Shown here: positions 1 through 43,867 of the stretch, piece after piece
Position numbering within the stretch: the stretch's first letter is position 1
Layout: every line of letters begins with the position of its first letter
DNA from: Dehalococcoidales bacterium
Lineage (GTDB): Bacteria > Chloroflexota > Dehalococcoidia > Dehalococcoidales > UBA2162
Assembly (NCBI GenBank): GCA_016932435.1
Contig: JAFGCW010000003.1
Location: 1 to 43,867 of the forward strand
Reading direction: 5' to 3'
DNA length: 43,867 nt
Translations under genes and position numbers: made by a program
The notes under the pieces: model-generated
Seen by the model: only the letters and a program-made list of their open reading frames with translations
What the model was told of the DNA's origin: nothing
The model's database searches: none

Positions 1-102
1 ACCAAGCATATTGTTATACATGATAGGGTATTTATCCCGAATAAATTCGGTGTATTTGAGAGGTGAGATATGGGCATATGCATCTACAATTATCGAATTC
101 AT
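1..102 (-). CDS. Amidohydrolase-2-like protein, N-terminus only (runs off window)
   Basis: Only the first 34 codons are present. The ATG at 102 is preceded by a strong AAGGAGG-type ribosome site about 7 bases upstream. The protein opens with MNSIIVDAYAHISP, which matches the start of TIM-barrel amidohydrolase-2 (ACMSD-like) hydrolases or decarboxylases, where the usual motif is D-x-H-x-H. Here Tyr replaces the first metal-binding His (D-A-Y-A-H). The gene lies 276 bases downstream of the transhydroxylase small subunit on the same strand, so it may belong to the same aromatic-compound gene set. The assignment rests on a short N-terminus and is therefore modest. Confidence 0.6.
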   Translation of the reverse strand, partial: MNSIIVDAYAHISPLKYTEFIRDKYPIMYNNMLG

Positions 103-378
103 TTCCAGTCCTCCTTCACCTTATTCGTCATTTTTTTCATGAGTAAATCATATCGATAGTAAAATTCAAATAGCAACACACTTTTGTGATTACTATTTTG
201 TTTAATGGTAATCAATTGTTTCTAATATCGGCTAATCAATGATTACCGTTCAAGGTATTTCATTATAAAGCTATCAAAACGTAAAAGTGTCAAACTCCAC
301 CTAAAACAACGCTGGTCTTTTTCATATAACTAATCCATTTCTTGGATGTATTATCATTTGGTACAATCGGTATCACGG
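103..378. other. AT-rich spacer with an inverted repeat
   Basis: This gap separates the transhydroxylase small subunit from the amidohydrolase. It holds an 8-base inverted repeat, GGTAATCA at 207-214 and TGATTACC at 240-247, with a 25-base spacer. This could be two operator half-sites or a weak hairpin. I see no gene. Confidence 0.4.
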
Positions 379-1206
379 CTATCTCATTTTTTGAAGGTAA
401 ATATTCCCCAGAGAAATATCCTTATTAAGTAAAATGTCATCAATCGTGATCGGGTAATACCCTTCAGCCTTTATATTCAGGCAATAAACAGGACCTTTTT
501 CAAGACCATCGAACTCGAAATCCCCATAATTATTTGTATTTGCATCCCAAGTTTTACCCGTTTCCTTATCAAGCAATGTCACTCCTACATTCTCCAGGCA
601 GTCTTTGCTCTCGCTACAATATACACTACCAGCAATAAAGGTCTTCGGCAGTCCAATATAGTAAACCGACGGTGCAGTTCCATACTCAGGATGAAGCTGT
701 TCTGCTTTTTCTATTAATTCAGTAAGTTCTTCCTTATTTCCGAAAGTGAAGACTCGAGCTGGACAGACTTCAACGCACCTCGGCTGTTGCCAGCCTTTAT
801 CCAGGAGATGCGCACAGAACGTGCATTTTTGCGGAATGTTCAACTCCTCATTCCAGAACACCTTCCCATAAGGACATGCCTTAACAATCTGCTTCTGACC
901 TTTACTTTTTTCTGGATCGAAGATAACAATACCATCATCTCTCTTATAGGCAGCACCGTTTTTTGCAGCTTTTACGCAGAGAGGATCTTCGCACATCATG
1001 CAAGGTATCGGAACAAATGTGCCTTTTACCTGGGGAAACTGCCCCCTTTCAATTTCATCGACCTGTATCCAGTACTGGCGTGTGTCAGGTTGTGCTTCGC
1101 TATATGGCAACCAGGACTGTCCAGCAAATTCATCTTTGCAGGCAATAAGGCAATCAAAGCACGCAGTACATTTAGTTACATCAATTATCAGTGCCTTCTG
1201 TTCCAT
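379..1206 (-). CDS. Transhydroxylase/resorcinol-hydroxylase-type small subunit, three [4Fe-4S] clusters plus beta-barrel domain
   Basis: Electron-transfer subunit paired with the molybdoenzyme upstream. With the ATG at 1206, which follows the large-subunit stop by two bases and has GGAGA before it, the protein is 275 aa; the Pelobacter acidigallici transhydroxylase small subunit is about 274 aa. Twelve Cys fit exactly three [4Fe-4S] clusters: C13, C16, C19, C23, C69, C72, C77, C111, C128, C131, C144 and C148. Residues about 185-275 form a Cna-B/carboxypeptidase-regulatory-like beta domain (IAGSVYC... NNYGDFEFDGL), as in the third domain of that subunit. A resorcinol hydroxylase small subunit (Azoarcus anaerobius type) is the main alternative. 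No Tat or Sec signal is visible, so it is probably cytoplasmic. Confidence 0.85.
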   Translation of the reverse strand: MEQKALIIDVTKCTACFDCLIACKDEFAGQSWLPYSEAQPDTRQYWIQVDEIERGQFPQVKGTFVPIPCMMCEDPLCVKAAKNGAAYKRDDGIVIFDPEKSKGQKQIVKACPYGKVFWNEELNIPQKCTFCAHLLDKGWQQPRCVEVCPARVFTFGNKEELTELIEKAEQLHPEYGTAPSVYYIGLPKTFIAGSVYCSESKDCLENVGVTLLDKETGKTWDANTNNYGDFEFDGLEKGPVYCLNIKAEGYYPITIDDILLNKDISLGNIYLQKMR

Positions 1207-1208
1207 TC

Positions 1209-3677
1209 TTATCTTCTCCATTTCTCTACTTCCACCAGGCATTGATTAACCTGTCCTGGTACGTTAGCCGCCATAAATCGTGATGAGATAAGAAGATTAA
1301 CAGCCCCACCTCTATCAACAGAATTCGGGTTTCCGGGTTCCAATGGATCATACTTAGCCGCACAACGAGCATGAACCACCCCAGGTCTTATCTTTTCCGT
1401 TACCCAAGCAACCAGAAGTACTGCCGCTCTATCGTTATAGGCTTTTACAACATCCCCATTCTCAATACCTCTAGTACTGGCATCACTGGGATGAATCTGT
1501 AGAGGCCAGTAATGGTGTCCATCTTTATATACCCTGTGCATCCATATCTCGCTAGTCCAGGGATCCAGATTACCATGACTATGGTAGGAAAACTTGGAAT
1601 GGGGAGTTATAAGCTGCAAAGGATATTTGTTTATTAGAGGTGTCGTGTGCCCTTCCCAGGATGGTACGTAGTGGGGTACAGGATTTCTCTCTTTATCATC
1701 AGGCAGGTTTTTTTGAAGACGCTGCGATTGAAACTCAATTTTACCGGAAGGAGTATCAAGACCTGTCCCGTTTTCATAGAAAGACCTGAAGGCAGTTTTC
1801 GGCTGGTAATCCCTAGGGATGGGCACCACGAAATACCCCTTTTCTTTGAACTCCTCGTAGCTCGTATAATTCGGAATATCACTTCTTTCAAAAGTCTTTC
1901 TAATCCAATCCTCATCCGTATTTCCTTCGGTCAATTCCTCCTCAAATCCTAATCTACCTGCTAAAAGTGTGAGTATTTCCGAATCACTTTTTGACTCATA
2001 TAGCGGTTCTATGCATTTCTTATGATATACGATAACCCGGTAATTTGTTCTCCATACATTGAAGTCCGTTGACGACCACTCGCTGATATCATCCCTTTCA
2101 AAATGTGTACAGGCAGGAAGCACAATATCCATGAAAGGCGTTTCTGCCTCCATCCATATTGTTTGCCCCACGGTAAACTCAATTTTTGGATTCTGGTACA
2201 TCTCTGCCCATCGTCTTCCTTCCGGGAGAGTCCCAAAATAATTGCCGCCTATTCGATATATCATCTTGATTTCCGAGTACCGTGACTCAGGATAGCTATA
2301 ATGCCTGAACTGGTAGTCTTCTCCCCATTGTGTAGACAGACCTCCGGCACTTATCCAATTGATTGGTGGATCAAGTATCGCCTCAGGTAGCCTGAGCCTG
2401 TAGACGTACTGGTCTATCGGATTTACAGGCTGTTTTTTTGACAGTATCTGCTGTGGAGGTGGACGGTAACTCGGGAAAGAAAAATCAAGATTTAGTGGTG
2501 AGCCACTCTGACTATCCCAAATGGTTATACCCGGTTTCCCAAGACCCTGCATGCCCTGTAAAAGAACCATCATCCTGGACCATTCGGTGCCACCCTGGGC
2601 ACGACAGGCTCCACCCATTCCCGCTCTGATACATATAGTCGTTCTCTTCGATGCCCATTCTCTTGCCAGAGCTCTAATTATACCGGCTTCAACCCCGCTG
2701 ATTTGCTCCGCCCATTCCGGTGTCTTAGGCACACCATCTTCCTCTCCCGTGATATATACTTTCCACTTGTCAAAGCCGTAAGTATGAGTAGCTACATATT
2801 CCTTATCATAGGTATCGTCAACAAACCAGATATAGGCAATAGCTGCGGCTATCGCCGAATCTGTTCCTGGTCTTGGAGCAATCCACTTGTGGGCAAACCG
2901 TCTGGCTGTAAAGTTACAGAACGGATCTATATATATCTGCTTGATTCCCAGTTCTCGTATCCAGAGCCTCCAAAGTAGGCTGTCTTGACCTCCGTATCCC
3001 CAATTGGATTCCGGATCGTTTGACCAGAATACAAGTAACTGGCAGTTATTCATTACATCCTGTAGCAGATTCGTATTATCGGGGGTACCAATTGTCTTTT
3101 GAAAACCCCAGGCGTGAACACCACCCCAAAACCATCCTTCCCAGCTATTTGGATTTGACATTATCTTGGTTGTTCCTAATATATCGAAGAACCTGCTTAT
3201 ATAACCCCCATGGGTAAATCCCCACATACTATGCCCACCAACTAACGGTAAAAATGCAGAAGAACCGCAGGTTTGTTTTATCCTGTGTATCTCTTCTGCA
3301 ACCGTATCAAGAGCTTCTTCCCAGGTTATTCTTTCGAACTCAGCCTTTCCTCTATTGGCAACATCTCCTTTGCCACCCGGCTTGAATCCTACTCGTTTCA
3401 GGGGATATCTAAGTCTGAGAGGATTATAAACTCGACCTCGAATCCCAGCACCGTAAGGTGTTATCGTAGTTCTGGTCGGTGGTTCGAAAGTTCTATTTTC
3501 TACCTTTATCTCCCAGTGCGCTGGCTTGACGTCTTCTTCAGTCAGAGGCAAAGCTCTAACTCTGACAATTTTATCGTCCTTAACATGGACCAATATCGGA
3601 CCTCCCAGAGTACAAGAAGTGCATAATGTTTCATCTGGATCAATCGGTTCTGCCGGCGGATCAGGCGGTAATATCAT
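1209..3677 (-). CDS. Molybdopterin oxidoreductase, pyrogallol-phloroglucinol transhydroxylase / resorcinol hydroxylase-type large subunit
   Basis: Bis-MGD enzyme of the DMSO-reductase superfamily, 822 aa, starting at an ATG with AGGAGG seven bases upstream. The family moves or adds hydroxyl groups on polyphenols in anaerobes, for example pyrogallol to phloroglucinol or resorcinol to hydroxyhydroquinone. The N-terminus has only two Cys (C-T-S-C, residues 19-22), so it should carry no N-terminal Fe-S cluster, as in transhydroxylase. The motif NPNSWEGW (175-182) places Ser178 as the likely Mo ligand, equivalent to Ser175 of the Pelobacter enzyme. The residue before it is Asn177, where I recall Asp174 in Pelobacter. 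His149 (GGHS) is the likely partner of His144. There is no Tat signal. The small subunit follows two bases downstream, indicating translational coupling. Exact substrate unknown. Confidence 0.82.
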   Translation of the reverse strand: MILPPDPPAEPIDPDETLCTSCTLGGPILVHVKDDKIVRVRALPLTEEDVKPAHWEIKVENRTFEPPTRTTITPYGAGIRGRVYNPLRLRYPLKRVGFKPGGKGDVANRGKAEFERITWEEALDTVAEEIHRIKQTCGSSAFLPLVGGHSMWGFTHGGYISRFFDILGTTKIMSNPNSWEGWFWGGVHAWGFQKTIGTPDNTNLLQDVMNNCQLLVFWSNDPESNWGYGGQDSLLWRLWIRELGIKQIYIDPFCNFTARRFAHKWIAPRPGTDSAIAAAIAYIWFVDDTYDKEYVATHTYGFDKWKVYITGEEDGVPKTPEWAEQISGVEAGIIRALAREWASKRTTICIRAGMGGACRAQGGTEWSRMMVLLQGMQGLGKPGITIWDSQSGSPLNLDFSFPSYRPPPQQILSKKQPVNPIDQYVYRLRLPEAILDPPINWISAGGLSTQWGEDYQFRHYSYPESRYSEIKMIYRIGGNYFGTLPEGRRWAEMYQNPKIEFTVGQTIWMEAETPFMDIVLPACTHFERDDISEWSSTDFNVWRTNYRVIVYHKKCIEPLYESKSDSEILTLLAGRLGFEEELTEGNTDEDWIRKTFERSDIPNYTSYEEFKEKGYFVVPIPRDYQPKTAFRSFYENGTGLDTPSGKIEFQSQRLQKNLPDDKERNPVPHYVPSWEGHTTPLINKYPLQLITPHSKFSYHSHGNLDPWTSEIWMHRVYKDGHHYWPLQIHPSDASTRGIENGDVVKAYNDRAAVLLVAWVTEKIRPGVVHARCAAKYDPLEPGNPNSVDRGGAVNLLISSRFMAANVPGQVNQCLVEVEKWRR

Positions 3678-3718
3678 TTAATTCCCTCCTAACCTGGTAT
3701 CGTGCTAAAGATTATATG

Positions 3719-3925
3719 TCATAGAAGAAAAGGAAAACAAGGGAATAATAAACGCGCTTTATTCTTTAACAGCTTTGTGAATACTGTATCAAAATTATCC
3801 ATTCCATCTTGGCAGCTGGAACACAAACCTACTGTTTTTCCAGCTAAGTCACCGACGCGTGGAGTCGGTGCATAGGTTGGGAATGACTCGATTACTCTAC
3901 GAGGATTAAAAACTTCGATTTCCAC
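3719..3925 (-). pseudogene. Short UGSC-family N-terminal-like fragment (68 aa)
   Basis: Starts at GTG 3925 and ends at a TGA 41 bases before the transhydroxylase start. Residues about 6-55 resemble the N-terminus of UGSC-family proteins: an NP motif, then TPRVGDLAGKTVGL, then a helix ending in KLLKNK. The same block occurs in this window at the start of the UGSC gene at 11838 (NPVG, then APRLDTLDGKEIIL). The fragment stops in a hydrophobic tail well before the U/C-G-S-C site, so it is either a broken gene or a stand-alone domain. Reading past the TGA gives only about 12 codons before the next stop, so selenocysteine read-through is not a good explanation. Confidence 0.5.
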
Positions 3926-4021
3926 TCGTTAATCCATTTTTTAACCTCAATTTATTATCGAATATACCATCCTCATGTAAATATTATGTATATTTATACT
4001 CGTTCTTTGTTGACGTAACAG

Positions 4022-5881
4022 CTACCAGATATCGTTAACTAACGAATCCAGTCCTAATTGTTGTAGAGTTTCTGGAAGTGGTTTTCCTGTCGCTACATCC
4101 CACCCCATTCGTATGTAATACTCTTCCAGCATTTCATCCAAGTTAGGGAGGACCTCTTTCCCCGCCATAGGACCATCCACCGGTGTAGAGCCGTATCTGG
4201 AAGAAGGTGCTTCCATTTTTCTGGTATGGCCACATCTGAAATTATATACTCGGAACAGGTTAACGATCCGTAGACCAGTGGTTTGTGCGTCATCTTCCGT
4301 AAATTGCCATCCGGTAGCTGCCTTGACAGCTTCAGCCAAGGTTTTTAATTCAACCAGGGTAGCGAACCGGCAGGTGCCAAGTGTGTCTTCGAATGACATT
4401 CTTCCCTTCCCTGCCGTGGCGACTACAACCGTATCCTGCCATCCGCTGCCGGTACTCACAATGCCAACGGGACGGGATTCCAGCGTGCTGGTATTCGAGG
4501 TTAGTTTATCGAACATTTCCGTAAGGTATCCTCTATGGTCATAGCCGCGTGGTGTATTACCCTTAAGAGTATGAACCGCAAATTCAGTCGCTCCTTTGCC
4601 GATTATCCCGGCGGCACGCATTGCACCTTCGGCAAGTATATCTCCGAATCCCTCGCGATGGGCAATTTTATAAAGGATATCCCTCGTTGCTTCCACATTC
4701 CCCCAGTTAAGCTCAATTCCTCCGGTGTCATCTTTCGTGATAAGACCTTTTTCATAGCACTCCATTGCCAGCCCAATCACCCATCCGGTTTCGTTCATTT
4801 CAAAGCCCAGACGGTCAACCACGTTTGTCAGCATCATCGCTGACGCCACTTCCATGTTGCCGATCTGGCTTCCCATTGCTGAAAGGCACTCGAATTCCGG
4901 TTCTTCCACAACCATTCCGGTATACGGTCCTTCCGTAATAGTCGACTCATGACAGTGACGCATCTGGCAAGCCCAGCAGGGGGTATGTTTTGGTTCGAAA
5001 CGACCCCGTATATATTCCGGGGTGAACTGCTCAAGTTTCTCTTTATCAGGGTAAACGTTTGTCGTGTAGTTTTTTATCGGCAGTGCACCGGTTTTTTCAA
5101 CCATTTGATACGTGCCGAGTGTTCCATACTTATAAAGGTTGCTGCCCATCCTTCCATTTTTTATAGTATCGACGATCTCCCGCGCAAGTTCGGATAATTT
5201 TTCAGGATCACTCAGACTCACGCGGTTATTCCCGCGTGCGACCGCTATTGCCTTCAGTTTTTTCGATCCCATGACAGCACCGGTGCCATTATGTCCGGCG
5301 ACATGTCCCCTGTCGGCAACAATCGCAGCGAACTTAACGAGATTTTCTCCAGCGGGTCCGATGGCAGCGACACTCATCCCTGTTTTTTTATAACCCAGTT
5401 CTTCTTTTATCAACTCATCGGTTTCCCAGATATCCTTTCCGACAAGATGAGTGGCATCCCTGATCTCGGCAGTACCGTCGTGAATATAAAGGTATACGAA
5501 TTTATCTGATACGCCCTGGATAATAATCCCGTCCAGACCGGAAAACTTCAGATAGGCTCCCCAGAATCCGTTCGCCTGGCTTGATGTGGCACCATTGGTG
5601 AGACATCCCTTAGTTGAAACAGAAAATGTTCCTCCGCCGGGAATCCTCGTACCCGCCAGTGGTCCGGTAGAAAATATCAAACGGTTTTCGGGGTCGAAAC
5701 AGTCGATTTCCGGATTCACTTCATCATAGAGATACATCACCCCCAGCCCGGCTCCTCCAATCCATTTTCTTAATACGTCTTCACCCGGAAATTCTTCCTT
5801 TATCACTCCGGTGGTAAGATCTATTCTTACTACCTTTCCTGCGTATCCGAAATGTATTAATTCTTCCTTAACGATATCCAT
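4022..5881 (-). CDS. Aldehyde:ferredoxin oxidoreductase family protein (W/Mo pterin)
   Basis: 619 aa, the usual AOR length. It is a cytoplasmic enzyme that oxidises aldehydes, or reduces acids, with ferredoxin. The N-terminal AOR domain includes GPLAGTRIPGGGTFSVSTK (73-91), and GNTPRGYDHRG (441-451) belongs to the pterin-binding region. Cluster ligands appear as C302-x2-C305-x4-C310 plus C504 in DTLGTC; in Pyrococcus AOR the spacing is C-x2-C-x3-C, so this is a variant. It is the first gene of the minus-strand set leading into the transhydroxylase genes and has a readable promoter. It might handle an aromatic aldehyde or acid from that pathway, or balance ferredoxin; the substrate cannot be told from sequence. 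Confidence 0.9.
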   Translation of the reverse strand: MDIVKEELIHFGYAGKVVRIDLTTGVIKEEFPGEDVLRKWIGGAGLGVMYLYDEVNPEIDCFDPENRLIFSTGPLAGTRIPGGGTFSVSTKGCLTNGATSSQANGFWGAYLKFSGLDGIIIQGVSDKFVYLYIHDGTAEIRDATHLVGKDIWETDELIKEELGYKKTGMSVAAIGPAGENLVKFAAIVADRGHVAGHNGTGAVMGSKKLKAIAVARGNNRVSLSDPEKLSELAREIVDTIKNGRMGSNLYKYGTLGTYQMVEKTGALPIKNYTTNVYPDKEKLEQFTPEYIRGRFEPKHTPCWACQMRHCHESTITEGPYTGMVVEEPEFECLSAMGSQIGNMEVASAMMLTNVVDRLGFEMNETGWVIGLAMECYEKGLITKDDTGGIELNWGNVEATRDILYKIAHREGFGDILAEGAMRAAGIIGKGATEFAVHTLKGNTPRGYDHRGYLTEMFDKLTSNTSTLESRPVGIVSTGSGWQDTVVVATAGKGRMSFEDTLGTCRFATLVELKTLAEAVKAATGWQFTEDDAQTTGLRIVNLFRVYNFRCGHTRKMEAPSSRYGSTPVDGPMAGKEVLPNLDEMLEEYYIRMGWDVATGKPLPETLQQLGLDSLVNDIW

Positions 5882-5939
5882 CTTCAGCAGCCCCCTTTGG
5901 TTTCCTTTACCAATCTTAACCGGATATTAGGATTAATAA

Positions 5940-5968
5940 TTATTACCCATTACACGTGTCGGTATCAA
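5940..5968 (-). promoter_or_regulatory. Sigma-70-type promoter for the AOR gene
   Basis: On the minus strand, TTGATA (5968-5963), 17 bases, then TAATAA (5945-5940). This predicts a start near 5933 and a leader of about 50 bases to the ATG at 5881. Confidence 0.5.
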
Positions 5969-6026
5969 ATATTTGCCTTGAGTTCCGCTTTCGGTTTATT
6001 CTTGCTTAGGAGGTTTGAGTTTTATT

Positions 6027-6869
6027 ATGACGGATTCTGTTGTCTCCGCTGATAAGATAGACGAACTGAAACGAATATCCAGAGAATTGAAAATTGACGC
6101 TTTGAAGATGATATACCGCAGAAGACAGGGCCACCCGGGCGGGACTTTTTCCGCTGCGGAGATAATAACGGCTCTGTACTTTCATCACCTCCGTCTAAAA
6201 CCGGATGACCCCAGATGGGAGGCAAGAGACCGTTTCATATTGAGTAAAGGGCATGCCAGCGCTATTCTTTATGCTGCTCTGGCGCGTTTGAGATATTTCC
6301 CTGTATCTGAAATCGAACGATGGGGAGAAATCGGCTGCTGTCTCCAGGGCCACCCGGATATGAACAAGACTCCCGGAGTGGATATGAGTACCGGATGTCT
6401 GGGTCATGGTATAAGTATTGCCGCAGGATTGTGCCTGATTTCCAGGTTGAAGAAATCGGATTCCAGGACTTATGTTCTTTTAGGAGACGGCGAATGCCAG
6501 TCCGGCATCATATGGGAAGGTGTCATGCTGGCAGCGAAATATCACCTGGCAAACCTGATAACTATTGTCGATTATAACCAGGTCCAGCTGGATGGAAAGC
6601 TGGATGAAATTCTCCCGATGGAACCAATTAAGGATAAGTGGGCTTCGTTCGGCTGGAATGTGATAGAAATAGATGGTCATGATATTTCCGAAGTCCTCAA
6701 TGCACTCTACAAAGCATCTAATACGACAGACAAGCCTACCGTTATTATCGCCAATACTATAAAAGGAAAAGGCGTTTCTTTCATGGAAGGTAAAGCGGAA
6801 TGGCATGGCAAGGTACCTTTGGATGATGAAATGAAACTGGCAATTGAGGAGTTAACACGAAATGGCTGA
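6027..6869 (+). CDS. Transketolase, N-terminal (TPP-binding) half
   Basis: 280 aa. It carries the thiamine-diphosphate pyrophosphate-binding half of a split transketolase: RQGHPGGTFSAAE, KGHASAILYA, and the GDG(x)N motif starting GDGECQSG and ending VDYNQVQLDG. It works with the next gene to move two-carbon units between sugar phosphates in the cytoplasm. I start it at ATG 6027; AGGAGG lies at 6008-6013, 13 bases upstream. A TTG at 6015 is too close to that site. The stop overlaps the start of the next gene by eight bases, indicating coupled translation. Split transketolases are common in archaea and several anaerobic bacteria. A transketolase-like enzyme with another substrate is possible. 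Confidence 0.9.
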   Translation: MTDSVVSADKIDELKRISRELKIDALKMIYRRRQGHPGGTFSAAEIITALYFHHLRLKPDDPRWEARDRFILSKGHASAILYAALARLRYFPVSEIERWGEIGCCLQGHPDMNKTPGVDMSTGCLGHGISIAAGLCLISRLKKSDSRTYVLLGDGECQSGIIWEGVMLAAKYHLANLITIVDYNQVQLDGKLDEILPMEPIKDKWASFGWNVIEIDGHDISEVLNALYKASNTTDKPTVIIANTIKGKGVSFMEGKAEWHGKVPLDDEMKLAIEELTRNG

Positions 6870-7806
6870 AACCGAATTCACACGAAAAATTTTCGGTGAG
6901 ACGCTGGCGGAATACGGCGCCGTAGATAATAATATCGTTGTGTTGACGGCTGACGTTTCTTCATCGGTGTTAACGAATTATTTCAATGATAGATTCCCTG
7001 AGCGGTTTTTCAATACCGGAATAGCTGAAGCAGGTATGATCGATACTGCCGTCGGGATGGCGCTTGCTGGAATGACGCCCTTCGTTAATACCTTTGCGGC
7101 ACTTTTTCTGAGGGCGGTGGAACAGATACGTTCCTGTGTTGCCTATCCGGATATTAACGTAAAACTGGTAGGATCGTATGCCGGTCTTTCGGATTTCAAG
7201 GATGGCCCGACACACCATTCCATAATGGACATATCCATAATGCGAAGCATGCCAAACATGACGGTGATTGTACCCTCTGATGGCACAGAAATCAGGAAAA
7301 TGATACCGCTCATTGCCCGGCACAGCGGTCCGGTATACCTGAGAATAAGCAGGGCTGACATGGTGAAGATATTTCCTGAAAACTATCAACCTGAGATAAG
7401 CAAAGGTGTTGTAGTACGGCAGGGAAAGGACGTCTCTATTATCACGAACGGACATATGCTGAGTCGTTCCCTGGAAGCGGCTGAGATCCTTGCAGGAAAA
7501 GGCATCGACACAAGAGTTGTGAATATACACACCGTAAAGCCACTCGATACCGAACTGGTCCTCAGGTGTGCCCGTGAAACCGGCGCGATAATTACCGCGG
7601 AAGAGCACTCGATAATCGGAGGGCTTGGCGGCACTGTCGCGGAAACGCTGGTTCGCGAGTCGCCGGTGCCGGTGGAAATGGTAGGAATCAACGATACCTT
7701 CGCTGAAACAGCACTCAACCACGATTCACTCCTCGACCATTATGGTATGTCAGTGAATGACATAGTTATCGCCGCTGAAAAATCAATATCAAGAAAAGGT
7801 CGATAG
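6862..7806 (+). CDS. Transketolase, C-terminal (pyrimidine-binding) half
   Basis: 314 aa with the transketolase pyrimidine-binding domain (NTGIAEAGMIDTAVGMALAG, then TPFVNTFAALFLRAVEQIR) followed by the C-terminal domain (VNIHTVKPLD, AEEHSIIGGLGGTVAE). The Glu in the GIAEAG segment is the expected TPP-activating Glu. It should form the active heterodimer or heterotetramer with the product of the gene it overlaps. It ends five bases before the stop of the convergent VOC gene, leaving no room for a terminator between them. Confidence 0.9.
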   Translation: MAETEFTRKIFGETLAEYGAVDNNIVVLTADVSSSVLTNYFNDRFPERFFNTGIAEAGMIDTAVGMALAGMTPFVNTFAALFLRAVEQIRSCVAYPDINVKLVGSYAGLSDFKDGPTHHSIMDISIMRSMPNMTVIVPSDGTEIRKMIPLIARHSGPVYLRISRADMVKIFPENYQPEISKGVVVRQGKDVSIITNGHMLSRSLEAAEILAGKGIDTRVVNIHTVKPLDTELVLRCARETGAIITAEEHSIIGGLGGTVAETLVRESPVPVEMVGINDTFAETALNHDSLLDHYGMSVNDIVIAAEKSISRKGR

Positions 7807-7811
7807 TACAA

Positions 7812-8288
7812 TTACTCTTCAGGTGGTGGTTGAATCAACTCGACGATAACGCCGCCGGTCTTATCAGAGTCCAGGTAAGCAAACCCACTGCCGTCGGGAC
7901 GGGCGAAACCTTGTGTTATCTTGAATCCTGCCTGTTCGGCGTTGTTCACACTATTACCGAGTGACTCGACCTGGAAACCGATGTGATGAAGTCCCTCGCC
8001 GTGTTCTTTGAGAAAATCTTCGTGAATTGTTTGCCCGTCGATGAGTTCGATTAACTCAATCTCTATGTTCCCGAGGTGGAAAAAAGCCCGTTTACCCCTG
8101 TACCCGGCTGGCTGACCGTAGTAGGTTGCATCCGAATAATCAACATGCTTGATCTCATAGGGTCCGAAACCGAACATCTCGGTATAATATTGAATTGTCT
8201 CGTCGATGTTATTGACGACTATTCCTATTTGGCAGAAAGCTGATGGGCTTAGAATTCCTTTTCCGGAATTGGATTGTTGCTGACTCAT
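7812..8288 (-). CDS. VOC-family protein (glyoxalase / methylmalonyl-CoA epimerase-like)
   Basis: 158 aa from ATG 8288, with GGAGAG seven bases upstream; a GTG at 8294 is less well placed. It has two beta-alpha-beta-beta-beta modules: FCQIGIVVNNIDETIQYY near the start and GLHHIGFQVESL in the middle, ending in GGVIVELIQP. In methylmalonyl-CoA epimerases the first metal ligand is usually His in the position of the Gln in CQIGIV, so the metal set may differ. It is the last gene of a minus-strand set with an epimerase-like SDR and a 3-hydroxyacyl-CoA dehydrogenase, which suggests a CoA-thioester or keto-acid substrate, but this is inference. Confidence 0.75.
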   Translation of the reverse strand: MSQQQSNSGKGILSPSAFCQIGIVVNNIDETIQYYTEMFGFGPYEIKHVDYSDATYYGQPAGYRGKRAFFHLGNIEIELIELIDGQTIHEDFLKEHGEGLHHIGFQVESLGNSVNNAEQAGFKITQGFARPDGSGFAYLDSDKTGGVIVELIQPPPEE

Positions 8289-8318
8289 AGGCACTCTCCT
8301 TCAATACAAACTTTTAGA

Positions 8319-9284
8319 CTACATTCCATATCGTTCCAGGTCTGACTTCATATCCATTTCGAATGCATCGAAAATTCGGTCGATGGTATCATATTCGGGG
8401 TACCACCCCCACTCCTCTCTGGCATAGCTGTCATCGAACTTCTTGAGAGTTCTGAAATCGTTGCCGATTTCCCCCAGTGATGCATCCGGTTTGTAGACGA
8501 CCTTCGTATCCTTATACCGGTTTACAAGTGCAGATTCTAGCTCAGTTGCGGTCACAAAATCAGGAATACCAGCGACGTTGTAGTTCATCATCCTGATATT
8601 GTCTCGCGGTGCCTGGAGAACCATGTGTGCTGCCCTTGCGGCATCTTTCACGTATATCATGGATATTGCGGTCTCCGGGAAGGCATACATGCATTCGTTT
8701 ACCTTTCTGCTAATGGCATCTTCAATCATTGCCGGAGCCCAGTGACCCTGGGTTCGTACACCAGGCCCGACCATCTGGGCATATCGAATCGACCTGAAAT
8801 CCAGCCCGAATTTCCTGTTGTAATAGCGTCCAAGACCTTCGCAGTAAAGCTTACCGCATCCGTAGAACGTAATCGGTCTTTGAATGCTGACGTCTGTCAG
8901 GACTTCGTCAAGAAGAAGCCCGAAGGTGCCGAAGGTACTGGTAAACATCATCTTTTCGACGTTAATAATTCGTGCCGCCTCAAGGATGTTGTAGGTGCCG
9001 ATTACGTTTGTTTGAAAGGAACCCCATGGATTCAGATCAGAAGTGTTTGTCAGCATCGATCCCAGGTGGTAAATTTCAGTGACATCGTTATCTTTTACTG
9101 CGTTCATTACCTGTGAATAATTGCTCAGGTCACCCTGTATTACTGTACATTCATTCTCGAAATCGTCAATTCGAAACCGGTTAATCGTGATATCGAACAG
9201 TACTACCTTTTCTCCCTGTTCGACTAATAATCGTGCCAACTCCGAGCCGACGTATCCGGTCCCCCCCGTTATCAACTTTGTCAT
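8319..9284 (-). CDS. NAD-dependent epimerase/dehydratase (extended SDR)
   Basis: 321 aa. The Rossmann motif GGTGYVG is at residues 7-13, Asp31 follows beta-2 (suggesting NAD(H)), and the catalytic pair is Y141-x3-K145 (YGCGK) with Thr/Ser at about 115-116. The fold resembles UDP-glucose 4-epimerase or threonine-dehydrogenase-like SDRs. There is no sugar-nucleotide pathway nearby; it sits between a 3-hydroxyacyl-CoA dehydrogenase (six bases upstream) and a VOC protein, so a catabolic dehydrogenase role is as likely as a sugar epimerase role. Confidence 0.8.
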   Translation of the reverse strand: MTKLITGGTGYVGSELARLLVEQGEKVVLFDITINRFRIDDFENECTVIQGDLSNYSQVMNAVKDNDVTEIYHLGSMLTNTSDLNPWGSFQTNVIGTYNILEAARIINVEKMMFTSTFGTFGLLLDEVLTDVSIQRPITFYGCGKLYCEGLGRYYNRKFGLDFRSIRYAQMVGPGVRTQGHWAPAMIEDAISRKVNECMYAFPETAISMIYVKDAARAAHMVLQAPRDNIRMMNYNVAGIPDFVTATELESALVNRYKDTKVVYKPDASLGEIGNDFRTLKKFDDSYAREEWGWYPEYDTIDRIFDAFEMDMKSDLERYGM

Positions 9285-9290
9285 TTCGGC

Positions 9291-10241
9291 TTACTCCTTT
9301 TTGCTTCTGTATAGGGCTTTAAGCCGGCGGATCAGGTCTCGATCCCGTTTCTCTAATTCATTTTCATACTGGTCAGGATCCATAAACCACGGTTTACCTT
9401 CGGCATAACGACTTCTTATTTTAGATACAAGTTCAGCGGACAATCCCCAGCTTTCATCAGCTTCTTTTTCCGCGTAATTTTCCAGGACATCCTTTGGCCA
9501 TCTCCACATCCCGGCAATATCGAAATGTTTCATCGATCCTTCGAAAGGCATCCGGAATCCGCAGGTGGTAATTATACCCAGTTCGATATCTTCAGCAGAC
9601 GCAACGCCTTCCGCCCACAGAATATTCGCTTCGTGGCGCATTGCGTCCTGCAGTCGGTTTATCAAGTGCCCTGTCCGTTCCTTTCTCAACCTGACAGGAA
9701 TCTTCCCTATTTTCTCCATAAGGCGGCAGGTAAGATCGTATGTTTCCTGTGAAGTTCCCGGTCCGCCGCATATTTCCACCCCCGGAACGATATGCGGCGG
9801 AGCGAAATAATGGGTGATTACTACTTTATCCTGGCGTTTTACTCCAGAAGCAAAATCACTTAAAACGAGCCAGGAAGTATTACTTGCCAGTATGGTTTCA
9901 GGTAGGCATATACTGTCCAGCCTGTTAAACAACTGCCTTTTATCTTCGGATCGTTCGACTATTGCTTCGGTGATAAACTGACTGTTTCGAGACAATTCTT
10001 CCAGGTCAGTTGTGACCGAGATACTTCCGATAGCATTATAAGCTTCTTCTTTTTCTATGAGTTCTTCTTCGAAAAACAAATCAAGTTCTTTTTGTATAGT
10101 CGTCAAAGCAATACGCAAAATATTGTCATCAACATCACATAGTAGTACCGGATAACCGGCAAGTGCAAAATTCAAGGCTATCCCATGCCCCATAATGCCT
10201 GCACCCACCACACCTATCTTTTTTATATCATATATTTCCAT
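9291..10241 (-). CDS. 3-hydroxyacyl-CoA dehydrogenase family protein
   Basis: 316 aa, close to the short single-function members of the family. The N-terminal NAD domain has GVVGAGIMG (10-18), with an acidic residue in CDVDD after beta-2. The catalytic segment reads THYFAPPHIVPGVEI, with the His-Glu pair, and NRLQDAM supplies the Asn. The C-terminal helical domain follows (GFRMPFEGSMKHFDIAG). The segment HYFAPPH differs from the H-F-F-N-P of true hydroxyacyl-CoA enzymes, so a hydroxy-acid substrate (as in lambda-crystallin/gulonate or carnitine dehydrogenases) is possible. It heads the minus-strand trio. Confidence 0.82.
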   Translation of the reverse strand: MEIYDIKKIGVVGAGIMGHGIALNFALAGYPVLLCDVDDNILRIALTTIQKELDLFFEEELIEKEEAYNAIGSISVTTDLEELSRNSQFITEAIVERSEDKRQLFNRLDSICLPETILASNTSWLVLSDFASGVKRQDKVVITHYFAPPHIVPGVEICGGPGTSQETYDLTCRLMEKIGKIPVRLRKERTGHLINRLQDAMRHEANILWAEGVASAEDIELGIITTCGFRMPFEGSMKHFDIAGMWRWPKDVLENYAEKEADESWGLSAELVSKIRSRYAEGKPWFMDPDQYENELEKRDRDLIRRLKALYRSKKE

Positions 10242-10881
10242 GGATACTACCTCCTGATTCTTCGAATATGATCGATAATAGCAAGACCATCGAGATTAAG
10301 TAACATGACATGCAGTATCAAAGTCCAGCCAATTTAAATGCAGATAACCGTGTATGTAAATTGTAGCATAATGAAAGTGTTTAATAGATATTTGGTATGG
10401 GAAAGATAGTTATCTCATCATGCGTACAGATGTCGTTAACACTGAGGATTTGGAATTTAAAGGAACGGTTTTTATGACATTTAACGGACAAGAAGCCAAG
10501 TGCGTCACAGGTATAATCTTTCAATATAGTGAGAAGCCTGGATTGAAATCCAGGCTTCTCACAAAACAATGGGTTTAGAAGAGAATAATGGGACTTTACC
10601 ATTTGATAAATACAATGTCAATGCCCAATACTGCTCAGATAAAATATCGGTTTGGCGTTATCGTATTCAGTCCAACGAAAACTTAAAATGTTAACTTTCC
10701 CTCAAAGTAAAAAATACAGTAAATTCTCCATCCAGGTTGATATCCCGATAATTAAACAAAATACAGATTTATTTCAGGTAAAGTTAAAGGATCAGATTCT
10801 ACCAGTCTCATAGTCAAGTTTATTAAATACTGCTACCTGATAGAGACTGATTGATCTCCATTCCATTAAGGTCGAGTTTGC
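10242..10881. other. 640-base intergenic region without a convincing gene
   Basis: AT-rich spacer between divergent gene sets. The only strong structure is the hairpin at 10531-10560. Short open frames here have no ribosome site and no recognisable protein pattern. It should contain the promoters for the dehydrogenase trio on the minus strand and the 302-aa gene on the plus strand, but I cannot place them with confidence. Confidence 0.6.
10531..10560. repeat. Perfect 13-bp hairpin
   Basis: GAGAAGCCTGGAT, loop TGAA, then the exact complement. It has no T-run on either side, so it is not a standard intrinsic terminator. It may be a small repeat or an RNA structure. Confidence 0.6.
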
Positions 10882-11790
10882 TTGACGTTTCAATATATCA
10901 TAAATAGAATAGGATCATTACAATATTCCAACTATTTAACGGGAGAAATTGAGTTGCGTTCTCCTTCGACTACAGAATTTTCATCGGGTGATATTTACTT
11001 CTTGGTCAGCACGGTAGATCCGGACCTTCTGAAAAGCATGGACTCGATTTCGAGTGATCCTGAATTCATCGAAAGCATGATGGAACAAGGAGCAGTAAAG
11101 GTCTTCCACAGGATCATGCTCCTCGACGAAAACGAATTAACGACAAGTATTACCCCCAGGTTTCTCTTTGAGATCTTACTCAGGACGGCACGATTCGAGT
11201 TGAAGAACCGCGGTTACACAATTGAACGATCGGCTTCGATGAAAGTACCGGTATTCGACAGCCGGGACGTGGTTGATTTCATGGAAAACAGGGAGATTAT
11301 CAGGTACCTTGCCGATATGCTGACCTCCTTTACGAAAATACAGAGTTACACTATCCCGATTCGAGTACGCAAGGGATTCTGGCGCCGGATTAGATTCAAT
11401 GACATGGATATTGACAGCTTGATGAGGTATTGCCAAACGGTCGAGGAAGATTCGCGCTTCAGTATTTATAAGCGAATTGCCGACCTGTGTCTCTTTTTAC
11501 TGGGGATATTCCCCGAGCATGTTACCCCTGTAATAATAAGTAGTTCCTTTCCAGGGCAACCGGGTTCGAGAATGTTCGGCAGGATGAGACGTTCCGCGCA
11601 GGAGTATGCCGAGGAAGGCAGGCGTTTTTATAAACTGGCGGCAGAACACCAGGACTCATCCAAAGCAGGATTGACCAGAGCCCTCTGGGTACTCCATGAG
11701 CGGTTCGACCTGGCCAGAAAACCTTTAAACTACATCTCGGAAAATCTCGTACAGTTTAAAAAGGTGAAGCTTTTCCCGTCCAGTTCCTAG
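10882..11790 (+). CDS. Conserved-looking hypothetical protein (302 aa)
   Basis: I do not recognise this protein. It starts at TTG 10882 with a weak TAAGG upstream. The protein is soluble, with no signal peptide or clear membrane span. The middle (about 130-220) is rich in charged helices and one hydrophobic stretch, ADLCLFLLGIFPEHV. The C-terminus has a helical, TPR-like feel (YKLAAEHQDSSKAGLTRALWVLHERFDLARKPLNYI is split across helices). It ends 47 bases before the UGSC-family gene on the same strand, so the two are likely co-transcribed. Codon use and the length of the open frame support a real gene. Confidence 0.65.
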   Translation: MTFQYIINRIGSLQYSNYLTGEIELRSPSTTEFSSGDIYFLVSTVDPDLLKSMDSISSDPEFIESMMEQGAVKVFHRIMLLDENELTTSITPRFLFEILLRTARFELKNRGYTIERSASMKVPVFDSRDVVDFMENREIIRYLADMLTSFTKIQSYTIPIRVRKGFWRRIRFNDMDIDSLMRYCQTVEEDSRFSIYKRIADLCLFLLGIFPEHVTPVIISSSFPGQPGSRMFGRMRRSAQEYAEEGRRFYKLAAEHQDSSKAGLTRALWVLHERFDLARKPLNYISENLVQFKKVKLFPSSS

Positions 11791-11837
11791 AAGATACCCC
11801 ATTAAAAAACAGAGAAAGCGTTGAAAGGAGCCTGATA

Positions 11838-13586
11838 ATGGCAGAAAAGGACAGAGTGTATAAGTGCCTTAACCCAGTGGGTATACAAATGCCAATCAAG
11901 ACATTCCCCCTTGCGCCGCGACTCGATACACTCGATGGAAAGGAGATAATTCTCAGCATCACCGGAGAACCGGATATTACCATCCCGCTTGAGAAAAAAC
12001 TCCTCAGTGAGTATCCGAACGTGCACTGGAGAGTGAAAAAGACCTACACCACAGTCCCGGTGAGACTGTCCGATGAGGAGATGAAAACCGCGGACGCGCT
12101 CATCCAGGCGATATGCTGGTGAAGCGGTGCCGTCTGGAGGCAGTTGCCCTATTTAGCCAAACTAGAAAAAGCAGGTATCCCGACCGTAGTGGTCGACCTC
12201 GCAGACCAGGAGCAGATGGTAAAGCAGGAATCCCTGGTAAATGGCGTACCAAAGATCCGTTATCTGCACGCATCGCGAATCCTTTCCGGTCCTGAAGACG
12301 TGGATAGATTCGTTGAGCCGATGCTCCAGGAGTTACTCCGTCCATTGAACGAAGAGGAAAAAGAAAGCGGTTTATATACGATTCCCCAGAAGAGAATTAT
12401 CTTCGAAGGAACTCTTGAAGAAGCCCAGGATTTTTACCAGCAGACCGAGTGGATTCCCTTGCCAGTGGAAGCGCCGATAGCGAAGTATACTGACGGCTTC
12501 CCGATAATTGTTCCCACTGAAGAAAAGGTAGCCTGGATGTTGACGGGTACAAGTCGTAAACCTGATGAAATACTAACTCGTCAGGTTGATCTTAAGACTG
12601 TCGGAGTCGCCTGGGAAACCCTTGAGCCTAAAGGCGAACTGATACGGTTTCAACCGTTGCAGAGAACGGCGACCGTCGAACAGGTTGCCGTCAATGCGGT
12701 AATGGCTGGCTGCAGGCCTGAACACCTTCCCATTGTTTTGGCTATCGCTCAATCAGGCTGCCCGATCAGCACGACTAATTTCCCAAGTCAGGCAGTATGC
12801 GTCAGCGGACCGATCGTCAAGGAAATCGGCATGAACACTGGCTGCGGCATGTTCGGACCAGGCAGCGTTGCCAATTCACCGATTGGTCGGGCTTACCAGC
12901 TCATGACAATCAATCTTGGTGGTGCAGTACCCGGTGTAAACCGGATGGGATGCCTGGGAAGTCCACTCAATAACGGCGGTGTCGCCTACGCCGAAAATGC
13001 CGACGGGCTGCCAGTTGGATGGAAGGGATTAAACGAGGAATTCGGCTTCCGGAAGGATGAGAGTATCGTCATGGTCCAGATGATAACCGGCGGGATACTC
13101 GGTTCGCAGTTCTCACCCGGTGGCTACAGGGCACTACAGAAAAGTGGTCACGGCGGCATAGCGAGGAAATTCGACGTGAAAGGCACACCCGGACCTCATA
13201 ACTGGCTGGACTATATAGTGCCGGAACTGTATGCAGGTCGAGAGGGGGCCTGGACTATCGTGATGGTGCCTGAGATGGCACAGCACCTCGTAGACCTCGG
13301 ATTCAAGTCCAAGGATGATGTCTATAAGTACCTCTGGGAGAAAGGCTTTGAACCGTTGAAGAAATACCGGGGGAGGTCATGGCCGGATTATTCAAGAAAC
13401 GGCTGGACAGGGATCGAAAAGACTTCCGGAAAGCCATGGAAAGAATTACCCGACGATTATATGGTACCGGCAGCAGGTGATGACCCGAACGAGTTCTGTA
13501 TCACTATCGGCGGTGGGCAGGAAGAAGCCTGTATTCAACTTGCCGGAGGAAGAGGAAATGCTTTCAGCATCGATGTCTGGCGTTAA
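11838..13586 (+). CDS. UGSC-family protein with in-frame TGA: probable selenoprotein (582 aa)
   Basis: Two open frames, 11838-12122 and from 12144, lie in the same phase and are separated only by one TGA (codon 95) and seven sense codons. Read through, the protein matches the UGSC family. The N-terminal block is APRLDTLDGKEIIL (26-39). The site is ADALIQAICW-U-SGAVW, followed by LEKAGIPTVVVDL, where the family has U/C-G-S-C and then LE..GIPTV. The TGA falls at the family's Sec/Cys position. A large C-terminal domain follows (about residues 190-582), with TVEQVAVNAVMAGCRPEHLP, NTGCGMFGPGSVANSP and MITGGILGSQFSPGG. Start: ATG 11838 with AAAGGAG upstream. The function of the family is unproven; a redox role is inferred from Sec. 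The alternative is a nonsense-mutated pseudogene. Confidence 0.8.
12120..12150 (+). promoter_or_regulatory. Candidate selenocysteine codon and downstream hairpin
   Basis: The TGA is at 12120-12122. Directly after it, 12124-12131 can pair with 12139-12147 (GCGGTGCC against GGCA-G-TTGC, with one bulge and two G-U pairs), leaving a 7-base loop GTCTGGA. A shorter alternative is GGC-AGTT-GCC (12139-12148), whose loop starts about 19 bases after the TGA. Bacterial SECIS elements normally have a small loop with a G in its first two positions 16-37 bases after UGA. The first hairpin is too close and the second has a short stem, so the element is only tentative. Confidence 0.4.
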
Positions 13587-13618
13587 ATAATGGGGAAAAG
13601 TAGCAGGGAGGTGTTTGA

Positions 13619-14107
13619 TTGGAAGAAAAAGAGAGAAAAGTACGAGCGGCAGCGTGCGGACTTTATTGCGGGGCTTGTACTATCTATATTACCTATAATA
13701 GCGGTGATAAAGAAGCCCTGAAATCAATGGCTGAACGGATTAACCAAGAGCGTGACACAAAGCTGGATCCGGAAACGGATTTTCCCTGTGAAGGCTGCCT
13801 GTCATCAACCGTCGCCTGGTATTGCCGTGAGTGCGGAATGAGGGATTGCGCTGTCAGTAAAGGAATTACCCACTGTGCGCAATGTCCGGACTTTCCCTGC
13901 AAGATAATTACCGACTTTAACGATGACGAATGGCCGCACCATGGCGAAGTGTTGACGAATGTCGAGCGTCAGAAAGAGATCGGAATTGCTGCATGGCTCG
14001 ATGAGCAGGAACAACGATGGTTTTGCCCGGAATGCGGAAAAGCTACAGGCTGGTACGATACCAGTTGCCGACAATGCGGCACTCAACTACCGGAACGGTT
14101 TAAATGA
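13619..14107 (+). CDS. DUF3795 cysteine-rich zinc-ribbon protein
   Basis: 162 aa, starting at TTG 13619 with GGGAGG upstream. It opens with ACGLYCGAC, the hallmark of DUF3795 proteins, and has further Cys pairs: CEGC, CREC, then CAQCPDFPC. The C-terminus is a separate zinc ribbon (FCPECGKATGWYDTSCRQCG). The function of DUF3795 is not established. It is 32 bases downstream of the UGSC-family gene, so it probably shares its mRNA. Confidence 0.85.
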   Translation: MEEKERKVRAAACGLYCGACTIYITYNSGDKEALKSMAERINQERDTKLDPETDFPCEGCLSSTVAWYCRECGMRDCAVSKGITHCAQCPDFPCKIITDFNDDEWPHHGEVLTNVERQKEIGIAAWLDEQEQRWFCPECGKATGWYDTSCRQCGTQLPERFK

Positions 14108-14190
14108 TTCGACCGGATTTCTTGATGTGTAGAAAGAGTGTACCTTTAATTGTTGTTTGTTAACCCGAGAAGCTGAAGTGGAGGTCAATT

Positions 14191-15198
14191 ATGGAATATC
14201 GCATACTCGGAAAAACCGGATTACGCGTATCTGAAATCGGTTTCGGATGCGGTAATGTCGGCGGCTTGATGGTGAGAGGAACCGAACAGGAACAATTCGA
14301 AGCGGTTGAACTTGCCCTGGCACTTGGTATCAATTACTTCGATACGGCACCTGCTTATGGTAACGGTCAGTCTGAGATAAATCTTGGGAGAGTGCTGAAA
14401 CAAATTAAGGAAGATGTATTTGTCGCTACGAAAGTACAAATCGGGATTGACGATTATAAAGACGTAAAAAGCTGTGTGAAAAAATCACTGGAAATTAGTT
14501 TGAACCGACTCGGTCGTGAGTACGTGGATGTTTTTCAACTTCATACCCCGATATCTTCTGAAACCGGAAGTGGAGGTCAGAACCGGAGGTTAAACCTTGA
14601 ACAGGTGCTGGGTAAGAACGGGGTTGTAGAGGCGTTTGAAGCTATGAAATCCCAAGGACTGGTTCGTTTTTTGGGTTTCACCGGCTTGGGTGATACCGAT
14701 GCGATTCATGAAGTAATAAATAGCGGATGTTTTGATGTTGTACAATCCTATTTCAACTTATTGAATCCCAGTGCTGGTATCGATGTGCCGGTAGGATTTA
14801 AGGGGCAGGACTTTCGTCAACTCATTAACTCGGCAGCAGCAAACAAAATGGGAGTCGTGGTGATCAGAGTCATAGCCGGTGGCGCCCTTGGAGGACCGGC
14901 AGCTCGTACTGGATATGCAGCTTCTTCGATTGGAGGAGGATTGACTCCAGGTTCGGAATATAAGGATGATGAAGTACGAGCGGGGAAACTTGGTTTTCTG
15001 CTTGATAGCGACCTGGACAGCATTCCACAGGCGACGGTAAGGTTTACTCTCGACAATCCGAATGTATCTACTGTACTGGTTGGTTACTCGAATACTGCAC
15101 AGATATTGGAAGCAGCGGCGTGTTCGGGAAAAGGATCGATACCGAAATCAATGCTTGAGAGACTGACACGCTTATGGGCTACCGATTTCGGTATCTAA
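14191..15198 (+). CDS. Aldo/keto reductase
   Basis: 335 aa TIM-barrel NAD(P)H-dependent oxidoreductase. The catalytic tetrad is visible: D51, Y56 (FDTAPAYGNGQSE), K81 (VATKVQ) and H118 (FQLHTP). ATG 14191 follows GGAGG by seven bases. There is no C-terminal Fe-S extension, unlike the second aldo/keto reductase at 17394. A glycine-rich loop, about residues 228-255 (IAGGALGGPAARTG, SSIGGGLTPGS), sits where the cofactor loop is expected. Substrate unknown; an SDR gene follows on the same strand. Confidence 0.88.
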   Translation: MEYRILGKTGLRVSEIGFGCGNVGGLMVRGTEQEQFEAVELALALGINYFDTAPAYGNGQSEINLGRVLKQIKEDVFVATKVQIGIDDYKDVKSCVKKSLEISLNRLGREYVDVFQLHTPISSETGSGGQNRRLNLEQVLGKNGVVEAFEAMKSQGLVRFLGFTGLGDTDAIHEVINSGCFDVVQSYFNLLNPSAGIDVPVGFKGQDFRQLINSAAANKMGVVVIRVIAGGALGGPAARTGYAASSIGGGLTPGSEYKDDEVRAGKLGFLLDSDLDSIPQATVRFTLDNPNVSTVLVGYSNTAQILEAAACSGKGSIPKSMLERLTRLWATDFGI

Positions 15199-15266
15199 CA
15201 AGACTAAATTAAAATCAGGCGTAGCAGTGTAAGCGTTTAGAAAATCGAAATCTGGGAGATAGTGAA

Positions 15267-16025
15267 ATGGATTCGAAAAGCAAAGTAGCGGTGATTACAG
15301 GTGCAGGTAGTGGTATCGGAAGAACAACTGCACTTGTGTTTTTGGCTGACGGCTATAAGGTTGCACTTGCCGGACGTCGCCTGCTTACTCTTAAAGAAAC
15401 GATAGCAATGGCAGGAGATAATTCGTCGAATGCCATAGCAATAGCCACGGATGTTACTATCCCGGAGCAGGTTACCAACCTTTTCTCCACAACACGGGAA
15501 ACTTTTGGTCGAATAGATGTCGTCTTCAATAATGCCGGTGCGTTCGCGCCGCCTGTTGCCCTGGAAGATATGACTCTTGAACAGTGGAAGACCGTCGTCG
15601 ATACCAACCTGACCGGCATGTTCTTATGTATCAAGGAAGCGTTTTGTATTATGAAAGACCAGGATCCGATGGGAGGTCGTATCATCAACAACGGATCCGT
15701 TTCAGCCTATTCGCCACGACCGAATTCCGCGCCTTATACGGCAAGCAAACACGGCGTTACCGGACTTACGAAGAGCGCTGCCCTCGACGGTCGTAAATAT
15801 GACATCATTTGCAGTCAAATAGATATTGGAAATGCTCGTACATCGATCACATCGAGGATGACTACGGGTGTTCCTCAAGCCGGCGGAACGGTCGAGCCGG
15901 AAGCAGTGATGAACGTGGATGATGTTGCGAGTGCGGTACTATACATGGCTAATCTGCCGCCGGAAGCGAATGTGCAGTTTATGACAATCATGGCAACAAA
16001 GATGCCCTTTATCGGTCGTGGATAG
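15267..16025 (+). CDS. Short-chain dehydrogenase/reductase (classical SDR)
   Basis: 252 aa. TGAGSGIG (11-18) binds the dinucleotide, with Arg in GRR after beta-2 suggesting NADP(H). NNAGAF (88-93) and the catalytic S144, Y157, K161 ([10 protein letters not shown]) are intact. ATG 15267 has GGGAG upstream. The C-terminal region lacks the usual PG motif after strand 6 and reads [10 protein letters not shown] instead. It could be a 3-oxoacyl, cyclic-alcohol or dihydro-aromatic reductase. It converges with the FAD oxidoreductase gene. Confidence 0.88.
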
Positions 16026-16064
16026 TACTGCTCAAGCTGGTTCAATTTTATCTCTCAAGCGGAG

Positions 16065-17234
16065 TTAAATGAACGATTTCTCCGTTATCCGGGCAGGCCT
16101 TTCGAATCTATCCAGATTAAAAAGATCAATGTCCTGAAACGAGGTTTCTCCGGATAATATCAATTCAGCCATTATTCTACCGACTGCCGGAGAATGCATG
16201 AAACCGTGTCCGCTGAAACCACAAGCCAGGTATACTCCTTCATAACCGGGTACCTTACCGAGGATCGCCAGATTGTCCGGCGTATCGGAATGAAGCCCTG
16301 CCTGTGCTCTCATGATGCCGATATTTTCAAACGCCGTAAACCGGTAACAAATTTCGGGACCGAGAACGTCTGTGAAATACTCCCAGTCTACCATAGTTTC
16401 AAATCCTTCACACTCCTCAGGATTTCGCCTGCCGAAGATAAGACACGGGCCTTCCCGTCTCAGCCAGAGTCCGCTGTGAAAATCGACAATCATCGGGAAT
16501 TTGTTCCAGATGGGGCTGGACCTAAACTCTAAATGATAAATGGTCTCGGTAATAAAAATATGGCGTTTCGTTGGACGGATCGGTATATTCAGACCAATCA
16601 TTTTACCGATAAAGCCTGCGTAAGGTCCGGCTGCGTTTACGATTACCGGAGTTATGAATACCTCCCTGTTGGTGACTATCTCTTTCGTTCTGTCTTTCTT
16701 AATATTTATATCAAGAACCTCTGTATCTTCAACTATCTTTACGCCAAGTTTTCTTGCGGCAGATGCGAACCCGTTTACCACGGAATAAGGATCGGCATAC
16801 CCGTCGCTTTGACAGAATGAACCTCCCAGGATATCATCCGGTCTCAACTGCGGCACCATTTCCAGAACTTCAGGAGGTGAAAGGAGGTCAACTTCCAGCC
16901 CATGATTACGTTGAGTTTTTACGTTCTGGCGGAGAGTTATCATATCATCATCAGTTGTTGCCAGCATAAGGTAGCCGTTTTGCCGGAAATCCGCGTGGTG
17001 TCCGGTTATACTTTCGAAGCGGGAAAAGAACTCAACGCTTTCCATAGACAAATGAATATTCGCTTCAAGAGAGAACTGCTGCCTGATACCGCCGGCACAA
17101 TTTTCCGTGGAGCCAGAGCCAATGTATTTCTTTTCAAGAACAATCACGTCCCTGCAGCCATTTTTTGCCAGGTGATACGCAATACTGATACCGATAACAC
17201 CGGCGCCTATAATCAATACACTGGCTGTTTTCAC
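16065..17234 (-). CDS. FAD-dependent oxidoreductase (DAO / sarcosine oxidase beta-like)
   Basis: 389 aa. The N-terminal FAD motif IIGAGVIGISIAYHLAKNG is followed by a Glu (VLEKKYIGSGST). The C-terminal FAD-contact segment CGFSGHGFMHSPAVG is typical of sarcosine oxidase beta, glycine oxidase and dimethylglycine dehydrogenase-like proteins. In anaerobes such proteins act as amine or amino-acid dehydrogenases; the electron acceptor is not evident here. It is divergently arranged with the Fe-S aldo/keto reductase, with a 159-base gap between the two starts. Confidence 0.85.
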   Translation of the reverse strand: MKTASVLIIGAGVIGISIAYHLAKNGCRDVIVLEKKYIGSGSTENCAGGIRQQFSLEANIHLSMESVEFFSRFESITGHHADFRQNGYLMLATTDDDMITLRQNVKTQRNHGLEVDLLSPPEVLEMVPQLRPDDILGGSFCQSDGYADPYSVVNGFASAARKLGVKIVEDTEVLDINIKKDRTKEIVTNREVFITPVIVNAAGPYAGFIGKMIGLNIPIRPTKRHIFITETIYHLEFRSSPIWNKFPMIVDFHSGLWLRREGPCLIFGRRNPEECEGFETMVDWEYFTDVLGPEICYRFTAFENIGIMRAQAGLHSDTPDNLAILGKVPGYEGVYLACGFSGHGFMHSPAVGRIMAELILSGETSFQDIDLFNLDRFERPARITEKSFI

Positions 17235-17393
17235 CTTAATCTCCGTATAAATTACCTGTGATTCTACATATATATTCTACCAGAATGACCATGATTGGTC
17301 TGGTTAAGCGAAATATGAGAAAATATTCTTAATGGTATATCTCACCGATATAAACATATCGAAACTCGTATGGGTGAGGGGAAGGTAGAGCTG

Positions 17394-18551
17394 ATGAAAT
17401 ATCGTAAATTTGGAAAACTGGACTGGGAAGTATCTGCACTGGGATTCGGAGCAATGAGACTGCCGACGATCGGCTCCGATCAAATGAACGTCGATGAACC
17501 CGAAGCTATCCGTATGATCCGCTATGCTATCGACCATGGTGTTAATTACCTGGACACTGGATACCCCTATCACGGAGGCCAGAGCGAACGAATCGTTGGT
17601 AAAGCGCTCAAAGACGGCTACCGCGAACGAATGAAGCTGGCAACCAAGATGCCGGTGCGTATGGTTGAACGGTCTGAAGACTTCGACCGTTTTTTTAATG
17701 AACAGCGGGAGCGTTTAAAGGTCGATAAATTCGATTTCTATCTGTTTCACGGATTAAGAAGCTCGACATGGCCCCAGGTTCGCGATATGGGTATTTTCAA
17801 ATGGGCTGAAGACAAACTATCAAAAGGATTGTTCGATTACCTTGGCTTTTCTTTCCACGATGAATACGACGTATTCAAAGAAATAGTAGACAGTTACGAT
17901 AACTGGACGCTCAGCCAGGTCCAGTACAACTACATGGACGTAGATTACCAGGCAGGAAGACGAGGAGTCGAATACGCTGCAAAAAAGGGATTGGCTGTGG
18001 TAGTTATGGAACCGATACGGGGAGGAAAACTCAGCAGGACACCGCCAACGAAGGTCGCAGAAGTATGGAAAGACGCTTCAATAGAGCGTAGTCAGGCCGA
18101 ATGGGCGCTGCAATGGGTGTGGAACCAGCCTGAAGTATCTGTCGCCCTGAGCGGTATGAGTACTATGGACCAGGTTGTGGAGAATGTGGCTGTTGCCGAT
18201 CGCTCCGGACCGGGGATTTTGACCGCTGAAGAGCTAACCTTGATAGACCGTGTAAGAGAAGCTTATAAAGGCTCCCATCCGATTCCATGCACCACATGCG
18301 GCTACTGTATGCCGTGCCCGAATGGTGTAGAGATCCCCAGGATCTTCGAAGCATATAACGAAGCCGAAATCTACGGTGACACCCGCATGGGAAGGGCTTT
18401 CTACCAGGGCCTGAGACCATTCGGCCTCACGGCGGAACAACGCGCCAATAACTGTATCGAGTGCGGTCAATGCGAGGAAGCCTGCCCACAGAATATCGAG
18501 ATCATAGACTGGCTGAAAAAAGCACACGAAGTTCTCAGTTTGACTTCATAG
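17394..18551 (+). CDS. Aldo/keto reductase with C-terminal Fe-S cluster domain
   Basis: 385 aa from ATG 17394, behind GAGGGGAAGG; a frame-matched ATG at 17370 has no ribosome site. The N-terminal barrel has D54, Y59, K85 and H119. The C-terminal extension carries eight Cys in two groups, CTTCGYCMPC and CIECGQCEEAC, giving probably two [4Fe-4S] clusters. This architecture is widespread in anaerobes and suggests electron exchange with ferredoxin in addition to NAD(P)H. An alcohol dehydrogenase follows 64 bases downstream. Confidence 0.9.
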   Translation: MKYRKFGKLDWEVSALGFGAMRLPTIGSDQMNVDEPEAIRMIRYAIDHGVNYLDTGYPYHGGQSERIVGKALKDGYRERMKLATKMPVRMVERSEDFDRFFNEQRERLKVDKFDFYLFHGLRSSTWPQVRDMGIFKWAEDKLSKGLFDYLGFSFHDEYDVFKEIVDSYDNWTLSQVQYNYMDVDYQAGRRGVEYAAKKGLAVVVMEPIRGGKLSRTPPTKVAEVWKDASIERSQAEWALQWVWNQPEVSVALSGMSTMDQVVENVAVADRSGPGILTAEELTLIDRVREAYKGSHPIPCTTCGYCMPCPNGVEIPRIFEAYNEAEIYGDTRMGRAFYQGLRPFGLTAEQRANNCIECGQCEEACPQNIEIIDWLKKAHEVLSLTS

Positions 18552-18615
18552 CATCTTGTAGAAATTGATGATCCGGACTTAAGGTAAAGATCTGCAATAA
18601 AGGGCGTTAGGTGTA

Positions 18616-19752
18616 ATGATTACTACGTTTCATTTACCAACGAGAATAATATTCGGTACAGGAAGTATCGACCGGCTTGGTGAAGAAGCTAAGGCTTTGG
18701 GACAAAAAGCATTTATCGTTACTTACCCGGATATTCAACGGATCGGATTGTTAGACAGAGTACAAAAAATCCTTAAAGAAAGTGGCATCGAATCCCTGGT
18801 CTTTGACGCCGTCGAGCCGAATCCCCGAAGTACCACCGTTGATAGAGGAGCTAAGCTTGTAACCGGTAAGAAAGTCGACCTTGTCATTGGGCTTGGCGGC
18901 GGCAGCGCCATGGATACGGCGAAAGCAATAACACTGGCCAGTGCCGGTAACAAACCAATCTGGTATTATGCTGAGAACAGAGGTACCATTACCGATACTG
19001 CTCCGTCTATTATGCAGGTACCGACTATTGCCGGCACAGGATCCGAGGTAAATGCCGGAGCGGTGATAACAAACTGGGAAACACATCAGAAAACTTCGAT
19101 ACCAAACCACTGCATGTGGGCTAAGGCAGCAATTATCGATCCCGAATTAACACTGACCGTGCCATTAAGACTCACCGCTGCCGGAGGTGTCGATATATTT
19201 TCACATTTAGTCGAAAACTACCTTATGCCAGAAGAACCTTTACCGGTAAACGATGCCATCAGGGAAGCGTTGATGAAAGTGGTGGTTAAATATCTCCCTG
19301 TAGTAGTGGCTAAACTCGACGATATCGAAGCCCGAACTCAACTTTCCTGGGCGAGTACCATTGCCATGTCGCAAATCATCAGGTTAGGAGGTACGGTTGG
19401 CTCCATGACCTGTCACGGTATCGAACATGCCGTCAGCGGATATTATGATGTTACGCATGGTGAAGGACTGGCGGCTCTCCTCCCAGCTTGGATGAAGCAT
19501 ATTTCTACGGTCAGAAAAGAAAGACTCGACTTGCTGGCAAGAAATGTCTTTGAAAAATCTGATGGTATCAAGGCAACCGAAGAGTGGCTTGAGAGAGTAG
19601 GGATGAGGTTAAGACTATGTGACCTTGGGTGTGAACTTGAACGGGCTGAAGAAATAGCGAATATTACCGTAAAAACTTTTCGAAATCTACGATTACATCC
19701 CACGACACTTGACGCAAAGGCGATTGCACAAATTTACCGCGAATCTTTCTAG
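18616..19752 (+). CDS. Iron-containing (group III) alcohol dehydrogenase
   Basis: 378 aa. GGGSAMDTAK (94-103) binds NAD(P), and the metal ligands fit D193, H197 (GGVDIFSHLVENY), H267 and H281 (CHGIEHAVSGYYDVTHGEG). This is the BdhA/butanol dehydrogenase-like family, which interconverts alcohols and aldehydes in the cytoplasm. Start at ATG 18616 with AGG upstream. Together with the AOR and aldo/keto reductases it gives the window a heavy aldehyde/alcohol theme. Confidence 0.9.
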   Translation: MITTFHLPTRIIFGTGSIDRLGEEAKALGQKAFIVTYPDIQRIGLLDRVQKILKESGIESLVFDAVEPNPRSTTVDRGAKLVTGKKVDLVIGLGGGSAMDTAKAITLASAGNKPIWYYAENRGTITDTAPSIMQVPTIAGTGSEVNAGAVITNWETHQKTSIPNHCMWAKAAIIDPELTLTVPLRLTAAGGVDIFSHLVENYLMPEEPLPVNDAIREALMKVVVKYLPVVVAKLDDIEARTQLSWASTIAMSQIIRLGGTVGSMTCHGIEHAVSGYYDVTHGEGLAALLPAWMKHISTVRKERLDLLARNVFEKSDGIKATEEWLERVGMRLRLCDLGCELERAEEIANITVKTFRNLRLHPTTLDAKAIAQIYRESF

Positions 19753-20248
19753 AATCGGTAACAGGTTCGATGAGTGCTATCTTAAATGGATTGACTTGCA
19801 GGTAGAGTATTTACTATGTGGTAGTCGGCACTTGTTGCTAGCATTGATAATTCCCGAGTACAGGAACAAATTTGCTTAGAGAAATAGGGAAGTTATTACC
19901 ACCAGTGTACGTATAAAACAGCCGAACACATAAGAATTTCTAAGAATAAATGAGAGTCACATTTTAGTATTTTGTGACACTCAACTCGAATAACCTGATA
20001 TTTCCATTCATGGTTCCGCATGGACGTTCATCAATGGGTTACAATCCTGAGATATGTTTCATACGAAATGAAACAAAGCATTGTCTCAGAATAAGTTCGA
20101 TTCTTTAGGGTTTTTATCACGTTCGCTCTTTCCTGATAATGAGTAACTATCATATCTGCTGTAAAACTTGTGACGTAATTATTTGCCATGATGAAGTCAC
20201 GAATAGTAAACTACCTGAATAAATTCCGAATTCCTGGGGAGAATTAAC
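19753..20248. other. 496-base intergenic region upstream of the MFS gene
   Basis: No gene is supported. It contains the palindrome at 20055-20075 and a weaker inverted pair, GTCACA (19956-19961) and TGTGAC (19973-19978). It probably holds the control region of the transporter. Confidence 0.5.
20055..20075. promoter_or_regulatory. Palindromic operator candidate
   Basis: TGTTTCAT, five bases, ATGAAACA: a perfect 8-5-8 inverted repeat in the region upstream of the transporter and glycyl radical enzyme unit. The size fits a dimeric repressor such as TetR or GntR. No regulator gene is adjacent. Confidence 0.45.
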
Positions 20249-21553
20249 TTGCAGAGTAACAAGTACAGGATGTCCGGAAATATGGACGAATCCAATCCCG
20301 AAATCGGAGAGCATCAGGGATTTTCAATGCGAAATCTCAGGACGTTCAAATCATTTAAAAACCCAGTGTTTGCCCTGTATTTTGGCGGGTTATTCGGTCA
20401 GATGGTCGGCGTCAATATGCAGATGATGACGCGTTCATTCCTTGTATATGAACTGACCGATTCTGCATTTTTACTCGGAACAATGTCGCTCTTTTTTGCC
20501 GTACCGATGGTACCATTTTCGCTTTTCGGTGGTGTTATTGCAGATCGAATGCAGAAGAAATACATCATGCTTTACGGTCAGGCAGGATCGGCAATAGTAT
20601 CAGCCACAATTGGTTTTACGCTGCTGACAGGAGTTTTAACGGCTGAAAATCCCTGGTCCTGGTGGATTCTGGGGGCATCATCATTTTTTCAAGGAATTAT
20701 CATGGCACTGATGATGCCTGCAATGCAGGCTATCATTCCGGAGATAGTGGAAGGTGAAGACCTGATGAACGCGATTTCACTGAATACCATGGGAATGAAT
20801 ACCCTGCGTTTGCTGGCTCCTGCCGCAGCAGGATTCCTGATAGATTACGTTGGCTATGAAGCGGTATATTTTACGACTGCCATAGCGTATTTGATATCAG
20901 TAGTCTTTATATTCTTCCTTCCTAAAACCAGCACCGTTACGAAGACAACAACTGATGTATTATCGTCCATGAAGGAAGGGCTCAAATATTTAAAGAGCGA
21001 AAAAACAATCCTGCTAATCATGGGGTTTACACTGGTAATTACGATTCTTGCCATGCCCTTCCAGCAACTTCTTCCGATATTCGTCGTAGATATACTGCAT
21101 AAAACTCCACAAGCCGGAGGATTTCTGATGAGTGTGTCAGGTGTCGGTTCCATTATCAGTTCTCTTATACTAGCGTCTTTGCCGAACAAGAAACGCGGCT
21201 TCATGATGTTGGTAGGTAATATCATCCTCGGTGTTTCTCTGTTTTCGTTCGCGCTTTCTACGTCCTATCCACTGTCACTGGTGCTTATCGGATTCGTCGG
21301 CGTCGGGCAGATGGTCCAGATGGCACTTGGTACTACGCTGATACAATATTACAGCGATCCTGTGTATCTCGGGAGACTCATGAGTATCATGATGATGCAA
21401 TTCGGTCTGATGAGTTTCAGTACTTTTGTGGCTGGTGCACTAACGGAGTTGACCGGCAGCGTGCAGTGGTCAATAGGAGGCTTGGCACTGATACTTGTTG
21501 TGCTTTCCATTTCAGCTATAATCTTTGTCAAAAGGATCAGAAACCTTGAGTAA
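20249..21553 (+). CDS. MFS transporter (MFS_3 / EntS-like)
   Basis: 434 aa from TTG 20249, with GGGGAG upstream. A soluble N-terminus of about 35 residues is followed by roughly 12 hydrophobic spans. The loop GGVIADRMQKKYIM after the second span is the MFS motif A. The shape resembles the MFS_3 group of drug or siderophore exporters. It precedes the cupin-activase-glycyl radical enzyme unit on the same strand after a 415-base gap, so it may move that enzyme's substrate or product, or may be independent. Confidence 0.85.
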   Translation: MQSNKYRMSGNMDESNPEIGEHQGFSMRNLRTFKSFKNPVFALYFGGLFGQMVGVNMQMMTRSFLVYELTDSAFLLGTMSLFFAVPMVPFSLFGGVIADRMQKKYIMLYGQAGSAIVSATIGFTLLTGVLTAENPWSWWILGASSFFQGIIMALMMPAMQAIIPEIVEGEDLMNAISLNTMGMNTLRLLAPAAAGFLIDYVGYEAVYFTTAIAYLISVVFIFFLPKTSTVTKTTTDVLSSMKEGLKYLKSEKTILLIMGFTLVITILAMPFQQLLPIFVVDILHKTPQAGGFLMSVSGVGSIISSLILASLPNKKRGFMMLVGNIILGVSLFSFALSTSYPLSLVLIGFVGVGQMVQMALGTTLIQYYSDPVYLGRLMSIMMMQFGLMSFSTFVAGALTELTGSVQWSIGGLALILVVLSISAIIFVKRIRNLE

Positions 21554-21968
21554 CCTGGAGGCCAACATGGCATGTTTACACCACGATAATAGATTTGAGT
21601 CAGTAAATTCTGATAGTCATATTAAAATGTTACAAACTACTATTTCAGGAAGAGCGCCACACTATTTAATGTTCTCATTCAAAGTGCAGTGGTCACAAGA
21701 AAGCAGATTGTGACATCATTATTGCGTGAATTGTTAGATGGTATTTTGATATACTACAGGCTGTTTCAGCCATGAAGGATAATTGATATTTGTATTTATT
21801 TTTATGAAGGAAATAATCTCCCATGACTTTTCATACTTTTCATCGAGTGAATTGTACTTTGATACGTACATACTGTCAAAAACATAGACGAAATCTGCTC
21901 TTTAGTGATTGATATTTTTACTTTATTAGTGTAAGAATAGGTAGAACATTTACAGGAGGTTAAAGTGA
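21554..21968. other. 415-base intergenic region upstream of the cupin gene
   Basis: AT-rich. No gene is supported. It includes the promoter candidate at 21909-21937 and the AGGAGGT ribosome site at 21954-21960. Confidence 0.5.
21909..21937 (+). promoter_or_regulatory. Candidate promoter of the cupin-activase-GRE unit
   Basis: TTGATA, 17 bases, TAAGAA. The -10 is a weak match. It would start transcription near 21944, about 25 bases before the cupin ATG. Confidence 0.35.
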
Positions 21969-22385
21969 ATGGACGATACCAAATATGGGAAATATGTGGT
22001 TAGAAAATCAGTCACCAAACCTGAACCGTGGCCCACGATGGAGTGGATTGGTGAGACCGATTATAATACGAATGTGACGTTTATGATTACCCGAGTTATG
22101 GAACCCTGCGAGATGGAGGAATATCCGCACTCCCATGATTTCGATATGTATCTCCATTTTATATCATATGACTATGAACATATGGATGAACTATTCGCCG
22201 AGATAGAAATAGGACTTGGTGAAGAACGGGAAATACATACCATCACTTCCCCCACAAGTGTGTACGTTCCGGCTGGACTCGTTCACTGCCCTCTAACCTT
22301 TAAAAGAGTTGATAAACCTATCATTCTATTCCATACCAGTATCGCGTCTAAATATGTGAAAAAGGAAGAATCCCCAAATAGCTAA
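21969..22385 (+). CDS. Small cupin-domain protein
   Basis: 138 aa with a very good AGGAGGT site eight bases upstream. The first cupin motif is YPHSHDFDMYLHF (H54 and H56) and the second is VYVPAGLVHCPL (H106), so three His can bind a metal; the usual Glu is Asp or absent. There is no DNA-binding part. It lies 27 bases before the glycyl-radical activase and should be co-expressed with it. Possible roles are a metal-dependent isomerase or decarboxylase step, or substrate sensing. Function unknown. Confidence 0.75.
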   Translation: MDDTKYGKYVVRKSVTKPEPWPTMEWIGETDYNTNVTFMITRVMEPCEMEEYPHSHDFDMYLHFISYDYEHMDELFAEIEIGLGEEREIHTITSPTSVYVPAGLVHCPLTFKRVDKPIILFHTSIASKYVKKEESPNS

Positions 22386-22412
22386 TTTCTGGAATAATCA
22401 GGATAATAACGT

Positions 22413-23321
22413 ATGGAGAATCTGGTAACGAATATTCAGGGGTATTCTATCCATGATGGTCCTGGGATAAGAACTGTGGTTTTTTTCAAGGGATGCGGAC
22501 TTGAATGCCAGTGGTGCAGTAATCCTGAATGTATCTCTCCACTCCCGGAAGTAGGATTTGTGAAAAAACTTTGCACCCGATGCGGCAAGTGTTCCGAAAT
22601 CTGTCCTACAGGAGCCCTAGTGTTAGGAGAGGATAACTTTCCTCGTATCAATCGCCCCCTGTGTACCGGATGCGGTGAATGCAGTGAAGTTTGCACTTAT
22701 GGCGCAATTGTCCACTATGGGAAACAGATGAGCGTCGAGGAAATTTATGATATCGTATACCGGGATGAGGTTTTTTACATCTCATCAGGTGGTGGAGTGA
22801 CGGTTTCCGGCGGTGAAGCATTGTTGCATCCTGAATTGGTACATGACTTATTTAGAAAGTGCAGGGATGCTAATATTCATACCTGTATCGAGACCTCCGG
22901 ATATTCTCCTTCAACAGCTATACAACAGGTTCTTCCATATACGGATTATATACTTTTCGACTTAAAACTCCTCGATTCGGAAAAACATCTTTACTATACC
23001 GGTAAACCTAACGAATTGATACTTACCAATGCTGCAATTGTAAATGAAAGTAACATAGAAACACTATTCCGCATGCCGCTTATACCGGGAATAAACGATG
23101 ATATGCGGAATATCCAAGATACAGCGGCTTTTTTGCACAAACTGGGAAATAATGCCTGTCGTATCGAGCTTATGCCGTACCACAAGCTTGGGAAAGGTAA
23201 ATACGAGTCTCTGGATAAAAAATATATTTTAAGTGATATTTCAATACACGAACTGGAGCAGATAGAAGAAGTAAAAACGGCTTTTGAGAATCTAGGAATT
23301 ACTTGTATGATATCTAAGTAA
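22413..23321 (+). CDS. Glycyl radical enzyme activating enzyme (radical SAM)
   Basis: 302 aa. C28-x3-C32-x2-C35 (CGLECQWC) binds the radical-SAM [4Fe-4S] cluster. Two ferredoxin-like motifs are inserted after it: C54, C57, C60, C64 and C84, C87, C90, C94. This insert is typical of activases for glycerol dehydratase, choline lyase, hydroxyphenylacetate decarboxylase and benzylsuccinate synthase, not of PflA, which lacks it. It generates the glycyl radical on the protein encoded 51 bases downstream. GGVTVSGGE, the SAM-contact segment, is present. Confidence 0.95.
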   Translation: MENLVTNIQGYSIHDGPGIRTVVFFKGCGLECQWCSNPECISPLPEVGFVKKLCTRCGKCSEICPTGALVLGEDNFPRINRPLCTGCGECSEVCTYGAIVHYGKQMSVEEIYDIVYRDEVFYISSGGGVTVSGGEALLHPELVHDLFRKCRDANIHTCIETSGYSPSTAIQQVLPYTDYILFDLKLLDSEKHLYYTGKPNELILTNAAIVNESNIETLFRMPLIPGINDDMRNIQDTAAFLHKLGNNACRIELMPYHKLGKGKYESLDKKYILSDISIHELEQIEEVKTAFENLGITCMISK

Positions 23322-23372
23322 TGAACGATATAATGGAAAAGAAGGATCATGTAACTCCGGGAGGAGGTAGTT

Positions 23373-25823
23373 ATGGCTACTGAAACGACGACTGATGGAA
23401 TTATACTGGACCATATCGATAATTTGAAATTAAGTGATGGTCTTTTCCGCCTGAAAGATGCCATGTTCAGTGCTTTAAGAATAATATCCGTTGACCGGAT
23501 CAGACTGGCAATGGAATCCTGGAAGGAGACCGAGGGTGAAGACATCGAACTCCGGCGTGCGAAGATGTTTGAGAAGGTGCTGGAAGGCGTCCCGATAGAG
23601 ATCTATGATTTCGACGTGATTGTGGGGAGAGAAACCGAACACCTCATCGGAGCTCCGATCTTCGTTGATGAAACCGGAGATTCGATCCCGGGTATCTGGG
23701 ATGAAGGTGATAACCTTAGCCGGGGAATGATATTACTTGGTATCAATTCCAGAGAAGAGAAAGATATCTTGAGAGAATGTTCTCGCTTTTTCGCCGGGAA
23801 GACGGCACCCGATCATGTAAAAGCTGAATGGCAGTCCATCGTGGGAACCTGGGCAAAGGATATTACGGACGCAAAAGGCGCTGATCCCACTCCTGATTCC
23901 GGTTATTTCCCGGGCATAACCTGTAGAGGTATGTGGGAAAACCTTCTCTCTAAGGGGATGCGTGGTCTGATCGAGGAAGCTGAAGAGGGTATCCAACGGT
24001 TCAAAGAAATGAAAGAGACCGACATAAACAAATTCTATTTCTGGGAATCGGCGATTATCGTGTGCGAGGCGATGATTCAATACGCCCACAGGTACGCAGA
24101 ACTGGCACGCCGGAAAGCGGAAAAAGAATCCGAAGTCGCAAGACGAGACGAACTTTTAGAGATTGCTGATATATGCGAACGAGTGCCGGAATATCCGGCT
24201 CGAACATTCCACGAAGCTCTCCAGTTCATGAATTTCATCATGATTGGCAGAGGACTGGAAGCGATGTACCCCTTACTCGTCGGCAGACTGGACCAGTACT
24301 TGAATCCGTTTTTTGAAAATGACGTAAAAGAAGGATGCCTGACGCTGGAAAGGGCTGCGGATCTGCTCGGAAACGCCCTGATACTCTGGGGGATGAAAGT
24401 AGTCGCTCCTTCCGGTGAAACCCAGGAGGAAACTCACCAGTTCAGCTACAGTATCAACAGTATCAATCTCGGCGGCGTCGATATCGCAGGTAAAGATGCC
24501 ACCAACGCCTTAAGCTATCTTGTCCTCCATTTGATCGGTCTGGTAAAGATGTCATCGCCTACAGTACTGCTCAACTGGCATGCTCAGACACCTCGCCGGC
24601 TGCTTCTGAAAGCCCTGGAGACCAACTATCAGACAAAGGGTGGCATACCTCTCTTTGAAAACAGTGACCACGTGGTGGCAAGTTTCCTTAATGACGGAAC
24701 ACCCGTAGAAGAAGCGAGGAACTGGTACGGCCAGGGCTGCGTTACTCCTATATTGCCTACAAAGATCGACCATAACGGCAGCGAAGGCAAAGGAGCAGTC
24801 AACATAGCGCTTATGCTAGACTTAACTCTTCACCGAGGTGTATCGCAGATTACCGGAAAGAAAGTAGGTATCGATGTCGGTTATCCTCGAGAATTTACCA
24901 CCTTTGAGGAATTATACGAAGCCTTCAAAAAACAGTGTGAATTTATTATTAACCGCGTCATGTGGCTGGGCACTCTAGCCCAGAGTATCGAACCTCTTTA
25001 TTTGCGTTTTCCATTTAACTCCGTTGTTGCCGGGCCGAACTGCATGGAAAAAGGTCATGATATTTTAATCACCGATTCCGACCACAGTTATGGCATCAGC
25101 GACCGGGCTATCGTTGATACGGCAGACTCATTGACCGCTATTAAACAACTGGTCTATGAAGAAAAGAAGGTAACGATGGACGAACTTCTCCAGGCTCTGG
25201 ATTCTAATTTTACTGATGAGAGAGGTGAGGAAATACGTCAGATGTGCCTGGCGGCACCCAAGTTCGGGAACGATATCGAAGAAGCCGACTTGATGGTACA
25301 GGATATCGGTATCTTCTCCGGAAGTGTGATCATGTCTTATATAAATCCTTTCGATGTGGCGTGTAAGATCTCCCGCGAAGGATTATCCTGGCACTTTTTC
25401 GGCGGATTAGGCGTAGGAGCACTCGCAAACGGACGTAAATCAAAGGAACCGCTGAATGACGGCTCGATGTCCCCAATGCGGGGCATGGATAAACTCGGAC
25501 CTACCGGTGTAATGCGATCGGTGCTCAAAGCAGGCTTTAAAGAGTCGTATGCATCCTGCCTGAACCAGAAATTCTCGGGAACCATAATGCAGAGTCCTGA
25601 AAGCAGGGAAAAACTGGCTGATCTTACCGAAACCTTCTTTAAAAACGGCGGACAGCATATTCAGTTTAATCTGGTCGATACGGATGAATTACTCGATGCA
25701 AAAGCACATCCAGAAAAACACAGAGACCTGGTAGTACGCGTAGGAGGATTCAGCGCCTACTTCGTGATGCTTTCGCCGGAAATCCAGGACGATATCATAT
25801 ACAGAAGTACTCAGGGATGTTAA
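23373..25823 (+). CDS. Glycyl radical enzyme of unassigned type
   Basis: 816 aa, in the size range of non-PFL glycyl radical enzymes. The radical site is RVGGFSAYF with Gly792 near the C-terminus. The thiyl Cys is Cys456 in YGQGCVTPIL (codon at 24738-24740). Dehydratases, choline lyase and aryl-acetate decarboxylases of this family carry Glu two residues after the Cys (C-x-E); here it is Thr458. Other family blocks are DGSMSPMRGMDKLGPTG and HIQFNLVDTDELL. GGGAGGAGG lies before ATG 23373. The partner activase is just upstream. The missing Glu argues against the standard dehydratase or decarboxylase mechanisms; radical addition (as in arylsuccinate synthases, which have Cys-Met-Ser-Pro) or a new reaction is possible. 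No small Bss-type subunits are seen. Confidence 0.92.
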   Translation: MATETTTDGIILDHIDNLKLSDGLFRLKDAMFSALRIISVDRIRLAMESWKETEGEDIELRRAKMFEKVLEGVPIEIYDFDVIVGRETEHLIGAPIFVDETGDSIPGIWDEGDNLSRGMILLGINSREEKDILRECSRFFAGKTAPDHVKAEWQSIVGTWAKDITDAKGADPTPDSGYFPGITCRGMWENLLSKGMRGLIEEAEEGIQRFKEMKETDINKFYFWESAIIVCEAMIQYAHRYAELARRKAEKESEVARRDELLEIADICERVPEYPARTFHEALQFMNFIMIGRGLEAMYPLLVGRLDQYLNPFFENDVKEGCLTLERAADLLGNALILWGMKVVAPSGETQEETHQFSYSINSINLGGVDIAGKDATNALSYLVLHLIGLVKMSSPTVLLNWHAQTPRRLLLKALETNYQTKGGIPLFENSDHVVASFLNDGTPVEEARNWYGQGCVTPILPTKIDHNGSEGKGAVNIALMLDLTLHRGVSQITGKKVGIDVGYPREFTTFEELYEAFKKQCEFIINRVMWLGTLAQSIEPLYLRFPFNSVVAGPNCMEKGHDILITDSDHSYGISDRAIVDTADSLTAIKQLVYEEKKVTMDELLQALDSNFTDERGEEIRQMCLAAPKFGNDIEEADLMVQDIGIFSGSVIMSYINPFDVACKISREGLSWHFFGGLGVGALANGRKSKEPLNDGSMSPMRGMDKLGPTGVMRSVLKAGFKESYASCLNQKFSGTIMQSPESREKLADLTETFFKNGGQHIQFNLVDTDELLDAKAHPEKHRDLVVRVGGFSAYFVMLSPEIQDDIIYRSTQGC

Positions 25824-26256
25824 ATATTTTCTTTACAATATAGATATTGTGTGTTAATACTAGCAATAATTTAGATGTGGGCGACAGAGGGATAACAAGC
25901 AATATAAACGTATTTCTTCTCCTAAACCAAAAATCAGCACTATCAAACCGCACTATCGGCAGCTATACTAACCACTGTATCCAGGTCATATCTGAGGTTA
26001 TTGAGTATAGGATGGGAAAAAAGAAGAAGTCAATAACAATCCGCTGTCATACCTGCAAGTGTGCCCGTGTGGATATTACGGTGAACTAGCACTAAATGGA
26101 TTGAATTAGAATAAACTGGCGGGTAACAATCCTGCAGAATGTGACCTGACAGTCGAGTGAAATATTACATATTAGTAAGTAAGGGTACGTATATTTGCAC
26201 TCACTTTAATGTAAGATCTACAATGGTAGCCATTCTACTAAAAGGAGGGGGTAGTC
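25824..26256. other. 433-base intergenic region
   Basis: A short palindrome, ACAATAT-AG-ATATTGT (25835-25850), follows the glycyl radical enzyme stop. A frame at 26009-26089 would encode a Lys-rich peptide with Cys-His-x2-Cys, but it has no ribosome site. I see nothing else. Confidence 0.5.
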
Positions 26257-27195
26257 ATGGAATTTCGTAGACTAGGCAATTCCGGCTTAAAGGTTTCTGA
26301 GGTTGGCCTTGGTGGAAACAACTTTGGCTGGTGGGCTGACGAGCAGTCATCAGCAGTCGTAATAAACAGTGCTATCGACGCAGGTATCAATTTCATTGAT
26401 ACCGCCGACGTGTACGACCAAGGCCATTCTGAAGAGTTTATCGGCAGGACATTGAAAGGAAAACGGCATCAGGTGATCATTGCCACCAAGTTCGGAGGGG
26501 CAATGGGTCAAGACCCAAACGAGAGAGGTGGATCAAGGCACCATGTCTTGCAGGCGGTGGACAACAGTTTGAAGCGTCTTCAGACCGACTACATAGACCT
26601 ATATTACATCCACATGCCGGATACCTCAACCCCCATCGAGGAAACACTGTATGCCCTTGACAATCTTGTTCAGAGTGGTAAGGTCCGCTACATTGGATGC
26701 TCTAACTTCGCCGCCTGGCAAGTTAATGAAGCGCTGTGGACATCCAAGACAAACCACCTGGCTGCCTTCGTTGTCATTCAGCAAAGGTACAACCTGCTCT
26801 CCCGGGAAATCGAGAGGGAATTAGTACCCTGCTGCGAGGCTCATGATATTGGAGTCATCCCTTACAGCCCGTTAGCTAATGGCCTCCTGACCGGCAAGTA
26901 TCGGCAAGGAGAAGAACCACCAAAAGACAGCCGCCTGTCTACCACCGTTTTACCCGGAATGAATCGTATCATTACCGAGGTGAACTGGGAAGTGCTGTCA
27001 AAGCTTGAGACCTTTGCCGGAGAATGTGGTCATACCATCGGCGAGTTAGCTATAGCCTGGCTACTGGCAAAACCATGGTTGGTTAGTGTTATAGCTGGGG
27101 CTCGTAAAGTTGAACAGGTAACCTCCAACGTGGCTGCGGCTGAATGGAAACTCACGGCTGAAGAGGTTTCGACGGTGGATGCTATTACCGCGTAA
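26257..27195 (+). CDS. Aldo/keto reductase (Kv-beta / GSP69-like)
   Basis: 312 aa, behind a strong AAAGGAGGGGG site. The tetrad is D48, Y53 (DTADVYDQGHSEE), K78 (IATKFGG) and H119 (YYIHMP). The segment YSPLANGLLTGKY and the C-terminal IAGARKVEQV are typical of the general-stress-like AKR branch. No Fe-S extension. Third aldo/keto reductase in the window and not closely similar to the other two. Its base composition seems slightly more GC-balanced than the flanking intergenic DNA. Confidence 0.9.
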   Translation: MEFRRLGNSGLKVSEVGLGGNNFGWWADEQSSAVVINSAIDAGINFIDTADVYDQGHSEEFIGRTLKGKRHQVIIATKFGGAMGQDPNERGGSRHHVLQAVDNSLKRLQTDYIDLYYIHMPDTSTPIEETLYALDNLVQSGKVRYIGCSNFAAWQVNEALWTSKTNHLAAFVVIQQRYNLLSREIERELVPCCEAHDIGVIPYSPLANGLLTGKYRQGEEPPKDSRLSTTVLPGMNRIITEVNWEVLSKLETFAGECGHTIGELAIAWLLAKPWLVSVIAGARKVEQVTSNVAAAEWKLTAEEVSTVDAITA

Positions 27196-27271
27196 TATTG
27201 TTCTGTCTCTAAATCCCTTTTACAATCTGGAGTTTCCATATCAGGCAAATAGTGAAAACATGATTACCCGC

Positions 27272-27442
27272 TCAGGTGTTCACTCCCCTGATCCACCTTG
27301 TTTTCGAGCTTATTCGATTCCCGATGTTTACCTTAATCTTTATATTTGTGAACAGGATCGTCTTATCACTCTTACCTTCGGCCTGTTTCGCTATCAGGAA
27401 GTTGTAAATCACCTCTTCAAGAGTTAATTTTTCCGCAGCCAT
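27272..27442 (-). pseudogene. Tyrosine-recombinase-like N-terminal fragment
   Basis: ATG 27442 has AGGAGGGG upstream. The first 27 residues (MAAEKLTLEEVIYNFLIAKQ, then AEGKSDKTI) look like the SAM-like N-terminal domain of phage integrases. After KTI, where family members continue into a Tyr-containing helix, the sequence becomes low-complexity and ends at codon 56. The break coincides with the motif CTGTTCACAAA, which also occurs at 27705-27715. No catalytic domain is present in any frame nearby. Most likely a truncated integrase. Confidence 0.45.
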
Positions 27443-27725
27443 AGGTCCCCTCCTGATACTGGTTGCGAAAAACAAGTCGGAATTTATTACATTTTCCGAA
27501 GAAAAATTTCCCTGAAGCGAAAACACATGGAAAATCTGCTGGATTACCTGAGGAGTTGGTTTACGCAGTTCGCGGCGCAGGTAGGAAAGATAGGTGTTGG
27601 GAGATACCCAGAACCTCGGCGATATACCGGTAGGAAACACCGTAGGTATTGTGGATATAGGTGAGAAATGAGGGGATGTCGATGACGGGATTTTCAGGCG
27701 TGATTTTGTGAACAGTTTTGTTCAC
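27443..27725 (-). pseudogene. Frameshifted HTH-type gene
   Basis: Two reading frames complement each other. The upstream frame gives PSFLTYIHNTYGVSYRYIAE and VLGIS; the downstream frame continues NTYLSYLRRELRKPTPQVIQ. Joined near 27605 they form a helix-turn-helix (VSYRYIAEVLGIS-NTYLSYLRRE) of XRE type. Neither frame alone is a full gene. The apparent start in the upper frame runs into the tRNA, so the true start is uncertain (GTG at 27725 is possible). Confidence 0.5.
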
Positions 27726-27728
27726 AAA
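27705..27728. repeat. Inverted repeat next to tRNA-Pro; one arm recurs at 27345
   Basis: TTTGTGAAC (27705-27713), six bases, GTTCACAAA (27720-27728). The 11-base string TTTGTGAACAG at 27705-27715 is repeated directly at 27345-27355, where it interrupts the integrase-like fragment. It may be an operator, or a core or arm-type recombination site. Confidence 0.45.
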
Positions 27729-27784
27729 CTTTATGTCAGGTAAATTTTTATTTCTCTGACGAGGTTTTTTTGAGCCTGATTTAC

Positions 27785-27861
27785 TGGTCGGGGTGAGAGG
27801 ATTTGAACCTCCGACCACCTGAACCCCATTCAGGTGCGCTACCTGGCTGCGCTACACCCCG
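27785..27861 (-). tRNA. tRNA-Pro(GGG)
   Basis: Full cloverleaf on the minus strand. The acceptor CGGGGTG pairs with CACCCCG, the anticodon stem CCTGA/TCAGG holds loop ATGGGGT with anticodon GGG, and the T-arm is GGAGG-TTCAAAT-CCTCT. The 3' CCA is encoded (27787-27785). Confidence 0.96.
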
Positions 27862-27882
27862 ATTTCGCTATCCAGCACCACC

Positions 27883-27912
27883 ATTGTCATATATTACAGG
27901 GTAACTAGTCAA
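27883..27912 (-). promoter_or_regulatory. Candidate tRNA-Pro promoter
   Basis: Minus strand TTGACT (27912-27907), 18 bases, GACAAT (27888-27883). This predicts a start near 27876, about 15 bases before the tRNA. The -35 is good, the -10 moderate. Confidence 0.45.
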
Positions 27913-27957
27913 GAGACAGGTTTTTTAAGAGAGGAACTCTCTTCTTCTATTTATATA

Positions 27958-28001
27958 GATTGCCACGTCGTCTGCCTAAGGCAGACTCCTCGCAATGACA
28001 T
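27958..28001. repeat. Intergenic palindromic repeat
   Basis: Core TCTGCCT-A-AGGCAGA (27971-27985) inside an outer pairing of ATTGC with GCAAT. It looks like a dispersed small repeat of the genome. The surrounding gap 27862-28147 has no other gene; a second small hairpin, AAGAGAG-GAA-CTCTCTT, lies near 27928-27944. Confidence 0.5.
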
Positions 28002-28147
28002 TTCCTCCTTTATCAAATAACTAAAAGCCAGTTCTTTATATACCGAAAGATTGACATACCGACTCTGGATACCGACTTCCGTCGATATGGCATGTTTGGA
28101 TAATATGGAAAACCTTCCCGTTTATTGCTAGAATCAATCTGTAAGCT

Positions 28148-28813
28148 ATGTCGCAGATTAAAGAAAACGTTAAACGCATACTGGCTGAACTGCCGGAAGG
28201 GGTCGAACTGGTCGCCGCCGTGAAGTCGCGCCGACCTGACGAGATCCTTGAAGCGATCGAAGCCGGTGTAAAGTTCCTGGGAGAGAACTACCTCCAGGAA
28301 GCCGAGACGTCGTATGAGGTCATCGGCAACCGGGTGCAGTGGCACTTCATCGGCCACCTCCAGAAGAACAAGGTCAAGAAAGCCGTGCAGTTGTTCGACA
28401 TGATAGAAACGGTGGACTCCCCGGAGATCGCCGCCCTGATAGACAGTCGCTGTCGGCAGGCAGGTAAAGTAATGCCGGTACTTATCGAGGTAAACAGCGG
28501 TAGAGAACCGCAGAAATCGGGAGTACTGCCGGAGGACACCGAACAGATAATACGTACAATAGCAGGATATGAAAACATCCGGATAAAGGGACTGATGACG
28601 ATGGGTCCGGCCGCAGGAGATCCGGAAGACTCCCGACCGTACTTCGTCGAGACCAGGAAAGTCTTCGAGAGAATTAAGTCGCTCGATATTCCGGGAGTCG
28701 AAATGACCTGCCTCTCAATGGGAATGACGAATTCTTACCGGCTGGCTGTCGAAGAGGGTGCGAATATCGTAAGATTAGGGAGTATTATTTTCGGAGAGAG
28801 ACCGTCAGGTTAA
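28148..28813 (+). CDS. yggS: YggS family pyridoxal-phosphate homeostasis protein
   Basis: 221 aa, alanine-racemase-like barrel. K26 in LVAAVKSRRPDEI is the PLP lysine. GENYLQEA, WHFIGHLQKNKVKKA, CLSMGMTNSYRLAVEEGANIVRLGSIIFG follow in family order (phosphate-binding region at the end). It controls free PLP and has no known catalytic activity. ATG 28148 has no clear ribosome site; TAGAAT at 28129-28134 may be a -10, giving a very short leader. Confidence 0.93.
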   Translation: MSQIKENVKRILAELPEGVELVAAVKSRRPDEILEAIEAGVKFLGENYLQEAETSYEVIGNRVQWHFIGHLQKNKVKKAVQLFDMIETVDSPEIAALIDSRCRQAGKVMPVLIEVNSGREPQKSGVLPEDTEQIIRTIAGYENIRIKGLMTMGPAAGDPEDSRPYFVETRKVFERIKSLDIPGVEMTCLSMGMTNSYRLAVEEGANIVRLGSIIFGERPSG

Positions 28814-28871
28814 AAAAACAACTATGTAATTTCCGCGAAAGCGGGAATCTATCACACGGTCGTTTTTCCGG

Positions 28872-28892
28872 ATTCCGGATCTAGTCCGGAAT
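28872..28892. repeat. Dispersed hairpin repeat, copy A
   Basis: ATTCCGGA, loop TCTAG, TCCGGAAT within GGATTCCGGATCTAGTCCGG. The same element occurs inverted at 35630-35650. Just upstream lies CCGC-GAAA-GCGG (28833-28844), another small hairpin. Confidence 0.65.
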
Positions 28893-28942
28893 GACAAAAA
28901 CGGTTAGAAAACAATCCGTCTCATCGGCAAGGAGTAAAACAA

Positions 28943-29581
28943 ATGGCTGCGATAGTATCATTTATCGGAAAATCGAACTCGGGTAAAACTACTCTACTGG
29001 AGAAAGTTATCGGAGAACTTACCTCCAGAAAATACAGGATAGCCACCATCAAGCACACTGCCGAAGAAGCAACACTCGACACACCCGGCAAAGACACCTG
29101 GCGTCACCTTCGCGCCGGCAGCAAAGCCACCGCCATCGGCTCCGATAAAAGAATCGTCCTCATCAAGCCGGTGAAAAGGAAATCGACCGTTGAAGAAATG
29201 GCAAGATTACTCGGTGAGGACTACGACCTTATCATCACCGAGGGATTCAAGCAGGGACCTTATCCGAAAATAGAGGTCCACCGTAAAGAAATCGGTGCCC
29301 CGTTAACCGGTATAAAGAATGTAATCGCGATAGCTACTGACGAATCGCTGGAAACCGATGTCCGGCAGTTCTCGATCGACGATCACACGAGCATCGCCGA
29401 TTTTATTGAAGACGAGTATATAAAACCACAGAGCGAACGACTGTCGCTTTACGTTAATGACGAACTGATGACTCTCAGCGCCTTCCCTCATCAAATCATC
29501 ACCAATCTCCTCCTCGCCATCGCAACCTCCCTGAAAGGGGTTAACAGGATAAAGAACCTGAAGTTTTTTTACCGGAAATAG
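28943..29581 (+). CDS. mobB: Molybdopterin-guanine dinucleotide biosynthesis adaptor MobB
   Basis: 212 aa. P-loop GKSNSGKTTLL (9-19), then ATIKHTAEE, and the core LIITEGFKQGPYPKIEVHR. The last 45 residues form an extra domain (SLYVNDELMTLSAFPHQI, then VNRIKNLKFFYRK). It helps deliver GTP to MobA when Mo-pterin is converted to MGD, which the bis-MGD transhydroxylase in this window would need. GGAG lies before ATG 28943. Confidence 0.9.
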   Translation: MAAIVSFIGKSNSGKTTLLEKVIGELTSRKYRIATIKHTAEEATLDTPGKDTWRHLRAGSKATAIGSDKRIVLIKPVKRKSTVEEMARLLGEDYDLIITEGFKQGPYPKIEVHRKEIGAPLTGIKNVIAIATDESLETDVRQFSIDDHTSIADFIEDEYIKPQSERLSLYVNDELMTLSAFPHQIITNLLLAIATSLKGVNRIKNLKFFYRK

Positions 29582-29631
29582 AGACCGGTTACCAGTGATA
29601 TACCAAATAAGGAATTAGCCAGAGGTACGAA

Positions 29632-30582
29632 ATGAATGAAACGATCCGATGGATGATGGAAGGCCCTCCCTGGGTGGAATACCGCACCCGCATCGACCTG
29701 CTGGAACAGCCGGAAGACGCACCGGAGGTAATCCGGGCACGGCAGGCCATGCTGGAAGATCCCCAGGTTAAAAGCCTGGTTGCCGAACTTGCCGTATGGC
29801 CGGGAAATCCGACTACCGGGGTCAGTCAGGCAGTCCATCCATTGCATAAACTCGTCTTCCTTGCAGATATCGGAATAACAACCGCCGATCCCGGAGTAGA
29901 GGAAATTATAAACAGGATCCTTGCCCACCGGTCTCCCGAAGGAGTCTTTACAGTAGCGTCAGGAAATAGCTGGAAATTATGCGATTTTCCCTCGGTCCTG
30001 TATGCCCTGGTAAAAATGGGAATGGAAGAAGAACCTCAGGTCCGGAAAATGATCGATTATATGACGGGATTCAGTTTCGAAAACGGCTGGCCCTGCGTGA
30101 TGTCGAGGGAACTGGACTGGTTCGTAAAACCGGATGCTGATGATGATCCATGCCCTATTGTAAACGTAATCGCGCTCAAGACACTGGCAATACTGCCGGA
30201 ATGGCGAAACAGTCAGGCAGCCCGTGACGGCGCTTTCACCCTCCTGGACCTGTGGGAGAAGCGCCGGAAACGCCGCCCTAACCTTTTCGGCATGGGGAAA
30301 CGGTTCAGCCAGCTGAAAGCCCCCTTCGTCTGGTACGATATCCTCCATGTACTCGACGCGCTGACAGAGTTTTCATTCATCCAGGGTGACGCTCGACTCG
30401 TAGAAATGATAAACGTGGTCGGCGAAAAAGCCGACTCCGACCTGCGGTTCACCGTAGAATCGGTCTTGAACGGCTGGGAGGAATGGGAATTCGGCCAGGA
30501 AAGAGACCCGTCACGGTGGTTGACATTTCTGGTACACCGGATCTACAAACGGGCCGGTCTTGCTCTTGAATCACATCGGTAA
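29632..30582 (+). CDS. Alpha/alpha-toroid-like protein, tandem copy 1
   Basis: 316 aa, soluble, mostly helical. It shares a full-length layout with the next gene: IRW(M/L)(M/L)E opening, WVEYRTRIDLLEQPEDAPEV, (HP/M)(L/I)(H/P)KLVFLADIG, C-D-x-PSVLYAL, NGWPC, DDPCP, and LKAP-x-x-WYDILHVL. The pattern resembles prenyltransferase/squalene-cyclase repeat proteins, often annotated as nitrogen-fixing NAD-like or hypothetical. Conserved Cys in DFPSVL/GWPC/DDPCP blocks hint at a metal or disulfide site. Function unknown. AGAGG precedes ATG 29632. Confidence 0.7.
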   Translation: MNETIRWMMEGPPWVEYRTRIDLLEQPEDAPEVIRARQAMLEDPQVKSLVAELAVWPGNPTTGVSQAVHPLHKLVFLADIGITTADPGVEEIINRILAHRSPEGVFTVASGNSWKLCDFPSVLYALVKMGMEEEPQVRKMIDYMTGFSFENGWPCVMSRELDWFVKPDADDDPCPIVNVIALKTLAILPEWRNSQAARDGAFTLLDLWEKRRKRRPNLFGMGKRFSQLKAPFVWYDILHVLDALTEFSFIQGDARLVEMINVVGEKADSDLRFTVESVLNGWEEWEFGQERDPSRWLTFLVHRIYKRAGLALESHR

Positions 30583-30594
30583 ACCGTTTATCAT
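30566..30594 (+). promoter_or_regulatory. Promoter for leaderless transcript of copy 2
   Basis: TTGAAT, 17 bases, TATCAT, then six bases to GTG 30601. The -35 lies inside the end of the preceding gene. Transcription would start at or next to the GTG, and no ribosome site exists. The architecture is identical to 31577-31605. Confidence 0.6.
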
Positions 30595-30600
30595 ATACCG

Positions 30601-31584
30601 GTGACGAATATAAGTGAACCGATTCGATGGCTTTTGGAAAGCTCCCCCTGGGTAGAATACCGGACCCGTATCGACCTTCTGGAACAACCGGAAGATGCAC
30701 CGGAGGTTGCCCGGGCAAGGCAGGCAATGCTGGAACACCCGCAGGTCAAGTCGATGATTACCGAACTTGCTGACTGGCCGGGTCACGCCCTGAAACGTCA
30801 TAATGATGCCACTCACATGATCCCTAAGCTGGTTTTCCTGGCGGATATCGGGGTAAAAGCCGAAGATCAAGGCATGAACGAGGTTATTGAACGCATATCA
30901 GAGCACCGATCCGATGAAGGAGTATTCAAGATACTTGCAAACACACCGCGCAGCTTCGGCGGTTCCGGCGAGGACGAGTGGGTGTGGATGCTGTGCGATA
31001 CACCATCGGTACTTTACGCCCTGATGAAAATAAAAGCAAACGCGGCACACTTACAGGACGCCATTGAACACCTGGCGGAGTACGGTCGGGACAACGGCTG
31101 GCCATGCGCGGTCTCCCCGGAAATGGGGAGATTCAAGGGGCCAGGACGAAGAGATGATCCCTGTCCTTATGCTACGCTTATTTCTTTGAAAGCCCTGAAT
31201 GAGTTTCCGGAATGGCAAGGCAGTAATGTCGTTAATAGCGGTATCGACACAATGCTAACCTTATGGGAGCAGCGTAAGGAACGGCGCCCCTATCTCTTCG
31301 CGATGGGGACCGATTTCCGTAAATTGAAAGCACCGCTTATCTGGTACGATATTCTACACGTCCTGAATGTCCTGACACTATTCCCGCGGGCACTTGAATA
31401 TCCTCGAATGAAAGAAATGCTTGACATCATAAGGGAAAAAGTCAATTCACAAAAACAACTTACTCCTGAATCGATATGGAAAGCCTGGAGTGAATGGGAC
31501 TTCGGGCAGAAGAAAAAGCCGTCGCCCTGGATAAGCTTCCTGGTTTATAGAATACTGAAAAGAGTCGGGATACCCATTGAATAG
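30601..31584 (+). CDS. Alpha/alpha-toroid-like protein, tandem copy 2
   Basis: 327 aa from GTG 30601. Clear paralogue of the preceding gene (shared WVEYRTRIDLLEQPEDAPEV, NGWPC, RRDDPCPYA, LKAP-LIWYDILHVLNVL). It has a short insert around residues 118-128 (RSFGGSGEDEW) not seen in copy 1. The start is fixed by the promoter: the -10 is only six bases upstream. Function unknown; a third, more distant member is at 35822-36928. Confidence 0.7.
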   Translation: MTNISEPIRWLLESSPWVEYRTRIDLLEQPEDAPEVARARQAMLEHPQVKSMITELADWPGHALKRHNDATHMIPKLVFLADIGVKAEDQGMNEVIERISEHRSDEGVFKILANTPRSFGGSGEDEWVWMLCDTPSVLYALMKIKANAAHLQDAIEHLAEYGRDNGWPCAVSPEMGRFKGPGRRDDPCPYATLISLKALNEFPEWQGSNVVNSGIDTMLTLWEQRKERRPYLFAMGTDFRKLKAPLIWYDILHVLNVLTLFPRALEYPRMKEMLDIIREKVNSQKQLTPESIWKAWSEWDFGQKKKPSPWISFLVYRILKRVGIPIE

Positions 31585-31605
31585 GGGATTTATTCCGTTT
31601 ATCAT
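31577..31605 (+). promoter_or_regulatory. Promoter for leaderless transcript of the AraC gene
   Basis: TTGAAT overlaps the stop of the previous gene, then 17 bases, TATCAT, and six bases to GTG 31612. It shares CCGTTTATCAT with the promoter of copy 2. Confidence 0.6.
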
Positions 31606-31611
31606 GAACTG

Positions 31612-32607
31612 GTGATGAACGAGCAGAATCCTAACCGTAAATACCTTGTCGAAGAATACCGCGTGCGCATCAACCGGGTGATCGACTATATCGAGAACAA
31701 CATCGACCGTGTTATTACATTGAAAGAGCTGGCCGATGTCGCCACCTTCTCACCCTATCACTTTCACCGAATCTTCAGCGCAATGGTGGGTGAAACGCTG
31801 TATGGATTCATCCAGAGACTCCGCCTGGAGAAGGCTGCCGTCAAACTAGTGCAGAGTCCCAGGCAGTCGATCACGGAAATCGGCCTTGAATGCGGCTTTT
31901 CCAACTCATCGGCCTTCGCCCGTGCCTTCCGTGAAAAATACGGCATTACTGCCAGTCAGTGGCGCTCCGGCGGCTATAAAAATTACAGCAAGAACGGCAC
32001 AACGGAAAGCAAGAATATTCAACTGCTTGGCAATATTCGGCAAGATTACCGGATAGCCCTCCAGTATAATCGGGATAAAACCGATTATTACTGGAGGATA
32101 GAAATGAAAGACGGATTACTGAAAACCGATGTCGAAGTAAAGGACATGCCGGAGATGACGATTGCCTACATACGGCATATTGGCCCATACCAGGGCAACT
32201 CCGAACTGTTCGGAACCTTGTTCAACAGGATGTTCAACTGGGCCGGTCCGAGAGGACTCCTGCAATTCCCAGAGACAAAGGTTATGGCGATCTACTATGA
32301 CGACCCGGATATCACCGACGACAGCAAACTGCGACTCGACATCTGTATCACCGTACCGCCCGATACGGAGGTTGATGGTGAGGTTGGGAAATCGATTATC
32401 CCGGCTGGCAAGTACGCCATAGCCCATTTCGAGATAAATCCTGAGCAGTATGGTGACGCCTGGAACACGGTATACAGCGGCTGGCTGCCGCAGAGCGGCT
32501 ACCAGCCGACCGACGGCCCTTGCTACGAACTCTACTCCGGCGACATGGCAAGCTATTCAGGGGATACACATAAGGTAGATATCTGCGTAGCCGTCAAACC
32601 GTTGTAA
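31612..32607 (+). CDS. AraC-family regulator with GyrI-like effector domain
   Basis: 331 aa. Residues about 15-120 hold two helix-turn-helix units (LKELADVATFSPYHFHRIF and ITEIGLECGFSNSSAFARAF). Residues about 160-331 form the GyrI/SoxS-effector-like (BmrR C-terminal) domain that binds small hydrophobic ligands: VEVKDMPEMTIAYIRHIGPYQG, and PAGKYAIAHFE. This matches the Rob/GyrI type of regulator. The start is GTG 31612 by the leaderless promoter; ATG 31615 is the alternative. The target genes are unknown. The stop is adjacent to that of the convergent lipoprotein gene. Confidence 0.9.
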   Translation: MMNEQNPNRKYLVEEYRVRINRVIDYIENNIDRVITLKELADVATFSPYHFHRIFSAMVGETLYGFIQRLRLEKAAVKLVQSPRQSITEIGLECGFSNSSAFARAFREKYGITASQWRSGGYKNYSKNGTTESKNIQLLGNIRQDYRIALQYNRDKTDYYWRIEMKDGLLKTDVEVKDMPEMTIAYIRHIGPYQGNSELFGTLFNRMFNWAGPRGLLQFPETKVMAIYYDDPDITDDSKLRLDICITVPPDTEVDGEVGKSIIPAGKYAIAHFEINPEQYGDAWNTVYSGWLPQSGYQPTDGPCYELYSGDMASYSGDTHKVDICVAVKPL

Positions 32608-33669
32608 TTAATCCACTATGCTGGATACCATTTCTTTGAAGTCCATGATGTCGCCGGTTATTTCAAAAGCTCCTTCGGTCTCAAATGGTATCGCCCCGTA
32701 TATCAGACGGTCGGGCAGATCATCTGCTCTGTCCCATGCGATTGCTACCCAGTTCGCCACAGCCAGGACATGGCCTTCCATATTCCTCAGTTCCATCGGC
32801 CTGGTATAAAGGGCGATCACAGTGTGGTTGTCAGGTCTGATAGACCACGTTCTATGGGTTACAGCAAAATCGGTTGCTGTAACCGGTCCTCCCAGTCTCT
32901 CCATTATCGCTGCGATCAGGCGGCTGCTCCGTTCATACTCATCCGGTGTCATCAGAATGCCGCGATGAGCCACGGCAGAAGCCAGCGAAATAACCGCCGG
33001 GCCGGAGGCCCATGATTTTTGAACATATTCACCGGACAGCATCTTCTGTACCTCTGTCACCCCGGCTACTATCGCAGGAGGTCCACCTGGCGTTGGTGCG
33101 TGAACAGGGCTGTTGATATACGGTATAACAAGGCCTGCTACCTTTCCGTTTTTATCTATTACCACTGTGCCTGTATCCACCTCGGGACCTAAAAAAAGGT
33201 TGGATCGGAGTTGGAACCAAGGTGGTTCAACTATTGAGGGAGTGGAATTCACAGATTGTGAGACCAGCAGACCTTGCCAGTCATATCGCCAGGTCACCAT
33301 CGATTCCTCTTTACTCGGTAACTCCCCGGTTGGGATCGGTTGTAGATTCATTGATCTTTGAGTTTTAAGAATGGCTAATCCCGAGCGGGGATCCACGGTT
33401 TCTATTGCAGCTTCATAGGTACGGTTGTCACTTGTTACAATCAAGATTGTGTCTGTGCTGTACTTTTCATAGTCGATCATTGCCAGAGCACGGGTTTCAT
33501 CATCAAAGACAAACCCGCTGGAAGCCAGCTCGAATTCACCGGTTCTGAATGATATCATTTTGACCTGAATGATAGAATGGGACACCGAATCCGCAGAGTC
33601 CCCGCAGGAAAGCGTTACAGTCATGAGAGCTATAGCTGTTATGATAAGAAGTATCCTGATATATCGCAT
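32608..33669 (-). CDS. Probable lipoprotein with an inactive trypsin-like (S1C) protease fold
   Basis: 353 aa. The N-terminus is a signal with a lipobox-like end (MTVTLSCGDS, C22), so it is probably membrane-anchored outside the cell. Residues about 45-190 align by pattern with HtrA/DegP protease domains: ASSGFVFD, then VTSDNRTYEAAIETVDPRSG and LAILK, then TGTVVIDKNGKVAGLV. The catalytic residues appear lost: no His in the TN-H-V position, Gly instead of Asp in DPRSGLAIL, and Thr in the GNSGG position. The C-terminal half is unrecognised. TATAAT occurs four bases upstream of the ATG. Confidence 0.65.
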   Translation of the reverse strand: MRYIRILLIITAIALMTVTLSCGDSADSVSHSIIQVKMISFRTGEFELASSGFVFDDETRALAMIDYEKYSTDTILIVTSDNRTYEAAIETVDPRSGLAILKTQRSMNLQPIPTGELPSKEESMVTWRYDWQGLLVSQSVNSTPSIVEPPWFQLRSNLFLGPEVDTGTVVIDKNGKVAGLVIPYINSPVHAPTPGGPPAIVAGVTEVQKMLSGEYVQKSWASGPAVISLASAVAHRGILMTPDEYERSSRLIAAIMERLGGPVTATDFAVTHRTWSIRPDNHTVIALYTRPMELRNMEGHVLAVANWVAIAWDRADDLPDRLIYGAIPFETEGAFEITGDIMDFKEMVSSIVD

Positions 33670-33827
33670 ATTTATTATATGATAGCATATTTTATGGGTT
33701 TATGCGTAAGTGATCAATATATTCTTCAGGAACATCGTTAGTAAACCTGCAATGTTATTCTGGTCAGTATGAAGTGTTAGCTAACAGCAATTCGGTTAAA
33801 TCCCACAGGGCGGTACCAGATTAACTA

Positions 33828-35564
33828 CTACGTCCGCCTGAATTCCCTTTCAAGCTGGGCGTTTGTCAGGCGGATAATGGTCGGCCTGCCGTGAGGACAG
33901 GTGTTCGGAGCGGAGGTCTGTTCGAGTTGACGCAGCAGCTCCCGCATTTCTTCGTCGGTGAGAACCTGTCCGGCCTTGATCGCTCCGTGACAGGCAAAAG
34001 AAATACCAAGTTGCTCCCGCCAGTCGCTGCCTTTCCCGGCACCGACCGTATCCAACAGCTCCCGAAGGGTCGCCGACCAGTCTTTACCGTTCAGCATCGC
34101 CGGTACCGACCTGACAAGGTATGAACGGTCGCCGAACGGTTCGATGGAAAAACCGAATTCGGAAAGGTCAGCATAGCAGGTTTTCAATACTTCGTCCTGT
34201 CCGGGGGAAACTTCGAAGGTTACCGGTTCCAGCAGACCCTGCACTTCAACATTCCTGAGGATACTCTGCTCGCTAATCTTCTCGAAAAGGATCCTTTCGT
34301 GAGCGGCATGCTGGTCGATTATGTAAAGTCCGTCCGGTCCCTCGGCAATAATATACGTTCCGGAGACCTGCCCGACCGGTCGGAGAGCCGGAAGCAACTT
34401 TGAAGGAGTGAACTGCTCATCGGACAGAGGAGCCGGAGTAGTTTGGCTACGCGTGTGATGAACCGATGACGAAAGAGAGGTAAACAGGGATGGTTTCTGC
34501 CGCGAAGACCGTTTGTATTCCGGGGATACTTCCTCGATCACAGGCACCGGCGACTGCTGGAGTATCGCCTGCCGCACCGCTTTCTGAACAGCGCTGAAGA
34601 CAGGACGGTCGTCCTTGAACTTGACTTCTGTCTTGGTCGGATGGATATTCACGTCCACGTCGCCCGGGGAAACGGTGATAGTAATGACCGATACCGGGTG
34701 CCTGCCCTGCATCAGCATTCCGTGGTAGGCTTCCTCGACCGCGTAGGAAAGAGTCCGACTGTTAATCCAGCGCCGGTTCACGAAAAAACTCATATAGTTA
34801 CGGTTCGCCCGGTTGATATTCGGCGAACCGACCATCCCATCAACCCTTACCTGAGACTGCGTAGAATCGGTTTTCCACGTTTCTCCGGCTCCTTCCACTG
34901 GTATCATGCCACGGGCTGTTTCAGCCCCGTAGATTTCAAGTATAGCTTCGGAGAGGTTGCCCGTACCGGGTGTTCGCACATTTGTACGCCCGTCTACCGT
35001 CAGGGAAAATTTCACCCCGGGATAGGCCAGGGCGTACTGGCTGACCACGTTAGCGATATGACTGTTTTCGGTAGAAGTAGATTTCAGGAATTTCAGTCGC
35101 GCCGGCACGTTTCTTAACAGGTCGCGAATCGTGATAGTGGTCCCCTGCGAGCGACCCCGGCTGCCGGATTCTTCGGTAATTCCTTCTTTCATCGTCAGGT
35201 AACTGCCGGCCGTTTCACCTTCGGCACAGGTCACTACTTCTATCCTCGATACCGCCGCAATACTCGGAAGAGCTTCACCCCTGAATCCAAGGCTACCTAT
35301 CGATTCAAGATCGGACGGATTAGTTACCTTGCTGGTGGCATGCCGCTGAAAGGCCAGTTCCAGTTCACCGGAGGGAATACCGATACCGTTATCGGTGACG
35401 CGTATCATCCCGATTCCTCCTCCGGAAGACTCTACTGAAATCTGGGTAGAACCGGCATCAAGTGAATTCTCCACAAGTTCCTTTACCACCGAAGCCGGTC
35501 TTTCGATTACTTCTCCGGCGGCAATCCGCGATATCATTTCATGGTCGAGAATCCTGATAGGCAT
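33828..35564 (-). CDS. mutL: DNA mismatch repair protein MutL (endonuclease type)
   Basis: 578 aa from ATG 35564 (AAAGGA upstream). The GHKL ATPase is intact: ENSLDAG (32-38), DNGIGI, GFRGEALPSIAAVS. The C-terminal dimer domain has DQHAAHERILFE, exactly the DQHA-x2-E-x4-E nicking motif, plus ACHGAIKAGQ and CPHGRP, so the protein should nick DNA itself, as in species without MutH. MutS is not in the window. The linker of about 60 residues is Ser/Pro rich. Confidence 0.97.
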   Translation of the reverse strand: MPIRILDHEMISRIAAGEVIERPASVVKELVENSLDAGSTQISVESSGGGIGMIRVTDNGIGIPSGELELAFQRHATSKVTNPSDLESIGSLGFRGEALPSIAAVSRIEVVTCAEGETAGSYLTMKEGITEESGSRGRSQGTTITIRDLLRNVPARLKFLKSTSTENSHIANVVSQYALAYPGVKFSLTVDGRTNVRTPGTGNLSEAILEIYGAETARGMIPVEGAGETWKTDSTQSQVRVDGMVGSPNINRANRNYMSFFVNRRWINSRTLSYAVEEAYHGMLMQGRHPVSVITITVSPGDVDVNIHPTKTEVKFKDDRPVFSAVQKAVRQAILQQSPVPVIEEVSPEYKRSSRQKPSLFTSLSSSVHHTRSQTTPAPLSDEQFTPSKLLPALRPVGQVSGTYIIAEGPDGLYIIDQHAAHERILFEKISEQSILRNVEVQGLLEPVTFEVSPGQDEVLKTCYADLSEFGFSIEPFGDRSYLVRSVPAMLNGKDWSATLRELLDTVGAGKGSDWREQLGISFACHGAIKAGQVLTDEEMRELLRQLEQTSAPNTCPHGRPTIIRLTNAQLEREFRRT

Positions 35565-35582
35565 AATCAATCCTTTTCCGAA

Positions 35583-35611
35583 AGCATACACGTTTCCGTG
35601 TAAGATGTCAA
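35583..35611 (-). promoter_or_regulatory. Sigma-70 promoter of mutL
   Basis: Minus strand TTGACA (35611-35606), 17 bases, TATGCT (35588-35583). The start would be near 35576, 12 bases before the ATG. Confidence 0.65.
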
Positions 35612-35629
35612 GGGGTATAATTATCTGTC

Positions 35630-35650
35630 ATTCCGTACTTGATACGGAAT
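35630..35650. repeat. Dispersed hairpin repeat, copy B (inverted)
   Basis: ATTCCGTA, loop CTTGA, TACGGAAT. On the minus strand it reads GGATTCCGTATCAAGTACGG, parallel to copy A at 28872-28892. The compensating change (G-C to T-A in the stem) keeps the hairpin. Confidence 0.65.
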
Positions 35651-35821
35651 CCAGGAAATGATTGCAATACTATATACCATGATTATACGAACCTTATCAT
35701 CATCAAAAAATACTGGATTCCAGCTGGAGTTACCTCCGTACCAAAGTTGAGGATGGAATAAAAACTGGAACCAGGATGCCCTCCGGAATATTTACCTGCG
35801 GCAAAGAGGTAGCATCGGCTG

Positions 35822-36928
35822 TCATCCTTTCTCAGGAAAAGCCGTCTTCAATACCCGCAAAGCTCTCAAGGTGACCCACTTGCTCGGTTGCCCTTTCTTT
35901 TCTGGTTGTATGTCCACGTATTCCTTGTAGGTGATATAAAGTCTCAGGGAGTTCTGGTACCAATAGAAGACTTTCTTTTCTTGTGTGTCCGCTAACTCCT
36001 TGTAGGTATGTCCCAGCAGCCAGCGTCCTTGTTGGTTTTGCTTACTGATGACCAGATCTAACGCGTTGGCTAACTTAGGATTCTCGGCTTGCCCCAGTGC
36101 TGCCAGGATCTCCAGGTTCTGAAGCATATCGGCGGTGGTGCCGAGGGGATATCGGAACTTGAACCAATTCGTGCTGGGCCTGTTACCCCTGCCAAAGGGG
36201 TAGTCGGCGACCGCCGGGTCGTGACTCAGGAGAAAATCCACACCCAGTTTGATAGCCTTATTCATATTCGTGGTCCGCTTCGCCGGTGGCACTTTGTTCA
36301 GGGCGATCATCGCCTTGATTGCTCCCCAGGCACATGGCAGATTACCATTGGCAGAACAGGTGAATGGAGGAGGTGAATTCCCGGACTTATCGTGACCTTT
36401 ACTCATGTCACGTTCCGAAACATCGGTTACTCCTTCTCCGGTAATTGTCTGCGCCAGCAATTCCATTGCCCTCTGCAAACGCCGGTCGTTAAGCCAGCCG
36501 AAGTCTATCAAAGCCGCCCCTATATTACCCGTGTTGCAATAGTTGAAAGAAGGCGCGTCTTTCAATGACAGACCACCCATGAGACAACCGTTGCTGTCGA
36601 TGTATCGGGAGAGAAGGAACTCGCAGCTGGTACGAATGCGTGGATCAGCTCCGTCCGCACCCAGTTGTGCCATGAAAACGATAGCCGGCAAGGTCCCGGA
36701 GTACTTGGGTCGCTTTCCCCAATATCCTTCCGGCTGCTGGGCTGCCAGGATTACCGGAACCGGACCGCTTGTCATGACAGCCGATTTAGCGGCTTTTACT
36801 TCATTATCGTTCTCGTCCCGGCCAAGGATATCACGCAAGGCATAATATCGAACAGCCGGTCGACTCCTGTCATTCTCCAGCAGCCATGGGATCGGGTCTC
36901 CATTCAGTTTATCTTTCCAGTTTGCCAT
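35822..36928 (-). CDS. Alpha/alpha-toroid-like (prenyltransferase/squalene-cyclase repeat) protein
   Basis: 368 aa from ATG 36928; an in-frame upstream ATG at 36955 is less likely. The opening (PIPWLLENDRSRPAVRYYAL, then EVKAAKSAVM) parallels the tandem pair at 29632-31584. Repeated helical hairpins follow: GYWGKRPKYSGTLPAIVFMAQLG, NGCLMGGLS, NYCNTGNIGAALIDFGW, GNLPCAWGAIKAM, QQGRWLLGHTY. This is the (alpha/alpha)6 barrel seen in terpene cyclases and protein prenyltransferases, but no DxDD or QW cyclase motif is evident. Function unknown. Confidence 0.7.
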   Translation of the reverse strand: MANWKDKLNGDPIPWLLENDRSRPAVRYYALRDILGRDENDNEVKAAKSAVMTSGPVPVILAAQQPEGYWGKRPKYSGTLPAIVFMAQLGADGADPRIRTSCEFLLSRYIDSNGCLMGGLSLKDAPSFNYCNTGNIGAALIDFGWLNDRRLQRAMELLAQTITGEGVTDVSERDMSKGHDKSGNSPPPFTCSANGNLPCAWGAIKAMIALNKVPPAKRTTNMNKAIKLGVDFLLSHDPAVADYPFGRGNRPSTNWFKFRYPLGTTADMLQNLEILAALGQAENPKLANALDLVISKQNQQGRWLLGHTYKELADTQEKKVFYWYQNSLRLYITYKEYVDIQPEKKGQPSKWVTLRALRVLKTAFPEKG

Positions 36929-37249
36929 AGTGAAACAATCCCTTATCGAACTCAAACAACCTCAGTATATATAAGGGCTATAAATTGTCAACCCGTAATG
37001 AATATATCTACCTTATTGGCAGGCATATTCTTGATATAGAAATACAATGTAACATAATTTCTGCACTTCCCTTACCAAGGGAAAGGGCTGAAAGTCCGCC
37101 GCAGTTCGTTCGAGCCAAGCGCAGGCAGACTTGTCCGCTAGAGCTTTAGCGCAGGCGGATAACGGAAGAGAGATGGATTTATAATACTTTTGAGAGTAAG
37201 AAGGATCAATTAAATAAAACAGAAATGAAAAAAGCGAACAGAATATAGA
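36929..37249. other. 321-base intergenic region with hairpin repeat
   Basis: Contains TCCGC (37134-37138) and GCGGA (37155-37159) enclosing CGCTA/TAGCG (37136-37140 and 37147-37151), a composite palindromic repeat of the intergenic type. No gene is supported. Confidence 0.5.
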
Positions 37250-39442
37250 TTAATCCGTCTTTTCGAGGTTGGCAAAACTGAGAAGCAGCTTCTTGACAGC
37301 ACCATTGAAAGCAATGATTATTTCGGCGTCGTTTTTTACCGGCTGGCAACTCACCACCACTCCCTTGCCGAACTGGGCATGATAGACATGATCACCTGCC
37401 TGGTATTCACTCGCGACAGCTGTCGGTGTCGACATCGTCGTCGGTCTATTCCAGTCCTGAATCGACGGGAATATGTCATTCTCACTCCCGTCTTTCCAGT
37501 CGCCGGTCGATATCAGGTGTTTGGGAATATCGTTGAGAAAGCGTGACGGCTCGCTGACCTGACTCCTGCCCATAAGGCTGCGACGGAACGCTCTTACCAG
37601 ATAGACAAGCTGCTTTGCCCGGGTCACACCCACGTAGCACAACCTGCGTTCTTCCTCCATCTGTACCGGATCATCAAATGTCCTGAAATGCGGAAGCAGT
37701 CCATCTTCCATTCCTGCGATAAACACCACCGGAAATTCCAGGCCTTTGGCCTGGTGTAACGTTATTAAAGTAACCGCCGAAATCCCCTCGTCGAGTCCGT
37801 CGACATCCGAAACCAGCGTCACTTCTTCGAGGAAAGCCGCCAGAGACTCCTGGGGTGAGAGATCACCATGATCCTTCTGAGCTACCGAACGAAGTTCAAG
37901 GATGTTCTCCCATCGTTCCTGACCGTCGCCGTTAGCCTCGTTCAGTATATATCCCTTGTATCCGGAACGTTCGACGACAAGGTCGAATAACTCGGCCAGC
38001 TTCAACTCTTTACTCTGGGATATCAACTCCTCCATCAACTCCGAAAACGTCTTGAGTACCCGGCTGATATGAGAATTAAATGGCGACTTCAAATCATCGG
38101 TTGATTCACCGTTCATAAGTTTCAATGCCTGGAACTGTGACACCCCCATCGATTTAGCCCAGGCTGCCAGTTTCAACTGGGTCTGCTGGCCGATGCCCCT
38201 CTGGGGAATGTTGATAACTCTCATAAGGCTGACACTGTCATGAGGATTTTGTATCAGTCTCAGGTAAGCAATAATATCCTTGACTTCCCGCCTTTCGTAA
38301 AATCGGGTTCCTGCCACCAGCTTGTAGGGCATGCCGTAACGGACAAAGGCTTCTTCGAGAACACGCGACTGGGCGTTGGTTCGATACATTACGGCGCAGT
38401 TACCGAGGCTGTGTTCACCCTGCTCCACCAGTCGTTCTATCTCGCTGACAACGAACTGGGCTTCTTCCTGTTCGGTGTAGGTTTCCACCACTACCGCAGA
38501 GGTACCCTCATCGTTCTGCGTCCAGAGATTGACCGGCTTTCGCTGCTGATTTGCTGAAATGATACAAGACGCCGTTTCGAGGATCGTCTTGGTTGATCGG
38601 TAATTTTCTTCCAGCATTACCAGCTTGGCATCAGGGTAATCTTTTTCGAAATTAAGTATGTTACGGACGTCGGCGAATCGCCACGAGTATATAGACTGAT
38701 CGGGATCACCGACCACGCAGATATTCCGGTACTTGCCGCCGATCTGCTTGATAAGTTCATACTGGACAATGTTAGTATCCTGGAATTCGTCCACCATCAG
38801 GTGAATGTATCTCGACTGGTAACGCGCCAGGATATCGGGATGATCGCGGAAAAGCAGTACTGTCTTCATCAGCAGGTCGTCGAAGTCAAGAGCATTACTC
38901 TCTTCGAGCATACGCTGGTAGTTCTCGTAAACACGGCTGACCACCTCGTCGAAATAATTCCGTTCGGTTTTGACAAACTCCGCGGGAGAAAGCATCCGGC
39001 TTTTTGCTGAAGATATTGCTGATAGTATCGCTCCGGGCGCGTACTGTTTTGGATCGAAATCGGCTTCCTGGATACTGCGTTTGACCACCGAAATCTGGTC
39101 TTCACGATCGTATATAACAAACTGGGGATTTATATTCGCAACGCTTCCACTGCTGCGAAGGATACGAACACATATAGCATGAAACGTACCGAGAGTAAGA
39201 TCCTGCACCGAACCGCTTATCAGATTGGTAAGTCGCTCTACCATCTCCCTGGCGGCCTTGTTTGTGAACGTAACCGCCATGATACTGCGGGGACTTACTC
39301 CGCACGTTTTTATCAGATAAGCTATACGGTGAGTAATTACTCTGGTCTTGCCGCTGCCGGGACCGGCTAATATGAGTACCGGTCCACTGATTGCCTCTGC
39401 GGCTTCTCTCTGAGCCGGGTTAAGGTTCGCAAGAATATCCAT
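37250..39442 (-). CDS. pcrA: UvrD/PcrA-type 3'-5' DNA helicase
   Basis: 730 aa superfamily 1A helicase. Motif I GPGSGKT (27-33), motif II VDEFQDTN, motif III GDPDQSIYSWR, motif V LHQAKGLEFPVVFIAG, motif VI VGVTRAK. The C-terminal Tudor-like tail, AGDHVYHAQFGKGVV, is typical of PcrA, where it binds RNA polymerase. It acts in excision and mismatch repair, so its closeness to mutL fits. The start has no separate ribosome site, and the -10 lies only eight bases before ATG 39442. Confidence 0.96.
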   Translation of the reverse strand: MDILANLNPAQREAAEAISGPVLILAGPGSGKTRVITHRIAYLIKTCGVSPRSIMAVTFTNKAAREMVERLTNLISGSVQDLTLGTFHAICVRILRSSGSVANINPQFVIYDREDQISVVKRSIQEADFDPKQYAPGAILSAISSAKSRMLSPAEFVKTERNYFDEVVSRVYENYQRMLEESNALDFDDLLMKTVLLFRDHPDILARYQSRYIHLMVDEFQDTNIVQYELIKQIGGKYRNICVVGDPDQSIYSWRFADVRNILNFEKDYPDAKLVMLEENYRSTKTILETASCIISANQQRKPVNLWTQNDEGTSAVVVETYTEQEEAQFVVSEIERLVEQGEHSLGNCAVMYRTNAQSRVLEEAFVRYGMPYKLVAGTRFYERREVKDIIAYLRLIQNPHDSVSLMRVINIPQRGIGQQTQLKLAAWAKSMGVSQFQALKLMNGESTDDLKSPFNSHISRVLKTFSELMEELISQSKELKLAELFDLVVERSGYKGYILNEANGDGQERWENILELRSVAQKDHGDLSPQESLAAFLEEVTLVSDVDGLDEGISAVTLITLHQAKGLEFPVVFIAGMEDGLLPHFRTFDDPVQMEEERRLCYVGVTRAKQLVYLVRAFRRSLMGRSQVSEPSRFLNDIPKHLISTGDWKDGSENDIFPSIQDWNRPTTMSTPTAVASEYQAGDHVYHAQFGKGVVVSCQPVKNDAEIIIAFNGAVKKLLLSFANLEKTD

Positions 39443-39450
39443 TCCTATCT

Positions 39451-39480
39451 ATTATAGCACCCTACCAAGACCGGGTTAAA
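39451..39480 (-). promoter_or_regulatory. Candidate promoter of the helicase gene
   Basis: Minus strand TTTAAC (39480-39475), 18 bases, TATAAT (39456-39451), eight bases from the ATG. This would give an mRNA with almost no leader. Confidence 0.5.
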
Positions 39481-39525
39481 GTTTTTACCTTATGTAATCA
39501 ATACCGATTTCGGCGATGCTTCCTA

Positions 39526-39554
39526 TTGACAAAAAAACAGGAAAGTATTATATA
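39526..39554 (+). promoter_or_regulatory. Sigma-70 promoter of plsY
   Basis: TTGACA (39526-39531), 17 bases, TATATA (39549-39554). The -35 is perfect. The start would be near 39561, about 60 bases before the plsY ATG. Confidence 0.65.
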
Positions 39555-39623
39555 TAGGTTCTCTAGGTATAATAAATCACTCATATCCTGTCACTTTATA
39601 GAATATACGAGGAACTCGTATTT

Positions 39624-40256
39624 ATGGACATGATTATTGCGGTTATTACGGGATATTTATTAGGTTCCATTCCGTCCGCATATATTGCCAGCCGGCTGAA
39701 GAAAGGTGTGGATATCCGGAAAGTTGGCGGCGGTAATATGGGTGCTCTCAATGTCATAAGGGAGACAGGATGGTCAGTCGGCTATATTGTCTTGTTTGCC
39801 GATATGGGTAAAGGTATGCTGGCTGTATTGATAGCCAGGTGGATGGATCTTCCTCTCCCATGGATACTGACCGCTGGTTTCGCCGCAGTTGCAGGTCACA
39901 ACTGGCCTGTTTTTCTGAAATTCAAGGGAGGTAAAGGCGGGGCTACTGTCATGGGAGTACTGCTGGCACTTGTACCGCTGGAATTCCTGTCCGGGTTCGT
40001 CATCACAGCTATAGTCGTGATTATTACCAGTAACCCGGCGTTAGGCATGGGAATCGGTGTTGCATTCGTACCGTTGTTTATCTGGTGGTACAACGGCTCA
40101 GGCCTGCTTATCGGTTATTCATTATTACTGGCGCTTTTCGTGGCTGCCAGATTCATCATCTCAGGATTAAGGAAAGTTCCCGAAGGTACCGATATTAAGA
40201 AAGGCCTTATTTTCAGCAGGGACTATCACTTCTGGCAGGTGAAAAAGGACCGGTAG
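39624..40256 (+). CDS. plsY: Glycerol-3-phosphate acyltransferase PlsY
   Basis: 210 aa integral membrane protein. It moves an acyl group from acyl-phosphate to glycerol-3-phosphate, the first step of phospholipid synthesis. The three cytoplasmic motifs are clear: GSIPSAYIASRL, GGGNMGALNVIRETG and GHNWPVFLKFKGGKGGAT. About five to six hydrophobic spans. The C-terminal tail EGTDIKKGLIFSRDYHFWQ is longer than in many PlsY. GAGGAA precedes the ATG. Convergent with nadE. Confidence 0.95.
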   Translation: MDMIIAVITGYLLGSIPSAYIASRLKKGVDIRKVGGGNMGALNVIRETGWSVGYIVLFADMGKGMLAVLIARWMDLPLPWILTAGFAAVAGHNWPVFLKFKGGKGGATVMGVLLALVPLEFLSGFVITAIVVIITSNPALGMGIGVAFVPLFIWWYNGSGLLIGYSLLLALFVAARFIISGLRKVPEGTDIKKGLIFSRDYHFWQVKKDR

Positions 40257-40286
40257 TAATCTTTATTATCAATATGCGACAGACCC

Positions 40287-41015
40287 TTAAAACGGCGGCA
40301 GCGGTGCCGTCTGTGTCTTGTGACCGCTTTTCGTAATCATCGACTCTATTCTCTGCCTGACATCAGCATCGGTTTCACCGGTAAGCAGGAAGGAATCGAG
40401 CTGGTCGTACGTAAACCCAAGATCACCCTCGTCGGTCTGCCCTTCCCATAATCCGGCCGACGGTGGTTTTTCGATAATTTCCCGCGGCACTCCCAGGTAT
40501 TCGGCCAGGTCCCTGACCTGTGCTTTGACTAGGTTACCCAGTGGAAGAATATCAACTCCGCCGTCGCCGTACTTGGTAAAGTAACCGATTGCCAGTTCAC
40601 TTCGGTTGCTGGAACCGATCACCATGTATCTGAGCTGATTGGCAAAATGATACCAGGTCACCATCCTTAACCTGGCCTTCAGGTTAGCCCTGGCAAGTCG
40701 AGCGGCAACTTCATCAACGGGATTATCAGGTAATAAGCCCGACAATGTATCGAAGGCAGTATCAAGAACTACTTTCTGTGTAACTATACCAAACTTTTCG
40801 GCGACCGCTCGTGCATGCTCCTCGTCTTGCGGAATGCTATAACAGGGGTTGAGAATTCCTAGTACGTTATCCCCTACAGCATGTTTCGAGAGCACCGCCA
40901 CCACCGAAGAATCGATACCACCACTCATGCCGAACACGGTACCGCGACATCCGGCTTCCTTCACTTTGGTCGCGATCCACGAACTCAGTTTTTCAGCGAG
41001 TGTTTCAATCTCCAT
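40287..41015 (-). CDS. nadE: NH3-dependent NAD+ synthetase
   Basis: 242 aa, the length of the ammonia-using form (no glutaminase domain). P-loop FGMSGGIDSSVVA (SGGIDSS at 31-37), ANLKARLRMVTWYHFAN, GSSNRSELAIGYFTKYGD, and LWEGQTDEGDLGFTYDQLD. It makes NAD+ from deamido-NAD+, ATP and ammonia. GGAG lies about eight bases before ATG 41015. Confidence 0.96.
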   Translation of the reverse strand: MEIETLAEKLSSWIATKVKEAGCRGTVFGMSGGIDSSVVAVLSKHAVGDNVLGILNPCYSIPQDEEHARAVAEKFGIVTQKVVLDTAFDTLSGLLPDNPVDEVAARLARANLKARLRMVTWYHFANQLRYMVIGSSNRSELAIGYFTKYGDGGVDILPLGNLVKAQVRDLAEYLGVPREIIEKPPSAGLWEGQTDEGDLGFTYDQLDSFLLTGETDADVRQRIESMITKSGHKTQTAPLPPF

Positions 41016-41029
41016 CTCATGTTCTCCAT

Positions 41030-41081
41030 TTGTCCGACGGGATTTTTCAGTAGTATACTACCCTACAGTCAGCACGGTCAA
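41030..41081. promoter_or_regulatory. Overlapping divergent promoters sharing one palindromic -10
   Basis: TAGTATACTA (41051-41060) is its own complement. Leftward, TTGACC (41081-41076), 18 bases, TATACT (41057-41052) drives nadE. Rightward, TTGTCC (41030-41035), 18 bases, TATACT (41054-41059) can drive the amidohydrolase. Both cannot be occupied at once. Confidence 0.5.
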
Positions 41082-41091
41082 AGGTAAAAGA

Positions 41092-42642
41092 GTGACGAAA
41101 GCCGATCTTGTACTGAAAAACGGAAATATAATCACCCTTGATCCTGATAATCCTGAAGCCGACATTATCGGAATAAAGGATGACAGGATACTATTCGCAG
41201 GTAGTGCCGAAGACCTGGGTTCGATCACCGGTCCGGATACGAAAGTGATCGACTGTGAAGGCAAAACGGTTATCCCCGGCTTCAACGACGCCCATTGCCA
41301 TATATTCTCCTTTCTTCGCAAGTTGATAAGTGTCGACCTTTCGGAAAGGTCGGTACGGTCGATAGACGACATCAAGGCCGCGATAAAACATAAAGCGGAT
41401 GACACACCCGAGGGAGAATGGATATCAGGTACCGACTATAACGATTTCTACCTCACTGAAAAACGGCATCCGAATCGTAGAGAACTCGATGAAGTCGCCC
41501 CGAACCATCCGGTAGTCCTGTCTCATCGTTCTCTCCACGCCTGTGTTCTTAACAGCAAAGCGCTCTCACTTGCCGGTATCACCCGTGAAACCGAGGAACC
41601 GCAGGGAGGATACATCGAACGAGAACTCGATACCGGAGAACCAAGCGGTCTCCTGATCGATATGCTTGGCTATATCAGGGAAGAGGTGATGCCGTCGATC
41701 TCGGAAACAGAATTGGAAAAGGCGATAAGTCTTGCCAGTGATCATTATCTGTCGAACGGGATCACCTCGCTTCAGGACGCCACCGTGGTCAATGACTACG
41801 CCCGGTGGCAGAGATTTCACCGGTTCAAGGAAAAACAAGTACTGAAATCACGACTTTACTACATGCCGGGAGTGGATCACCTTGATGAATTTACAGAAGC
41901 CGGTATATCCTTCGGTTCCGGTGATAATCACCTGAAAATCGGCCACGTGAAGATTACGCCCTCTGAAACAAGGGAAAATGGAATCCATCCTGTCCAGCCC
42001 GAACTGAATCAAATGGTACTTGATATCCATAAATCAGGATTCCGGGCAGCCGTTCACGCCATCCGGTATGAAACGGTGGAAGCAGCAGTAAATGCGATAG
42101 AGTTCGCACTCGGACAACTTCCACGGGATGATCACCGTCACCGGATAGAGCACTGTTCGGAGTGTCCGCCGCACCTGCTTGAACGCATTAAAAAATTCGG
42201 CATTATGGTAGTCACCCAGCCCCCATTTCTCTACTACAGCGGCGAACGGTACCTGGCTACCGTACCGTCCGACCGACAGCCCTGGCTTTACCGGATAAAG
42301 GCATTAATGGAAGCGGGCATACCGGTCGCCGGAAGTTCTGATTCACCGATAGTCGACGATAATCCCCTTGTCGGTATATACGCCGCGGTAAACCGGCTGG
42401 CACAGTCCGGGCAGGCAGTCCTTCCGGAAGAAAAGATCTCCGTTAAAAAAGCACTGGAAATGTATACCCGTAATGCAGCCTGTGCGTCCTTTGAAGAAAA
42501 AGAAAAAGGAACGATAAGCGAAGGCAAGCTGGCCGACCTGGTTCTTCTCAGTGACGACCCGACAGCCCTCCCTCCCGAACAACTAAAAGACATCACGGTT
42601 GATATGACGATAATAGGCGGTGAAGTGGTCTGGGAACGATAA
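41092..42642 (+). CDS. Amidohydrolase_3 family metal-dependent hydrolase
   Basis: 516 aa from GTG 41092, with AAAGG upstream. The open frame extends further back, but that part overlaps nadE and its promoter. The N-terminal beta-sandwich segment is ADLVLKNGNIITLD, and the metal site VIPGFNDAHCHIFSF has H-x-H. Later ligands are in GFRAAVHAIRYETVEAA (His), HRIEHCSE (His) and VAGSSDSPI (Asp). The C-terminus ends LADLVLLSDDP and VDMTIIGGEVVW. YtcJ-like; cytoplasmic; the substrate, an amide or a cyclic compound, is unknown. Confidence 0.9.
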   Translation: MTKADLVLKNGNIITLDPDNPEADIIGIKDDRILFAGSAEDLGSITGPDTKVIDCEGKTVIPGFNDAHCHIFSFLRKLISVDLSERSVRSIDDIKAAIKHKADDTPEGEWISGTDYNDFYLTEKRHPNRRELDEVAPNHPVVLSHRSLHACVLNSKALSLAGITRETEEPQGGYIERELDTGEPSGLLIDMLGYIREEVMPSISETELEKAISLASDHYLSNGITSLQDATVVNDYARWQRFHRFKEKQVLKSRLYYMPGVDHLDEFTEAGISFGSGDNHLKIGHVKITPSETRENGIHPVQPELNQMVLDIHKSGFRAAVHAIRYETVEAAVNAIEFALGQLPRDDHRHRIEHCSECPPHLLERIKKFGIMVVTQPPFLYYSGERYLATVPSDRQPWLYRIKALMEAGIPVAGSSDSPIVDDNPLVGIYAAVNRLAQSGQAVLPEEKISVKKALEMYTRNAACASFEEKEKGTISEGKLADLVLLSDDPTALPPEQLKDITVDMTIIGGEVVWER

Positions 42643-42712
42643 ATGCGTTCGCTTTTTTCAACATCTAGTGACTAACCGTGATTATATGTAGTGAAGAACG
42701 TATATATAACAA

Positions 42713-42747
42713 TGAGTGAAGAGGATGTAGGTTACCCTCTTCACTCA
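42713..42747. terminator. Strong hairpin between convergent genes
   Basis: TGAGTGAAGAGG, 11-base loop, CCTCTTCACTCA: a perfect 12-bp stem. On the minus strand it is followed by TTGTTATATAT, so it suits termination of the secreted-protein gene; in the other direction it lacks a T-run but may still stop the amidohydrolase transcript. Confidence 0.6.
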
Positions 42748-42832
42748 AATGGATGCTAGAGATGAAAGGATGGTATCATCGATTCTATTAGAACAAGATT
42801 TGTCACTCGAAGAGATATATTTCCTCTCGTAA

Positions 42833-43330
42833 CTACGAATCAAAGGAAACATTACCTGAAATAGTACCTTCCCATACACCGGGATCCGTTTCTGTGACCA
42901 TGAAGACCAGGGTGCCTTGTATACCTGCAAGTTCATCCGTACCGGAGATGATGGTTTGTTCCACTCTAAAGTCACCATTTCCCAGGCATTGATGATTGAC
43001 ATAAGCGGTGAACGTTCCTTCTTTACCCAGTACTGTCCCTGTGAAAGTCTTGATACCTACACGTTTGATGGTATTCGAGCATGGAGAAAATCCACAATAT
43101 AGATTTTCTTGGGCAGTACCAACAAGACCTCCATCGTAGGTACTTGTGTAGGAAAAACAAACCGTCATCATATAACTGCTATAATAATCATTGATACATT
43201 CGGCTTTCGTTAGCGTAACTACGTATTTTCCACTTACCTCGGTACTAGAGTCGGCGTTTGCGACACCCGCTGGTATAATTGTTGTCAGTGCTAAGACCAT
43301 TACCAGAAATGTTATATATAGTTTTTTCAA
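42833..43330 (-). CDS. Secreted protein, DUF3224/allene-oxide-cyclase-like beta barrel
   Basis: 165 aa. A clear Sec signal peptide (MKKLYITFLVMVLALTTIIP, then AGVANA, cleavage after A26). The mature part is beta-rich with five Cys. The segment VEQTIISGTDELAGIQGTLVF resembles the SGT-x-x-LAGI-x-G motif of DUF3224-type barrels, ending VWEGTISGNVSF. Family function is unknown; it is likely extracellular. A GGGAGAAG site precedes the ATG. Confidence 0.75.
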   Translation of the reverse strand: MKKLYITFLVMVLALTTIIPAGVANADSSTEVSGKYVVTLTKAECINDYYSSYMMTVCFSYTSTYDGGLVGTAQENLYCGFSPCSNTIKRVGIKTFTGTVLGKEGTFTAYVNHQCLGNGDFRVEQTIISGTDELAGIQGTLVFMVTETDPGVWEGTISGNVSFDS

Positions 43331-43481
43331 TTTTCTTCTCCCTTTTTCTTTTTTATCAAAATTACGATCTATTCTATTGTCCTTTTCCCATATATATTTC
43401 CTCCTTTTACGTTATTTTTTTCTGTCTAATCCCAACATATCAGATATAAATTTACGTTCAACAAGCGTGGTGGTAGCTGCC

Positions 43482-43513
43482 ATCCAGCACTGCGGTTAGC
43501 TTATCTGCTGGAT
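43482..43513. repeat. Small hairpin in the 43331-43589 spacer
   Basis: ATCCAGCA (43482-43489) and TGCTGGAT (43506-43513) with a 16-base loop. The rest of this 259-base spacer is AT-rich, and I see no gene in it. Confidence 0.4.
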
Positions 43514-43589
43514 TCACTTGAAAATTAAGTAGAATTGTTTTATATTTGGGTGACTTGCACGTAACGATTCTTGTATATGACACGACTCG

Positions 43590-43867
43590 ATGAGGAATGC
43601 CCTGGAAATGGCAAAACGGACTGGAGCGTTAACCACTTTCGGGCGTGATTTGGATTCTTTGCTTAAACAGGCAGGGATATCCTCACTCCGTGAATACGCT
43701 GATACCTGCGGAGTAAATTACAAATACCTTTCCCAACTTCGTACGAATTCGGAACGTCGTCCAGGTGGTCTTTACGTGGATATTCTCAAACCTTTTGCAC
43801 GCCTGAAGATCCTGGACTGCACCGAAAGCCACCGACTTTCCTCAAGACACCGCGGTAAGCATTTGTC
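43590..43867 (+). CDS. HTH-type (XRE-like) protein, partial (runs off window)
   Basis: An open frame continues to the window end without a stop (92 codons). ATG 43590 or ATG 43608 can serve as start; GAGG lies at 43592-43595, which favours 43608. Residues about 22-60 read LDSLLKQAGISSLREYADTC and GVNYKYLSQLRTNSERRP, a helix-turn-helix followed by a basic segment. It faces away from the secreted-protein gene. It may regulate something beyond the window. Confidence 0.55.
   Translation, partial: MRNALEMAKRTGALTTFGRDLDSLLKQAGISSLREYADTCGVNYKYLSQLRTNSERRPGGLYVDILKPFARLKILDCTESHRLSSRHRGKHL

Follow-up and report, generated by a model that had tools for sequence, protein, structure and literature searches.

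Does the TGA at positions 12120–12122 of the window (the whole 43,867-nt stretch of Dehalococcoidales DNA analysed here) end one gene, or is it a selenocysteine (Sec) codon inside a larger one? The TGA is the sole internal stop of a 582-codon frame on the forward strand (11838–13586), which opens with an ATG 7 nt downstream of a Shine-Dalgarno-like AAAGGAG (11824–11830, forward strand) and closes with a TAA at 13584–13586. Read as a single coding sequence, the frame gives a product of 582 residues with Sec at residue 95. The initial annotation had described two frames in shared phase, separated by this lone TGA and seven sense codons, and its coordinates are exact: the codons between the TGA and a TTG at 12144 are AGC GGT GCC GTC TGG AGG CAG, and the flanks ADALIQAICW and SGAVW and the later LEKAGIPTV are present as it gave them. 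We consider it highly probable that the locus is one selenoprotein gene, in which a UGSC-like Sec domain related to GrdB/PrdB is joined to a C-terminal domain of ~400 residues, UGA 12120 is decoded as Sec, and the gene belongs to a duplicated family.

The Sec domain spans residues 11–147 (11868–12278) and the C-terminal domain residues about 186–582 (12393–13583), both on the forward strand. The C-terminal domain had no Pfam match at E 1e-3, a PDB sequence search gave no match at E 1, and no relatives of the gene were found in the viral contigs searched. In some other genomes the C-terminal domain is a separate gene, which in L056 and L071 follows a UGSC-like gene containing a TGA. In L077 (3813–8036), four stand-alone copies of the C-terminal domain lie in tandem, without a fused Sec domain.

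We compared the window gene with 21 close copies from three Chloroflexota genomes (W403 Dehalococcoidia, ARS79 Dehalococcoidales, and NC_groundwater_632 Chloroflexi). All 22 copies have TGA at the Sec codon, and the coding sequence to either side of it is homologous among them, which argues that the in-frame TGA is not there by chance. Over codons 1–94, dN is 0.023 and dS 0.48 between the window gene and the near-identical relative L001, and 0.12 and 1.03 between the window gene and L002. With dN this low relative to dS, the stretch before the TGA appears to be selected as protein; judged from these rates, purifying selection is acting on the 94 codons upstream of the TGA. A sequencing error or a decayed gene would fit the single in-frame stop, and an apparently decayed UGSC-like remnant lies elsewhere in the window, but the same TGA in every close copy and the low dN relative to dS on both sides of it leave this explanation with next to no probability.

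The same column was read in more distant genes. A fourth genome, G006 (record NC_groundwater_644 Chloroflexi, to which L029 belongs), was sampled in stretches chosen for being dense in family genes. Of the 70 genes read there, 68 carry TGA precisely at the Sec column, three of them with a second TGA, and two have Ser. The motifs of the 68 are all U-G-x-C (UGTC 20, UGSC 19, UGGC 14, UGAC 10, UGNC 5). A search with the Cys form from Phytohabitans found 69 database homologues, four of which fall short of the site; the 65 that cover it have Cys (59) or Ser (6), and since the protein database shows U as C, some of the 59 could be annotated Sec. TGC was seen in the DNA of L058 and L050, the two loci checked at that level, and both frames are unbroken. 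Apparent Cys codons in L022, L026, and L028 proved to be an alignment gap artefact, and all three have TGA. The family alignment (50 of 51 references; L017 was left out for Ns, and the partial L005-, the second L009 copy, and L018 are absent) was built from rows chosen for having TGA, so its invariant column is no test of frequency. Overall, the column that the initial annotation had taken for a Sec/Cys site holds Sec, Cys, and rarely Ser, and the window gene has there an in-frame UGA, as a bacterial selenoprotein should. This column, the TGA common to all close copies, and the purifying selection support the proposal in the initial annotation of a single 582-residue selenoprotein with a large C-terminal domain.

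SelA, SelB, SelD, and tRNA-Sec are all present in the three nearest relatives tested (W403, ARS79, and NC_groundwater_632), where tRNA-Sec exceeds the Rfam cut-off and is called by ARAGORN as tRNA-SeC(tca). SelD of these three relatives itself has one TGA, which we take to be its usual Sec site. In G017, SelB is present and SelA has no match; in G053, SelA is partial and no SelB exceeds the cut-off. No tRNA-Sec over the cut-off was detected in G006, G017, or G053, and ARAGORN found no tRNA on the G006 contig that carries selA and selB. G006 (L170, L198–L201) is a metagenome-assembled genome (MAG) with SelA, SelB, more than 100 predicted Sec genes, and an undetected tRNA-Sec; an incomplete MAG would most simply account for the absence. 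Across 148 genomes of the class, tRNA-Sec proved a weak discriminator, with a match of at least 60 bits in 98 of them; among the 16 genomes with a listed fused TGA gene, 13 have such a match (genomes were counted by eye from the listed rows). We infer that the window organism inserts Sec, in which case SelB and tRNA-Sec would decode UGA 12120.

If TGA had instead been reassigned in this lineage, or were read through as Trp or another residue, its rarity as a terminator in the window (2 of 30 large ORFs) would be accounted for. Yet some genes still end in TGA, Cys and, rarely, Ser are the alternatives found at this column, and the relatives have SelA/SelB, a tRNA-Sec with a UCA anticodon, and the single TGA in SelD, all of which make reassignment very improbable. 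TGA terminators number 7/36, 9/33, and 1/35 in loci of the three relatives (G001–G003), as against 177/357 in L030–L079, a comparison in which GC is not controlled.

Insertion of Sec at UGA 12120 would be directed by a small hairpin whose G-U-containing loop begins 19 nt past the UGA. The putative bSECIS hairpin of the window gene is AGGC[AGUU]GCCC (12138–12149, forward strand). In the close copies the stem lies at UGA+19..22 and UGA+27..30 around the loop AGUU. The full 4-bp stem is present in 19 of the 22, the lowest pair being A-U in 11, G-C in eight, G-U in one, and broken in two; the window copy is one of the latter, with 3 bp and an A.C. Its own hairpin is weak (-2.6 kcal/mol), and its 54-nt fold (MFE -11.2) is no better than shuffled sequence, 149 of 200 shuffles folding as well. 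Because the fold of the lone window hairpin is not significant, we used comparative tests.

The covariation score of the close copies was reached by one of 500 shuffles, with a warning from the tool about sequence relatedness. Sliding the stem by +1 raised the covariation (0.255 vs 0.211) but lowered the proportion of paired cells (73.9 vs 94.3%). Compensatory variation is seen in one of the four pairs only, the other three hardly varying, and the RNAalifold covariation term is just -0.06. At the codon level, CAG TTG (codons 102–103) occurs in 19/19 copies and has the highest synonymous conservation, tied with three others, of 331 codon columns, and the six-codon span from codon 99 ranks first in synonymous conservation (19 copies). 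A hairpin with a GU loop ranks among the top 5% of positions within its gene for 90% of 20 close genes, 70% of 66 G006 genes, and 62% of 21 other genes. Where the hairpin exists, its centre is at UGA+23/24 in 19/19 close, 45/49 G006, and 6/17 other genes. Set against the bSECIS constraints in the partial text of PMC13188914, the window copy has the AGUU loop and the 19-nt spacing, and its stem is too short.

The TTG at 12144–12146 (Leu103, forward strand) is the start codon in database annotation. The best 120 of 1870 protein matches are 427–501 residues long, cover at most 83% of the query, and are unnamed or labelled hypothetical; the named sources among the matches are MAGs of Dehalococcoidales and other Chloroflexota. 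Ten of the 12 database proteins aligned begin exactly at the TTG residue, from which we conclude that the databases split the gene there, as the initial annotation had anticipated. Since automatic annotation breaks such genes at the Sec codon, the whole set is hard to see in databases.

Taken at face value, these entries describe two genes, one stopping at TGA 12120 and a second encoding a 480-residue protein from TTG 12144. The TTG is kept in 21 of the 22 copies and in the window has a GGAGG just upstream, but the two are separated by only 3 nt, and the GGAGG occurs in 10 of the 22 copies. The exceptional copy, L005-, has GCT in place of TTG, yet can still build the stem in a register shifted by one base. 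Moreover, the seven intervening codons are homologous, 60 of the 69 listed homologues found with the Cys-form query are 534–633 residues long (counted by eye), those covering the site read through it, and in many distant copies a hairpin with a GU loop sits at about the same place in otherwise different sequence. Two separate genes are therefore improbable.

The initial annotation had assigned the protein to the UGSC family. The part of this assignment that stands is the position of the TGA, which falls at the Sec/Cys column of the family (PF24696/NF041046) in a homologous alignment. The motif does not: Cys is absent at U+3 from all 22 close copies (0/22), the window motif is U-S-G-A, and its clade has U-S/H/P-x-A/T where UGSC proteins have U-G-S-C. 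Cys occurs at U-2 in 11 of the 22. The window protein scores 22.4 bits against PF24696 (cut-off 25) and 19.3 bits against NF041046 (cut-off 125), whereas 47 of the 50 aligned family members match PF24696 at E 1e-3 or better. Because Cys is missing at U+3 and the PF24696 score is under its cut-off, the window protein is best described, from its sequence, as a divergent relative of UGSC proteins and not a canonical member. It also differs from them in its C-terminal domain, which is without a Pfam match; a 570-residue Phytohabitans protein with the same two-domain layout is named UGSC family by NCBI. A fusion of UGSC with a domain called Unknown_1 was reported in 2008, according to the partial text of PMC2398784; Unknown_1 may or may not correspond to the C-terminal domain described here.

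A more distant relationship was found with the GrdB/PrdB reductases (PF07355). In PF07355 genes of Chloroflexota genomes (L096–L101, L173–L197), the frame stops at an in-frame TGA where GrdB/PrdB have Sec, as seen in all 26 of the 26 that could be read; 28 of the 31 loci were examined (L175, L188, and L189 were left out), and L179 and L182, misread at contig edges, were dropped. The Pfam match of three GrdB genes (L173, L190, and L174) extends up to this TGA and no further. With hhalign, the 50-row family profile against the 26 read-through PF07355 sequences gave 96.4% (E 1.2e-9), with Sec on Sec, compared with 0.6% for a C-terminal domain control and 11.2% for a reversed alignment. An earlier comparison with six sequences gave 84.1% (controls 0.1 and 0.4%), and the family profile against three full GrdB sequences alone gave 89.6%. 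The close clade alone reached 76.6% against GRDB in an alignment that starts after the Sec, and the window protein had no direct PF07355 match at E values up to 1; the homology with Sec on Sec thus holds for all 50 rows taken together. On this profile evidence, remote homology links the Sec domain to its counterpart in the GrdB/PrdB reductases. The two share a D-A-V...U...E-x-x-G-I-P-like pattern and differ in that the C-terminal domain of the window protein is a different one. No link between UGSC proteins and GrdB was found in the partial texts of the UGSC literature (PMC2398784, PMC13188914, PMC9312934, PMC9402790, PMC5029168). Such a link would give testable chemistry to a family of unknown function.

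Repeated duplication in Dehalococcoidia and other Chloroflexota appears to have enlarged the family to which the window gene belongs. The 50-row profile matches 43 sequences in W403, 16 in ARS79, 24 in NC_groundwater_632, and 156 in G006, and among the matches listed for the first three genomes, TGA is present, counted by eye, in 25/26, 12/12, and 23/24, respectively. For G006, scoring covered 150 of 269 candidates and the listing 150 of 156 matches. Of the matches listed there, again counted by eye, 121 are full length, 117 with TGA and four without, and in at least 112 full-length copies a single TGA is the only internal stop. The sampled parts of a 359-kb G006 contig carry 17 Sec copies and those of another, of 351 kb, carry 16; lying on two such long contigs, these copies cannot be explained by stray contigs. 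In the sample of the class, 44 of 148 genomes have any family match, many to the C-terminal domain only (at most nine candidates scored per genome, rows counted by eye). Some uncultured Chloroflexota thus seem to carry the family in a dozen to more than 100 copies.

Genomes with many Sec genes are known from the partial texts of earlier reports: at least 46 selenoprotein genes in one bacterium, Desulfosediminicola (PMC12013277), at least 39 in Syntrophobacter (PMC5029168), and 19 in archaea (PMC13188914). The Chloroflexota resemble the two bacteria in this respect and differ in that a single family alone supplies the at least 112 one-TGA copies of the G006 MAG. Among the literature records listed, titles and abstract openings held no description of an expanded UGSC-like Sec family. 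If more than 100 Sec codons per genome do serve one family, views of bacterial selenoprotein number and of selenium demand in groundwater would both need revision.

The surroundings of the window copy are shared with its near-identical relative L001. The upstream neighbour, of unknown family (10882–11790), and the downstream DUF3795 gene (13619–14107) have homologues adjoining the gene in L001, where an aldo/keto reductase (window 14191–15198) follows in the same order; all three are on the forward strand, and an SDR gene is also common to both loci. No ABC solute-binding protein (SBP) lies beside the window copy. Genes of the SBP_bac_5 family adjoin both close and distant copies elsewhere, in the form of 20 clustered ORFs (two of them Pfam-checked) in 12 of 80 sequences. 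In the G006 stretches, 60 family ORFs have at least 300 residues, as C-terminal halves or stand-alone C-terminal domain genes; for 50 of them a member of an SBP cluster of 70 ORFs (one Pfam-checked) lies within 1.5 kb, in every case on the same strand. Of 100 family ORFs, with halves taken apart, 65 have an immediate neighbour from the SBP cluster, as do 58 of 159 others, in a comparison confined to the G006 stretches picked for density and made with no genome-wide control. Co-divergence of UGSC and SBP paralogues is weak (38 pairs, Mantel r 0.137, as high in 16 of 2000 permutations). Clustered CoA-transferase family III genes occur near copies in five close loci. The proximity of many paralogues, the window copy not among them, to dipeptide-type SBPs or CoA transferases suggests one enzyme per imported substrate.

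How might such a protein work? By analogy with GrdB, the selenol would attack a specific imported substrate at one of its carbons, displacing a leaving group, and a thiol would then release the Se-bound intermediate. We offer this substrate-specific, GrdB-like reductive cleavage tentatively, as possible and perhaps not quite probable. Because the window clade has no thiol at U+3, the resolving thiol would have to come from elsewhere, most likely from the conserved Cys292 of the C-terminal domain (MAGC motif, at least 90% conserved; 12711–12713, forward strand), our candidate, or from a partner protein.

The selenoprotein could instead serve general thiol redox, in the manner of thioredoxin (Trx), and not cleave a specific substrate. 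The UGSC protein was called likely Trx-fold in the partial text of PMC2398784, and the U-G-x-C of the G006 copies would suit such a role. The remote homology to GRDB (from a comparison that included no Trx profile) and the missing Cys at U+3 in the window clade point the other way, and a housekeeping redox protein would hardly be expected in dozens of diverged copies close to binding proteins of transporters; a general redox function is rather unlikely. The GrdB-like reading, extended to the family, leads to a speculative picture that may well prove wrong: Chloroflexota including Dehalococcoidia would hold a selenium-dependent catabolic array of a dozen to more than 100 diverged GrdB-like Sec enzymes per genome, many adjoining their own ABC SBP and each cleaving a different imported compound reductively, with the window branch, which lacks UxxC, using Sec and a thiol of the C-terminal domain. 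If this array is real, its biggest set would exceed by more than twofold the highest selenoprotein number for a bacterium in the literature consulted (PMC12013277).

Two further observations concern the rest of the window. What appears to be the decayed N-terminal part of another UGSC-like gene (3758–3928, reverse strand; 17.7 bits to the family profile) lies between two large oxidoreductase genes, its similarity ending after about 56 residues. On the forward strand, 21969–25823 encodes a glycyl radical enzyme, its radical SAM activase, and a 138-residue ORF; homologues of all three immediately precede a UGSC-like gene in L009 (2064–5917).
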